A stretch of 35,250 bases of DNA from Chitinophaga pinensis. Its GTDB lineage: Bacteria; Bacteroidota; Bacteroidia; UKL13-3. The notes below the pieces were generated by a model. The model saw only the letters and a list, made by a program, of their open reading frames with translations, ran no database searches and was not told where the DNA came from. The position numbers and the translations under genes were made by a program. Shown one piece after another: positions 1 through 35,250 of this stretch (within the stretch, counting starts at the first letter, position 1; the number at the start of each line of letters is the position of its first letter). The DNA lies in NCBI GenBank assembly GCA_945898275.1, contig CAMDHZ010000029.1, positions 1 through 35,250 on the forward strand, given 5' to 3'.

Positions 1-162
1 AATGCAGTAGAAGAGACCTTTGATGAGAATGAAGGATGGAATGGAAGAGACTTCAACAATGGCAAAGACTGCCAGCAAGACGCTTATATCTATCAAATCA
101 ATGCCACAAGCTTTAGCGGTAAGAAATACAGCTACAGTGGATCGGTGACTTTGTTGAGATAA
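1..162 (+). CDS. C-terminal end of a T9SS type B (gliding-motility-associated) secreted protein, partial
   Basis: The window opens inside a reading frame that runs from base 1 to a TAA at 160-162 (53 residues). The tail matches the CHU_C / type B sorting domain of T9SS cargo. It has WNGRDFNNGKDC (a variant of the usual WDG-x-NGK-x motif), then QQDAYIYQI, and it ends GSVTLLR at the stop codon, as that family does. Such proteins are exported by Sec, cross the outer membrane through the type IX system and are often large adhesins or PKD-repeat surface proteins. The functional N-terminal part lies outside the window, so the job of this particular protein cannot be told. A strong hairpin terminator follows directly. 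Confidence 0.85.
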   Translation, partial: NAVEETFDENEGWNGRDFNNGKDCQQDAYIYQINATSFSGKKYSYSGSVTLLR

Positions 163-181
163 TTTGAATTTTATAATTGAA

Positions 182-220
182 GAGGAGTAATTACAGTGTG
201 ATTACTCCTCTTTTTGTTTT
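182..220 (+). terminator. Intrinsic terminator of the T9SS type B gene
   Basis: A perfect 10-bp stem, GAGGAGTAAT (182-191) with ATTACTCCTC (201-210), has a 9-nt loop and is followed by a T-rich run at 211-220. It sits 19 bases after the stop at 162. It faces the end of the convergent rhodanese gene (stop at 224). The opposite strand lacks a good U-tract, so it mainly serves the rightward gene. Confidence 0.85.
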
Positions 221-223
221 TAT

Positions 224-829
224 TTAATCAATCAGAGCTTTTGGTTCATTTTTAATTTGTTCGAAACCACCCCAAACGTTTTTAACATTAGCAAATCCAA
301 TAGTTTTTAAATAGCTACAAGCTAGCATACTAGTAACTCCTTTATTGCTATAAATTAGTGTCTCTTGATTTTTTATGAGTTTTGTTGAGGCAGTAACAAT
401 TTCATTAATTGGGATATTGATAGCATTATGAATTTTACCTGATTTAAAGTTTTCTTTTGTTCTTGAATCAATAATAATAGCCTTTGGGTTATGAAGACTA
501 TCTAAAACCAATTCTTCTGATGAAATAGATATTATCATATCAAATAATTTTGAACTTCTCATTTCGTCATTGAAATGAAATACTCCATGGATGTTTTTTA
601 TCCCTAATTGTTTAAGGTGCTGAATTGATTCATTTTCTGAGCCTTCTTTACAAATAATTACTGTTTCTTTTTCATTGTCAATAAATGAAGTAATTTTTTC
701 TACCTCAGAAAATTTTAAGCAGATATTAAGTGAACTTTTTAGAAAGCCAATTTCAAAAAAGTCAGGCAATCTTGTGTCAATAATTTGTAGGTTGGGTAAA
801 CTTAGTTTTTTTAGTATTTCACTTGTCAT
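224..829 (-). CDS. Tandem rhodanese-domain protein with one altered active-site loop
   Basis: A 201-residue cytoplasmic protein with no signal peptide, built of two rhodanese (sulfurtransferase-type) folds at about residues 1-95 and 100-195. Domain 1 has LQIIDTR at the start of the fold and the loop VIICKEG with Cys60 at the catalytic position. Domain 2 has the better conserved fold (IIIDSRTKENFKSGKIHNAINIP, split over residues 118-140, and a C-terminal NVWGGFEQ), but its loop reads LIYSNKGVTS, with Ser161 where the catalytic Cys is expected. In classical two-domain thiosulfate sulfurtransferases the C-terminal domain is the active one, so this arrangement is reversed. Substrate and partner are unknown. 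It stands alone, leftward, with its own -7 box at 856-863. The rhodanese fold is confident; sulfurtransferase activity is not. Confidence 0.8.
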   Translation of the reverse strand: MTSEILKKLSLPNLQIIDTRLPDFFEIGFLKSSLNICLKFSEVEKITSFIDNEKETVIICKEGSENESIQHLKQLGIKNIHGVFHFNDEMRSSKLFDMIISISSEELVLDSLHNPKAIIIDSRTKENFKSGKIHNAINIPINEIVTASTKLIKNQETLIYSNKGVTSMLACSYLKTIGFANVKNVWGGFEQIKNEPKALID

Positions 830-855
830 TGGTGCTTTCTTGTTTAGAATTTTGG

Positions 856-863
856 CAAATGTA
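856..863 (-). promoter_or_regulatory. -7 promoter box of the rhodanese gene
   Basis: On the minus strand this reads TACATTTG, a full match to the Bacteroidota -7 consensus TAnnTTTG. It lies 26 bases before the ATG at 829. I see no clear TTTG -33 box at the usual 19-21 base spacing. Confidence 0.55.
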
Positions 864-977
864 AATTCTAAATTATCATTTTTTCATGCTATCTAGTTAA
901 CAATAGCCTAACATTTGCATGTTGTTAAATTAACCTCATGTTAATGTTTGATTTTTTTAGAACTTCGAAATTGCCGT

Positions 978-1000
978 CGGCTGAAATAAACAATCAGCCG
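978..1000 (+). promoter_or_regulatory. Stem-loop just upstream of the giant phosphatase start codon
   Basis: CGGCTGA (978-984) pairs perfectly with TCAGCCG (994-1000) across a 9-base loop. The stem ends 8 bases before the ATG at 1009, the zone a ribosome would cover. There is no U-tract, so it is not an intrinsic terminator. It could affect translation initiation or mRNA stability. No function is demonstrated by the sequence alone. Confidence 0.45.
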
Positions 1001-1008
1001 AAAACTTT

Positions 1009-4000
1009 ATGCGTCAAAATTTTCAAAAAAAGTTATCTGTTTTAGCCTTATTACTCAGTTGCTGGGTAGGCTTTATTTCAGAAACAAATGCCCAAGTAAA
1101 CCTTCAGTTTCTTGGAAGATTCTCAACAGGCTATTATGATAAGGCAGCGGCAGAAATTTCTGCTTATGATCCTGGTACAAAACGCTTGTTTGTAGCTAAT
1201 TCTGCTGATACAAGCATTAAGATTGTAGACCTTAGTAATCCTGCTAGTCCAGTTCAAATTTCATCAATTAGCTTAAAACCTTATGGTATTGATTTGAATT
1301 CTGTTGCATGTAGAAATGGATTAGTTGCCACATGTGTAATTGATTCAGCAGGAAAAACTGTAAATGGTAAAGTTGTATTCTTTAACACTTCAGGAACTTT
1401 CCTTAAACAAGTGAGAGTGGGCGCAAATCCTGATATGATTACATTCAGCAAGGATGGAAAAAAAGCTGTTGTTGCAAATGAAGGTGAACCTTCAGATTAC
1501 AGATTAATTGATCCGCTTGGTTCTGTTTCTATTATAGATTTATCTGCTGGTATTGCAAATTTAAGTCAATCTAACGTAGCAACTGCTGGATTTGAATCAT
1601 TCAATGGAACCAATCTTGATTTTCGCATTAAGATAACGGGAAGAGTATTAGATAGTTTAGGTAATTTCTTGCGTAACTCAACTATTGCTGAAGATTTGGA
1701 GCCTGAGTATGTTACCATCAGTGAAGATGGAAATATGGCATGGGTTACATGTCAAGAGAATAATTGTATTGCCGAAGTAAATTTAAATACTGCGACTGTT
1801 ACTAAATTGATGCCGTTAGGATTTAAAAATCACAGCTTAGCTGAAAATAAGCTTGATGCATCAGATCAAGGCGGTTCAGTAAATTCTACCAATTGGCCTG
1901 TGTTTGGAATGTACCAACCAGATGCAATTTCATCTTATAAAAGAGGAACGACAACTTATTTAGTTACTGCAAATGAAGGAGATGTAAGAGCAGATTGGGG
2001 TGCAGCAAATAGTGAAGAAGTGCGTTTTGGAAATTCATCTTATGTTTTAGATACAGCTAAATTTGGTGGTTCTGCAGCAGTTACTGCGTTAAAGGCAAAT
2101 ACTGCCTTAGGTAGGTTAACAGTATCTAATAAGTATGGTGATTTTAACAATGATGGTAAATTTGATAGTATTTTCTGTTTCGGTGGAAGATCTTTCAGCA
2201 TTTGGAATGCATCTACTGGTTCATTGGTTTTTGATAGCAAAGACGAAATTGAGAAAATTACATTAGCTGCTTATCCTGCAAATTTCAATGCAAGTAGCAC
2301 TAACAATACCCTTAAGAATAGAAGTGATGATAAAGGCCCAGAACCAGAAGCTTTAACCATTGGAGTAATTGGAGATTCAACTTATGCGTTTATTGGACTA
2401 GAGAGAATTGGTGGTATTATGGTTTATAACATTACAAATCCAACGAATGCCTATTTTGTTCAATATATTAATACTAGAAACTTTTCTCAAACTCCTGGTT
2501 TAAACTTAGGTGGTGATTTAGCTCCTGAAGGAATTGAGTTTATTCCTGCTGGTGAAAGCCCAGATGGCAAGCCAATGTTAATTGTTTCAAATGAGGTAAG
2601 TGGAACTGTTTCAATTTTTAGAATTAATACGCCAAATAAATTTAAGCTTCAAGTTCTTCATTCTTCTGATATGGAGAGTGGCTTAAGTGCTGTAATTGAT
2701 GCACCAAATTTTGCTGCAATTGTAGACAAATTGGAAGATGAATATCCTAATACTTTGGTTTTATCTAGTGGTGACAATACTTTACCTGGTCCGTTTTTAT
2801 CTTCAGGTGAAGATCCAACACTTCAAACGCCATTGCGCACTACAGCTTCATATTATGCAGGAAATGGAAATCAATTGCGCGCTGCAATAGGTAGACCTGA
2901 TATCGCAATCATGAACATTATTGGATACCATGCATCTGCTTTAGGTAACCACGAATTTGATTTGGGTACTACCGAATTAAATGGTCAAATTGGAGTAGAT
3001 ATTAGAACTAATGGAACAGACAAACGTTGGATTGGTGCTCAGTTTCCATATGTAAGTTGTAACTTGAATTTTAGTGCTGATGCCAATTTAAGCTACTTGT
3101 ATACAAATCAAATCTTAAGAGATACTGAGTTTAAAACTGCTGCTAACATTACTAATAATAACCAAAAGAAAGGGATTGCCCCTTCTGTAATCATAGAAAG
3201 AAATGGAGAGAAAATTGGTGTTGTTGGTATAACCACTCAAATTTTAGCAAAAATTTCTTCACCTGGTTCAACAACAGTTGTAGGCCCGCAAGTTGATGAC
3301 ATGCCAACATTGGCAGCCATCATGCAGCCTTTTATTGACTCATTAAGAATTGGTCAAGGTATCAATAAGATTATTGTACTTTCTCACTTACAACAACTAA
3401 GTAATGAAGTTGCTTTAGCACCATTATTAAAAGGAGTTGACATTTTAATCGCTGGTGGTAATCACCAATTATTAGCTGATGGATCAGATAGAATTAGACC
3501 AGGTCAAGCGGTATTTGGTACCTACCCAATTCGTTCTACAAATAGTGATGGAGATCCTATTTTAATTCTTAACTCTTCTGCTGAATGGAGATATGTAAAC
3601 AGATTAGTAGTTGAATTTGATAGTATCGGTAAAATCATGTTGAACTCTTTAGATACAATTGTAAATGGTGCTTATGCTTCTGATACTGCAATGGTTACTT
3701 CTCTTTATGGAACCTATGCTGCTGGTTTTACTGCAGGTTCTAAAGGTGCAAATGTTAGAACACTATGTGCTGCAATTGGCAGTGTAATTAATAATAAGGA
3801 CGGAAACATTCTTGGTAAATCAAATGTATTCCTAGAAGGTAGAAGAAATTTGGTTCGTACGGAAGAAACCAACTTAGGTAACATTTCTTCTGATGCTAAC
3901 TTATGGTATGCTAAGAAATATGATTCACAAGTAAGAGTTTCATTGAAAAATGGAGGTGGTATTCGCTCTGCAATTGGTTTTGTAAATGCTGTAGGCGATA

Positions 4001-6618
4001 AAGTTACTTTAGAACCAAATCAAGCTAATCCTTCTGCAAGCAAACCTGCTGGTTCAATCTCACAATTGGATGTTGAAGGTTCTTTGAGGTTCAACAATAG
4101 TTTAGTAATTGTAACTACAAATGCTGCTGGTTTACGCAGATTATTAGAGCATGGTATTAGTGCCACAAGAAATGGTCAAACGCCTGGTCAATTTCCTCAA
4201 GTGGGAGGGGTATCATTTAGTTTTGATACTACTCTTGCAACTGGAAGCAAAATTCGTTCAATGGTGATTATTGATTCTTTAGGAAATCGTCAAGATACGA
4301 TTGTTCGTAATGGTCAATTATTTGGTGATACCTCACGTGTTTACAAAATTGTTACTTTAAATTTCTTAGCCAACCCTTCTGGTTCAGGTTCTCCTGTTGG
4401 TGGTGATGGTTACCCATTCCCATCTAACATTACTGCAAGAGTTAATTTAGATACTGCTATCAAAGCAACAGGAACTTCAACTTTTGCTGGTATTGGTTCA
4501 GAACAAGACGCGTTTGCAGAATACATGCAAGCTTTATATACTGTAAATTCTTATAATGTTCGCGATACAAATGTTTTTGGAGATAGACGCATTCAACAGT
4601 TAAATATGCGTCCTGATGCAATTTTCCCTGAAACTAATCCAGCAATTTCTATCTTACAAGCTAGAAATACCGCTGCTCCAACCTTAGTAAGAGTAAGAGG
4701 TGTTGTTTCTAAAGCATGGGGTAGATTTATTTATATTCAAGATGCAACTGGTGGAATTGGCGTTCGTCAATCTGCTGGCGCAATGGTTGATGCTATAACT
4801 GCTGGTACTTTAAAAGCAGGAGATAGTATTGAAGTAGTTGGGCCAAGAAATGAGTTTAATAACTATGCTCAAATTCAATTGAATAGTGGTGCTTATACAG
4901 GTGCTAACACAGTTATCATTTTAGGTTCAAACAAAACCGTTACACCAATTAATTTAACAGTAAAGCAATTACTTGCCAATCCTGAAGCTTATGAAAGTGA
5001 GTTAATTCGTATCAAAGGTTTGCGCTCTAATGGAACAGGTAATTTTGCTGCAAGTACAAATTATAATTTCTGGGATGGAACAACTACTGGAGATACAATT
5101 GTTTTCCGTGTAATTTCAGCTGCTGATACCGAAATTGAAGATGCACCAGCTTTGGCCATACCTAAAGATACGTTTACTTTTGAAGGAATCTTAGCGCAAT
5201 TCTGCAGCAGTCCTGCTAATGGTTGTTCAAGTGGTTATCAATTATATGGTGTTCGTAAGAATGATATTATTGTTACCGCTCCAGTACTTAAGAATTTTAA
5301 TTTGATTAGCCCTAGCAATAACGCTTCAGTTACTGTAGCTGCTGGAAGTGCTGATGTAATTAACATTGTTTGGTCTAATGCTAATGCAACAACTTACAAG
5401 TGGATGGCTGCCTTGCCTATTGGTACTTTTGCTGCTCCATTGCTTGTTAATCCATCGAATAATGCAGGTAAAGACACAGTTTTAAGCTTAACTTCAGGTT
5501 TACTTGATGGTATTTTAGCTAACGCTGGATTGAAACTTGGTGACTCGATTCAATTGAAATGGACTGTTTTTGGTTATTTAGGTGCAGATTCATTGAAGGC
5601 TTCTCAAGATTTCTTCATTACGCTTAAAAGATTCGCACCTGCTCCAGTTTTGAAGAGTTTTAATTTGATTAGCCCTAGCAATAATGCTTCAGTTACTGTT
5701 GCCGCTGGTAGTGCTGATGTAATTAACATTGTATGGTCTAATGCAAATGCCACTACTTATAAATGGATGGCAACATTGCCTATTGGTACTTTTACTTCTC
5801 CATTGCTTGTTAACCCGTCGAATAATTCTGGCAAAGACACTGTTTTAAGTTTAACTTCAGGTTTAATTGATGGAATCTTAGCTAGTGCTGGTTTGAAACT
5901 TGGTGACTCAATACAATTGAAATGGACTGTTTTTGGTTATTTAGGTGCGGATTCATTGAAGGCTTCTCAAGATTTCTTTATAACCCTAAAGAGATTTAGA
6001 ACTTTAACGCCTTTCAATTTATTAACGCCTGCTAACAATACAAGATTAGTAACTAAGGCCACAGATAATACGCCAGTTTCAATTACTTGGTCTGCTTCTA
6101 ATGGAGCGAGCTCTTACAATTGGTTCCTTGATGCATTAAGCGGAAGTTTTGTTACCCCTATTTTAAGATTGCCTTCTGATAATGGCGGTGCCGCAACAAC
6201 TCTTACACTTACAAATAGCGCCATCGATGGTGTTGCAAAAAATGCAGGTGTAGCAGAAGGAGATAGTGTTACCTTAAAATGGACTGTAAAAGCATATACT
6301 AATAATGATTCTCTTTTTGCAACTCAATCATTTGAAGTTAAGATTGTTCGTGAAAAATCAGTTGGATTATTAAACAATGTTGGAACTACTTCTAACGTTA
6401 TTGTTTTCCCTAATCCAGCAAAAGAAGCAATTGATTTTGAAACTGATTTAAACTTAATTGGTGCAAAAGTTATCATCACAGATTTATTAGGTAAAACAGT
6501 ATCTGAGCAAATTTATGAAGGTTCGCCTATAAGTATCTCAGAGATTAAAGTTGGTTTATATTTGGTTTTGGTTCAAACCGAAACTGGAATGCTAACCAAT
6601 AAGCTTATTAAGGAATAA
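1009..6618 (+). CDS. Giant secreted choice-of-anchor I / 5'-nucleotidase-like phosphatase with T9SS type A sorting domain
   Basis: An 1869-residue modular secreted protein. Residues 1-28 are a signal peptide (KK, hydrophobic core, cleavage near TNA|Q). About 30-545 is a choice-of-anchor I beta-propeller-like region with LFVANSADTSIKIVDL and a late GPEPEALTIG. About 548-1175 is a UshA/5'-nucleotidase-type metallophosphatase: LHSSDMESG with Asp554, LVLSSGDN, ALGNHEFD with Asn647-His648, VLSHLQQ, AGGNHQ, and the C-domain nucleotide-site motif NGGGIR (981-986). About 1228-1423 resembles an OB-fold (FIYIQDATGGIGV). Three SusE-like Ig repeats follow at about 1426-1785. The last 75 residues are a type A sorting domain (VFPNPAKE, DLLGKTV, GLYLVLVQTE). 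Expected role: extracellular or surface-bound hydrolysis of nucleotides or other phosphoesters, releasing phosphate. Substrate specificity is inferred. Start chosen for the signal peptide. A stem-loop precedes it. Confidence 0.88.
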   Translation: MRQNFQKKLSVLALLLSCWVGFISETNAQVNLQFLGRFSTGYYDKAAAEISAYDPGTKRLFVANSADTSIKIVDLSNPASPVQISSISLKPYGIDLNSVACRNGLVATCVIDSAGKTVNGKVVFFNTSGTFLKQVRVGANPDMITFSKDGKKAVVANEGEPSDYRLIDPLGSVSIIDLSAGIANLSQSNVATAGFESFNGTNLDFRIKITGRVLDSLGNFLRNSTIAEDLEPEYVTISEDGNMAWVTCQENNCIAEVNLNTATVTKLMPLGFKNHSLAENKLDASDQGGSVNSTNWPVFGMYQPDAISSYKRGTTTYLVTANEGDVRADWGAANSEEVRFGNSSYVLDTAKFGGSAAVTALKANTALGRLTVSNKYGDFNNDGKFDSIFCFGGRSFSIWNASTGSLVFDSKDEIEKITLAAYPANFNASSTNNTLKNRSDDKGPEPEALTIGVIGDSTYAFIGLERIGGIMVYNITNPTNAYFVQYINTRNFSQTPGLNLGGDLAPEGIEFIPAGESPDGKPMLIVSNEVSGTVSIFRINTPNKFKLQVLHSSDMESGLSAVIDAPNFAAIVDKLEDEYPNTLVLSSGDNTLPGPFLSSGEDPTLQTPLRTTASYYAGNGNQLRAAIGRPDIAIMNIIGYHASALGNHEFDLGTTELNGQIGVDIRTNGTDKRWIGAQFPYVSCNLNFSADANLSYLYTNQILRDTEFKTAANITNNNQKKGIAPSVIIERNGEKIGVVGITTQILAKISSPGSTTVVGPQVDDMPTLAAIMQPFIDSLRIGQGINKIIVLSHLQQLSNEVALAPLLKGVDILIAGGNHQLLADGSDRIRPGQAVFGTYPIRSTNSDGDPILILNSSAEWRYVNRLVVEFDSIGKIMLNSLDTIVNGAYASDTAMVTSLYGTYAAGFTAGSKGANVRTLCAAIGSVINNKDGNILGKSNVFLEGRRNLVRTEETNLGNISSDANLWYAKKYDSQVRVSLKNGGGIRSAIGFVNAVGDKVTLEPNQANPSASKPAGSISQLDVEGSLRFNNSLVIVTTNAAGLRRLLEHGISATRNGQTPGQFPQVGGVSFSFDTTLATGSKIRSMVIIDSLGNRQDTIVRNGQLFGDTSRVYKIVTLNFLANPSGSGSPVGGDGYPFPSNITARVNLDTAIKATGTSTFAGIGSEQDAFAEYMQALYTVNSYNVRDTNVFGDRRIQQLNMRPDAIFPETNPAISILQARNTAAPTLVRVRGVVSKAWGRFIYIQDATGGIGVRQSAGAMVDAITAGTLKAGDSIEVVGPRNEFNNYAQIQLNSGAYTGANTVIILGSNKTVTPINLTVKQLLANPEAYESELIRIKGLRSNGTGNFAASTNYNFWDGTTTGDTIVFRVISAADTEIEDAPALAIPKDTFTFEGILAQFCSSPANGCSSGYQLYGVRKNDIIVTAPVLKNFNLISPSNNASVTVAAGSADVINIVWSNANATTYKWMAALPIGTFAAPLLVNPSNNAGKDTVLSLTSGLLDGILANAGLKLGDSIQLKWTVFGYLGADSLKASQDFFITLKRFAPAPVLKSFNLISPSNNASVTVAAGSADVINIVWSNANATTYKWMATLPIGTFTSPLLVNPSNNSGKDTVLSLTSGLIDGILASAGLKLGDSIQLKWTVFGYLGADSLKASQDFFITLKRFRTLTPFNLLTPANNTRLVTKATDNTPVSITWSASNGASSYNWFLDALSGSFVTPILRLPSDNGGAATTLTLTNSAIDGVAKNAGVAEGDSVTLKWTVKAYTNNDSLFATQSFEVKIVREKSVGLLNNVGTTSNVIVFPNPAKEAIDFETDLNLIGAKVIITDLLGKTVSEQIYEGSPISISEIKVGLYLVLVQTETGMLTNKLIKE
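5284..6003 (+). repeat. Two near-identical 363-bp tandem repeats inside the giant phosphatase
   Basis: Two copies (5284-5646 and from 5647) are offset by exactly 363 bp, or 121 codons. Their proteins differ at about seven positions outside the unlike final few residues. Both begin VLK-x-FNLISPSNNASV and end QDFFITLKRF. Silent changes separate them too, so the duplication is recent but not brand new. A third, clearly older copy follows at about 6007-6350 (FNLLTPANNT ... LKWTVKAY). The fold resembles SusE/SusF Ig-like domains. Confidence 0.9.
6570..6579 (+). repeat. GGTTCAAACC motif copy 1 (coding)
   Basis: Exact copy in the context TTTTGGTTCAAACCGAAAC, inside the T9SS sorting domain of the giant phosphatase, read as g-GTT-CAA-ACC = Val-Gln-Thr. 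Confidence 0.9.
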
Positions 6619-6639
6619 TTCCTTATAGGTAAATGAATT

Positions 6640-6675
6640 AAGCAGAAAAGGCGCCCTAGGGCGCCTTTTCTGCTT
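6640..6675. terminator. Bidirectional terminator between the giant phosphatase and tsaB
   Basis: A perfect 36-base palindrome, one arm AAGCAGAAAAGGCGCCCT and the other its reverse complement, is centred on CTAG. It lies between two convergent genes (stops at 6618 and 6675) and touches the tsaB stop codon. Each arm ends in TTTTCTGCTT when transcribed, supplying U-rich sequence in both directions. It is much more GC-rich than its surroundings. Confidence 0.9.
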
Positions 6676-7364
6676 TAAAATCTTTTTTTAGGGGTAGTTC
6701 CTACAAAGTCTTTGAGATATAGTGGCTCAAAGGAGACTAAATCTTCAAATTCATTTTGCTGAAATTTTTCTTCCGCAAGCATACATAAGCCAGATGCATT
6801 GAGTATGATATTTGGAATATGAATAGCCCCCTTTTGGGTTAGAAATTGTTTAGCTTTATCAGAACCATTTCCAAAATAGGCAAAAGGATTATTTTCCGTC
6901 AAATTGCTAAATGCATCTGAATCTAAAACCAAGGCATGCGTTTTTTGAATAGTTTCTAATCTTTGGTTGTAAACTGCTGTGTATACTTCTAACCTTCTCG
7001 CGTCTATCATTGGTACTAGCAAGGTATTTTCAGGTAGTTCGGTTTGAACCAAAGCAAGGTTGCTGAGGCTTTTTAACGTATTAATTGCAATAAGTGGGAT
7101 ATTTAATGCATAGCAAAATCCTTTTGCTGTGGAGGTGCCAACTCTAAGTCCAGTATAGCTTCCTGGGCCCTTACTTATGGCAATTGCATCTAAGTCTTTA
7201 GTGGTTTTACCTGTTTCTTTGAGAATCTTATCCACCAAAACATGCAACATGCTAGCATGTGAATTGCCAGAATCAATGCTGCTTTCTGCTAAGCATAAGC
7301 CATTTAAAGCCAAACCTGCCGAACATACTTCCGTTGCGGTCTCAATTGCTAATATAAGTGCCAT
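6675..7364 (-). CDS. tsaB: TsaB, tRNA N6-threonylcarbamoyladenosine complex subunit
   Basis: A 229-residue protein starting MALILAIETATEVCSAGL, the ASKHA-fold opening of the TsaB/YeaZ family. Downstream motifs GPGSYTGLRVGTSTAKGF (about residues 75-92) and VPMIDARRLEVYTAVY are diagnostic. TsaB is the non-catalytic partner that dimerises with TsaD (and TsaE) to make t6A at position 37 of ANN-reading tRNAs; it is cytoplasmic. The frame stays open upstream of 7364, but that extension overlaps recJ and has no homology, so the start is set at 7364. This is supported by a TACCTTTG box 6 bases before the ATG. An exact copy of the window's recurrent 10-mer lies inside the gene at 7041. Confidence 0.95.
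   Translation of the reverse strand: MALILAIETATEVCSAGLALNGLCLAESSIDSGNSHASMLHVLVDKILKETGKTTKDLDAIAISKGPGSYTGLRVGTSTAKGFCYALNIPLIAINTLKSLSNLALVQTELPENTLLVPMIDARRLEVYTAVYNQRLETIQKTHALVLDSDAFSNLTENNPFAYFGNGSDKAKQFLTQKGAIHIPNIILNASGLCMLAEEKFQQNEFEDLVSFEPLYLKDFVGTTPKKRF
7041..7050 (-). repeat. GGTTCAAACC motif copy 2 (coding)
   Basis: Plus strand reads TTCGGTTTGAACCAAA, so the match is leftward. It lies inside tsaB and is read in the gene as GTT-CAA-ACC = Val-Gln-Thr, within LVQTE, the same peptide as copy 1. Confidence 0.9.
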
Positions 7365-7370
7365 TCGGTT

Positions 7371-7378
7371 CAAAGGTA
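7371..7378 (-). promoter_or_regulatory. -7 promoter box of tsaB, almost touching the start codon
   Basis: Minus strand TACCTTTG matches TAnnTTTG fully and stops 6 bases before the ATG. It continues as TTTGAACC, a partial copy of the recurrent motif. The whole tsaB-recJ divergent gap is only 43 bp. If this box is used, the tsaB mRNA has almost no leader. Confidence 0.5.
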
Positions 7379-7407
7379 ATTTTTTTTTAACTTGCCATTC
7401 CATTTTC

Positions 7408-9111
7408 ATGAGCAAACGCTGGACACCAAAAATAGAACCTGATAAAAATGTAGTTGAGGAGTTATCCAAAGCCATTAACATAAACAAAGTTTTGAGTGGT
7501 ATTTTGGTGCAAAGAGGTGTCACTAATTTTGAAGAGGCAAAGAAATTCTTTAGACCTCAAATAACAGATTTACATTCCCCCTTTTTAATGAAGGGTATGC
7601 ATGAAGCAGTTGCGAGAATTGAATTTGCAATTCAGAACAATCAGAAAATTCTAATTTATGGTGATTATGATGTAGATGGCACCACAGCAGTTTCAACAGT
7701 GTATGCTTTTTTTAAAAGTAGATACCAAAACCTAGACTTTTATATACCAGATAGATACACCGAAGGCTATGGCATAAGTTTTATGAGTATCGATTGGGCT
7801 TGTAACAATAATTTTTCTTTAATTATTGCCTTAGATTGTGGGATAAAGTCAGTTGATAAAATTAGTTATGCTAATGGAAAGGGAGTAGATTTTATAATTT
7901 GTGACCACCATTTGCCTGGAGATGAAATTCCAGCAGCAGTTGCAGTGTTAAATCCAAAGCAAAAGGATTGCCCTTATCCTTTCAAAGAATTATCGGGATG
8001 TGGAATTGGATACAAATTAATTCAAGCTTTTGCTGAAGCTCATAAAATTGATAGTGCAGAAGTAGAGAAGTTTTTGGATTTAGCTGCAGTAAGTGTAGCT
8101 TCGGATTTAGTTCCAATTTTAGATGAAAATAGGGTTTTAGCTTTTCTTGGGCTTAAGCAATTAAAAGATAAACCTAATGATGGTTTAAAAGCGTTACTTG
8201 AAGCCTATCCTGATAAGCCAGAGTTTACTGTAAATGATATTGTTTTTTATATTGGTCCAAGAATTAACGCAGCAGGTAGAATAGCTGATGCTAAAGATTC
8301 TGTTAGGTTAATGACCAATGAAGGACTAGAAGAAACTAGAAGAATTGCCTATCAAGTAAATCAGCATAATAATGAAAGAAGAAGTTTCGATCAAAATATT
8401 ACTGAGCAAGCACTTGAAATGGTTGAGAAAGACCAAGATTTTAAGAACAGAAAGAGCACAGTTCTCTTCCATAGTGAGTGGCACAAAGGTGTGATTGGAA
8501 TTGTTGCCAGTAGGTTAATTGAAAAGTATTATAGACCTACCATCATTTTAACTGAATCAAACGGAATGGCTACTGGTTCAGCAAGATCAGTTGAAGGCTT
8601 TGATTTATATTCTGCAATTGAATCTTGTGCAGATTTATTAGACCAATATGGCGGTCATACACATGCTGCAGGCTTAACCATGAAATTGGATAGGTTACCA
8701 GAATTCATCGATCGTTTTGAAAAGGTTGTTGCAAAAAACATTGTGGAGAGAAGCTTAACGCCCGAAATTGAGTATGATATGGAAATTCCTTTAAGAACAA
8801 TTACTCCAAAATTCTTTAGCGTGTTAAAACAATTTTCTCCTTTTGGACCTGGAAATTTAAATCCAGTTTTTATGAGTAAAAATGTTTGGGACGTTGGCGA
8901 TGCAACCATTGTAGGGAACAATCATCTTAAATTAAGTTTGACCCAAGAAGATGGCGGTAGAATTTTTAAAGCCATTGCCTTTGGATTAGGCGAGTATTAT
9001 GATAAGGTTTCACAGGGAATTAGCTTTGACATTTGTTTTACCATTGAAGAGAATCATTTCAATGGACATGTTAATCTTCAATTAAATATTAAAGATATTC
9101 TCTTTAAATAA
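7408..9111 (+). CDS. recJ: Single-stranded-DNA-specific exonuclease RecJ
   Basis: A 567-residue cytoplasmic DHH-family nuclease, normal length for RecJ. It has the metal-binding motifs GDYDVDG (residues 85-91), ALDCGI (Asp142 region) and CDHH (Asp166-His168), plus a DHHA1 domain with YGGHTHAAG. RecJ degrades single-stranded DNA 5' to 3' in recombinational repair, mismatch repair and base excision repair. The frame is open further upstream but overlaps tsaB. Family alignment (MSKRWTPKI...) and the absence of homology before it fix the start at 7408. Divergent from tsaB with 43 bp between the start codons; convergent with glyQS. Confidence 0.96.
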   Translation: MSKRWTPKIEPDKNVVEELSKAININKVLSGILVQRGVTNFEEAKKFFRPQITDLHSPFLMKGMHEAVARIEFAIQNNQKILIYGDYDVDGTTAVSTVYAFFKSRYQNLDFYIPDRYTEGYGISFMSIDWACNNNFSLIIALDCGIKSVDKISYANGKGVDFIICDHHLPGDEIPAAVAVLNPKQKDCPYPFKELSGCGIGYKLIQAFAEAHKIDSAEVEKFLDLAAVSVASDLVPILDENRVLAFLGLKQLKDKPNDGLKALLEAYPDKPEFTVNDIVFYIGPRINAAGRIADAKDSVRLMTNEGLEETRRIAYQVNQHNNERRSFDQNITEQALEMVEKDQDFKNRKSTVLFHSEWHKGVIGIVASRLIEKYYRPTIILTESNGMATGSARSVEGFDLYSAIESCADLLDQYGGHTHAAGLTMKLDRLPEFIDRFEKVVAKNIVERSLTPEIEYDMEIPLRTITPKFFSVLKQFSPFGPGNLNPVFMSKNVWDVGDATIVGNNHLKLSLTQEDGGRIFKAIAFGLGEYYDKVSQGISFDICFTIEENHFNGHVNLQLNIKDILFK

Positions 9112-9115
9112 AATA

Positions 9116-9155
9116 GGATGCAACACTAATAACCTGCGTGTTGCACCCATTATTT
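9116..9155 (+). terminator. Terminator between recJ and glyQS
   Basis: An 11-bp stem with one mismatch (GGATGCAACAC at 9116-9126, GTGTTGCACCC at 9138-9148) is followed by a T-rich stretch. It lies 4 bases after the recJ stop and 5 before the convergent glyQS stop, so it probably serves recJ. Confidence 0.75.
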
Positions 9156-9160
9156 TTAAA

Positions 9161-10630
9161 TTAACTCAATAATTTTGACCAAGAAATTTCAGAGGCCAAA
9201 ATCTCTCTTAGTCTTTCAAAAGAAATTCGTTCTTGTTCCATTGTATCGCGATATCTGATAGTGATTGTCTTGTCTTCTAAGGTTTGATGGTCAATAGTAA
9301 TGCAATAAGGTGTTCCAAGAGCGTCTTGTCTCCTATACCTTTTTCCAATTGCATCTTTTTCTTCATAAAAACAATTGTAATCAAGCTTAAGCGTTTGCAT
9401 CATTTCTCTTGCGATTTCTGGCAAACCGTCCTTTTTCATTAAAGGTAGAACGGCTACTTTATAGGGTGACAAAATAGGAGGTAGGCTTAATACTACTCTT
9501 GTATCCTTCTTATCTCCTTCCCCAACTTCTTCTTCTTTATAGCTAGCACAAAGCGTGGAAAGGAATAGTCTATCTAGACCAATTGAGGTTTCAATTACAT
9601 AAGGAATATAATTGCCATATGCTTTTCCATTTTCGTCTAACTCTGCATCAAAATATTGCAGTTTTTTACCCGAATGTTCTTGGTGGTTCTTAAGGTCAAA
9701 ATCCGTTCGGCTATGAATGCCTTCCATTTCTTTGAATCCAAATGGGAAGTTGAATTCTATATCTACTGCTGCGTCTGCATAATGTGCAGGTTTTACATGG
9801 TCGTGAAAGCGATAGTTTTCTGAACCAAAGCCAAGCTTATGGTGCCATTTCATCCTAGCTTCTTTCCAATATTCGTACCATTGTTTTTGTGTTCCAGGGC
9901 GTACAAAGAATTGCATTTCCATTTGCTCGAATTCGCGCATTCGCATGATGAATTGTCGCGCAATAATTTCGTTTCTAAATGCTTTACCTGTTTGGGCAAT
10001 ACCAAAAGGAACTTTCATTCTTCCTGTTTTTTGTACGTTAAGAAAGTTCACAAAAATACCTTGGGCAGTTTCTGGTCTAAGATAGATTTTATCAGCCTCT
10101 TCTGCCATTGCCCCCATTTCTGTAGAAAACATTAGGTTAAACTGTCGAACGTCTGTCCAATTTCTGGTGCCACTGATTGGGCAAGCAATTTCATGTTCAA
10201 CGATGAGTGATTTTAGTTTAGCTAAATCATTGTCAATAGTTGCATTGTCTAAAGCAACTTGTAATTCTTCTGCTTTGTTGGTTTTGCCATCTTTTTGATA
10301 GCGCGCAATTTTATCCTCTAGTAAATTATCTGCTCTATATCGTTTTTTAGAGTCTTTGTTGTCAATCATTGGGTCAGAAAATCCATCAATGTGCCCACTT
10401 GCTTTCCAAGTTTTTGGATGCATAAAAATTGCAGCATCAATGCCCACTATGTTTTCATGCATTTGAACCATAGATTTCCACCAATATTGGCGAAGGTTGT
10501 TTTTTAGTTCTACCCCATTCTGGCCATAATCATACACCGCACCAAGACCATCATATATTTCGCTAGAAGGAAAAACAAACCCGTACTCTTTGGCATGGGA
10601 AACTACTTTTTTAAATAAATCATCGCTCAT
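9161..10630 (-). CDS. glyQS: Glycyl-tRNA synthetase, single-chain dimeric type
   Basis: A 489-residue class II aminoacyl-tRNA synthetase of the alpha2 type, which charges tRNA-Gly with glycine in the cytoplasm. It starts with the family N-terminus (VSHAKEYGFVFPSSEIYDG), then GAVYDYGQNGVELKNN (variant GLGAVYDYG). It has YLRPETAQGIFVNF and FRNEIIARQFIMRMREFEQME around class II motif 2, ETSIGLDRLFLS in motif 3, and a C-terminal anticodon-binding domain (LSPYKVAVLPL onward). Length is complete. The start at 10630 fits family alignments. A near -7 box (TAATTTCG, one mismatch) lies 7 bases before the ATG. The upstream gcvH has its own terminator, so glyQS is probably transcribed separately. Confidence 0.95.
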   Translation of the reverse strand: MSDDLFKKVVSHAKEYGFVFPSSEIYDGLGAVYDYGQNGVELKNNLRQYWWKSMVQMHENIVGIDAAIFMHPKTWKASGHIDGFSDPMIDNKDSKKRYRADNLLEDKIARYQKDGKTNKAEELQVALDNATIDNDLAKLKSLIVEHEIACPISGTRNWTDVRQFNLMFSTEMGAMAEEADKIYLRPETAQGIFVNFLNVQKTGRMKVPFGIAQTGKAFRNEIIARQFIMRMREFEQMEMQFFVRPGTQKQWYEYWKEARMKWHHKLGFGSENYRFHDHVKPAHYADAAVDIEFNFPFGFKEMEGIHSRTDFDLKNHQEHSGKKLQYFDAELDENGKAYGNYIPYVIETSIGLDRLFLSTLCASYKEEEVGEGDKKDTRVVLSLPPILSPYKVAVLPLMKKDGLPEIAREMMQTLKLDYNCFYEEKDAIGKRYRRQDALGTPYCITIDHQTLEDKTITIRYRDTMEQERISFERLREILASEISWSKLLS

Positions 10631-10637
10631 TGTGGCG

Positions 10638-10645
10638 CGAAATTA
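10638..10645 (-). promoter_or_regulatory. Possible -7 box of glyQS
   Basis: Minus strand TAATTTCG has one mismatch to TAnnTTTG and lies 7 bases from the ATG at 10630. It is directly preceded by TGTTTGAACC, a one-mismatch copy of the recurrent motif (10646-10655). No properly spaced -33 box is visible. Confidence 0.35.
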
Positions 10646-10660
10646 GGTTCAAACAGACAC

Positions 10661-10693
10661 AAAAAAAAGCCGATTCATTTACGAACCGGCTTT
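10661..10693 (-). terminator. Intrinsic terminator of gcvH
   Basis: On the minus strand AAAGCCGGTT pairs with AATCGGCTTT (10 bp including one G-U) across an 8-base loop, and the stem runs into a T-tract. It lies 18 bases after the gcvH stop and separates gcvH from glyQS. Confidence 0.85.
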
Positions 10694-10711
10694 CAAGAAT
10701 ATGAATTTTAA

Positions 10712-11089
10712 TTAATGAACTAAACCTTGGTAAGCTTCTGCACTCATAAGGCCTTCAACTTCTGAAGGATTTGCAATGCTGCATTTAATCATCCAGCCAT
10801 CGCCATATGGGTCTGAATTTACCATTTCTGGTGCACCATCTAACTGGGCATTCAATTCAAGTACTTCACCTGTAAGTGGCATAAACAAATCACTAACCGT
10901 TTTTACAGCTTCTACAGTACCAAATACCTCATGTTGTGCAACTGTTTTGCCTTTTGAAGGAATATCAACATACACGATGTCGCCTAATTCTTTTTGTGCA
11001 AAATCGGTAATACCGATGTAGGCTACGTCGCCTTCTACTCTAACCCACTCGTGGTCTTTTGTGTAGTAAAGATTTGATGGAAAGTTCAT
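10712..11089 (-). CDS. gcvH: Glycine cleavage system H protein
   Basis: A 125-residue complete lipoyl carrier. It starts [15 protein letters not shown], has [16 protein letters not shown], and carries the lipoylation motif [16 protein letters not shown] with Lys63 as the attachment site. It shuttles the aminomethyl group between the P, T and L proteins of the glycine cleavage system in the cytoplasm, and in some bacteria is also the relay for lipoate transfer. No gcvP or gcvT is nearby, so the system is split. It sits between the carotenoid operon and glyQS with its own terminator. A copy of the recurrent motif lies in its upstream region (11121-11130), directly before a TTATTTTG sequence resembling a -7 box. 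Confidence 0.96.
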
Positions 11090-11120
11090 ATGTATGCTTT
11101 TTAATTTTGTTGCAAAATAA

Positions 11121-11130
11121 GGTTTGAACC
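11121..11130 (-). repeat. GGTTCAAACC motif copy 3 (intergenic)
   Basis: Plus strand AAGGTTTGAACCTAAT, in the 58-bp gap between crtYcd and gcvH, 31 bases upstream of the gcvH ATG. On the gcvH sense strand it is followed directly by TTATTTTGC, one mismatch from the -7 consensus. Confidence 0.9.
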
Positions 11131-11147
11131 TAATAAAAAAAATGAGT

Positions 11148-11825
11148 TTATTTAGTTTTTAGGTACTCTAAAATGCTAATGGGTAATAAGAGACAGGTAA
11201 GCGCGTAAATGGTATCTTCTATTGGAATTGAAACAATCCTAAGTCCGATGATTTCTTCAGGGTTATACCACACAACAGGTTTAGGAGTTACAGCGCCAGT
11301 TAACACCCCATTTACAATGAAAAAGGGAATCAAATGAACAAAATAGGCAAACCAAAAATACCCCATATAGGAAGTTTTGAACCAAAACTGATGCAACAAC
11401 AAAAGAATTAAGGCAATGCTTAAGTTCACAAGGGTATAAGTTTTATCCGAAAAGAAAATTATTCCTAAAAGGCATAACACAATAAAAAAGTCGTTAAAGT
11501 AGGAAACTTTTTTTTGCCACCACTTATCTGAAAAATAGGATTTTAAACAAGCATAAATAAAAATAGATGCATAAGGAACTACTATAAAAAAACTCCATTC
11601 TTCTAACGGTAAATGCAACCAACGCACTGGCCAAACATAATCTTCATTAAAAGCCCAAACATTGTTAATGGTAAACCAACTGTCCCAAAGAATAAAAAGC
11701 ACCATGTTAACGGCAATTCCAACAAAAAGTGCTGGCCACCATTTATAAAACGCTACCTTTTTATCAAAGCTAAGCGCTAAAGGCCCAAGTAAAGAGCCAA
11801 GCATAAGCCAAGCATACAATGTCAT
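11148..11825 (-). CDS. crtYcd: Lycopene cyclase, CrtYc/CrtYd-fused type
   Basis: A 225-residue polytopic membrane protein with about six or seven hydrophobic helices. It contains two copies of the lycopene cyclase domain, each marked by its acidic motif: [10 protein letters not shown] (PLEE, residues 73-76) and [11 protein letters not shown] (PIED, 201-204). In actinobacteria the two halves are separate proteins (CrtYc, CrtYd); here they are fused, as commonly seen in Bacteroidota. It closes beta-ionone rings on lycopene-type psi ends. Its ATG overlaps the crtZ stop codon by 4 bases (ATGA), so the two are translationally coupled. With CruF in the same operon, cyclisation of only one end is plausible, but that is inference. 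Confidence 0.88.
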
Positions 11826-12274
11826 TTGCTGGTATTAGGGTCTTTCCAGTATTTTATTGGAACAATTAACATCCCAAAGTTTTCTCCTAATTCTTTATTA
11901 AGGTGTTTATGATGCATTTTATGCGCCCTTCTAATGGCACGCACATATCTATTGTTCCAATGTGTCCAGATTTTGAAACGTTGATGAATGATAATATCGT
12001 GTACTAAAAAGTAGCATAAGCCATATAAGGAAATGCCGATTCCAATAAATAATCTAAAATCTTGGTACATTAATCCTGTGACGTAACAATATGCACTTGG
12101 AACGGCAAAAATTAGAAAGAAGGCATCATTTTTTTCGAAAAATCCAGGTTCAACCTGATGGTGGTCTTTATGCAAATACCAAAGTATACCATGCATTACA
12201 AATTTATGTGTGAACCAAGCCATGAATTCCATGAAAAAGAAAGTGGCTATTATTATAAGAATATTTACCATCAT
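11822..12274 (-). CDS. crtZ: Beta-carotene 3-hydroxylase (fatty acid hydroxylase superfamily)
   Basis: A 150-residue integral membrane di-iron hydroxylase, normal length for CrtZ. All four histidine clusters are present: HKFVMH (23-28), HKDHH (35-39), HDIIIH (92-97) and HKMHH (118-122). Hydrophobic segments lie at about residues 1-20, 52-68 and 74-92. It adds 3-hydroxyl groups to beta-ionone rings. The end overlaps the crtYcd start by 4 bases. Upstream, 73 bp separate it from cruF, with no clear promoter. The start at 12274 has a second ATG one codon later. Confidence 0.93.
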   Translation of the reverse strand: MMVNILIIIATFFFMEFMAWFTHKFVMHGILWYLHKDHHQVEPGFFEKNDAFFLIFAVPSAYCYVTGLMYQDFRLFIGIGISLYGLCYFLVHDIIIHQRFKIWTHWNNRYVRAIRRAHKMHHKHLNKELGENFGMLIVPIKYWKDPNTSK

Positions 12275-12347
12275 ATTTTGTGAACAAGTAGCAATAATAA
12301 TTGTTTCGACTTGCTATTGTGTTGTGAAATTTAAACCAATTTTTGTT

Positions 12348-13016
12348 TTAAAGGCTAATATTTAAGATTACAAAAAAAACTAATTGAATCAAATAAACCC
12401 TCCAACCAATTGGATTATCAGAAATTAATTCGCTTTTTATGAGCCAAAAACAAAATGTAAATCCAAAAAAGAACCATGCAGTATAATTTTGGAGGGGCAC
12501 TTCAAAATTTTCGAAAGCCCAAAAATCAAGTTTAGGGGCAACTTGTTCAATTAACAAATCTAAAATTACCATTAATAAGCCGCCAAATGCTGCAGCTGTT
12601 AGGGCATTTACCTTTAAATTTAATTTTTTGCTAGCGGTTTGAACCAAATGTAAGCTGCTATATACAACGATTATCCAATTAACGCCGATTAAAAGCGGGG
12701 TATTTCCAATTTTTATTCCAAGTGATTCTCCGTATGCGTACTTGCCAAATATTAGGCCTGTGTTTACCCCAACAAATTCTAGTGAAAAAGAAGCTGCAAA
12801 AAGAAATGATAATTGAACATAAAAAAAAAGATCTTTTTTGGGATGCAGCCATAAAGTAGCCGCTAGTGTGAGTATTAGATTAAATGGGGTAAGTTTTGCA
12901 AAATCAACAGGATTTAAACTTATTCCAATAGTTCCTACAGTATAAAAAATTATAAGTACGATTGAAATTATAGAACTGCTTGTGGCTTTATTATATAAAT
13001 CTTTGAAAGTCATCAT
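12348..13016 (-). CDS. cruF: Carotenoid biosynthesis protein, CruF (1',2'-hydratase) family
   Basis: A 222-residue membrane protein with about seven hydrophobic helices. It belongs to the DUF422/CruF family by the block GKYAYGESLGIKIGNTPL (about residues 90-108), GVNWIIVVY, the acidic motif LLMVILDLLIEQVAPKLD and VPLQNYTAWFF. Known members hydrate the psi end of gamma-carotene or bisanhydrobacterioruberin, giving a tertiary 1'-hydroxyl group. Next to crtZ and crtYcd this suggests a monocyclic hydroxylated carotenoid of the myxol/saproxanthin type. The phytoene synthase and desaturases are not in this window. The gene starts with two adjacent ATGs (13016 and 13013). It carries an in-frame copy of the recurrent 10-mer. 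Confidence 0.82.
   Translation of the reverse strand: MMTFKDLYNKATSSSIISIVLIIFYTVGTIGISLNPVDFAKLTPFNLILTLAATLWLHPKKDLFFYVQLSFLFAASFSLEFVGVNTGLIFGKYAYGESLGIKIGNTPLLIGVNWIIVVYSSLHLVQTASKKLNLKVNALTAAAFGGLLMVILDLLIEQVAPKLDFWAFENFEVPLQNYTAWFFFGFTFCFWLIKSELISDNPIGWRVYLIQLVFFVILNISL
12636..12645 (-). repeat. GGTTCAAACC motif copy 4 (coding)
   Basis: Plus strand AGCGGTTTGAACCAAATG, inside cruF, read as GTT-CAA-ACC in LVQTA, the same frame as copies 1 and 2. Confidence 0.9.
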
Positions 13017-13060
13017 TAATTACCACAAATAAAGCCACAAACAGTTTTGGTTCAACCCAA

Positions 13061-13879
13061 TTATTTAATTTTTGCCAACATTGGGTTCTTTGCCCCTTTT
13101 ATTTTAGTTATTTCTGCTTTTACAGACCCAACAAAAATGTCACTTTCAACCAACAAGGGAATCTTGTTTTCATCGTCAGTTACCCATAAAGTTAAGGCAT
13201 CTTCATCTTTAAAAACTCTACCTTTTAAAAGTTGAGGTTTTATTACTAAGGTTTTAAAAGTTCCAGCTTCAGTTTTTATAGTTTCTCTTTTAATAAACTT
13301 AAATCGCAATTGATAATTTTCGGCGTCCATATAAATGTTAACTGGAAAAACATCACCAATTTTCGCTTTGCTCATGTCTGTAGTTCTTGCAAAGTAAATC
13401 GCAGAAACAATATCTTGAGTTTGTTCTTGAATTTCAACTTTTCCTCTTTTACTTGAGGCAATGCCATTCAGTTGATCAAATAAAATAAAATCACTATCGG
13501 TATATCCGCCTTCTTTTACTTTTTTAATACACTTCCAAGGAATGATGGCAGTTTCATCAACATAGCTTTCATATTCATCCCTCACGTTAAACATTGCATC
13601 AACAATACCTGTAGATTTTCCGTTTACTTTAATGTGAAATGATTTCCTACCATTAACTTCTACTGGATCATTATTTACCAAGAACTCACATTTTCCAGCA
13701 TTCATGGGTCCATAATGTATTCTATATTCGAGTTTTTCTCCATATGTAAAAGCCGTATTGTTAATGCTTTTTATTTCATATGGTTTAGTTTTTTTGGTTT
13801 CTGGTTTTTCAAGTGCCAATACAGAACTAGCCATCCCGGCCAATCCAATCATACTAAAAAGAAAAATCTTGCTTTTCAT
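13061..13879 (-). CDS. DUF3108 domain-containing periplasmic or secreted protein
   Basis: A 272-residue protein with an N-terminal signal peptide (MKSKIFLF then a hydrophobic stretch, likely cleavage after VLA at residue 22). The mature region has AFTYGEKLEYRIHYGPMNAGKCEF (split over about residues 43-67) and continues as predicted beta-sheet, the pattern of DUF3108. Family members are periplasmic or outer-membrane associated and functionally uncharacterised. The gene lies between ALDH7 and the carotenoid operon on the same strand, with gaps of 42 and 44 bp. No strong terminator separates them, so cotranscription is possible but nothing ties this protein to carotenoids. Confidence 0.8.
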   Translation of the reverse strand: MKSKIFLFSMIGLAGMASSVLALEKPETKKTKPYEIKSINNTAFTYGEKLEYRIHYGPMNAGKCEFLVNNDPVEVNGRKSFHIKVNGKSTGIVDAMFNVRDEYESYVDETAIIPWKCIKKVKEGGYTDSDFILFDQLNGIASSKRGKVEIQEQTQDIVSAIYFARTTDMSKAKIGDVFPVNIYMDAENYQLRFKFIKRETIKTEAGTFKTLVIKPQLLKGRVFKDEDALTLWVTDDENKIPLLVESDIFVGSVKAEITKIKGAKNPMLAKIK

Positions 13880-13921
13880 AATGCTTTAGTTGGGCAAACC
13901 TTGTACCAAAGTTTGAATTAT

Positions 13922-15466
13922 TTATAAATCAAATTTTATTCCTTGTGCCAGTGGCAATTCTTTCCCAAAATTTAGGGTATTTGTTTGTCTACGCATATAG
14001 GCTTTCCATGCATCAGAACCGCTTTCGCGACCGCCGCCTGTTTCTTTTTCACCACCAAAGGCCCCACCAATTTCGGCTCCACTTGTACCAATGTTCACAT
14101 TTGCTATTCCACAATCACTTCCCCAAGCACTTAAAAATTCTTCAGCTTCTTGCATATGATTTGTAAATATTGCGGAACTTAACCCTTGTTTTACGCCATT
14201 TTGAAGGGCGATTGCTTCTTCTAATGCACTGTATTTTAATAAATATAAAATAGGTGCAAAGGTTTCTGATTGCACAATTTTATAGGAGTTTTGCGCCTCA
14301 CATATTGTTGGCTTAACATAACAACCACTTTCATACCCTGGTCCAGAAAGCACTTCAGCCCCGCAAAGCACCTTTCCACCTTCTTTTTTTAGTTGTTCAA
14401 TTGCGTTTAAATAGGCATTTACAGCAGCTTTATCTATTAGTGGTCCTACCAAATTACTTTCTAAAGGGTTACCTATTGTCAATTGACCATAAGCCTTAAC
14501 AAGCTTTTCTTTCACTTGCTCATAAATGCTTTCATGAATAATTAGTCTTCTTGTGGTGGTGCATCTTTGTCCAGCAGTTCCCACTGCACCAAAAAGCACC
14601 CCTACCATTGCTAAATCTAAGTTTGCATTTGGTGTCAGTATAATTGCATTATTTCCGCCAAGTTCTAGTAAAGCCTTTCCAAATCTTTGTGCTAAAGCAC
14701 TTCCTACAGCCTTGCCCATTCTAACACTACCAGTTGCTGATACCAATGGAATTCTTTCGTCATGGCTCATCCATTCGCCCACTTTGTAATCTCCATTTAT
14801 TAAACAAAACAATCCTTCGGGCAAATTATTTTCTTCAATGATTCTCGCCATTAATTTTTGGCAGGCTACAGCTGATAGAGGTGTTTTTTCTGATGGTTTC
14901 CAAATACAAACATCCCCGCAAATTGCCGCTAACATGCTGTTCCAACTCCATACCGCTACTGGGAAATTAAAAGCTGAGATAATCCCAACAACCCCAACTG
15001 GATGCCATTGTTCATACATTCTGTGGTTGGGTCTTTCGCTATGCATGGTAAGACCATGTAATTGTCTACTTAAGCCAACAGCAAAATCACAGATATCAAT
15101 CATCTCTTGAACTTCGCCTAGTCCTTCTTGTAAACTTTTACCCATTTCAAAACTTACTAACCTACCCAAAGCATCTTTGTATTCTCTCAATAAATTTCCG
15201 TATTGTCTAACAATTTCGCCTCTTTTTGGAGCAGGAATCTTTCGCCATATTTGATATGCTTCTTCTGCTTTGGTAACAACTTTTTCGTATTCTTCAGCGG
15301 TTGTGTATGCAATTGAACCTATAAGTGAACCATCAACTGGAGAATGTATATTTTTTACTTCAGCATTTGAATCCATAAAATTGTCTTTCCCAGTTGAGGT
15401 CCCTGGATTAATTGATTCAATTCCTAATTTGGCTAGGAAACTGTTTGTTGCAACTTGATTTGTCAT
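13922..15466 (-). CDS. Aldehyde dehydrogenase, ALDH7 (antiquitin / L-aminoadipate-semialdehyde) family
   Basis: A 514-residue cytoplasmic NAD-dependent aldehyde dehydrogenase. Catalytic residues fit the family: Asn167 in SAFNFPV, Glu268 in LLELGG and the nucleophile Cys302 in GQRCTTTRR. The C-terminal block GGAFGGEKETGGGRESGSD followed by WKAYMRRQTN is characteristic of ALDH7, whose members oxidise alpha-aminoadipate semialdehyde / piperidine-6-carboxylate in lysine degradation (amaB, pcd). No other lysine catabolic gene is in the window, so the substrate is inferred from family only. A full-match -7 box TACCTTTG lies 20 bases before the ATG. The M1 peptidase gene ends 50 bp upstream on the same strand. 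Confidence 0.9.
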   Translation of the reverse strand: MTNQVATNSFLAKLGIESINPGTSTGKDNFMDSNAEVKNIHSPVDGSLIGSIAYTTAEEYEKVVTKAEEAYQIWRKIPAPKRGEIVRQYGNLLREYKDALGRLVSFEMGKSLQEGLGEVQEMIDICDFAVGLSRQLHGLTMHSERPNHRMYEQWHPVGVVGIISAFNFPVAVWSWNSMLAAICGDVCIWKPSEKTPLSAVACQKLMARIIEENNLPEGLFCLINGDYKVGEWMSHDERIPLVSATGSVRMGKAVGSALAQRFGKALLELGGNNAIILTPNANLDLAMVGVLFGAVGTAGQRCTTTRRLIIHESIYEQVKEKLVKAYGQLTIGNPLESNLVGPLIDKAAVNAYLNAIEQLKKEGGKVLCGAEVLSGPGYESGCYVKPTICEAQNSYKIVQSETFAPILYLLKYSALEEAIALQNGVKQGLSSAIFTNHMQEAEEFLSAWGSDCGIANVNIGTSGAEIGGAFGGEKETGGGRESGSDAWKAYMRRQTNTLNFGKELPLAQGIKFDL

Positions 15467-15486
15467 GATAATTTCAATTTGTTTTT

Positions 15487-15494
15487 CAAAGGTA
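15487..15494 (-). promoter_or_regulatory. -7 promoter box of the ALDH7 gene
   Basis: Minus strand TACCTTTG, a full match to TAnnTTTG, lies 20 bases from the ATG at 15466 in the 50-bp gap after the M1 peptidase gene. A -33 box is not obvious. Confidence 0.55.
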
Positions 15495-15516
15495 CATTTA
15501 AATTATGTCCTGCTAT

Positions 15517-18500
15517 TTATAGTTTAAAATTTCTTATGAATTGAATAGGGCTAAGCTTGCTTAGATTTAAGGTAAAACTTGTTTTTTTGAAAATATTGTC
15601 TGCCTTGTTTAGTTCCCAATAATCTGATACATTTTCGCTAGAAACAGCCGGCACGTAGATGCATAAAATATCTTTTATGATTTGAATATAAATACCTCCC
15701 ACATAATTGAAATTTCCATTGTTACCTAAAGAAAATGGAAGTTTTGCATAAGAGAAATCACCATAAAAACCTAAAGGTACTGGTAATGGAAAAGGAATGG
15801 TAAGGTTTGCTGCACTTATCCATCTGTCTGTGTTTCCTAAGTTTACAAAATTTCTAAATCCTGCATCTCTTTGCAAAACTTGATGACTCCAAAATCCTGG
15901 TGTGAAGTCTGAGCGACCTATCATTACTTCATCAAATAAGTAATCGTTCGTTCCCAACGTTCCACCTGCTGTGAACATAGCGTTTTCATAAACTTTTTGA
16001 TTGACGCTTCTAATGCCTCCTGCATAAGTTTCTCTTGTAAAAAACATGCCAGTAAAGAATCTAATTGAAGCTGCTTTTTTATGTTTGGAATAGGTAAACG
16101 ATTGTGTGAAATCTAGCGCCAATCGGTTCAAACCGTTATTTTTTAAACCTAATTGGTAATCAAAGTTAAAAGAAGATGGATACAAAGCATGGTTTCTTTG
16201 ATAATGATAGTTTAAGTTACTTACACCATAGTGGTCTGAACCAAAATTAGCATAATAATCTTGCGTACTAAACTGTTCATTTACCATTACGTAACGCAAG
16301 GTTATGGACTGTTCTATGTTACTTCTTTCGTTTTTAGGGCGAAGGTTTAATTTTAGAAAGGGAGCAATCTTTTCAAAGCTTGTTCTATCTGTATGAGAGC
16401 CAAACTCCTTTATTATATTATCAATTTCAATATCGTTTGATCGGAAGGAAATTGCATTATTTCCAAATCTTGATGCTTTTAGTCCAACTTGAATATTTCT
16501 AATTTTTCCAGCACCATAAATATTTCTATGAATAGAGAAGAAACCGTTTAGGTCTTTTGTAGCAAAGCTGTACAATGGCGTAAAAATAAACTCAGTTTTC
16601 TTTTGTGGGAATATGCTATTATAAAAGCTTAGGCCAAACATGTTTTTATTATATAGGTTATATCCATAGACTGGTGCTATAAAAGTTTGGTGAGCTTTAT
16701 TGTCTTCTATTCCAAATATTAACTGAAACTTTAAAGGCGCGCTAGTTTTGAAAACACCTTGAGGTTTAGCAAAATTGTTTTGCGGGTATAAATCTAAGGT
16801 TTGACTTGTAGGGTTTATTACGAAGCTTGTGTATTTATTAAAGCCTCCAAGCCCTAAACTATCTAATGAAAATGTATGTTTGTTTGAAAAGCCAGCTAGC
16901 CAAACTGAGGCTACCAAGGTGTCATGATCTACTTTGTTTAGCAAAACTGGACTGCTAATTTGACCTTTGTTTTTAAGTGTAAGTTTGATGTTTTGAAGAG
17001 TTTTCACGCTGTAATCCATTTTTTTAGTGGTACCCATCAATTCATCAAAAAACCAAGAGAGATTTTTTCCAGTAAAAGTTTCTACATGAATGCGAAAGTC
17101 GTTTGGTAAAGGGTGTTTAAACTTCCATTGAATATAATAAGCTTGCATCATTCTGTCGAACATGTCATCACCTAAATAATGTTGGAGGTAGGCAAAGCTT
17201 TTTGGGTTTTTACCATATACAATGGCTCCATAATTGGCATCTGTGTAGGCTTCAGATTTTAGGTTTCCGGCTTGATCCAAGTTTTTACGCAAAGTTAAAT
17301 TCACCATTATATCGAGTTGGCTAATTTTCATTCCAAACAAGCTTATCATTCCAGCATTTGGATTTGAAGAAAGGTCGTGCTGGCTTCTTTCCTCATAATA
17401 GGTATTAATGCTTTCGTCCATCCAAGGATAATCACGTTCATTGCTACCAAGTATGCCATAAAACCAATTGTGGCCTACCTCATGGATGATAGTAGTTCTG
17501 TCAATGCTTCCGCAATTAGTTATAGTAGGGTATTCCATTCCTCCACCTGCTATCAAAGGGGTAATTACTACCTGAGCAATGCTGTATGGGTAATTGCCTA
17601 CTTTATCTGAGTAGTATTTAACCCCATCATTAAGATGTTCTATGCCTTTTGGTGCTTCCTTTTTAGAAACTGCAAAAATCCAGGTTTCAACTTTTTGTCC
17701 ATTGTTTAGGGTTACGGTATCAAAATCAACACGATAATCTTTATTGGCAAACCAAGCAAAATCATGAACATTATCTTGTATAAAGCGTAAAGTTTTTACA
17801 TCAGCATTTGATGGATATGGTACATTGTTTTCGTCTTTCAATTTGCGCCACCAAGTTTTTTCCTCCGAATCTTGAACTTCTCCAGTTGCTGCAACAACTA
17901 AATTTTTTGGTACAGTTATTTGAACATCAAACTTACCAAATTCACTATAAAATTCACCTTGGTTCAAATAGGGCATAGCATTCCAACCGTTTATATCATA
18001 AACTGCTGGTTTGGGGTACCATTGAGTGATGCAATAGTGCCCATTTTCATAACCTAAACGTGAGAACACTTTTGGCAGTTTAACCTTAAAGGGTGTTGAG
18101 ATAATTATTGTTTCATTTGGTTGAAGGGGCCTGTTCAATATAATTTTAGCAACGTCAATATTTTCTGTATAATCCCATTTTACAATCTGTTGGTCTACTA
18201 AGAAATTGATAGAATCTATGTATCCTTTGTCAGATTCTTCTGAAAAGTAAAAACTGGTGCTTCCATTTTCTAAATCTTGTTTGGCATAGGCTGTGGTTCT
18301 GTTTTTGTAGGCATTTGGCCATAAATGCATGTAAATCTCTGAAATGGTGTTAGGAGAATTATTTTTATAAGTAATACTTTCAAAGCCTCTAAGTACATGG
18401 TATTGTGTGTCTAAACTCACTTTGATTTCATAATCTACTCTTTGCTGCCAGTTTGCCTGATTAAGAGATTTTGGCTTGGTTTGTGCGAAAGAGAGTAACG

Positions 18501-18543
18501 CGTTCGTTAAGCAGAAAAGAACAAGTACGAATTTATTTTTCAT
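15517..18543 (-). CDS. M1-family zinc metallopeptidase with large C-terminal beta-rich region
   Basis: A 1008-residue secreted peptidase. The start at 18543 is chosen because it gives a clean signal peptide (MKNKFVLVLFCLTNALLSFA then Q); the frame extends 25 codons upstream without homology. The M1 core covers about residues 35-540. It has GGGMEYPTI (333-341, the GxMEN-type exopeptidase motif), HEVGH (354-358) and Glu377 in WMDES, giving the HExxH-x18-E zinc site, with Tyr382-Tyr383 nearby. After about residue 640 the sequence turns into alternating beta strands rich in Y, F and N (IFIPQKK-like turns, LYSFATKDLNGFF, VGLKASRFG), which looks like an outer-membrane barrel or surface domain. That reading is inference. 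Likely role: cleavage of peptides outside the cytoplasm. Divergent from the TPR gene. Confidence 0.88.
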   Translation of the reverse strand: MKNKFVLVLFCLTNALLSFAQTKPKSLNQANWQQRVDYEIKVSLDTQYHVLRGFESITYKNNSPNTISEIYMHLWPNAYKNRTTAYAKQDLENGSTSFYFSEESDKGYIDSINFLVDQQIVKWDYTENIDVAKIILNRPLQPNETIIISTPFKVKLPKVFSRLGYENGHYCITQWYPKPAVYDINGWNAMPYLNQGEFYSEFGKFDVQITVPKNLVVAATGEVQDSEEKTWWRKLKDENNVPYPSNADVKTLRFIQDNVHDFAWFANKDYRVDFDTVTLNNGQKVETWIFAVSKKEAPKGIEHLNDGVKYYSDKVGNYPYSIAQVVITPLIAGGGMEYPTITNCGSIDRTTIIHEVGHNWFYGILGSNERDYPWMDESINTYYEERSQHDLSSNPNAGMISLFGMKISQLDIMVNLTLRKNLDQAGNLKSEAYTDANYGAIVYGKNPKSFAYLQHYLGDDMFDRMMQAYYIQWKFKHPLPNDFRIHVETFTGKNLSWFFDELMGTTKKMDYSVKTLQNIKLTLKNKGQISSPVLLNKVDHDTLVASVWLAGFSNKHTFSLDSLGLGGFNKYTSFVINPTSQTLDLYPQNNFAKPQGVFKTSAPLKFQLIFGIEDNKAHQTFIAPVYGYNLYNKNMFGLSFYNSIFPQKKTEFIFTPLYSFATKDLNGFFSIHRNIYGAGKIRNIQVGLKASRFGNNAISFRSNDIEIDNIIKEFGSHTDRTSFEKIAPFLKLNLRPKNERSNIEQSITLRYVMVNEQFSTQDYYANFGSDHYGVSNLNYHYQRNHALYPSSFNFDYQLGLKNNGLNRLALDFTQSFTYSKHKKAASIRFFTGMFFTRETYAGGIRSVNQKVYENAMFTAGGTLGTNDYLFDEVMIGRSDFTPGFWSHQVLQRDAGFRNFVNLGNTDRWISAANLTIPFPLPVPLGFYGDFSYAKLPFSLGNNGNFNYVGGIYIQIIKDILCIYVPAVSSENVSDYWELNKADNIFKKTSFTLNLSKLSPIQFIRNFKL
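16125..16134 (-). repeat. GGTTTGAACC motif copy 5 (coding)
   Basis: Plus strand AATCGGTTCAAACCGTTA, inside the M1 peptidase, read as GGT-TTG-AAC-C in NGLNRL. This is the only coding copy in a different frame and orientation from the Val-Gln-Thr copies. Confidence 0.9.
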
Positions 18544-18604
18544 TTTGATAAGTCTAGTTTTCAACCTTGTAAATAGATTTTGCGAAAATTCGTGCTTTTG
18601 TTCT

Positions 18605-18634
18605 TTTGAACCAAGCAAAAGGAACGTAAATTTG
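18605..18634 (+). promoter_or_regulatory. Promoter of the TPR gene
   Basis: A -33 TTTG (18605-18608), an 18-base spacer and a full-match -7 box TAAATTTG (18627-18634) lie 21 bases before the ATG at 18656. The -33 TTTG is part of TTTGAACCAAG, an 8-of-10 copy of the recurrent motif. Confidence 0.7.
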
Positions 18635-18655
18635 ATAAACTAATATTTTAGGCCT

Positions 18656-20053
18656 ATGGAAGGCAATGACTATTTGGGTGAAGAAGTAAGCAGCAATGTG
18701 CAGCGCTATGAGAAAATGTTACGCAATAAAACCAAAGATTATTTTGATGCGGAGGCTATAGAAGGAATTATAGATTTCTATATTCAGAATGATAAACTGA
18801 AGAAAGCCATTGAGGCAATTGAGTTTGGTAAGGAATTATATCCTACAAATATTCCTTTTTGGATAAAACTAGCTGAGGTCTATGTTTTGTCTAAACGGTT
18901 TGAAGAGGCGATGGAAGAACTCGAAAAGGCTGAATTATATGAGCCATTTAGTGCAGATCTTTTTTTACTGAAGGGTGAAGTTTGCCTTAATTTAGATGAT
19001 TTGGAGGAGGCCTCATCACTTTTTGAAAAGGCTTTGATGTATGCAGATGAAAGATTGGATATGCTTTTTGAAATTGCATACGTTTATGAAGACAATGACA
19101 AGTTTGATGAAGCATCGGCTTACTTTGAACTCATCATTGATGAAGAACCTGCACTTGAACAAGCCTATTATGAAATTGCGCATTGTTCAGACCTTCTTGG
19201 GAATCACGAAAAGGCAATAAAGTATTTAGATGCATTAATAGATATAGACCCCTATAATACAGGTGCTTGGTATAATTTGGGTATTACATACAGCAAAATA
19301 AACAACTTTGAAAAGGCGATCGAGGCTTTCGATTTTTGTTTAGTGATTGAAGAAGAATATACCATTGCTAGGTTTAATAAGGCAAATTGTTTGGTGGAGC
19401 TAGATAGGTTTGCAGATGCAATTCCTGAGTACCTCTCTGTAATTGAAACAGAAGGAGGAGATAGTATAACTTTTTGCAACCTTGCGGGTTGCTATGAACG
19501 AATTGGTAGACTTGAAGATGCTCGAACTCAATATAAAAAGGCTGCTCAATTAAACCCTAATCTTGCTGAGGCCTGGTTTGGCATTGGTCTTACGTTTGAG
19601 AAGGAGTTATTATACAAGGAGGCCTTGCAGTATTTTAAAAGGGCAATCTTACTTGAATCTGATAATTTAGAATTTCTTTTGGTTTTGGGTGAATGCGAAT
19701 ATAGACTTGGGCATGTAAAGGAAGCTGAAGATGTGTATACAAAAATGACCGAGTTAGACCCTACCATGATGGAAAGTTGGTTGGATTGGAGCTTCCTTAA
19801 ATATGCAGAAGGTGATATTAGTGCCGCTAAAGATTTATTGTTACAGGCCTTACGTTTTGACCCAACCTGTCATCAGTTTCACTTCAGGTTAGTGGTATAT
19901 TTATACGCTCTTGGATTTATTCAAGAGGCTCATAAGCATTTGGAATTTGGACTAACATTATGTTTTGAAGACCATTTTTTGTTATTTGATATTGAACCAA
20001 AATTAAAATTACAAATAGCAATAATGACTATTATAGAGGCAAATCGTCCCTAA
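18656..20053 (+). CDS. Tetratricopeptide repeat protein
   Basis: A 465-residue protein without a signal peptide, made almost entirely of 34-residue TPR helical hairpins (about ten or more). Clear units include AWYNLGITYSKINNFEKAIE, NLAGCYERIGRLEDARTQYK and AWFGIGLTFEKELLYKEALQ. TPR arrays are protein-protein interaction scaffolds; nothing here shows the partner. It is acidic and probably cytoplasmic. It opens a rightward block, with 75 bp before the ComA-like gene, which has its own -7 box. The start ATG at 18656 follows a well-formed promoter. Specific function unknown. Confidence 0.9.
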   Translation: MEGNDYLGEEVSSNVQRYEKMLRNKTKDYFDAEAIEGIIDFYIQNDKLKKAIEAIEFGKELYPTNIPFWIKLAEVYVLSKRFEEAMEELEKAELYEPFSADLFLLKGEVCLNLDDLEEASSLFEKALMYADERLDMLFEIAYVYEDNDKFDEASAYFELIIDEEPALEQAYYEIAHCSDLLGNHEKAIKYLDALIDIDPYNTGAWYNLGITYSKINNFEKAIEAFDFCLVIEEEYTIARFNKANCLVELDRFADAIPEYLSVIETEGGDSITFCNLAGCYERIGRLEDARTQYKKAAQLNPNLAEAWFGIGLTFEKELLYKEALQYFKRAILLESDNLEFLLVLGECEYRLGHVKEAEDVYTKMTELDPTMMESWLDWSFLKYAEGDISAAKDLLLQALRFDPTCHQFHFRLVVYLYALGFIQEAHKHLEFGLTLCFEDHFLLFDIEPKLKLQIAIMTIIEANRP

Positions 20054-20085
20054 TTCTGTGGACTTCCTAAATAATATATTTTGAG

Positions 20086-20093
20086 TAAATTTG
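20086..20093 (+). promoter_or_regulatory. -7 promoter box of the ComA-like gene
   Basis: TAAATTTG, a full match to TAnnTTTG, lies 35 bases before the ATG at 20129, in the gap after the TPR gene. A correctly spaced -33 TTTG is not visible. Confidence 0.45.
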
Positions 20094-20128
20094 AAATCCT
20101 ACATTAAAGGTATTAGCAGATAGTTGAA

Positions 20129-20920
20129 ATGAAAAATTATAAATTAAAGTACATTCCTGAGAGAACAGAAAAGACTAGAGATAGTGGTTTAACCATGGTT
20201 ATGGATAAAGGACTTAGCATCAGAGAAGCTGAAGATATGATTTCTGTAAGTGGAGGTTTTATTGATATTGTAAAACTTGGTTTTGGAACCTCCTTTGTAA
20301 CCCAAAAGCTTGAAGAAAAAATTAAGCTTTATCAGCAAAATGATATCATTGTTTATTTTGGTGGTACTCTTTTTGAAGCCTACATTGTTAGAAACCAATT
20401 TGACGATTACCTTAAGGTACTAGAAAAATATGGGATGAAGCATGCTGAAGTTTCAGATGGATCTATTGAATTACCGCATGATATTAAGTTGGAGTATATA
20501 GCCAAGCTAAGCAAACATGTCACTGTATTGAGTGAGGTTGGTTCTAAAGATGTAGTAAAAATTATTCCACCTTATCAATGGATTGAATTAATGCAAACAG
20601 AACTAGAAGCCGGCGCTTGGAAAGTAATTGCAGAGGCTAGAGAAGCTGGAAATGTTGGCGTTTATCGCGGCAGTGGTGAAGTTAGGGAAGGACTTGTTCA
20701 GGAAATTCTTACAAAAATACCTGAGGAAAAAATTATTTGGGAAGCTCCTCAAAAGGCGCAGCAAACCTATTTTATAAAACTAGTTGGAGCAAATGTGAGC
20801 CTCGGAAACATTGCCCCAAATGATGTTATTCCACTTGAAACTTTAAGATTGGGTCTAAGAAGTGATACTTTTGCTTTCTTTTTGGGAAAAGGTGCAAAAT
20901 ATATGACAAAGAAGAAATAA
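20129..20920 (+). CDS. Phosphosulfolactate synthase (ComA) family protein
   Basis: A 263-residue cytoplasmic TIM-barrel protein of the ComA family. Matching blocks are RDSGLTMVMDKGLSIREAED (about residues 18-37), FIDIVKLGFGTS (46-57), YFGGTLFEAY, VLSEVGSKD and GNIAPNDVIPLETLRLGLRSDT. In methanogens ComA adds sulfite to phosphoenolpyruvate, giving (R)-phosphosulfolactate, the first step of coenzyme M synthesis; Bacillus has a homologue used for sulfolactate. Bacteroidota do not make coenzyme M, so the product here must feed something else. No ComB phosphatase or ComC dehydrogenase gene is adjacent. It is followed after 23 bp by yqeY and then the LOG gene, probably one transcript. Confidence 0.88.
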   Translation: MKNYKLKYIPERTEKTRDSGLTMVMDKGLSIREAEDMISVSGGFIDIVKLGFGTSFVTQKLEEKIKLYQQNDIIVYFGGTLFEAYIVRNQFDDYLKVLEKYGMKHAEVSDGSIELPHDIKLEYIAKLSKHVTVLSEVGSKDVVKIIPPYQWIELMQTELEAGAWKVIAEAREAGNVGVYRGSGEVREGLVQEILTKIPEEKIIWEAPQKAQQTYFIKLVGANVSLGNIAPNDVIPLETLRLGLRSDTFAFFLGKGAKYMTKKK

Positions 20921-20943
20921 GAACTTTAATCATTGGTTACAAT

Positions 20944-21393
20944 ATGACTTTACAAGAGAAAATAAATGCTGATGTTATTGCAGCCATGAAGGCAAAAGAT
21001 GAGGTGGGTCTTAGGGCTCTGCGGGGGTTAAAATCGGCTCTTTTGCTTGCAGCTAGTGAGCCTGGTGCAAACGGAAATGTTACTGATGAGGCAGCTTTAA
21101 AAATTTTTCAGAAATTGGCAAAGCAACGAAAAGAATCACTTGAAATTTACCTTCAGAATAAACGAGAAGACCTTGCAAAAGTTGAACAGGAGGAACTTTC
21201 TGTTATAGAAAGGTATTTACCAAACCAAATGGGTGAGGAAGAAATCAAAGTTCAACTTCAACAAATAATCTCTGAAGCAGGCGCAATTTCTGCTGCTGAC
21301 TTCGGTAAAGTGATGCCTTTAGCAATGAAAGCGTTTGCTGGAAAGGCAGATGGGAAAATTATTTCAGCACTTCTAAAACAGTTATTGGGTTAA
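20944..21393 (+). CDS. yqeY: GatB/YqeY domain-containing protein
   Basis: A 149-residue cytoplasmic protein, full length for the YqeY family. It starts MTLQEKINADVIAAMKAKDE, then LRALRGLKSAL, and has a long helical N-terminal half. The C-terminal half (ERYLPNQMGEEEI, DFGKVMPLAMKAFAGKADGK) matches the tail domain of the GatB subunit of Asp/Glu-tRNA amidotransferase. That similarity suggests tRNA binding, but the family's role is not established. Tightly spaced: 23 bp after the ComA-like gene, 13 bp before the LOG gene. Confidence 0.93.
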   Translation: MTLQEKINADVIAAMKAKDEVGLRALRGLKSALLLAASEPGANGNVTDEAALKIFQKLAKQRKESLEIYLQNKREDLAKVEQEELSVIERYLPNQMGEEEIKVQLQQIISEAGAISAADFGKVMPLAMKAFAGKADGKIISALLKQLLG

Positions 21394-21406
21394 GCTTTTT
21401 CATGCT

Positions 21407-22120
21407 ATGACAGATTCTAACGAAGAAAGGATAAGACGCGCCTTTCAGAAAAAGGATTGGCCAGAAATAAAAGTTAGTGATAGTTGGGCCACCTTTAAGA
21501 TTATGGCGGAGTTTGTTGAAGGTTTCGAAAAAATGAGTCGAATTGGCCCCTGTGTGTCAATTTTTGGTTCAGCCCGAACAAAGAAAGAACACCCTTATTA
21601 CCAACTTGCCGAGGAAATTGCTAAGAAACTTGTAGAAGCAGGTTTTGGGGTTATTACTGGTGGTGGTCCTGGTATTATGGAAGCTGGAAATAAAGGTGCT
21701 AAAGAGGCTGGAGGAAAGAGTGTAGGATTAGGGATTGAACTACCATTTGAGCAGTTTTTTAATCAGTACATTGATAGGGATAAGAGTATTAATTTTGATT
21801 ATTTTTTCATCAGAAAAGTAATGTTTGTTAAGTATGCTCAAGGCTTTATTGCTATGCCTGGTGGTTTTGGAACCCTTGATGAACTATTTGAATCTTTAAC
21901 ACTTATTCAGACTAACAAAGTTGCCAAATTCCCTGTTGTTTTAGTTGGTAGCAGCTTTTGGGAAGGATTAGTGGATTGGATGCGGGAAACCATGTGCAAA
22001 AAAGAGGGAAATATTGGAATGGAAGATTTACTTATGTTTAAAGTTGTTGATACAGCTGAAGATGCAGTAAATTATATTCTAGATTTCTACTCTGAAATAA
22101 GTATAAAGCCTAATTTTTAA
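21407..22120 (+). CDS. LOG-family protein (TIGR00730-type nucleotide phosphoribohydrolase)
   Basis: A 237-residue Rossmann-fold cytoplasmic protein. Signature motifs are ITGGGPGIMEAGNKG (about 83-97), the Arg136-Lys137 pair in FFIRKVMF, and PGGFGTLDE (151-159), the LOG family motif. Characterised members hydrolyse the N-glycosidic bond of AMP and other nucleoside 5'-monophosphates or cytokinin ribotides; bacterial members were long misannotated as lysine decarboxylases. The physiological substrate here is unknown. Last gene of the tight comA-like-yqeY-LOG group; a long imperfect hairpin follows 4 bases after the stop. Confidence 0.92.
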   Translation: MTDSNEERIRRAFQKKDWPEIKVSDSWATFKIMAEFVEGFEKMSRIGPCVSIFGSARTKKEHPYYQLAEEIAKKLVEAGFGVITGGGPGIMEAGNKGAKEAGGKSVGLGIELPFEQFFNQYIDRDKSINFDYFFIRKVMFVKYAQGFIAMPGGFGTLDELFESLTLIQTNKVAKFPVVLVGSSFWEGLVDWMRETMCKKEGNIGMEDLLMFKVVDTAEDAVNYILDFYSEISIKPNF

Positions 22121-22124
22121 AACT

Positions 22125-22191
22125 AAAGAATTTTGGGTAAGGACTTTTTACTTTACCTGATAGTAAAAAACCCTTAATCCCAAATTTCTTT
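22125..22191. other. Long imperfect hairpin downstream of the LOG gene
   Basis: The outer arm AAAGAATTTTGGGTAAGG pairs with CCTTAATCCCAAATTTCTTT (one mismatch and a small bulge). The inner arm TTTTTACT pairs with AGTAAAAA around a loop near TTACCTGAT. The fold spans about 67 bases and starts 4 bases after the LOG stop. It probably terminates or protects the 3' end of that transcript, although it lacks the compact GC stem and U-tract of the other terminators here. The rest of the gap to maeB shows no gene. Confidence 0.5.
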
Positions 22192-22308
22192 ATAAAAGCA
22201 AAGAATTGCTTTCATGGCTAGGTAGATATAAGTCTATTTTTATGTGGTTATGGTTGCATTAAACATTAATTTAGCTTTTCATTTTTTAGTTAATAATTAT
22301 ATTCAAAC

Positions 22309-24567
22309 ATGAGTTTAAAAGAAGACGCATTAAAGTATCACAGTAAGGGCAGGCCTGGTAAAATTGAGGTAATTCCAACCAAGCCTACCAATACCAAAAG
22401 GGATTTATCTCTTGCATATTCTCCTGGTGTAGCAGAGCCATGTTTGGAGATTGCCCAAAACCCTGATGATGTTTATAAATATACAGCTAAAGGAAACTTA
22501 GTAGCAGTGATAAGTAATGGAACAGCGGTATTAGGTTTAGGAGATATTGGCGCAGCGGCCTCAAAACCTGTTATGGAGGGGAAGGGTGTTTTGTTTAAAA
22601 TATTTGCTGATATTGATGTGTTTGATATCGAAATTGACACTAAAGATACTGAGGAGTTTATACGCACTGTAAAAAATATTGCCATAACTTTTGGCGGAAT
22701 AAACCTTGAGGATATCAAAGCTCCTGAATGTTTTGAAATTGAGCAAAGGCTAAAAGAGGAATTGGACATTCCAATTATGCATGATGATCAGCATGGAACT
22801 GCAATTATTACTGGTGCAGCCTTATTAAATGCCTTAGAATTGGTTGATAAAAAAATTGAAGAGGTGCAGGTTGTTTACAATGGAGCAGGAGCTTCTGCTA
22901 TATCTTGTGCTAAAATTATGATTGCTTTGGGCGTGCGTCCAGAAAACCTAGTGATGTGCGATAGTAAGGGTGTAATTAGGCAAGACAATGATTCTTTGGA
23001 TGTAATTAAGAAACCATTTGCTACAGATAGAAATCTCAATTCGTTAAAAGATGCATTAGTTGGGGCAGATGTTTTTGTTGGCTTAAGTAAAGCTGATGTG
23101 GTAAGTCAAGACATGCTTAGAAGCATGAACAGAGATTGCATAGTTTTTGCATTAGCAAATCCAAATCCAGAAATTACCTATGAATTAGCAATTGCCTCTC
23201 GTCCAGATATTATTCTTGCTACAGGAAGAAGTGATTATCCTAATCAAGTGAACAATGTATTGGGATTTCCTTATATTTTTAGAGGTGCTTTGGATGTAAG
23301 AGCGTCTAAAATTACTGAGCAAATGAAGCTTGCAGCGGTTTATGCACTTGCTAATCTAACAAAGGAACCTGTTCCTGAGATTGTCAATTTAGCCTATAAT
23401 GAAAAAAGTGTAACATTTGGTAGAAACTATATTATTCCAAAGCCTATAGATCCTCGATTAATTACAACTGTATCACCAGCGGTGGCCAAAGCAGCTATGG
23501 AATCTGGGGTTGCTAAAAATCCTATTACCAATTGGGAGCAATACCATAATCAACTATTAAATAGGTTAGGTAAGGAAAGTAATTTCATTCGTGCCATCGC
23601 AGATAAGGCAAAACAATCTCCAAAGCGTGTTGTATTTGCAGAAGCCGATAATTATAAAATTTTAAGAGCAGCACAAATTGTAAATGATGATGGCATTGCC
23701 ATTCCTATTTTATTGGGGAACAGAGAAAGGATTTTATCAATTATTGAAGAGCACAAAATTAAGATTGGAGACGTTACAATTATTGATCCAATGGAGGATG
23801 AATTGCGTCGAAATTCTTTTGCAGAGGTTTTTTTTGCCAAACGTCAAAGAAGCGGTATTACCTTATATGAGGCAAAGAAGTTAATGCGTGATAGACAATA
23901 TTTTGCGCCTATGATGGTTGAAATGGGAGAGGCAGATGCAATGATTAGCGGTTTAACAAAAAATTACCCAAGTACCATTCGCCCAGCCTTGCAGATTTTT
24001 GGTAAAGAAGAAAATACTAATGTGGTAGCAGGAATGTATATCATGATTAGCAAAAAAGGTCCATTATTTTTTGCAGATTGTTCTGTAAACAGAGTTCCAA
24101 GTGTAGATGAATTAGTAAATATTACAAATTTGGCGCACAAAGCAGTTTCAAATTTTAACATTCAACCTCGTGTTGCCCTTTTAAGTTACAGTAATTTTGG
24201 GTCAGCCAAAGGTGATGTTCCTTCAAAAATGGCGTCAGTTAGAACTCGCCTAAAGCAACTTAATCCCAGCATGGTAGTAGATGGAGAAATACAAGCGAAT
24301 GTTGCCTTGAACCAAAAGTTACTTAAAGAGAATTTCCCTTTTAGCGAGTTGGTTGGTGAGCAGGTAAATACATTTGTATTTCCTTCATTAGCTGCGGGTA
24401 ATATTACCTATAAGATGTTGCAAGAACTTGGCGCAGCAGAAGCGATTGGTCCAGTTTTATTGGGCTTGAAAAAATCAGCGCACGTACTTCAGCTAGGCAG
24501 TACAATTAGAGAGATTGTAAATATGGTTATGATTGCTGTGATAGATGCTCAAAGTAAATCTGAGTAG
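22309..24567 (+). CDS. maeB: NADP-dependent malic enzyme fused to a phosphotransacetylase-like domain
   Basis: A 752-residue cytoplasmic fusion, the normal length of MaeB. The N-terminal half (about 1-425) is malic enzyme: LAYSPGVAEPCLEI, VISNGTAVLGLGDIG, a catalytic and metal-binding region PIMHDDQHGTA, an NAD(P) Rossmann region VVYNGAGASAIS and FALANPNPEI. The C-terminal half (about 430-752) is a phosphate acetyltransferase-like domain (RVVFAEADNYKILRAAQI, GVxTK-type SGLTKNYPSTIRPAL) that in studied MaeB proteins is catalytically inactive and acts as an acetyl-CoA-responsive regulator. It converts malate to pyruvate and CO2, giving NADPH. Separate from the LOG gene by 188 bp. Convergent with the next gene across only 9 bp, with no terminator between them. 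Confidence 0.95.
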   Translation: MSLKEDALKYHSKGRPGKIEVIPTKPTNTKRDLSLAYSPGVAEPCLEIAQNPDDVYKYTAKGNLVAVISNGTAVLGLGDIGAAASKPVMEGKGVLFKIFADIDVFDIEIDTKDTEEFIRTVKNIAITFGGINLEDIKAPECFEIEQRLKEELDIPIMHDDQHGTAIITGAALLNALELVDKKIEEVQVVYNGAGASAISCAKIMIALGVRPENLVMCDSKGVIRQDNDSLDVIKKPFATDRNLNSLKDALVGADVFVGLSKADVVSQDMLRSMNRDCIVFALANPNPEITYELAIASRPDIILATGRSDYPNQVNNVLGFPYIFRGALDVRASKITEQMKLAAVYALANLTKEPVPEIVNLAYNEKSVTFGRNYIIPKPIDPRLITTVSPAVAKAAMESGVAKNPITNWEQYHNQLLNRLGKESNFIRAIADKAKQSPKRVVFAEADNYKILRAAQIVNDDGIAIPILLGNRERILSIIEEHKIKIGDVTIIDPMEDELRRNSFAEVFFAKRQRSGITLYEAKKLMRDRQYFAPMMVEMGEADAMISGLTKNYPSTIRPALQIFGKEENTNVVAGMYIMISKKGPLFFADCSVNRVPSVDELVNITNLAHKAVSNFNIQPRVALLSYSNFGSAKGDVPSKMASVRTRLKQLNPSMVVDGEIQANVALNQKLLKENFPFSELVGEQVNTFVFPSLAAGNITYKMLQELGAAEAIGPVLLGLKKSAHVLQLGSTIREIVNMVMIAVIDAQSKSE

Positions 24568-24576
24568 CAATCAAAA

Positions 24577-25377
24577 TCAATAAAAGGTTTTACCAGTCCA
24601 AATTCCAAGGTTGGTTTGAACCGAAAGCAAGACGATGCCATGTATTTGTGCAAGTGGTTGAATTAAGTATTTTCCTTCTTCTAATTGAGAAATAAAATGT
24701 GGAATTTCTTTTCCCTCTAGCGTAAATAGTTTTAAATCGGCCAAAGAATAAGGCATTTCAAGAAGTAAGTCCTTGTTGTATTGTTTAATGGAAATTTTTT
24801 GTCTCCATACTTCCTCTTTAGTCGAAGTTCCAATAAGGTTTAAGACTAATGAGTCAAGGTATACCTTATCTCCTTGGGTATTTTGGTCGTTGTTAGCCAT
24901 TACACCAGCAGCATATAGTGTAATAGTTTGATTCGTAGGATTTTTTGGCGCCTGCCATTTAAACTTCCATTTCTTTAAATTTATGGCATTTGTGCCTTTA
25001 TCATTGTGGGTTACATAATCAGAAACATTTACCCCACTATCTCCAGCACTTAGAAAAGTTCCAGCACTTAGAAAACTTAATCCTTTAAACCTTGCATTTA
25101 ATGCAAAGCCGAATTTGGTGATACCTTGACTAGTACTAACCACTTCTATTTCATAAATACTATCTGGAATAAAAGTAGAATTATTTTGGTTTCCATTTAC
25201 TGAAATATTTATCGAGCTTTCTAAATCTGGGTTTGTTTTGCCAATATGACAAGAGGCGCAACTTCCTTCCTCTGGGGCTCCAGACATATTAAATCCCGCA
25301 ATGCTGCTAGCATGTAAGGTGTATATAACACTTGCCACTATGGTAAGTGAAAAAAAAATCCCTGTAATTTTCTTCAT
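24577..25377 (-). CDS. Choice-of-anchor V secreted protein with one haem c motif
   Basis: A 266-residue exported protein. After a signal peptide (MKKITGIFFSL...; cleavage near residues 25-30) comes GAPEEGSCASCHIGK, a CxxCH haem c attachment site at Cys40-Cys43-His44. Next is a beta-sandwich region (FGFALNARFKGLSFLSAGTF, WKFKWQAPKNPTNQTITLYAAG) typical of the choice-of-anchor V/reeler-like family. The last 70 residues (LADLKLFTLEGKEI ... GKYLIQPL ... IVLLSVQT) look like a shortened T9SS type A sorting domain. Probable role: a surface or periplasmic haemoprotein; partner unknown. An alternative ATG five codons earlier (25392) is in frame. I prefer 25377 because the signal peptide then starts MKK. 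Its first codons form a terminator hairpin. It contains a copy of the recurrent motif. Confidence 0.8.
   Translation of the reverse strand: MKKITGIFFSLTIVASVIYTLHASSIAGFNMSGAPEEGSCASCHIGKTNPDLESSINISVNGNQNNSTFIPDSIYEIEVVSTSQGITKFGFALNARFKGLSFLSAGTFLSAGDSGVNVSDYVTHNDKGTNAINLKKWKFKWQAPKNPTNQTITLYAAGVMANNDQNTQGDKVYLDSLVLNLIGTSTKEEVWRQKISIKQYNKDLLLEMPYSLADLKLFTLEGKEIPHFISQLEEGKYLIQPLAQIHGIVLLSVQTNLGIWTGKTFY
24613..24622 (-). repeat. GGTTCAAACC motif copy 6 (coding)
   Basis: Plus strand GTTGGTTTGAACCGAAAG, near the 3' end of the choice-of-anchor V gene, read as GTT-CAA-ACC in LLSVQTN. Like copy 1, it lies in a T9SS-like C-terminal domain. Confidence 0.9.
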
Positions 25378-25386
25378 TACAGGGAT
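25350..25386 (-). terminator. Terminator hairpin after infB, overlapping the start of the next gene
   Basis: On the minus strand ATCCCTGTAAT pairs perfectly (11 bp) with ATTACAGGGAT across the 7-base loop GAAGAAA, and nine T residues follow. It lies 30 bases after the infB stop and has every mark of an intrinsic terminator. However, the ATG of the choice-of-anchor V gene (25377-25375) ends the left arm and enters the loop, and codons 4-7 make the right arm and the start of the T-tract. Confidence 0.9.
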
Positions 25387-25415
25387 AGACAAATCTTTTT
25401 GTGAAAAGGTTGTTT

Positions 25416-28400
25416 TTATTTTAAGGTACGTTTCACTTCTACTTCTTCGTAAGCCTCCACAAAATCACCCTCTCTTAAATCGTTATAGTTATGAATGGTT
25501 AAACCACAATCATATCCACTTGCTACTTCTTTCACATCATCCTTAAAGCGTTTTAAGGATGAGAGTGTACTAGAGTAAACTACAACTCCATCTCTAATAA
25601 GACGTACTTTAGCGTTTCTAAGTATTTTTCCATCAGTTACCATACAGCCGGCCACAGCACCAACTTTAGTTATTTTGAAAACTTCTCTTATTTGAGCGTT
25701 ACCTAGTATTTTCTCTTCAATTGTAGGAGCGAGAAGTCCTTCTATAGCTGCTTTAATTTCTTCAATTGCATTGTAAATTACAGAATACATGCGGATATCA
25801 ATGGACTCGTTTTCAGCTAACTTTCTTGCTTGGGAACTAGGTCTAACCTGGAATCCAACGATGATTGCATCAGATGCTGAAGCCAACATAACATCGCTTT
25901 CAGAAATTTGACCCACTGCTTTGTAAATTACGCTCACTTGAACTTCTTCAGTAGAAAGCTTAATCAATGAGTCCGAAAGGGCTTCAACAGATCCATCCAC
26001 ATCACCTTTAACAATTACCTTGAGTTCTTTGAAGTTTCCAATTGCTAGACGTCTTCCAATTTCGTCCAAGGTTATATGCTTATTAGTTCTTATTCCTTGC
26101 TCGCGTTGAAGTTGTTGACGTTTGTTAGCAATCTCTCTTGCTTCTGGCTCAGTCTTAGTAATAATGAATCTATCACCTGCTTGAGGAGCGCCATCAAAAC
26201 CAAGTATAACAACTGGTGTGCTTGGTCCAGCTTCTGCCATTTTCTTTCCTCTCTCATCAAACATGGCGCGAACTTTTCCACTATTTACGCCAGCCAAAAT
26301 TGGATCACCTACTCGCATTGTTCCACTTTGTACCATGATAGTGGTAACAATACCTCTTCCTTTGTCGAGGGTGGCCTCAATAACATTACCAACAGCACGT
26401 TTATTTGGATTTGCTTTTAGGTCAAGTATTTCAGCTTCAAGTAACACTTTGTCTAACAGAGACTCTATACCAACACCTTTTTTGGCTGAAATTTCTTGAC
26501 ATTGGTATTTTCCGCCCCATTCTTCTACTAAAATATTCATTGCTGCCAATTGTTCTCTGATTCTATCAGGATTGGCTGCATCTCTATCAATTTTATTTAA
26601 GGCAAAAACTATAGGAACACCTGCGGCTTGTGCATGCGATATAGCTTCTTTGGTTTGCGGCATAACGCTGTCATCCGCAGCAATAACAATAATTACAACG
26701 TCTGTAAGTTTTGCTCCCCTTGCACGCATGGCGGTAAACGCCTCGTGACCTGGTGTATCTAGAAAAGTTATTTTTTTGCCACTTTCTAATTTCACTTCAT
26801 ATGCGCCAATATGCTGTGTAATTCCGCCTGCTTCACCTTTTACTACATTAGCACTTCTAATATAATCGAGTAAAGAGGTTTTACCATGATCTACGTGACC
26901 CATTACTGTGACAATTGGAGCTCTTGGTTCTAAAGTATGTGGTTCGTCTATATCTTCTTCTACAGCTTCTACCATTTCAGCAGAAACAAATTCCACTTCA
27001 AAGCCAAACTCTTCTGCAACAATGGCGATTGTTTCTGCATCAAGCCTTTGGTTGATAGAAACCATCATTCCTAAACTCATACATGCGCTAATAATTTGTG
27101 TCACTTGAACACTCATCATATTTGCAAGTTCATTGGCTGTTACAAACTCTGTTACCTTAAGTTTGTTTTTTTCCAATTCCTCTTGGAGCATTTGCTCTTC
27201 GCGCTCTGAGGCTTTATCTGTGCGTTTTTGTTTTCTGATTTTAGACCTAACCTGCCCGATATTTGGATTTTTACTTCCAGGATTAAGTCGTGCTAAAGTT
27301 GCCTTTAATTTATCTTGTATTTCCTTATCAGATATTTCAGTTTTTACCTCCGGTTTAGGAGCATTTCTATTGTTTTGATTACCACCTCTATTGAAGCGAT
27401 TATTACCACCTTGTTGGTTATTTCCTTGGCCTTGGCCAGGTCCGCGGTTAAATCCACCACCGCCACCGCCTGTTCCAGCTGGTCGATTCCGAGGATCAAA
27501 ATCTTTAGCAGGGTCTACTTTTTGTATTCCAGTTTGATCTACCTGTTTACGTTTGCGTTTGCGTTTTGCATCAATATTGCTATCGCTGCTTGCAACTGGG
27601 TTTGGTTTTTTAGGTGGATCTTTTCTTAATTCAATTTTTCCAAGAACCTTTAATCCATCAAGTTTTTCATATTTAACATCCATTACCTTAACATCTTCAT
27701 CTGCAGATGCTTCTGTGATGGTTATCGGTGTTTCTGTTGATATAATTACTTGTTCTTTTGGCGCTTCTGGCTCTATATTATTGGTAATTGGGGTTTCAAC
27801 AACCGGATCTATTTTTTCTTCAACCTTTTGGGTTTCAACCTTTACTTCTTGGACAATTGGAACAGATGGTGCTTTTGTTTGTTCAGGCTTTTTAGGAGAA
27901 GGCTTTGGTTTTTTGTTGGCATCTAAATCTATTTTTCCAACTACTTTTAACCCTCCTAAAGTTTCTTCTTGAATAGGTGTTACTATTGGCTTTTCAATAA
28001 CATTATCCGCTATAACAACAGGAACTTCTACTTTAACCTCGATTACTTCTTCTTTTTTTACTTCAGGAATTGGCGCCTCAATGATTGGTGCAATTTCAAC
28101 TTTCACTTCAGGTTCTACAGCTGCTAGTATAGAAGCCTCTTCCGCTTTAGGGGTTTCAGGTTCTACTTTTTTATTAGCTGCTGGGGTATTTACCAAGCCA
28201 CTTTTTATCAATATTCCATCTTCTTCCTCTTCTTCCTCAACAACAATTGCCTTAGGTTTTGGTATTTCAATTATGGTGTTTTGAGGCTTTATGCGATCCT
28301 TCCCTAATTTGTTTGCCTCTTGTTTAACCTTTTTCTCGGAAGAGTACTCTGCCAATAACAAATTAAATTGTTCTTCTGTAAGCTTGGTGGTTGGCTTAGC

Positions 28401-28508
28401 TTCAATTTGATGGCCTTTTTTAGCTAAAAATTCAACCGCAGTATTTAAACCCACGTTAAATTCTTTAGCCGCTGCACTCAATCGTTTTGTTCCTGTTGTT
28501 TCGCTCAT
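25416..28508 (-). CDS. infB: Translation initiation factor IF-2
   Basis: A 1030-residue cytoplasmic GTPase that delivers initiator tRNA to the ribosome. The C-terminal 500 residues carry the G domain: GHVDHGKTS (537-545), [16 protein letters not shown] and NKID. Domains II-IV follow, ending [14 protein letters not shown]. The N-terminus (residues 1-65) has an IF2-N fold. About 65-400 is a low-complexity linker rich in E, V, K and P, with a short motif used twice ([10 protein letters not shown] at 187-196, [10 protein letters not shown] at 285-294), a basic KRKRKRK stretch near 315-321 and a Gly/Asn/Arg-rich patch at about 345-382. Long linkers are usual in Bacteroidota IF-2. Third gene of rimP-nusA-infB, 81 bp after nusA. 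Confidence 0.97.
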
Positions 28509-28589
28509 TCTGCGCTTTACTTCCTAAAAATTTGTGCGAATATCGTTATTTAACATGGATATTCCTCATGTTGGTTTTATCACTTGTTA

Positions 28590-29825
28590 TTATTCGAATT
28601 CTGCCTCAAGTATTCTTCTAACTTCTTGAACTGTTTCTTCCTCTAATTCGGTACGTCTTACTAATTCTTCATTTGACATACTGAGCACTGCTTTTGCGGT
28701 ATCTAAGCCCAAACCTTTAAGCTCATCAATAATCCAACTATCAATCTCATCTGAGAATTCATCCAAATCAATGTCTTCTTCTTCCACCTCGGCTTCGCGG
28801 TAAACATCAATTTCGTATCCAACTAATTTACCAGCAAGCTTAATATTATGTCCACCTTTACCAATTGCTAGTGAAACCTGATCTGGTTTTAGATAAACGC
28901 TTACTCGCTTTTTAATATCATCAATTTTGATGCTGCTAATTTTAGCTGGACTTAAAGCTCTTTGAACTAAAAGTGAAGTATTGGCGGTATAATTAATAAC
29001 ATCAATGTTTTCGTTTCTAAGTTCTCTTACAATTCCATGGATACGAGAACCTTTCATACCTACACACGCTCCAACCGGATCGATTCTGTCATCATAACTT
29101 TCAACAGCTACTTTTGCTCTTTCTCCAGGTTCACGCACAATTTTCTTGATGCTGATAAGGCCATCAATAATTTCTGGAACTTCTTGTTCAAACAATCTTT
29201 CTAAAAATACAGGAGAAGTGCGCGAAAGTATAATTCTTGGATTGCCATTGTGCATTTCAACTTTTAACACAACTGCGCGAATTGAATCACCTTTTTTATA
29301 AAAATCAGCAGGTATCATCTCTGTTTTTGGAAGTAAAAGCTCATTGCCAGCATCATCCAAAATCATGATTTCTTTTTTCCAAATTTGGTAAACCTCACCT
29401 CCAATAATTTCACCCACACGGTCTTTATATCTTTTATAAAACTCGTCTTTTTCTAGTTCTAATACTTTAGATAAAAGTGTTTGACGGGCTGATAGTACTG
29501 CACGCCTTCCAAAAATAGCTAAGCCAACTTCTTTAGTTACATCTTCTCCTATTTCAAAGTCTGGTTCAATTTTTTGCGCTTCTGTAATCGAAATTTGGGT
29601 GTTTTCATCTTCAACTTCTCCATCATGAACAATTACCCTATTGTGCCATATTTCTAAGTCACCACTTTTGTCATTAATAATTACGTCGAAGTTTTCATCA
29701 TTATTAAACCTTTTGCGCAACATACCACGAAAAACGTCTTCTAACACACGCTGCATGGTCGCGCGATCGATGTTTTTAAATTCTTTGAATTCGCTAAACG
29801 AATCAATTAATCCTGCACTATGCAT
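28590..29825 (-). CDS. nusA: Transcription termination/antitermination factor NusA
   Basis: A 411-residue cytoplasmic RNA-polymerase-binding protein. The N-terminal domain starts LIDSFSEFKEFKNIDR and continues to about residue 130. An S1 domain follows (about 135-200), then two KH domains with VGACVGMKGSRIHGIVRELR and VSLAIGKGGHNIKLAGKL. The tail is acidic, with a short helix-hairpin-helix-like end (LKGLGLDTAKAVLSM), and lacks the extra acidic repeats of E. coli NusA, as is usual outside Proteobacteria. It modulates pausing, intrinsic termination and rRNA antitermination. It is 26 bp after rimP, so cotranscribed. Since NusA enhances hairpin-dependent termination, the terminator-like hairpin in the operon leader is a candidate autoregulatory target. 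Confidence 0.97.
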   Translation of the reverse strand: MHSAGLIDSFSEFKEFKNIDRATMQRVLEDVFRGMLRKRFNNDENFDVIINDKSGDLEIWHNRVIVHDGEVEDENTQISITEAQKIEPDFEIGEDVTKEVGLAIFGRRAVLSARQTLLSKVLELEKDEFYKRYKDRVGEIIGGEVYQIWKKEIMILDDAGNELLLPKTEMIPADFYKKGDSIRAVVLKVEMHNGNPRIILSRTSPVFLERLFEQEVPEIIDGLISIKKIVREPGERAKVAVESYDDRIDPVGACVGMKGSRIHGIVRELRNENIDVINYTANTSLLVQRALSPAKISSIKIDDIKKRVSVYLKPDQVSLAIGKGGHNIKLAGKLVGYEIDVYREAEVEEEDIDLDEFSDEIDSWIIDELKGLGLDTAKAVLSMSNEELVRRTELEEETVQEVRRILEAEFE

Positions 29826-29851
29826 ATCCTATTATTTTAAATTTTTAATTA

Positions 29852-30316
29852 CTAATTAAATGATACCTGAACAACTGCCGACTCAATCTCCCCAAAGCCA
29901 ATATTCTTAACTGTTGGTTCAGCAAGGTTATAAGCCTTTTTTTTATCTTTCAATTGAAGCGTAATTCCAAGCTCTTCAACTGAGACTAAACGACCAACTA
30001 ATTCTGATTTTTCTTTCAATACTATTTTCAACTCTCTGCCGATGTGTTTTTGATATTGTCTGGGTAAAATAAGCGGTCTGTCTACCCCTGGCGAAGAAAC
30101 TTCTAGCGTATATGGAATTAATCCAAAATCAACTTCATCTAATTTTAACGAAAGAAACTTGCCGAATTTTCTGCATTGCTCAATGGTTAATGGTCCGTCA
30201 CTATCCAAAAGAACAATCAATTTTCCCCCAGCATTTTTATGCTCAATTTCCACCACAAAAACTTCCGGCTCGAGCACTTCCTTGCTCCATTCAATTATTT
30301 GTTCTGCTATCTGCAT
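29852..30316 (-). CDS. rimP: Ribosome maturation factor RimP
   Basis: A 154-residue cytoplasmic protein for 30S subunit assembly, normal length. The N-terminal domain has VEIEHKNAGGKLIVLLDSDG and a central LIPYTLEVSSPGVDRPLIL, the family's most conserved block (about residues 70-88). A short C-terminal Sm-like domain follows (LVGRLVSVEELGITLQLKD). First gene of the rimP-nusA-infB operon, the order found widely in bacteria. The ATG at 30316 lies 3 bases after the U-tract of a perfect leader hairpin, with a consensus promoter further upstream. Confidence 0.95.
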   Translation of the reverse strand: MQIAEQIIEWSKEVLEPEVFVVEIEHKNAGGKLIVLLDSDGPLTIEQCRKFGKFLSLKLDEVDFGLIPYTLEVSSPGVDRPLILPRQYQKHIGRELKIVLKEKSELVGRLVSVEELGITLQLKDKKKAYNLAEPTVKNIGFGEIESAVVQVSFN

Positions 30317-30319
30317 GGT

Positions 30320-30348
30320 AAAAAAAGAGGGGACTTGCGGTCCCCTCT
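30320..30348 (-). promoter_or_regulatory. Terminator-like hairpin (putative attenuator) in the rimP-nusA-infB leader
   Basis: On the minus strand AGAGGGGAC pairs perfectly (9 bp, GC-rich) with GTCCCCTCT over the 5-base loop CGCAA. A run of T follows (30320-30325, plus the last stem base), then ACC-ATG of rimP. No gene ends upstream on this strand, and the operon promoter lies 5' of the hairpin, so the structure is inside the leader RNA. It has the form of an intrinsic terminator. It could cap expression of the operon by attenuation and also hide the ribosome-binding region. Confidence 0.75.
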
Positions 30349-30366
30349 ATCTCTTTTAATAAGCTG

Positions 30367-30397
30367 CAAATATATGAGTAATTTGCAATTAATCAAA
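30367..30397 (-). promoter_or_regulatory. Promoter of the rimP-nusA-infB operon
   Basis: Minus strand: TTTG (-33, 30397-30394), exactly 19 bases, then TATATTTG (-7, 30374-30367). Both boxes and the spacing match the Bacteroidota consensus TTTG-N19-21-TAnnTTTG. The predicted start is near 30360, giving a leader of about 45 bases that contains the hairpin described at 30320-30348. Confidence 0.75.
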
Positions 30398-30653
30398 TTT
30401 ATAATTTTGATATTAGAACTTTTAATCCTAATTGTATCCTTGTGAAGGTAAATTTTAGATTGCTATATCCTCTTTTGGGTTTAGCTTAATTTATTTCAAT
30501 TTTAATTTAATTGAAAATTGGAAATACTTTTAACGCATTTCAATTTTTGAAATAATTTACTTTTTTAATATTCTTCATTAGGCGCTTGGTTCAAGCCGAA
30601 CCCTTAAATGACAATATAGTAGTATTTTATGGACGCAAATTAGAGTTTGACAC

Positions 30654-30685
30654 TTGCAATGTCAATACCTTTTAAGATAATTTTG
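30654..30685 (+). promoter_or_regulatory. Candidate promoter of the putative outer-membrane barrel gene
   Basis: TTG (30654-30656, within CTTG), a 21-base spacer and a full-match -7 box TAATTTTG (30678-30685). This leaves a leader of about 70 bases before the ATG at 30762. Confidence 0.4.
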
Positions 30686-30761
30686 TGATGGCCCTTCTAA
30701 ATGAATTTTATTTTGACATTTTTATGGTTATTTGTATTGTCTTTTTTAAACATTAAAGTAA

Positions 30762-31775
30762 ATGACTAAAAAAAATTGGCTTATAGTATTTTATTTAGTT
30801 GTAATGGTAATTGTTTCGAAGGCTCAAAGCGGCACCAGCCAGAGGGTTGGCCCAATTGAAGTCTTTCCAAACAGTTTATTATTGTCTCCCTATTTAGAAA
30901 CCAAAAGTCATTTAATGCAGGTAGATATGGTTAATCCAAATGGGCCAACCAAGTTAAATTACCTAAGTAATTTTATTTTAACTGGCGGCCTTAGGTTTAG
31001 GTATAAATGGTTAAATTTTCAAGTAGGTACTCGGCTTCCAGTCACAAGATTAAATGAGCAATTGGGTAATACAAACAATTTTGCACTTGGTATAAGTGTG
31101 GTTAAAAGAAAATATACCCTTCAAACTAAATATGAAACCTATACTGGGTTTTATCTGCAAAATACTGAAGAATGGTTGCCAAATTATAGAGCTAATCATG
31201 CTGATGGCGCCTTTTATCTTAGGCCAGATATTAAGGCTCAAACACTGTTTACAGTTTATAACTATATCCTCAACCACAAAAGATTTTCAAATCCTGCAGC
31301 TGTATTTCAGTTCGAACGTCAACGCAAAGCCGCCATTGGTGTAGCCCTTGGCGCAAGTCATATGTATAATAGGTTAGAAGCAGATTCTAACTTATTTCCT
31401 CGTACCACAAATACTGAAAAATTGCCTTTTACTGAAACTTTTTTGGCTTCACATACTTTGGGTTTGCAACTTGGATTGATGGGTACAATTCCGCTTTTTT
31501 CAAAGCGACATTGGTTTGTAAGTGCTAGTATTATTCCTGGTTATTCATTGCAATATGGAAGAACCACTAAAAGTATTAACTCCATTTTTCCAAATCGCAT
31601 TTTTTATGGAATAACCAATGAGTTAAGGCTTGGAATTGGCTATAATGCACAAAAATGGTTTGCAGCTTTTCAAATCACAAGTTTTGGTAATACCATAAAA
31701 GTGAGAGAGTCCGAAACTTATTTGGTTCAAAATGCTTACTTTAGAATAAGCACTGGAGTTAGGTTTGGGAAATAG
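30762..31775 (+). CDS. Putative outer-membrane beta-barrel protein, DUF4421-like
   Basis: A 337-residue protein with a signal peptide (MTKKNWLIVFYLVVMVIVSKA then Q). The rest is made of alternating hydrophobic/polar strands rich in Y, F and N: GGLRFRYKWLNFQVGTRLP, LQTKYETYTGFYLQN, LGLQLGLMGTIPLF, FVSASIIPGYSLQYG, and a final FRISTGVRFGK ending in a barrel-like strand. The Y-x-GFYL segment and layout resemble DUF4421, a Bacteroidota family of unknown function, but I am not certain of the family. Likely location is the outer membrane; no role can be given. It stands alone and converges on the prolyl oligopeptidase gene with only 3 bp between stop codons. Confidence 0.7.
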   Translation: MTKKNWLIVFYLVVMVIVSKAQSGTSQRVGPIEVFPNSLLLSPYLETKSHLMQVDMVNPNGPTKLNYLSNFILTGGLRFRYKWLNFQVGTRLPVTRLNEQLGNTNNFALGISVVKRKYTLQTKYETYTGFYLQNTEEWLPNYRANHADGAFYLRPDIKAQTLFTVYNYILNHKRFSNPAAVFQFERQRKAAIGVALGASHMYNRLEADSNLFPRTTNTEKLPFTETFLASHTLGLQLGLMGTIPLFSKRHWFVSASIIPGYSLQYGRTTKSINSIFPNRIFYGITNELRLGIGYNAQKWFAAFQITSFGNTIKVRESETYLVQNAYFRISTGVRFGK

Positions 31776-31778
31776 TTG

Positions 31779-33911
31779 TTATTGAAGGTTCCAAAGAATA
31801 AAAGAATACATATCTGTTGCATCTTCAATAAGCTTGGCAGTTGGTTTCCCTGCACCATGTCCTGCTTTACTGTCAATTCTAATTAAATGCGGAGTATCCT
31901 CTTTTTTTGCTTTTTCTTGCAAAGTTGCAGCAAATTTAAAGGAATGTGCAGGTACCACTCTATCGTCGTGGTCGGCTGTCATTATTAATGTGGCAGGGTA
32001 ACTTACTCCTTCTTTGATGTTATGCAAAGGAGAATACTTTAATAGATAATTAAACTGTTCTTTATTATCGCTAGAACCATATTCAACTGCCCAGCCCCAG
32101 CCAATGGTAAATTTATGGTAGCGCAGCATATCTAAAACTCCTACAGCTGGGATTGCTGCTTTAAATAATTCAGGCCTTTGGGTCATGCATGCACCAACAA
32201 GCAATCCCCCATTGCTTCCTCCGTTAATAGCTAATTTAGAAGACTGAGTGTATTTTTCTGCAATAAGGTATTCTGCCGCCGCAATAAAATCATCAAATAC
32301 AGTTTGTTTTTTGCCTAACATACCTGCCTGATGCCATTCTTCGCCATATTCTCCTCCACCGCGCAAATTTGCAATGGCATAAACTCCACCACGTTCTAAA
32401 AACATCATTCTACTTATACTAAAAGAAGGCGTCAGGTTGATGTTAAATCCGCCATATCCATATAGTAAGGTTGGATTGTTTCCTTCTAGCTTCAATCCTT
32501 TTTTATGCATAATAAACATTGGAACTTTTGTTCCGTCTTTGCTGGTAAAAAATACCTGCTTAGTTTCAAATTGACTTGGGTCAAATGCATATTTTATTTC
32601 TGCCCCCCAAGACTTTTGGTCCATTGTTTTTAAATCGTAAAACTTGATTTTTCCTGGCTCTGTAAATGAAATATAATTGTAAGTTATTAGATTCTCATTG
32701 GCTTTACAGCCTCCGGTACTAGCAGTGCCAATGCCTGGTAATTCAATTTCAGATTTTAGCTTACCTTTAAAATCATAATGTTTTAGGCGTGTGCTAGCAT
32801 CTACTAAATAATTCGCAATCAAATCGCCGCCAGCACTGGTAACATTTTCTAATAAGTTCTTTCCTTCTGCAATTCTAACTTCCCAGTTTTTTTCTTCTGG
32901 TTGCGTTGGGTCAATAGCAACCAATCTGTATTTTGGTGCCTTATAATCTGTTAAAATTAAAATCTTGTTACCATCATTTGTAACTACGCCATAATTGTTG
33001 GTAAATCCTTTACATAGGGTTTTAAAGCTGCCTTTTAAGTAGTCTTGATTTTTAATGGATTTTACCAAAATTTCGCTTCCAGAGGTTCCTTCGCTGATGT
33101 TTATAAAAAGGAAGCTTTCATCCTCACTTACCGATGCATTGAAGTATCTGAGCGGATGAGCCTTGTCTTCATAAACCAATTTATCCTCGCTTTGCTGCGT
33201 TCCCATTTCATGATAATAAATTTTCATGAATTCATTCTTATTGCTAAAATCTTTTCCTTTGGTTGGCTCATCATATCGGCTATAGAAAAAGCCATTTTTG
33301 AACCAAGTGGCACCACTAAATTTAACCCAATTAATTACATCCTTTGTTTTTTCAAGGGTTAAAAGATTTATTACAAAAATTTCATTCCAATCACTTCCGC
33401 TTTTAGAAATTCCAACAGCAGCAAACTTGTGATCTTTGCTAAAGCTTAAGCTTGCCAAAGACACAGTACCATCCTCCGAAAGCTTATTGGGGTCAAGAAA
33501 AACCTCTGCATTGCTAACATTTTCTATGTCTTTGGTTCTATAAATTACGCTTTGGTTTTGAAGCCCATTATTTTTTCCAAAATACCAATATTCTCCTTCT
33601 TTAAAAGGGGCACTGAATTTTTCGTAATTCCAAATTTCTGTTAAACGTGTTTTTATTTCTTCTCTAAACGGAATTTGATTGAGGTAGTTAAAAGTAACCT
33701 CATTTTGCTTAGCTACCCAATTTATAACTTCTGGCGCAGTGTCATTTTCTAACCAGCGATAAGGGTCTGCAATTTCAACCCCAAAATAGTTGTCTATAGT
33801 ACTGTCTTTTCGTGTGTTTTCGATGGTCATTAAATTCAAACTTTTCTTTTCCATATTATTTGTACAAGCACCTAAAATTAGAAGGGCGTTTAAGTAAATA
33901 AGTTTTTTCAT
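31779..33911 (-). CDS. Prolyl oligopeptidase (S9A) family lipoprotein
   Basis: A 710-residue serine peptidase. The N-terminus is a lipoprotein signal, LILGAC with Cys16 as lipidation site, so it is anchored to a membrane outside the cytoplasm. A seven-bladed propeller spans about 45-450, starting IADPYRWLEN as S9A enzymes do. The alpha/beta hydrolase domain follows, with nucleophile Ser566 in NGGSNGGLL, Asp649 in ADHDDRVVP and His685 in KAGHGAGKP, and the family block YAIANLRGGGEYGEEWH. It cleaves short peptides after proline. Length and triad are complete. Upstream lies a copy of the recurrent motif followed by TTAACTTGC; the sod terminator separates it from sod. Confidence 0.94.
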   Translation of the reverse strand: MKKLIYLNALLILGACTNNMEKKSLNLMTIENTRKDSTIDNYFGVEIADPYRWLENDTAPEVINWVAKQNEVTFNYLNQIPFREEIKTRLTEIWNYEKFSAPFKEGEYWYFGKNNGLQNQSVIYRTKDIENVSNAEVFLDPNKLSEDGTVSLASLSFSKDHKFAAVGISKSGSDWNEIFVINLLTLEKTKDVINWVKFSGATWFKNGFFYSRYDEPTKGKDFSNKNEFMKIYYHEMGTQQSEDKLVYEDKAHPLRYFNASVSEDESFLFINISEGTSGSEILVKSIKNQDYLKGSFKTLCKGFTNNYGVVTNDGNKILILTDYKAPKYRLVAIDPTQPEEKNWEVRIAEGKNLLENVTSAGGDLIANYLVDASTRLKHYDFKGKLKSEIELPGIGTASTGGCKANENLITYNYISFTEPGKIKFYDLKTMDQKSWGAEIKYAFDPSQFETKQVFFTSKDGTKVPMFIMHKKGLKLEGNNPTLLYGYGGFNINLTPSFSISRMMFLERGGVYAIANLRGGGEYGEEWHQAGMLGKKQTVFDDFIAAAEYLIAEKYTQSSKLAINGGSNGGLLVGACMTQRPELFKAAIPAVGVLDMLRYHKFTIGWGWAVEYGSSDNKEQFNYLLKYSPLHNIKEGVSYPATLIMTADHDDRVVPAHSFKFAATLQEKAKKEDTPHLIRIDSKAGHGAGKPTAKLIEDATDMYSFILWNLQ

Positions 33912-33935
33912 TGACTCAAATTTTTAGCAAGTTAA

Positions 33936-33945
33936 GGTTTGAACC
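33936..33945 (-). repeat. GGTTCAAACC motif copy 7 (intergenic)
   Basis: Plus strand TTAAGGTTTGAACCAAG, 24 bases upstream of the prolyl oligopeptidase ATG. On the gene's sense strand it reads TTGGTTCAAACCTTAACTTGC, in two parts: motif, then TTAACTTGC. The layout parallels copy 3 before gcvH (motif then TTATTTTGC). Confidence 0.9.
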
Positions 33946-33975
33946 AAGTTTTTAAATCGCTATTACACTAAAGGC

Positions 33976-34006
33976 AAAAAAAAACCAGGCTAATTAGCCT
34001 GGTTTT
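33976..34006. terminator. Terminator downstream of sod
   Basis: A 26-base perfect palindrome (33981-34006; arm AAAACCAGGCTAA) is flanked by nine A on the left, which become a T9 tract on the minus strand. It lies 18 bases after the sod stop at 34025. Strong for the leftward sod transcript; the right side also has a T run. Confidence 0.93.
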
Positions 34007-34024
34007 TTAAAAATTTATTATTGA

Positions 34025-34633
<609 letters not shown>

Positions 34634-34654
34634 AATTTTTAATTATTTAAGATA

Positions 34655-34687
34655 CAAATATATGGGATAAGTTAGGTTTGGTTCAAA
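34655..34687 (-). promoter_or_regulatory. Promoter of sod
   Basis: Minus strand TTTG (34687-34684), 21-base spacer, TATATTTG (34662-34655): full consensus. The -33 TTTG lies inside the recurrent motif GGTTTGAACC (copy 8), so whatever binds that motif could compete with sigma factor here. The leader is about 15 bases. Confidence 0.75.
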
Positions 34688-34738
34688 CCATAATTTATTA
34701 ACATAACAATAGATTTTTTTGTTTCGGTTTGAACCAAA
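34677..34738. repeat. 13-bp inverted repeat made of motif copies 8 and 9
   Basis: TTTGGTTCAAACC (34677-34689) and GGTTTGAACCAAA (34726-34738) are perfect reverse complements separated by 36 bases. They contain the exact 10-mers at 34680-34689 and 34726-34735. They lie between the tadA stop (34740) and the sod promoter. A transcript could fold into a stem here; there is no U-tract directly after it, so it is not a classical terminator. Confidence 0.9.
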
Positions 34739-34739
34739 A

Positions 34740-35186
34740 TTAAGCCCGAAGTTTTTGAAAAAACGCCTTTAAAAGACTCGCAGATTCCTCGGCTAAAATG
34801 CCATTTTTGATATTTGTTTTTGGATGTAGCATGCTGGAATTTGTGTTTGTAAAACCTCTTTTAGGGTCATTAGCACCTATCACTAAATTTTGCAATTGTG
34901 TCCAATATATAGCTCCAGCACACATATTACATGGTTCTAAAGTAACATAAAGTGTGCACTCTGTTAGGTACTTTGCGCCAAGGTAGTTAGCTGCTGCCGT
35001 AATAGCTTGCATTTCTGCATGTGCGGTTACATCATTCAATCTCTCTGTAAGATTATGGCCTTTTCCAATGATTTTATTGTCGCAAACTACCACGGCACCC
35101 ACGGGAACTTCTCCTAATTCAAAGGCTTTTTTGGCTTCTTTGAGGGCTTCACGCATGAACCATTCATCAGAAAAAATTGATTCCAT
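34740..35186 (-). CDS. tadA: Nucleoside/tRNA adenosine deaminase, TadA family
   Basis: A 148-residue cytoplasmic zinc deaminase. Zinc and catalytic motifs are HAEMQAI (the HAE motif) and TLEPCNMCAGA (PCxxC), with GEVPVGAVVV and a late IGANDPKRGFTN. TadA converts adenosine to inosine at wobble position 34 of tRNA-Arg(ACG). Related guanine or cytidine deaminases share these motifs, so a different nucleoside substrate is possible, but the length and the EPCNMCAGAI block favour TadA. A full-match -7 box ends 4 bases before the ATG. Downstream, the inverted motif pair begins 2 bases after the stop. Confidence 0.88.
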   Translation of the reverse strand: MESIFSDEWFMREALKEAKKAFELGEVPVGAVVVCDNKIIGKGHNLTERLNDVTAHAEMQAITAAANYLGAKYLTECTLYVTLEPCNMCAGAIYWTQLQNLVIGANDPKRGFTNTNSSMLHPKTNIKNGILAEESASLLKAFFQKLRA

Positions 35187-35190
35187 TTTT

Positions 35191-35198
35191 CAAATCTA
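35191..35198 (-). promoter_or_regulatory. -7 promoter box of tadA, almost touching the start codon
   Basis: Minus strand TAGATTTG is a full match to TAnnTTTG, with only AAAA between it and the ATG at 35186. If used, the mRNA would be nearly leaderless. The -33 region near the window edge shows no TTTG at the right spacing. Confidence 0.45.
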
Positions 35199-35250
35199 TT
35201 ATTTAATTACTGAATTTATTTTTTGAACTATATCTTTTGAAGTTTTTAAT

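Follow-up and report, generated by a model that had tools for sequence, protein, structure and literature searches.

What is a terminator-like hairpin doing almost against the start codon of rimP, where no gene upstream needs a terminator? We address this question for a 35,250-base stretch of Bacteroidota DNA, analysed here as a whole and called the window, in which rimP, nusA and infB follow one another on the minus strand and probably form one operon under the leader that holds the hairpin. The answer that we consider probable is that the hairpin is an intrinsic terminator in the rimP-nusA-infB leader, with read-through set by NusA. The features concerned are the following, in the direction of transcription:

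30394..30397, minus strand: -33 promoter box TTTG, 19 bases ahead of TATATTTG (sequence; a promoter role is established knowledge for the phylum)
30367..30374, minus strand: -7 promoter box TATATTTG, of TAnnTTTG type (sequence; TAnnTTTG counts in relatives)
30360..30365, minus strand: predicted transcription start (from the position of the promoter box)
30326..30348, minus strand: candidate terminator/attenuator hairpin, 9 bp with a 5-nt loop (sequence, folding, covariation)
30320..30326, minus strand: U-tract, U7, whose first U is the last stem base (sequence; phylum-wide U-tract test)
29852..30316, minus strand: rimP, with RimP_N (PF02576) and DUF150_C (PF17384) (gene order, Pfam)
28590..29825, minus strand: nusA, 411 aa, with NusA_N, S1 and KH domains (gene order, Pfam)
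25416..28508, minus strand: infB (IF-2) (gene order, Pfam)
25358..25386, minus strand: terminator-like site 30 bp past infB, probable operon end (terminator scan, stem energy)

In Bacteroidota, TTTG and TAnnTTTG boxes act as promoters. The phylum consensus is also given in PMC9723704. The first-pass annotation of this DNA had named a promoter of the form TTTG-N19-TATATTTG, a perfect 9-bp GC-rich hairpin with a U-tract 3 bases before the rimP ATG, and the absence of any upstream gene needing a terminator, and all three hold up in the sequence. Both boxes are in place at 30397-30367 of the minus strand, and with a transcription start 2-7 nt past TATATTTG the leader would be about 45 nt long. The hairpin reads AGAGGGGAC-CGCAA-GTCCCCTCT (30348-30326, minus strand), with nine pairs, six of them G-C, and a GGGGAC...GUCCCC pairing; a U7 run made of the last stem U and six more extends to 30320, followed by ACC and then the rimP ATG at 30316, which leaves 9 nt between stem end and ATG and 3 nt between U-tract end and ATG. 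The upstream neighbor (30762-31775), encoding a DUF4421 protein by Pfam, is divergent on the plus strand, and the hairpin therefore ends no other gene. A long AT-rich stretch separates the DUF4421 gene from the rimP promoter.

No other site on either strand of the 35,250 bases has a perfect stem that is 9 bp or longer, includes six or more G-C pairs and is followed by six or more T within 8 bases. A fold of the hairpin and its flanks (56 nt) reaches -20.6 kcal/mol (z -4.4), a value equalled by 0 of 200 shuffles, while the stem alone, at -15.9 kcal/mol, compares with -14.8 at the site after infB and with -15.0 to -23.7 at other gene ends of the same genome. A generic scan of positions 25000-35250 was no richer than shuffles (8 terminator-like sites vs. 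7.3 expected, and 33 promoter-like sites vs. 32.1), so that the case rests on comparison and not on that scan. None of the curated Rfam 15 families matched the window at its gathering score, and a permissive Rfam search returned ten matches at the site, all far under their gathering scores (lowest E 0.046, for RefA1). The highest score among these was that of MicC (24.7 bits vs. a gathering score of 90).

This anatomy points to an early intrinsic terminator in the rimP-nusA-infB leader as the most likely identity of the hairpin. Hairpin and U-tract would terminate RNA polymerase about 40-45 nt after the start, so that the polymerase either stops, with a leader RNA some 40 nt long as the product, or continues into the operon genes. 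The roughly 12-17 nt ahead of the stem would leave too little room for an antiterminator helix, and the window leader has no ATG, GTG or TTG between promoter box and hairpin, and thus no leader peptide; since it would have neither device, the split between stopping and reading through should depend on the termination efficiency of the polymerase. Nor could ribosomes sway the choice, we infer, as the rimP start codon would not yet be transcribed at the moment of termination. NusA promotes hairpin-dependent pausing and termination. As the second gene product of the operon, it would thus raise termination in its own leader, and high NusA would lower its own operon, with termination presumably partial in vivo and NusA the factor that sets its level. 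Counting against this is the stem itself, which is no weaker than the site after infB, is close in strength to those at other gene ends of this genome, and could therefore stop most transcription without NusA. We judge it unlikely, as a rival account, that the hairpin is a fixed, unregulated partial terminator that merely lowers operon output, but the stem is indeed ordinary among the gene-end terminators of this genome, and no sign of a response is visible in the sequence.

Comparison with close relatives bears on whether the structure itself is maintained. When 60 genomes, including that of the window, were searched at the DNA level, 28 gave matches; 30 loci were kept, most of which carry a hairpin of the same kind. 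Stems in relatives read GGGGGC...GCCCCC or GGGGC...GCCCC; outside the stem and U-tract, the aligned loci show little conservation. Compensatory stem changes, which the first-pass annotation had suggested looking for, are present: for 9 of the 10 stem pairs, one sequence or more has both sides altered (27 cells in total, a level reached by 0 of 500 shuffles), although the sequences are related and the two-sided changes are not independent events. For instance, both arms are altered in three loci (L014, L017, L020), from GGGGAC/GTCCCC to GGAGAC/GTCTCC. This count used 40 loop-of-five sequences with a 10-pair stem, dropping L192, L252 and other loop lengths, because a MAFFT alignment of 45 mixed-loop hairpins had slipped in the 5' arm.

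A covariance model built on the 40 aligned hairpins found its best match just upstream of rimP in all 18 genus genomes with RimP_N (the nineteenth, G017, has no match), and the window leader is the best match in its own genome (54.6 vs. 45.1 bits); the model is not specific, having matches in 57 of the 60 genomes, several in many of them, and in G055 a best match that is not the rimP leader. The other matches that were inspected (four in the window's genome, three elsewhere) occupy intergenic or gene-end positions and were set aside as resembling ordinary terminators. The promoter is likewise shared. Within the 60 nt that precede the leader hairpin, a TAnnTTTG box is found in 36 of 36 class genomes and in 62 of 79 named loci, compared with 67 of 2300 shuffled 66-nt stretches. 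These named Bacteroidota loci are the 80 fetched with sequence upstream of nusA, less L033, which was too short; a terminator-like hairpin is found in the scanned stretch of 76 of the 79, and the remaining three consist of L062 and L083, which have one further upstream, and L098, which has no rimP before nusA.

We also examined leaders across the phylum, where RimP_N is present in 147 of 148 sampled genomes; 146 fetched leaders and that of the window gave a set of 147. Of these, 133 carry a terminator-like hairpin, by which we mean one with dG <= -9, at least 5 T of 8 and a position no further than 60 nt from the rimP ATG (14 have none that fits the rule within 60 nt), compared with 57 of 735 shuffled leaders and, under the same 60-nt rule, 5 of 90 control genes (groES 1/30, sod 1/30, recA 3/30). 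The control counts were unchanged when exact match positions were used. With a 200-nt search at -10, the counts are 135 of 146 for rimP, 17 of 30 for groES, 5 of 30 for sod and 8 of 30 for recA. At dG <= -8 the 200-nt finder reports a hairpin in all 146 leaders but also in 97 of 292 shuffles, and in several genomes (e.g., G129, G094, G142) it clearly picks a hairpin other than that of the leader as the best; the 60-nt version at -9 was therefore relied on. A motif finder requiring GGG..CCC had recovered 84 of the 146 phylum leaders, and since the misses (30 of 62 viewed) mostly carry other stems, we switched to the sequence-free finder.

The U-tract was assessed separately, on GC stems located without any T criterion in 106 of 146 leaders (40 had none under this stricter definition). 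At least 6 T of 10 follow the stem in 98 of the 106, vs. 10 of 106 on the opposite strand and, among random 10-mers, 291 of 1460, and a cruder test finds at least 5 T of 8 in 102 of 140 hairpins. The U-tract is thus conserved and oriented, which marks the feature as an oriented terminator and not merely a hairpin. Given the conserved stem and U-tract, the covariation and the promoter just upstream, we regard the attenuator reading as well supported.

These data also bear on the translational alternative that the first-pass annotation had left standing, in which the hairpin masks the rimP ribosome landing site. The window stem does end 9 nt before the ATG, and the median distance of 25 nt in 146 leaders is inside the ribosome footprint. 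Masking, however, has no need of a strongly conserved, oriented U-tract, hairpin-to-start distances begin at a few nt and in some lineages exceed 100 nt (some of these start codons or hairpin choices being uncertain), and nusA is preceded by the hairpin even where it has no rimP in front. Masking is accordingly the less likely reading, and we consider it very improbable.

A wide range of stems was observed in these leaders. By a rough, pattern-based classification, the 147 leaders comprise 36 with GGGRC..GYCCC, 34 with GTGGG..CCCAC, 26 with the inverse CCC..GGG, 6 with ATGGGC..GCCCAT, 2 with other GGG..CCC stems, 29 with other stems, and 14 with none within 60 nt. Stem sequence varies by lineage while the terminator stays at a similar place, and what the phylum has in common is, on the evidence of these sequences, termination and not a GGGc(...)gCCC motif. 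A point on the other side is the strong conservation of the GGGG core among Bacteroidia, which could reflect a sequence-reading factor. Two further patterns were seen among the leaders. Tandem terminators before rimP, a GGG..CCC-like one followed by an inverse CCC..GGG one, seem present in L157, L167, L168, L184, L149, L172 and L188. Many genomes (L192, L198, L199, L204, L218, L221 and similar ones) have almost the same terminator before rimP, of a GAAGTGGGG..CCCCACTTTTTTGTTTT-like kind, and in these leaders mostly no TAnnTTTG box was found upstream.

Retention by lineages with quite different stems would suit a fixed terminator as well; yet a weaker promoter would suffice to lower output, whereas the terminator is found in most sampled phylum leaders and, in operons with no rimP ahead of nusA, before nusA itself, and systems in other phyla respond to NusA, or are proposed to (PMC12288461, PMC2965389). 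Stem variation also speaks to the idea of a small RNA gene with the hairpin as its end and a short product that acts elsewhere. A promoter followed by a terminator is the anatomy of a small RNA too, and rimP leader RNA is listed among ProQ-associated, attenuator-derived RNAs (PMC5391140), but with little conserved outside stem and U-tract and with stems that differ by lineage the element is unlike a base-pairing small RNA, and about 40 nt would be very short. This idea seems to us far-fetched.

Operons in which nusA has no rimP in front offer a further comparison. At E <= 0.001, RimP_N was detected in 363 of the 396 genomes of the class sample, leaving 33 negative, and 22 nusA loci from RimP_N-negative genomes were examined, 18 in one set and four in another; left out of the 22 were thirteen further class-sample negatives as well as G017 and G058 (no nusA found). 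In six of the 22 (four from family f9, two from f57), a codirectional ORF ends 4-14 nt before nusA. As this ORF has weak RimP_N and DUF150_C Pfam matches, it is a diverged RimP, and the six loci, missed at the RimP_N threshold (L380, L381, L382, L385, L387, L388), were set aside as candidates for rimP-less operons; a RimP_N-negative result therefore does not prove the absence of RimP.

The other 16 genomes come from f15 (six), f71 (three), f84 (three) and f24, f51 and f93 (one each), together with the termite-gut genome G204 (L098). In none of them does rimP lie between leader and nusA, and no RimP_N match exceeds the cut-off genome-wide; a diverged RimP elsewhere is possible. All 16, a count of genomes and not of independent rimP losses, carry a promoter box and a terminator-like hairpin before nusA, one of them weak and one recognized by eye (L098:2880-3001; L368-L371, L378, L379, L383, L384, L386, L389-L395). 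In 15 of the 16, an automatic scan recovered a TAnnTTTG box and, after it, a hairpin ahead of nusA; 14 of these hairpins have dG values of -9.6 to -23.8, and that of G165 is weak (dG -6.6). The exception, G271, has a box and a T6 hairpin, 58 nt apart, about 250 nt before nusA, outside the range of the automatic scan. Spacing varies, with a box-to-hairpin gap of 45-48 nt in two f71 genomes and hairpin-to-nusA distances of 137 nt in G257 and 151 nt in G373. The latter (L378) is a 1.2-Mb genome that has no RimP_N candidate and carries a promoter box and a strong hairpin.

Stems differ between the rimP-less families, which argues for continued selection and against relics, and the presence of the unit before nusA in all 16 genomes without rimP there indicates that the promoter-terminator unit goes with nusA(-infB). 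As infB normally lies downstream too, these operons do not separate NusA from IF2. Our searches of open-access full texts, which were not aimed exactly at this point, found no report of a leader before nusA in rimP-less operons.

This distribution matters for the possibility that RimP, or IF2, and not NusA is the feedback factor on the leader. RimP was named as a possibility by Naville and Gautheret (PMC2965389) and, encoded elsewhere, could act in trans, and IF2 is encoded downstream in the same operon. Against RimP, the unit stands before nusA in 16 of 16 genomes without rimP there, where RimP is not under that leader, and no RimP_N match exceeds the cut-off in those 16, although six other negatives hold a diverged RimP before nusA; for IF2, no published feedback case was found in searches that were not aimed at it. 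We consider feedback by RimP or IF2 distinctly unlikely. Overall, the evidence favors feedback by NusA more than by RimP, and termination more than translational masking, and NusA feedback is plausible by analogy with the literature from other phyla and from the unit that precedes nusA without rimP in front. A more general reading, which we hold to be evenly poised between right and wrong, is that the nusA leader of this phylum may be a bare terminator gauging the cell's own termination capacity, with no aptamer, antiterminator or fixed motif, with stems that vary, and with the gauge belonging to nusA.

The kind of element, a rimP-leader attenuator, is known already; the comparative evidence in this phylum, the rimP-less operons and the stem turnover are new. 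A little-studied attenuator is thereby extended to a phylum whose promoters (TAnnTTTG) differ from those of model bacteria. The rimP-less operons constitute a natural experiment: with no mutant needed, they make RimP a poorer candidate for the feedback factor, leaving NusA (or IF2), and the change of stem between lineages argues that termination itself has been kept and not one protein-binding motif. Together, the two make NusA feedback directly testable in laboratory strains of Bacteroidia.

Among known systems, the closest is the rimP-leader attenuator described by Naville and Gautheret in 2010, who proposed NusA feedback for it (PMC2965389). The first-pass annotation had taken the layout to be unlike known cases; given this precedent, its attenuator reading stands, on conservation, covariation and promoter, while the claim of an unprecedented layout does not. 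In their description, the rimP-leader is a hairpin and T-stretch before rimP-nusA-infB, 4-130 nt from the gene, with a G-rich 5' arm and a C-rich 3' arm, a general form without antiterminator, and a conserved GGGc(...)gCCC motif from which they inferred a sequence-reading factor (PMC2965389). No word starting with "bacteroid" occurs in the main text of that paper, and its supplements may list members of the phylum. The window leader is alike in sitting in the 5' leader of rimP-nusA-infB, in having a hairpin followed by a T-stretch, and in having no larger conserved aptamer or antiterminator; its distance to the gene start falls inside the published 4-130 nt if counted from the stem end (9 nt) and just short of it if counted from the U-tract end (3 nt), the published reference end being unspecified, and its GGGGAC...GUCCCC is an approximate match to the published motif, from which other lineages of the phylum depart. 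Where the phylum differs is in its lineage-variable stems, which include the inverse CCC..GGG, and in having the unit immediately ahead of nusA in operons that lack rimP at that place. A leader-peptide attenuator is a different arrangement, as the window leader has no short ORF before its terminator.

In Bacillus subtilis, NusA attenuates its own operon via the leader (Mondal et al. 2016, as related in a 2025 review, PMC12288461), which is 180 nt long according to PMC2965389; attenuation there is reported as experimental, whereas that in the window is predicted, on a leader of about 45 nt. A likewise very short leader is described in the Gram-positive Streptococcus agalactiae, where RNA-seq of gbs0413-0418 showed transcripts of two lengths, short and long, from a single start, termination falling 31 nt past it, upstream of rimP-nusA-infB, and where NusA feedback was suggested (PMC4448216); the likeness concerns the layout. 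For the same gene within the same phylum, a structured 5' element of rimP in Flavobacterium psychrophilum, conserved in other Flavobacteriaceae genera and without an Rfam hit, is named as probably cis-regulatory, with no mechanism given in that account (PMC9723704). Finally, Escherichia coli K-12 has GGGC-TTTAG-GCCC and T7 just before rimP with a second terminator-like hairpin ahead of it, and thus differs from the window leader in its tandem terminators and in the initiator tRNA gene metY upstream, the order of its two hairpins being opposite to that of the phylum leaders in which the GGG..CCC-like one comes first.
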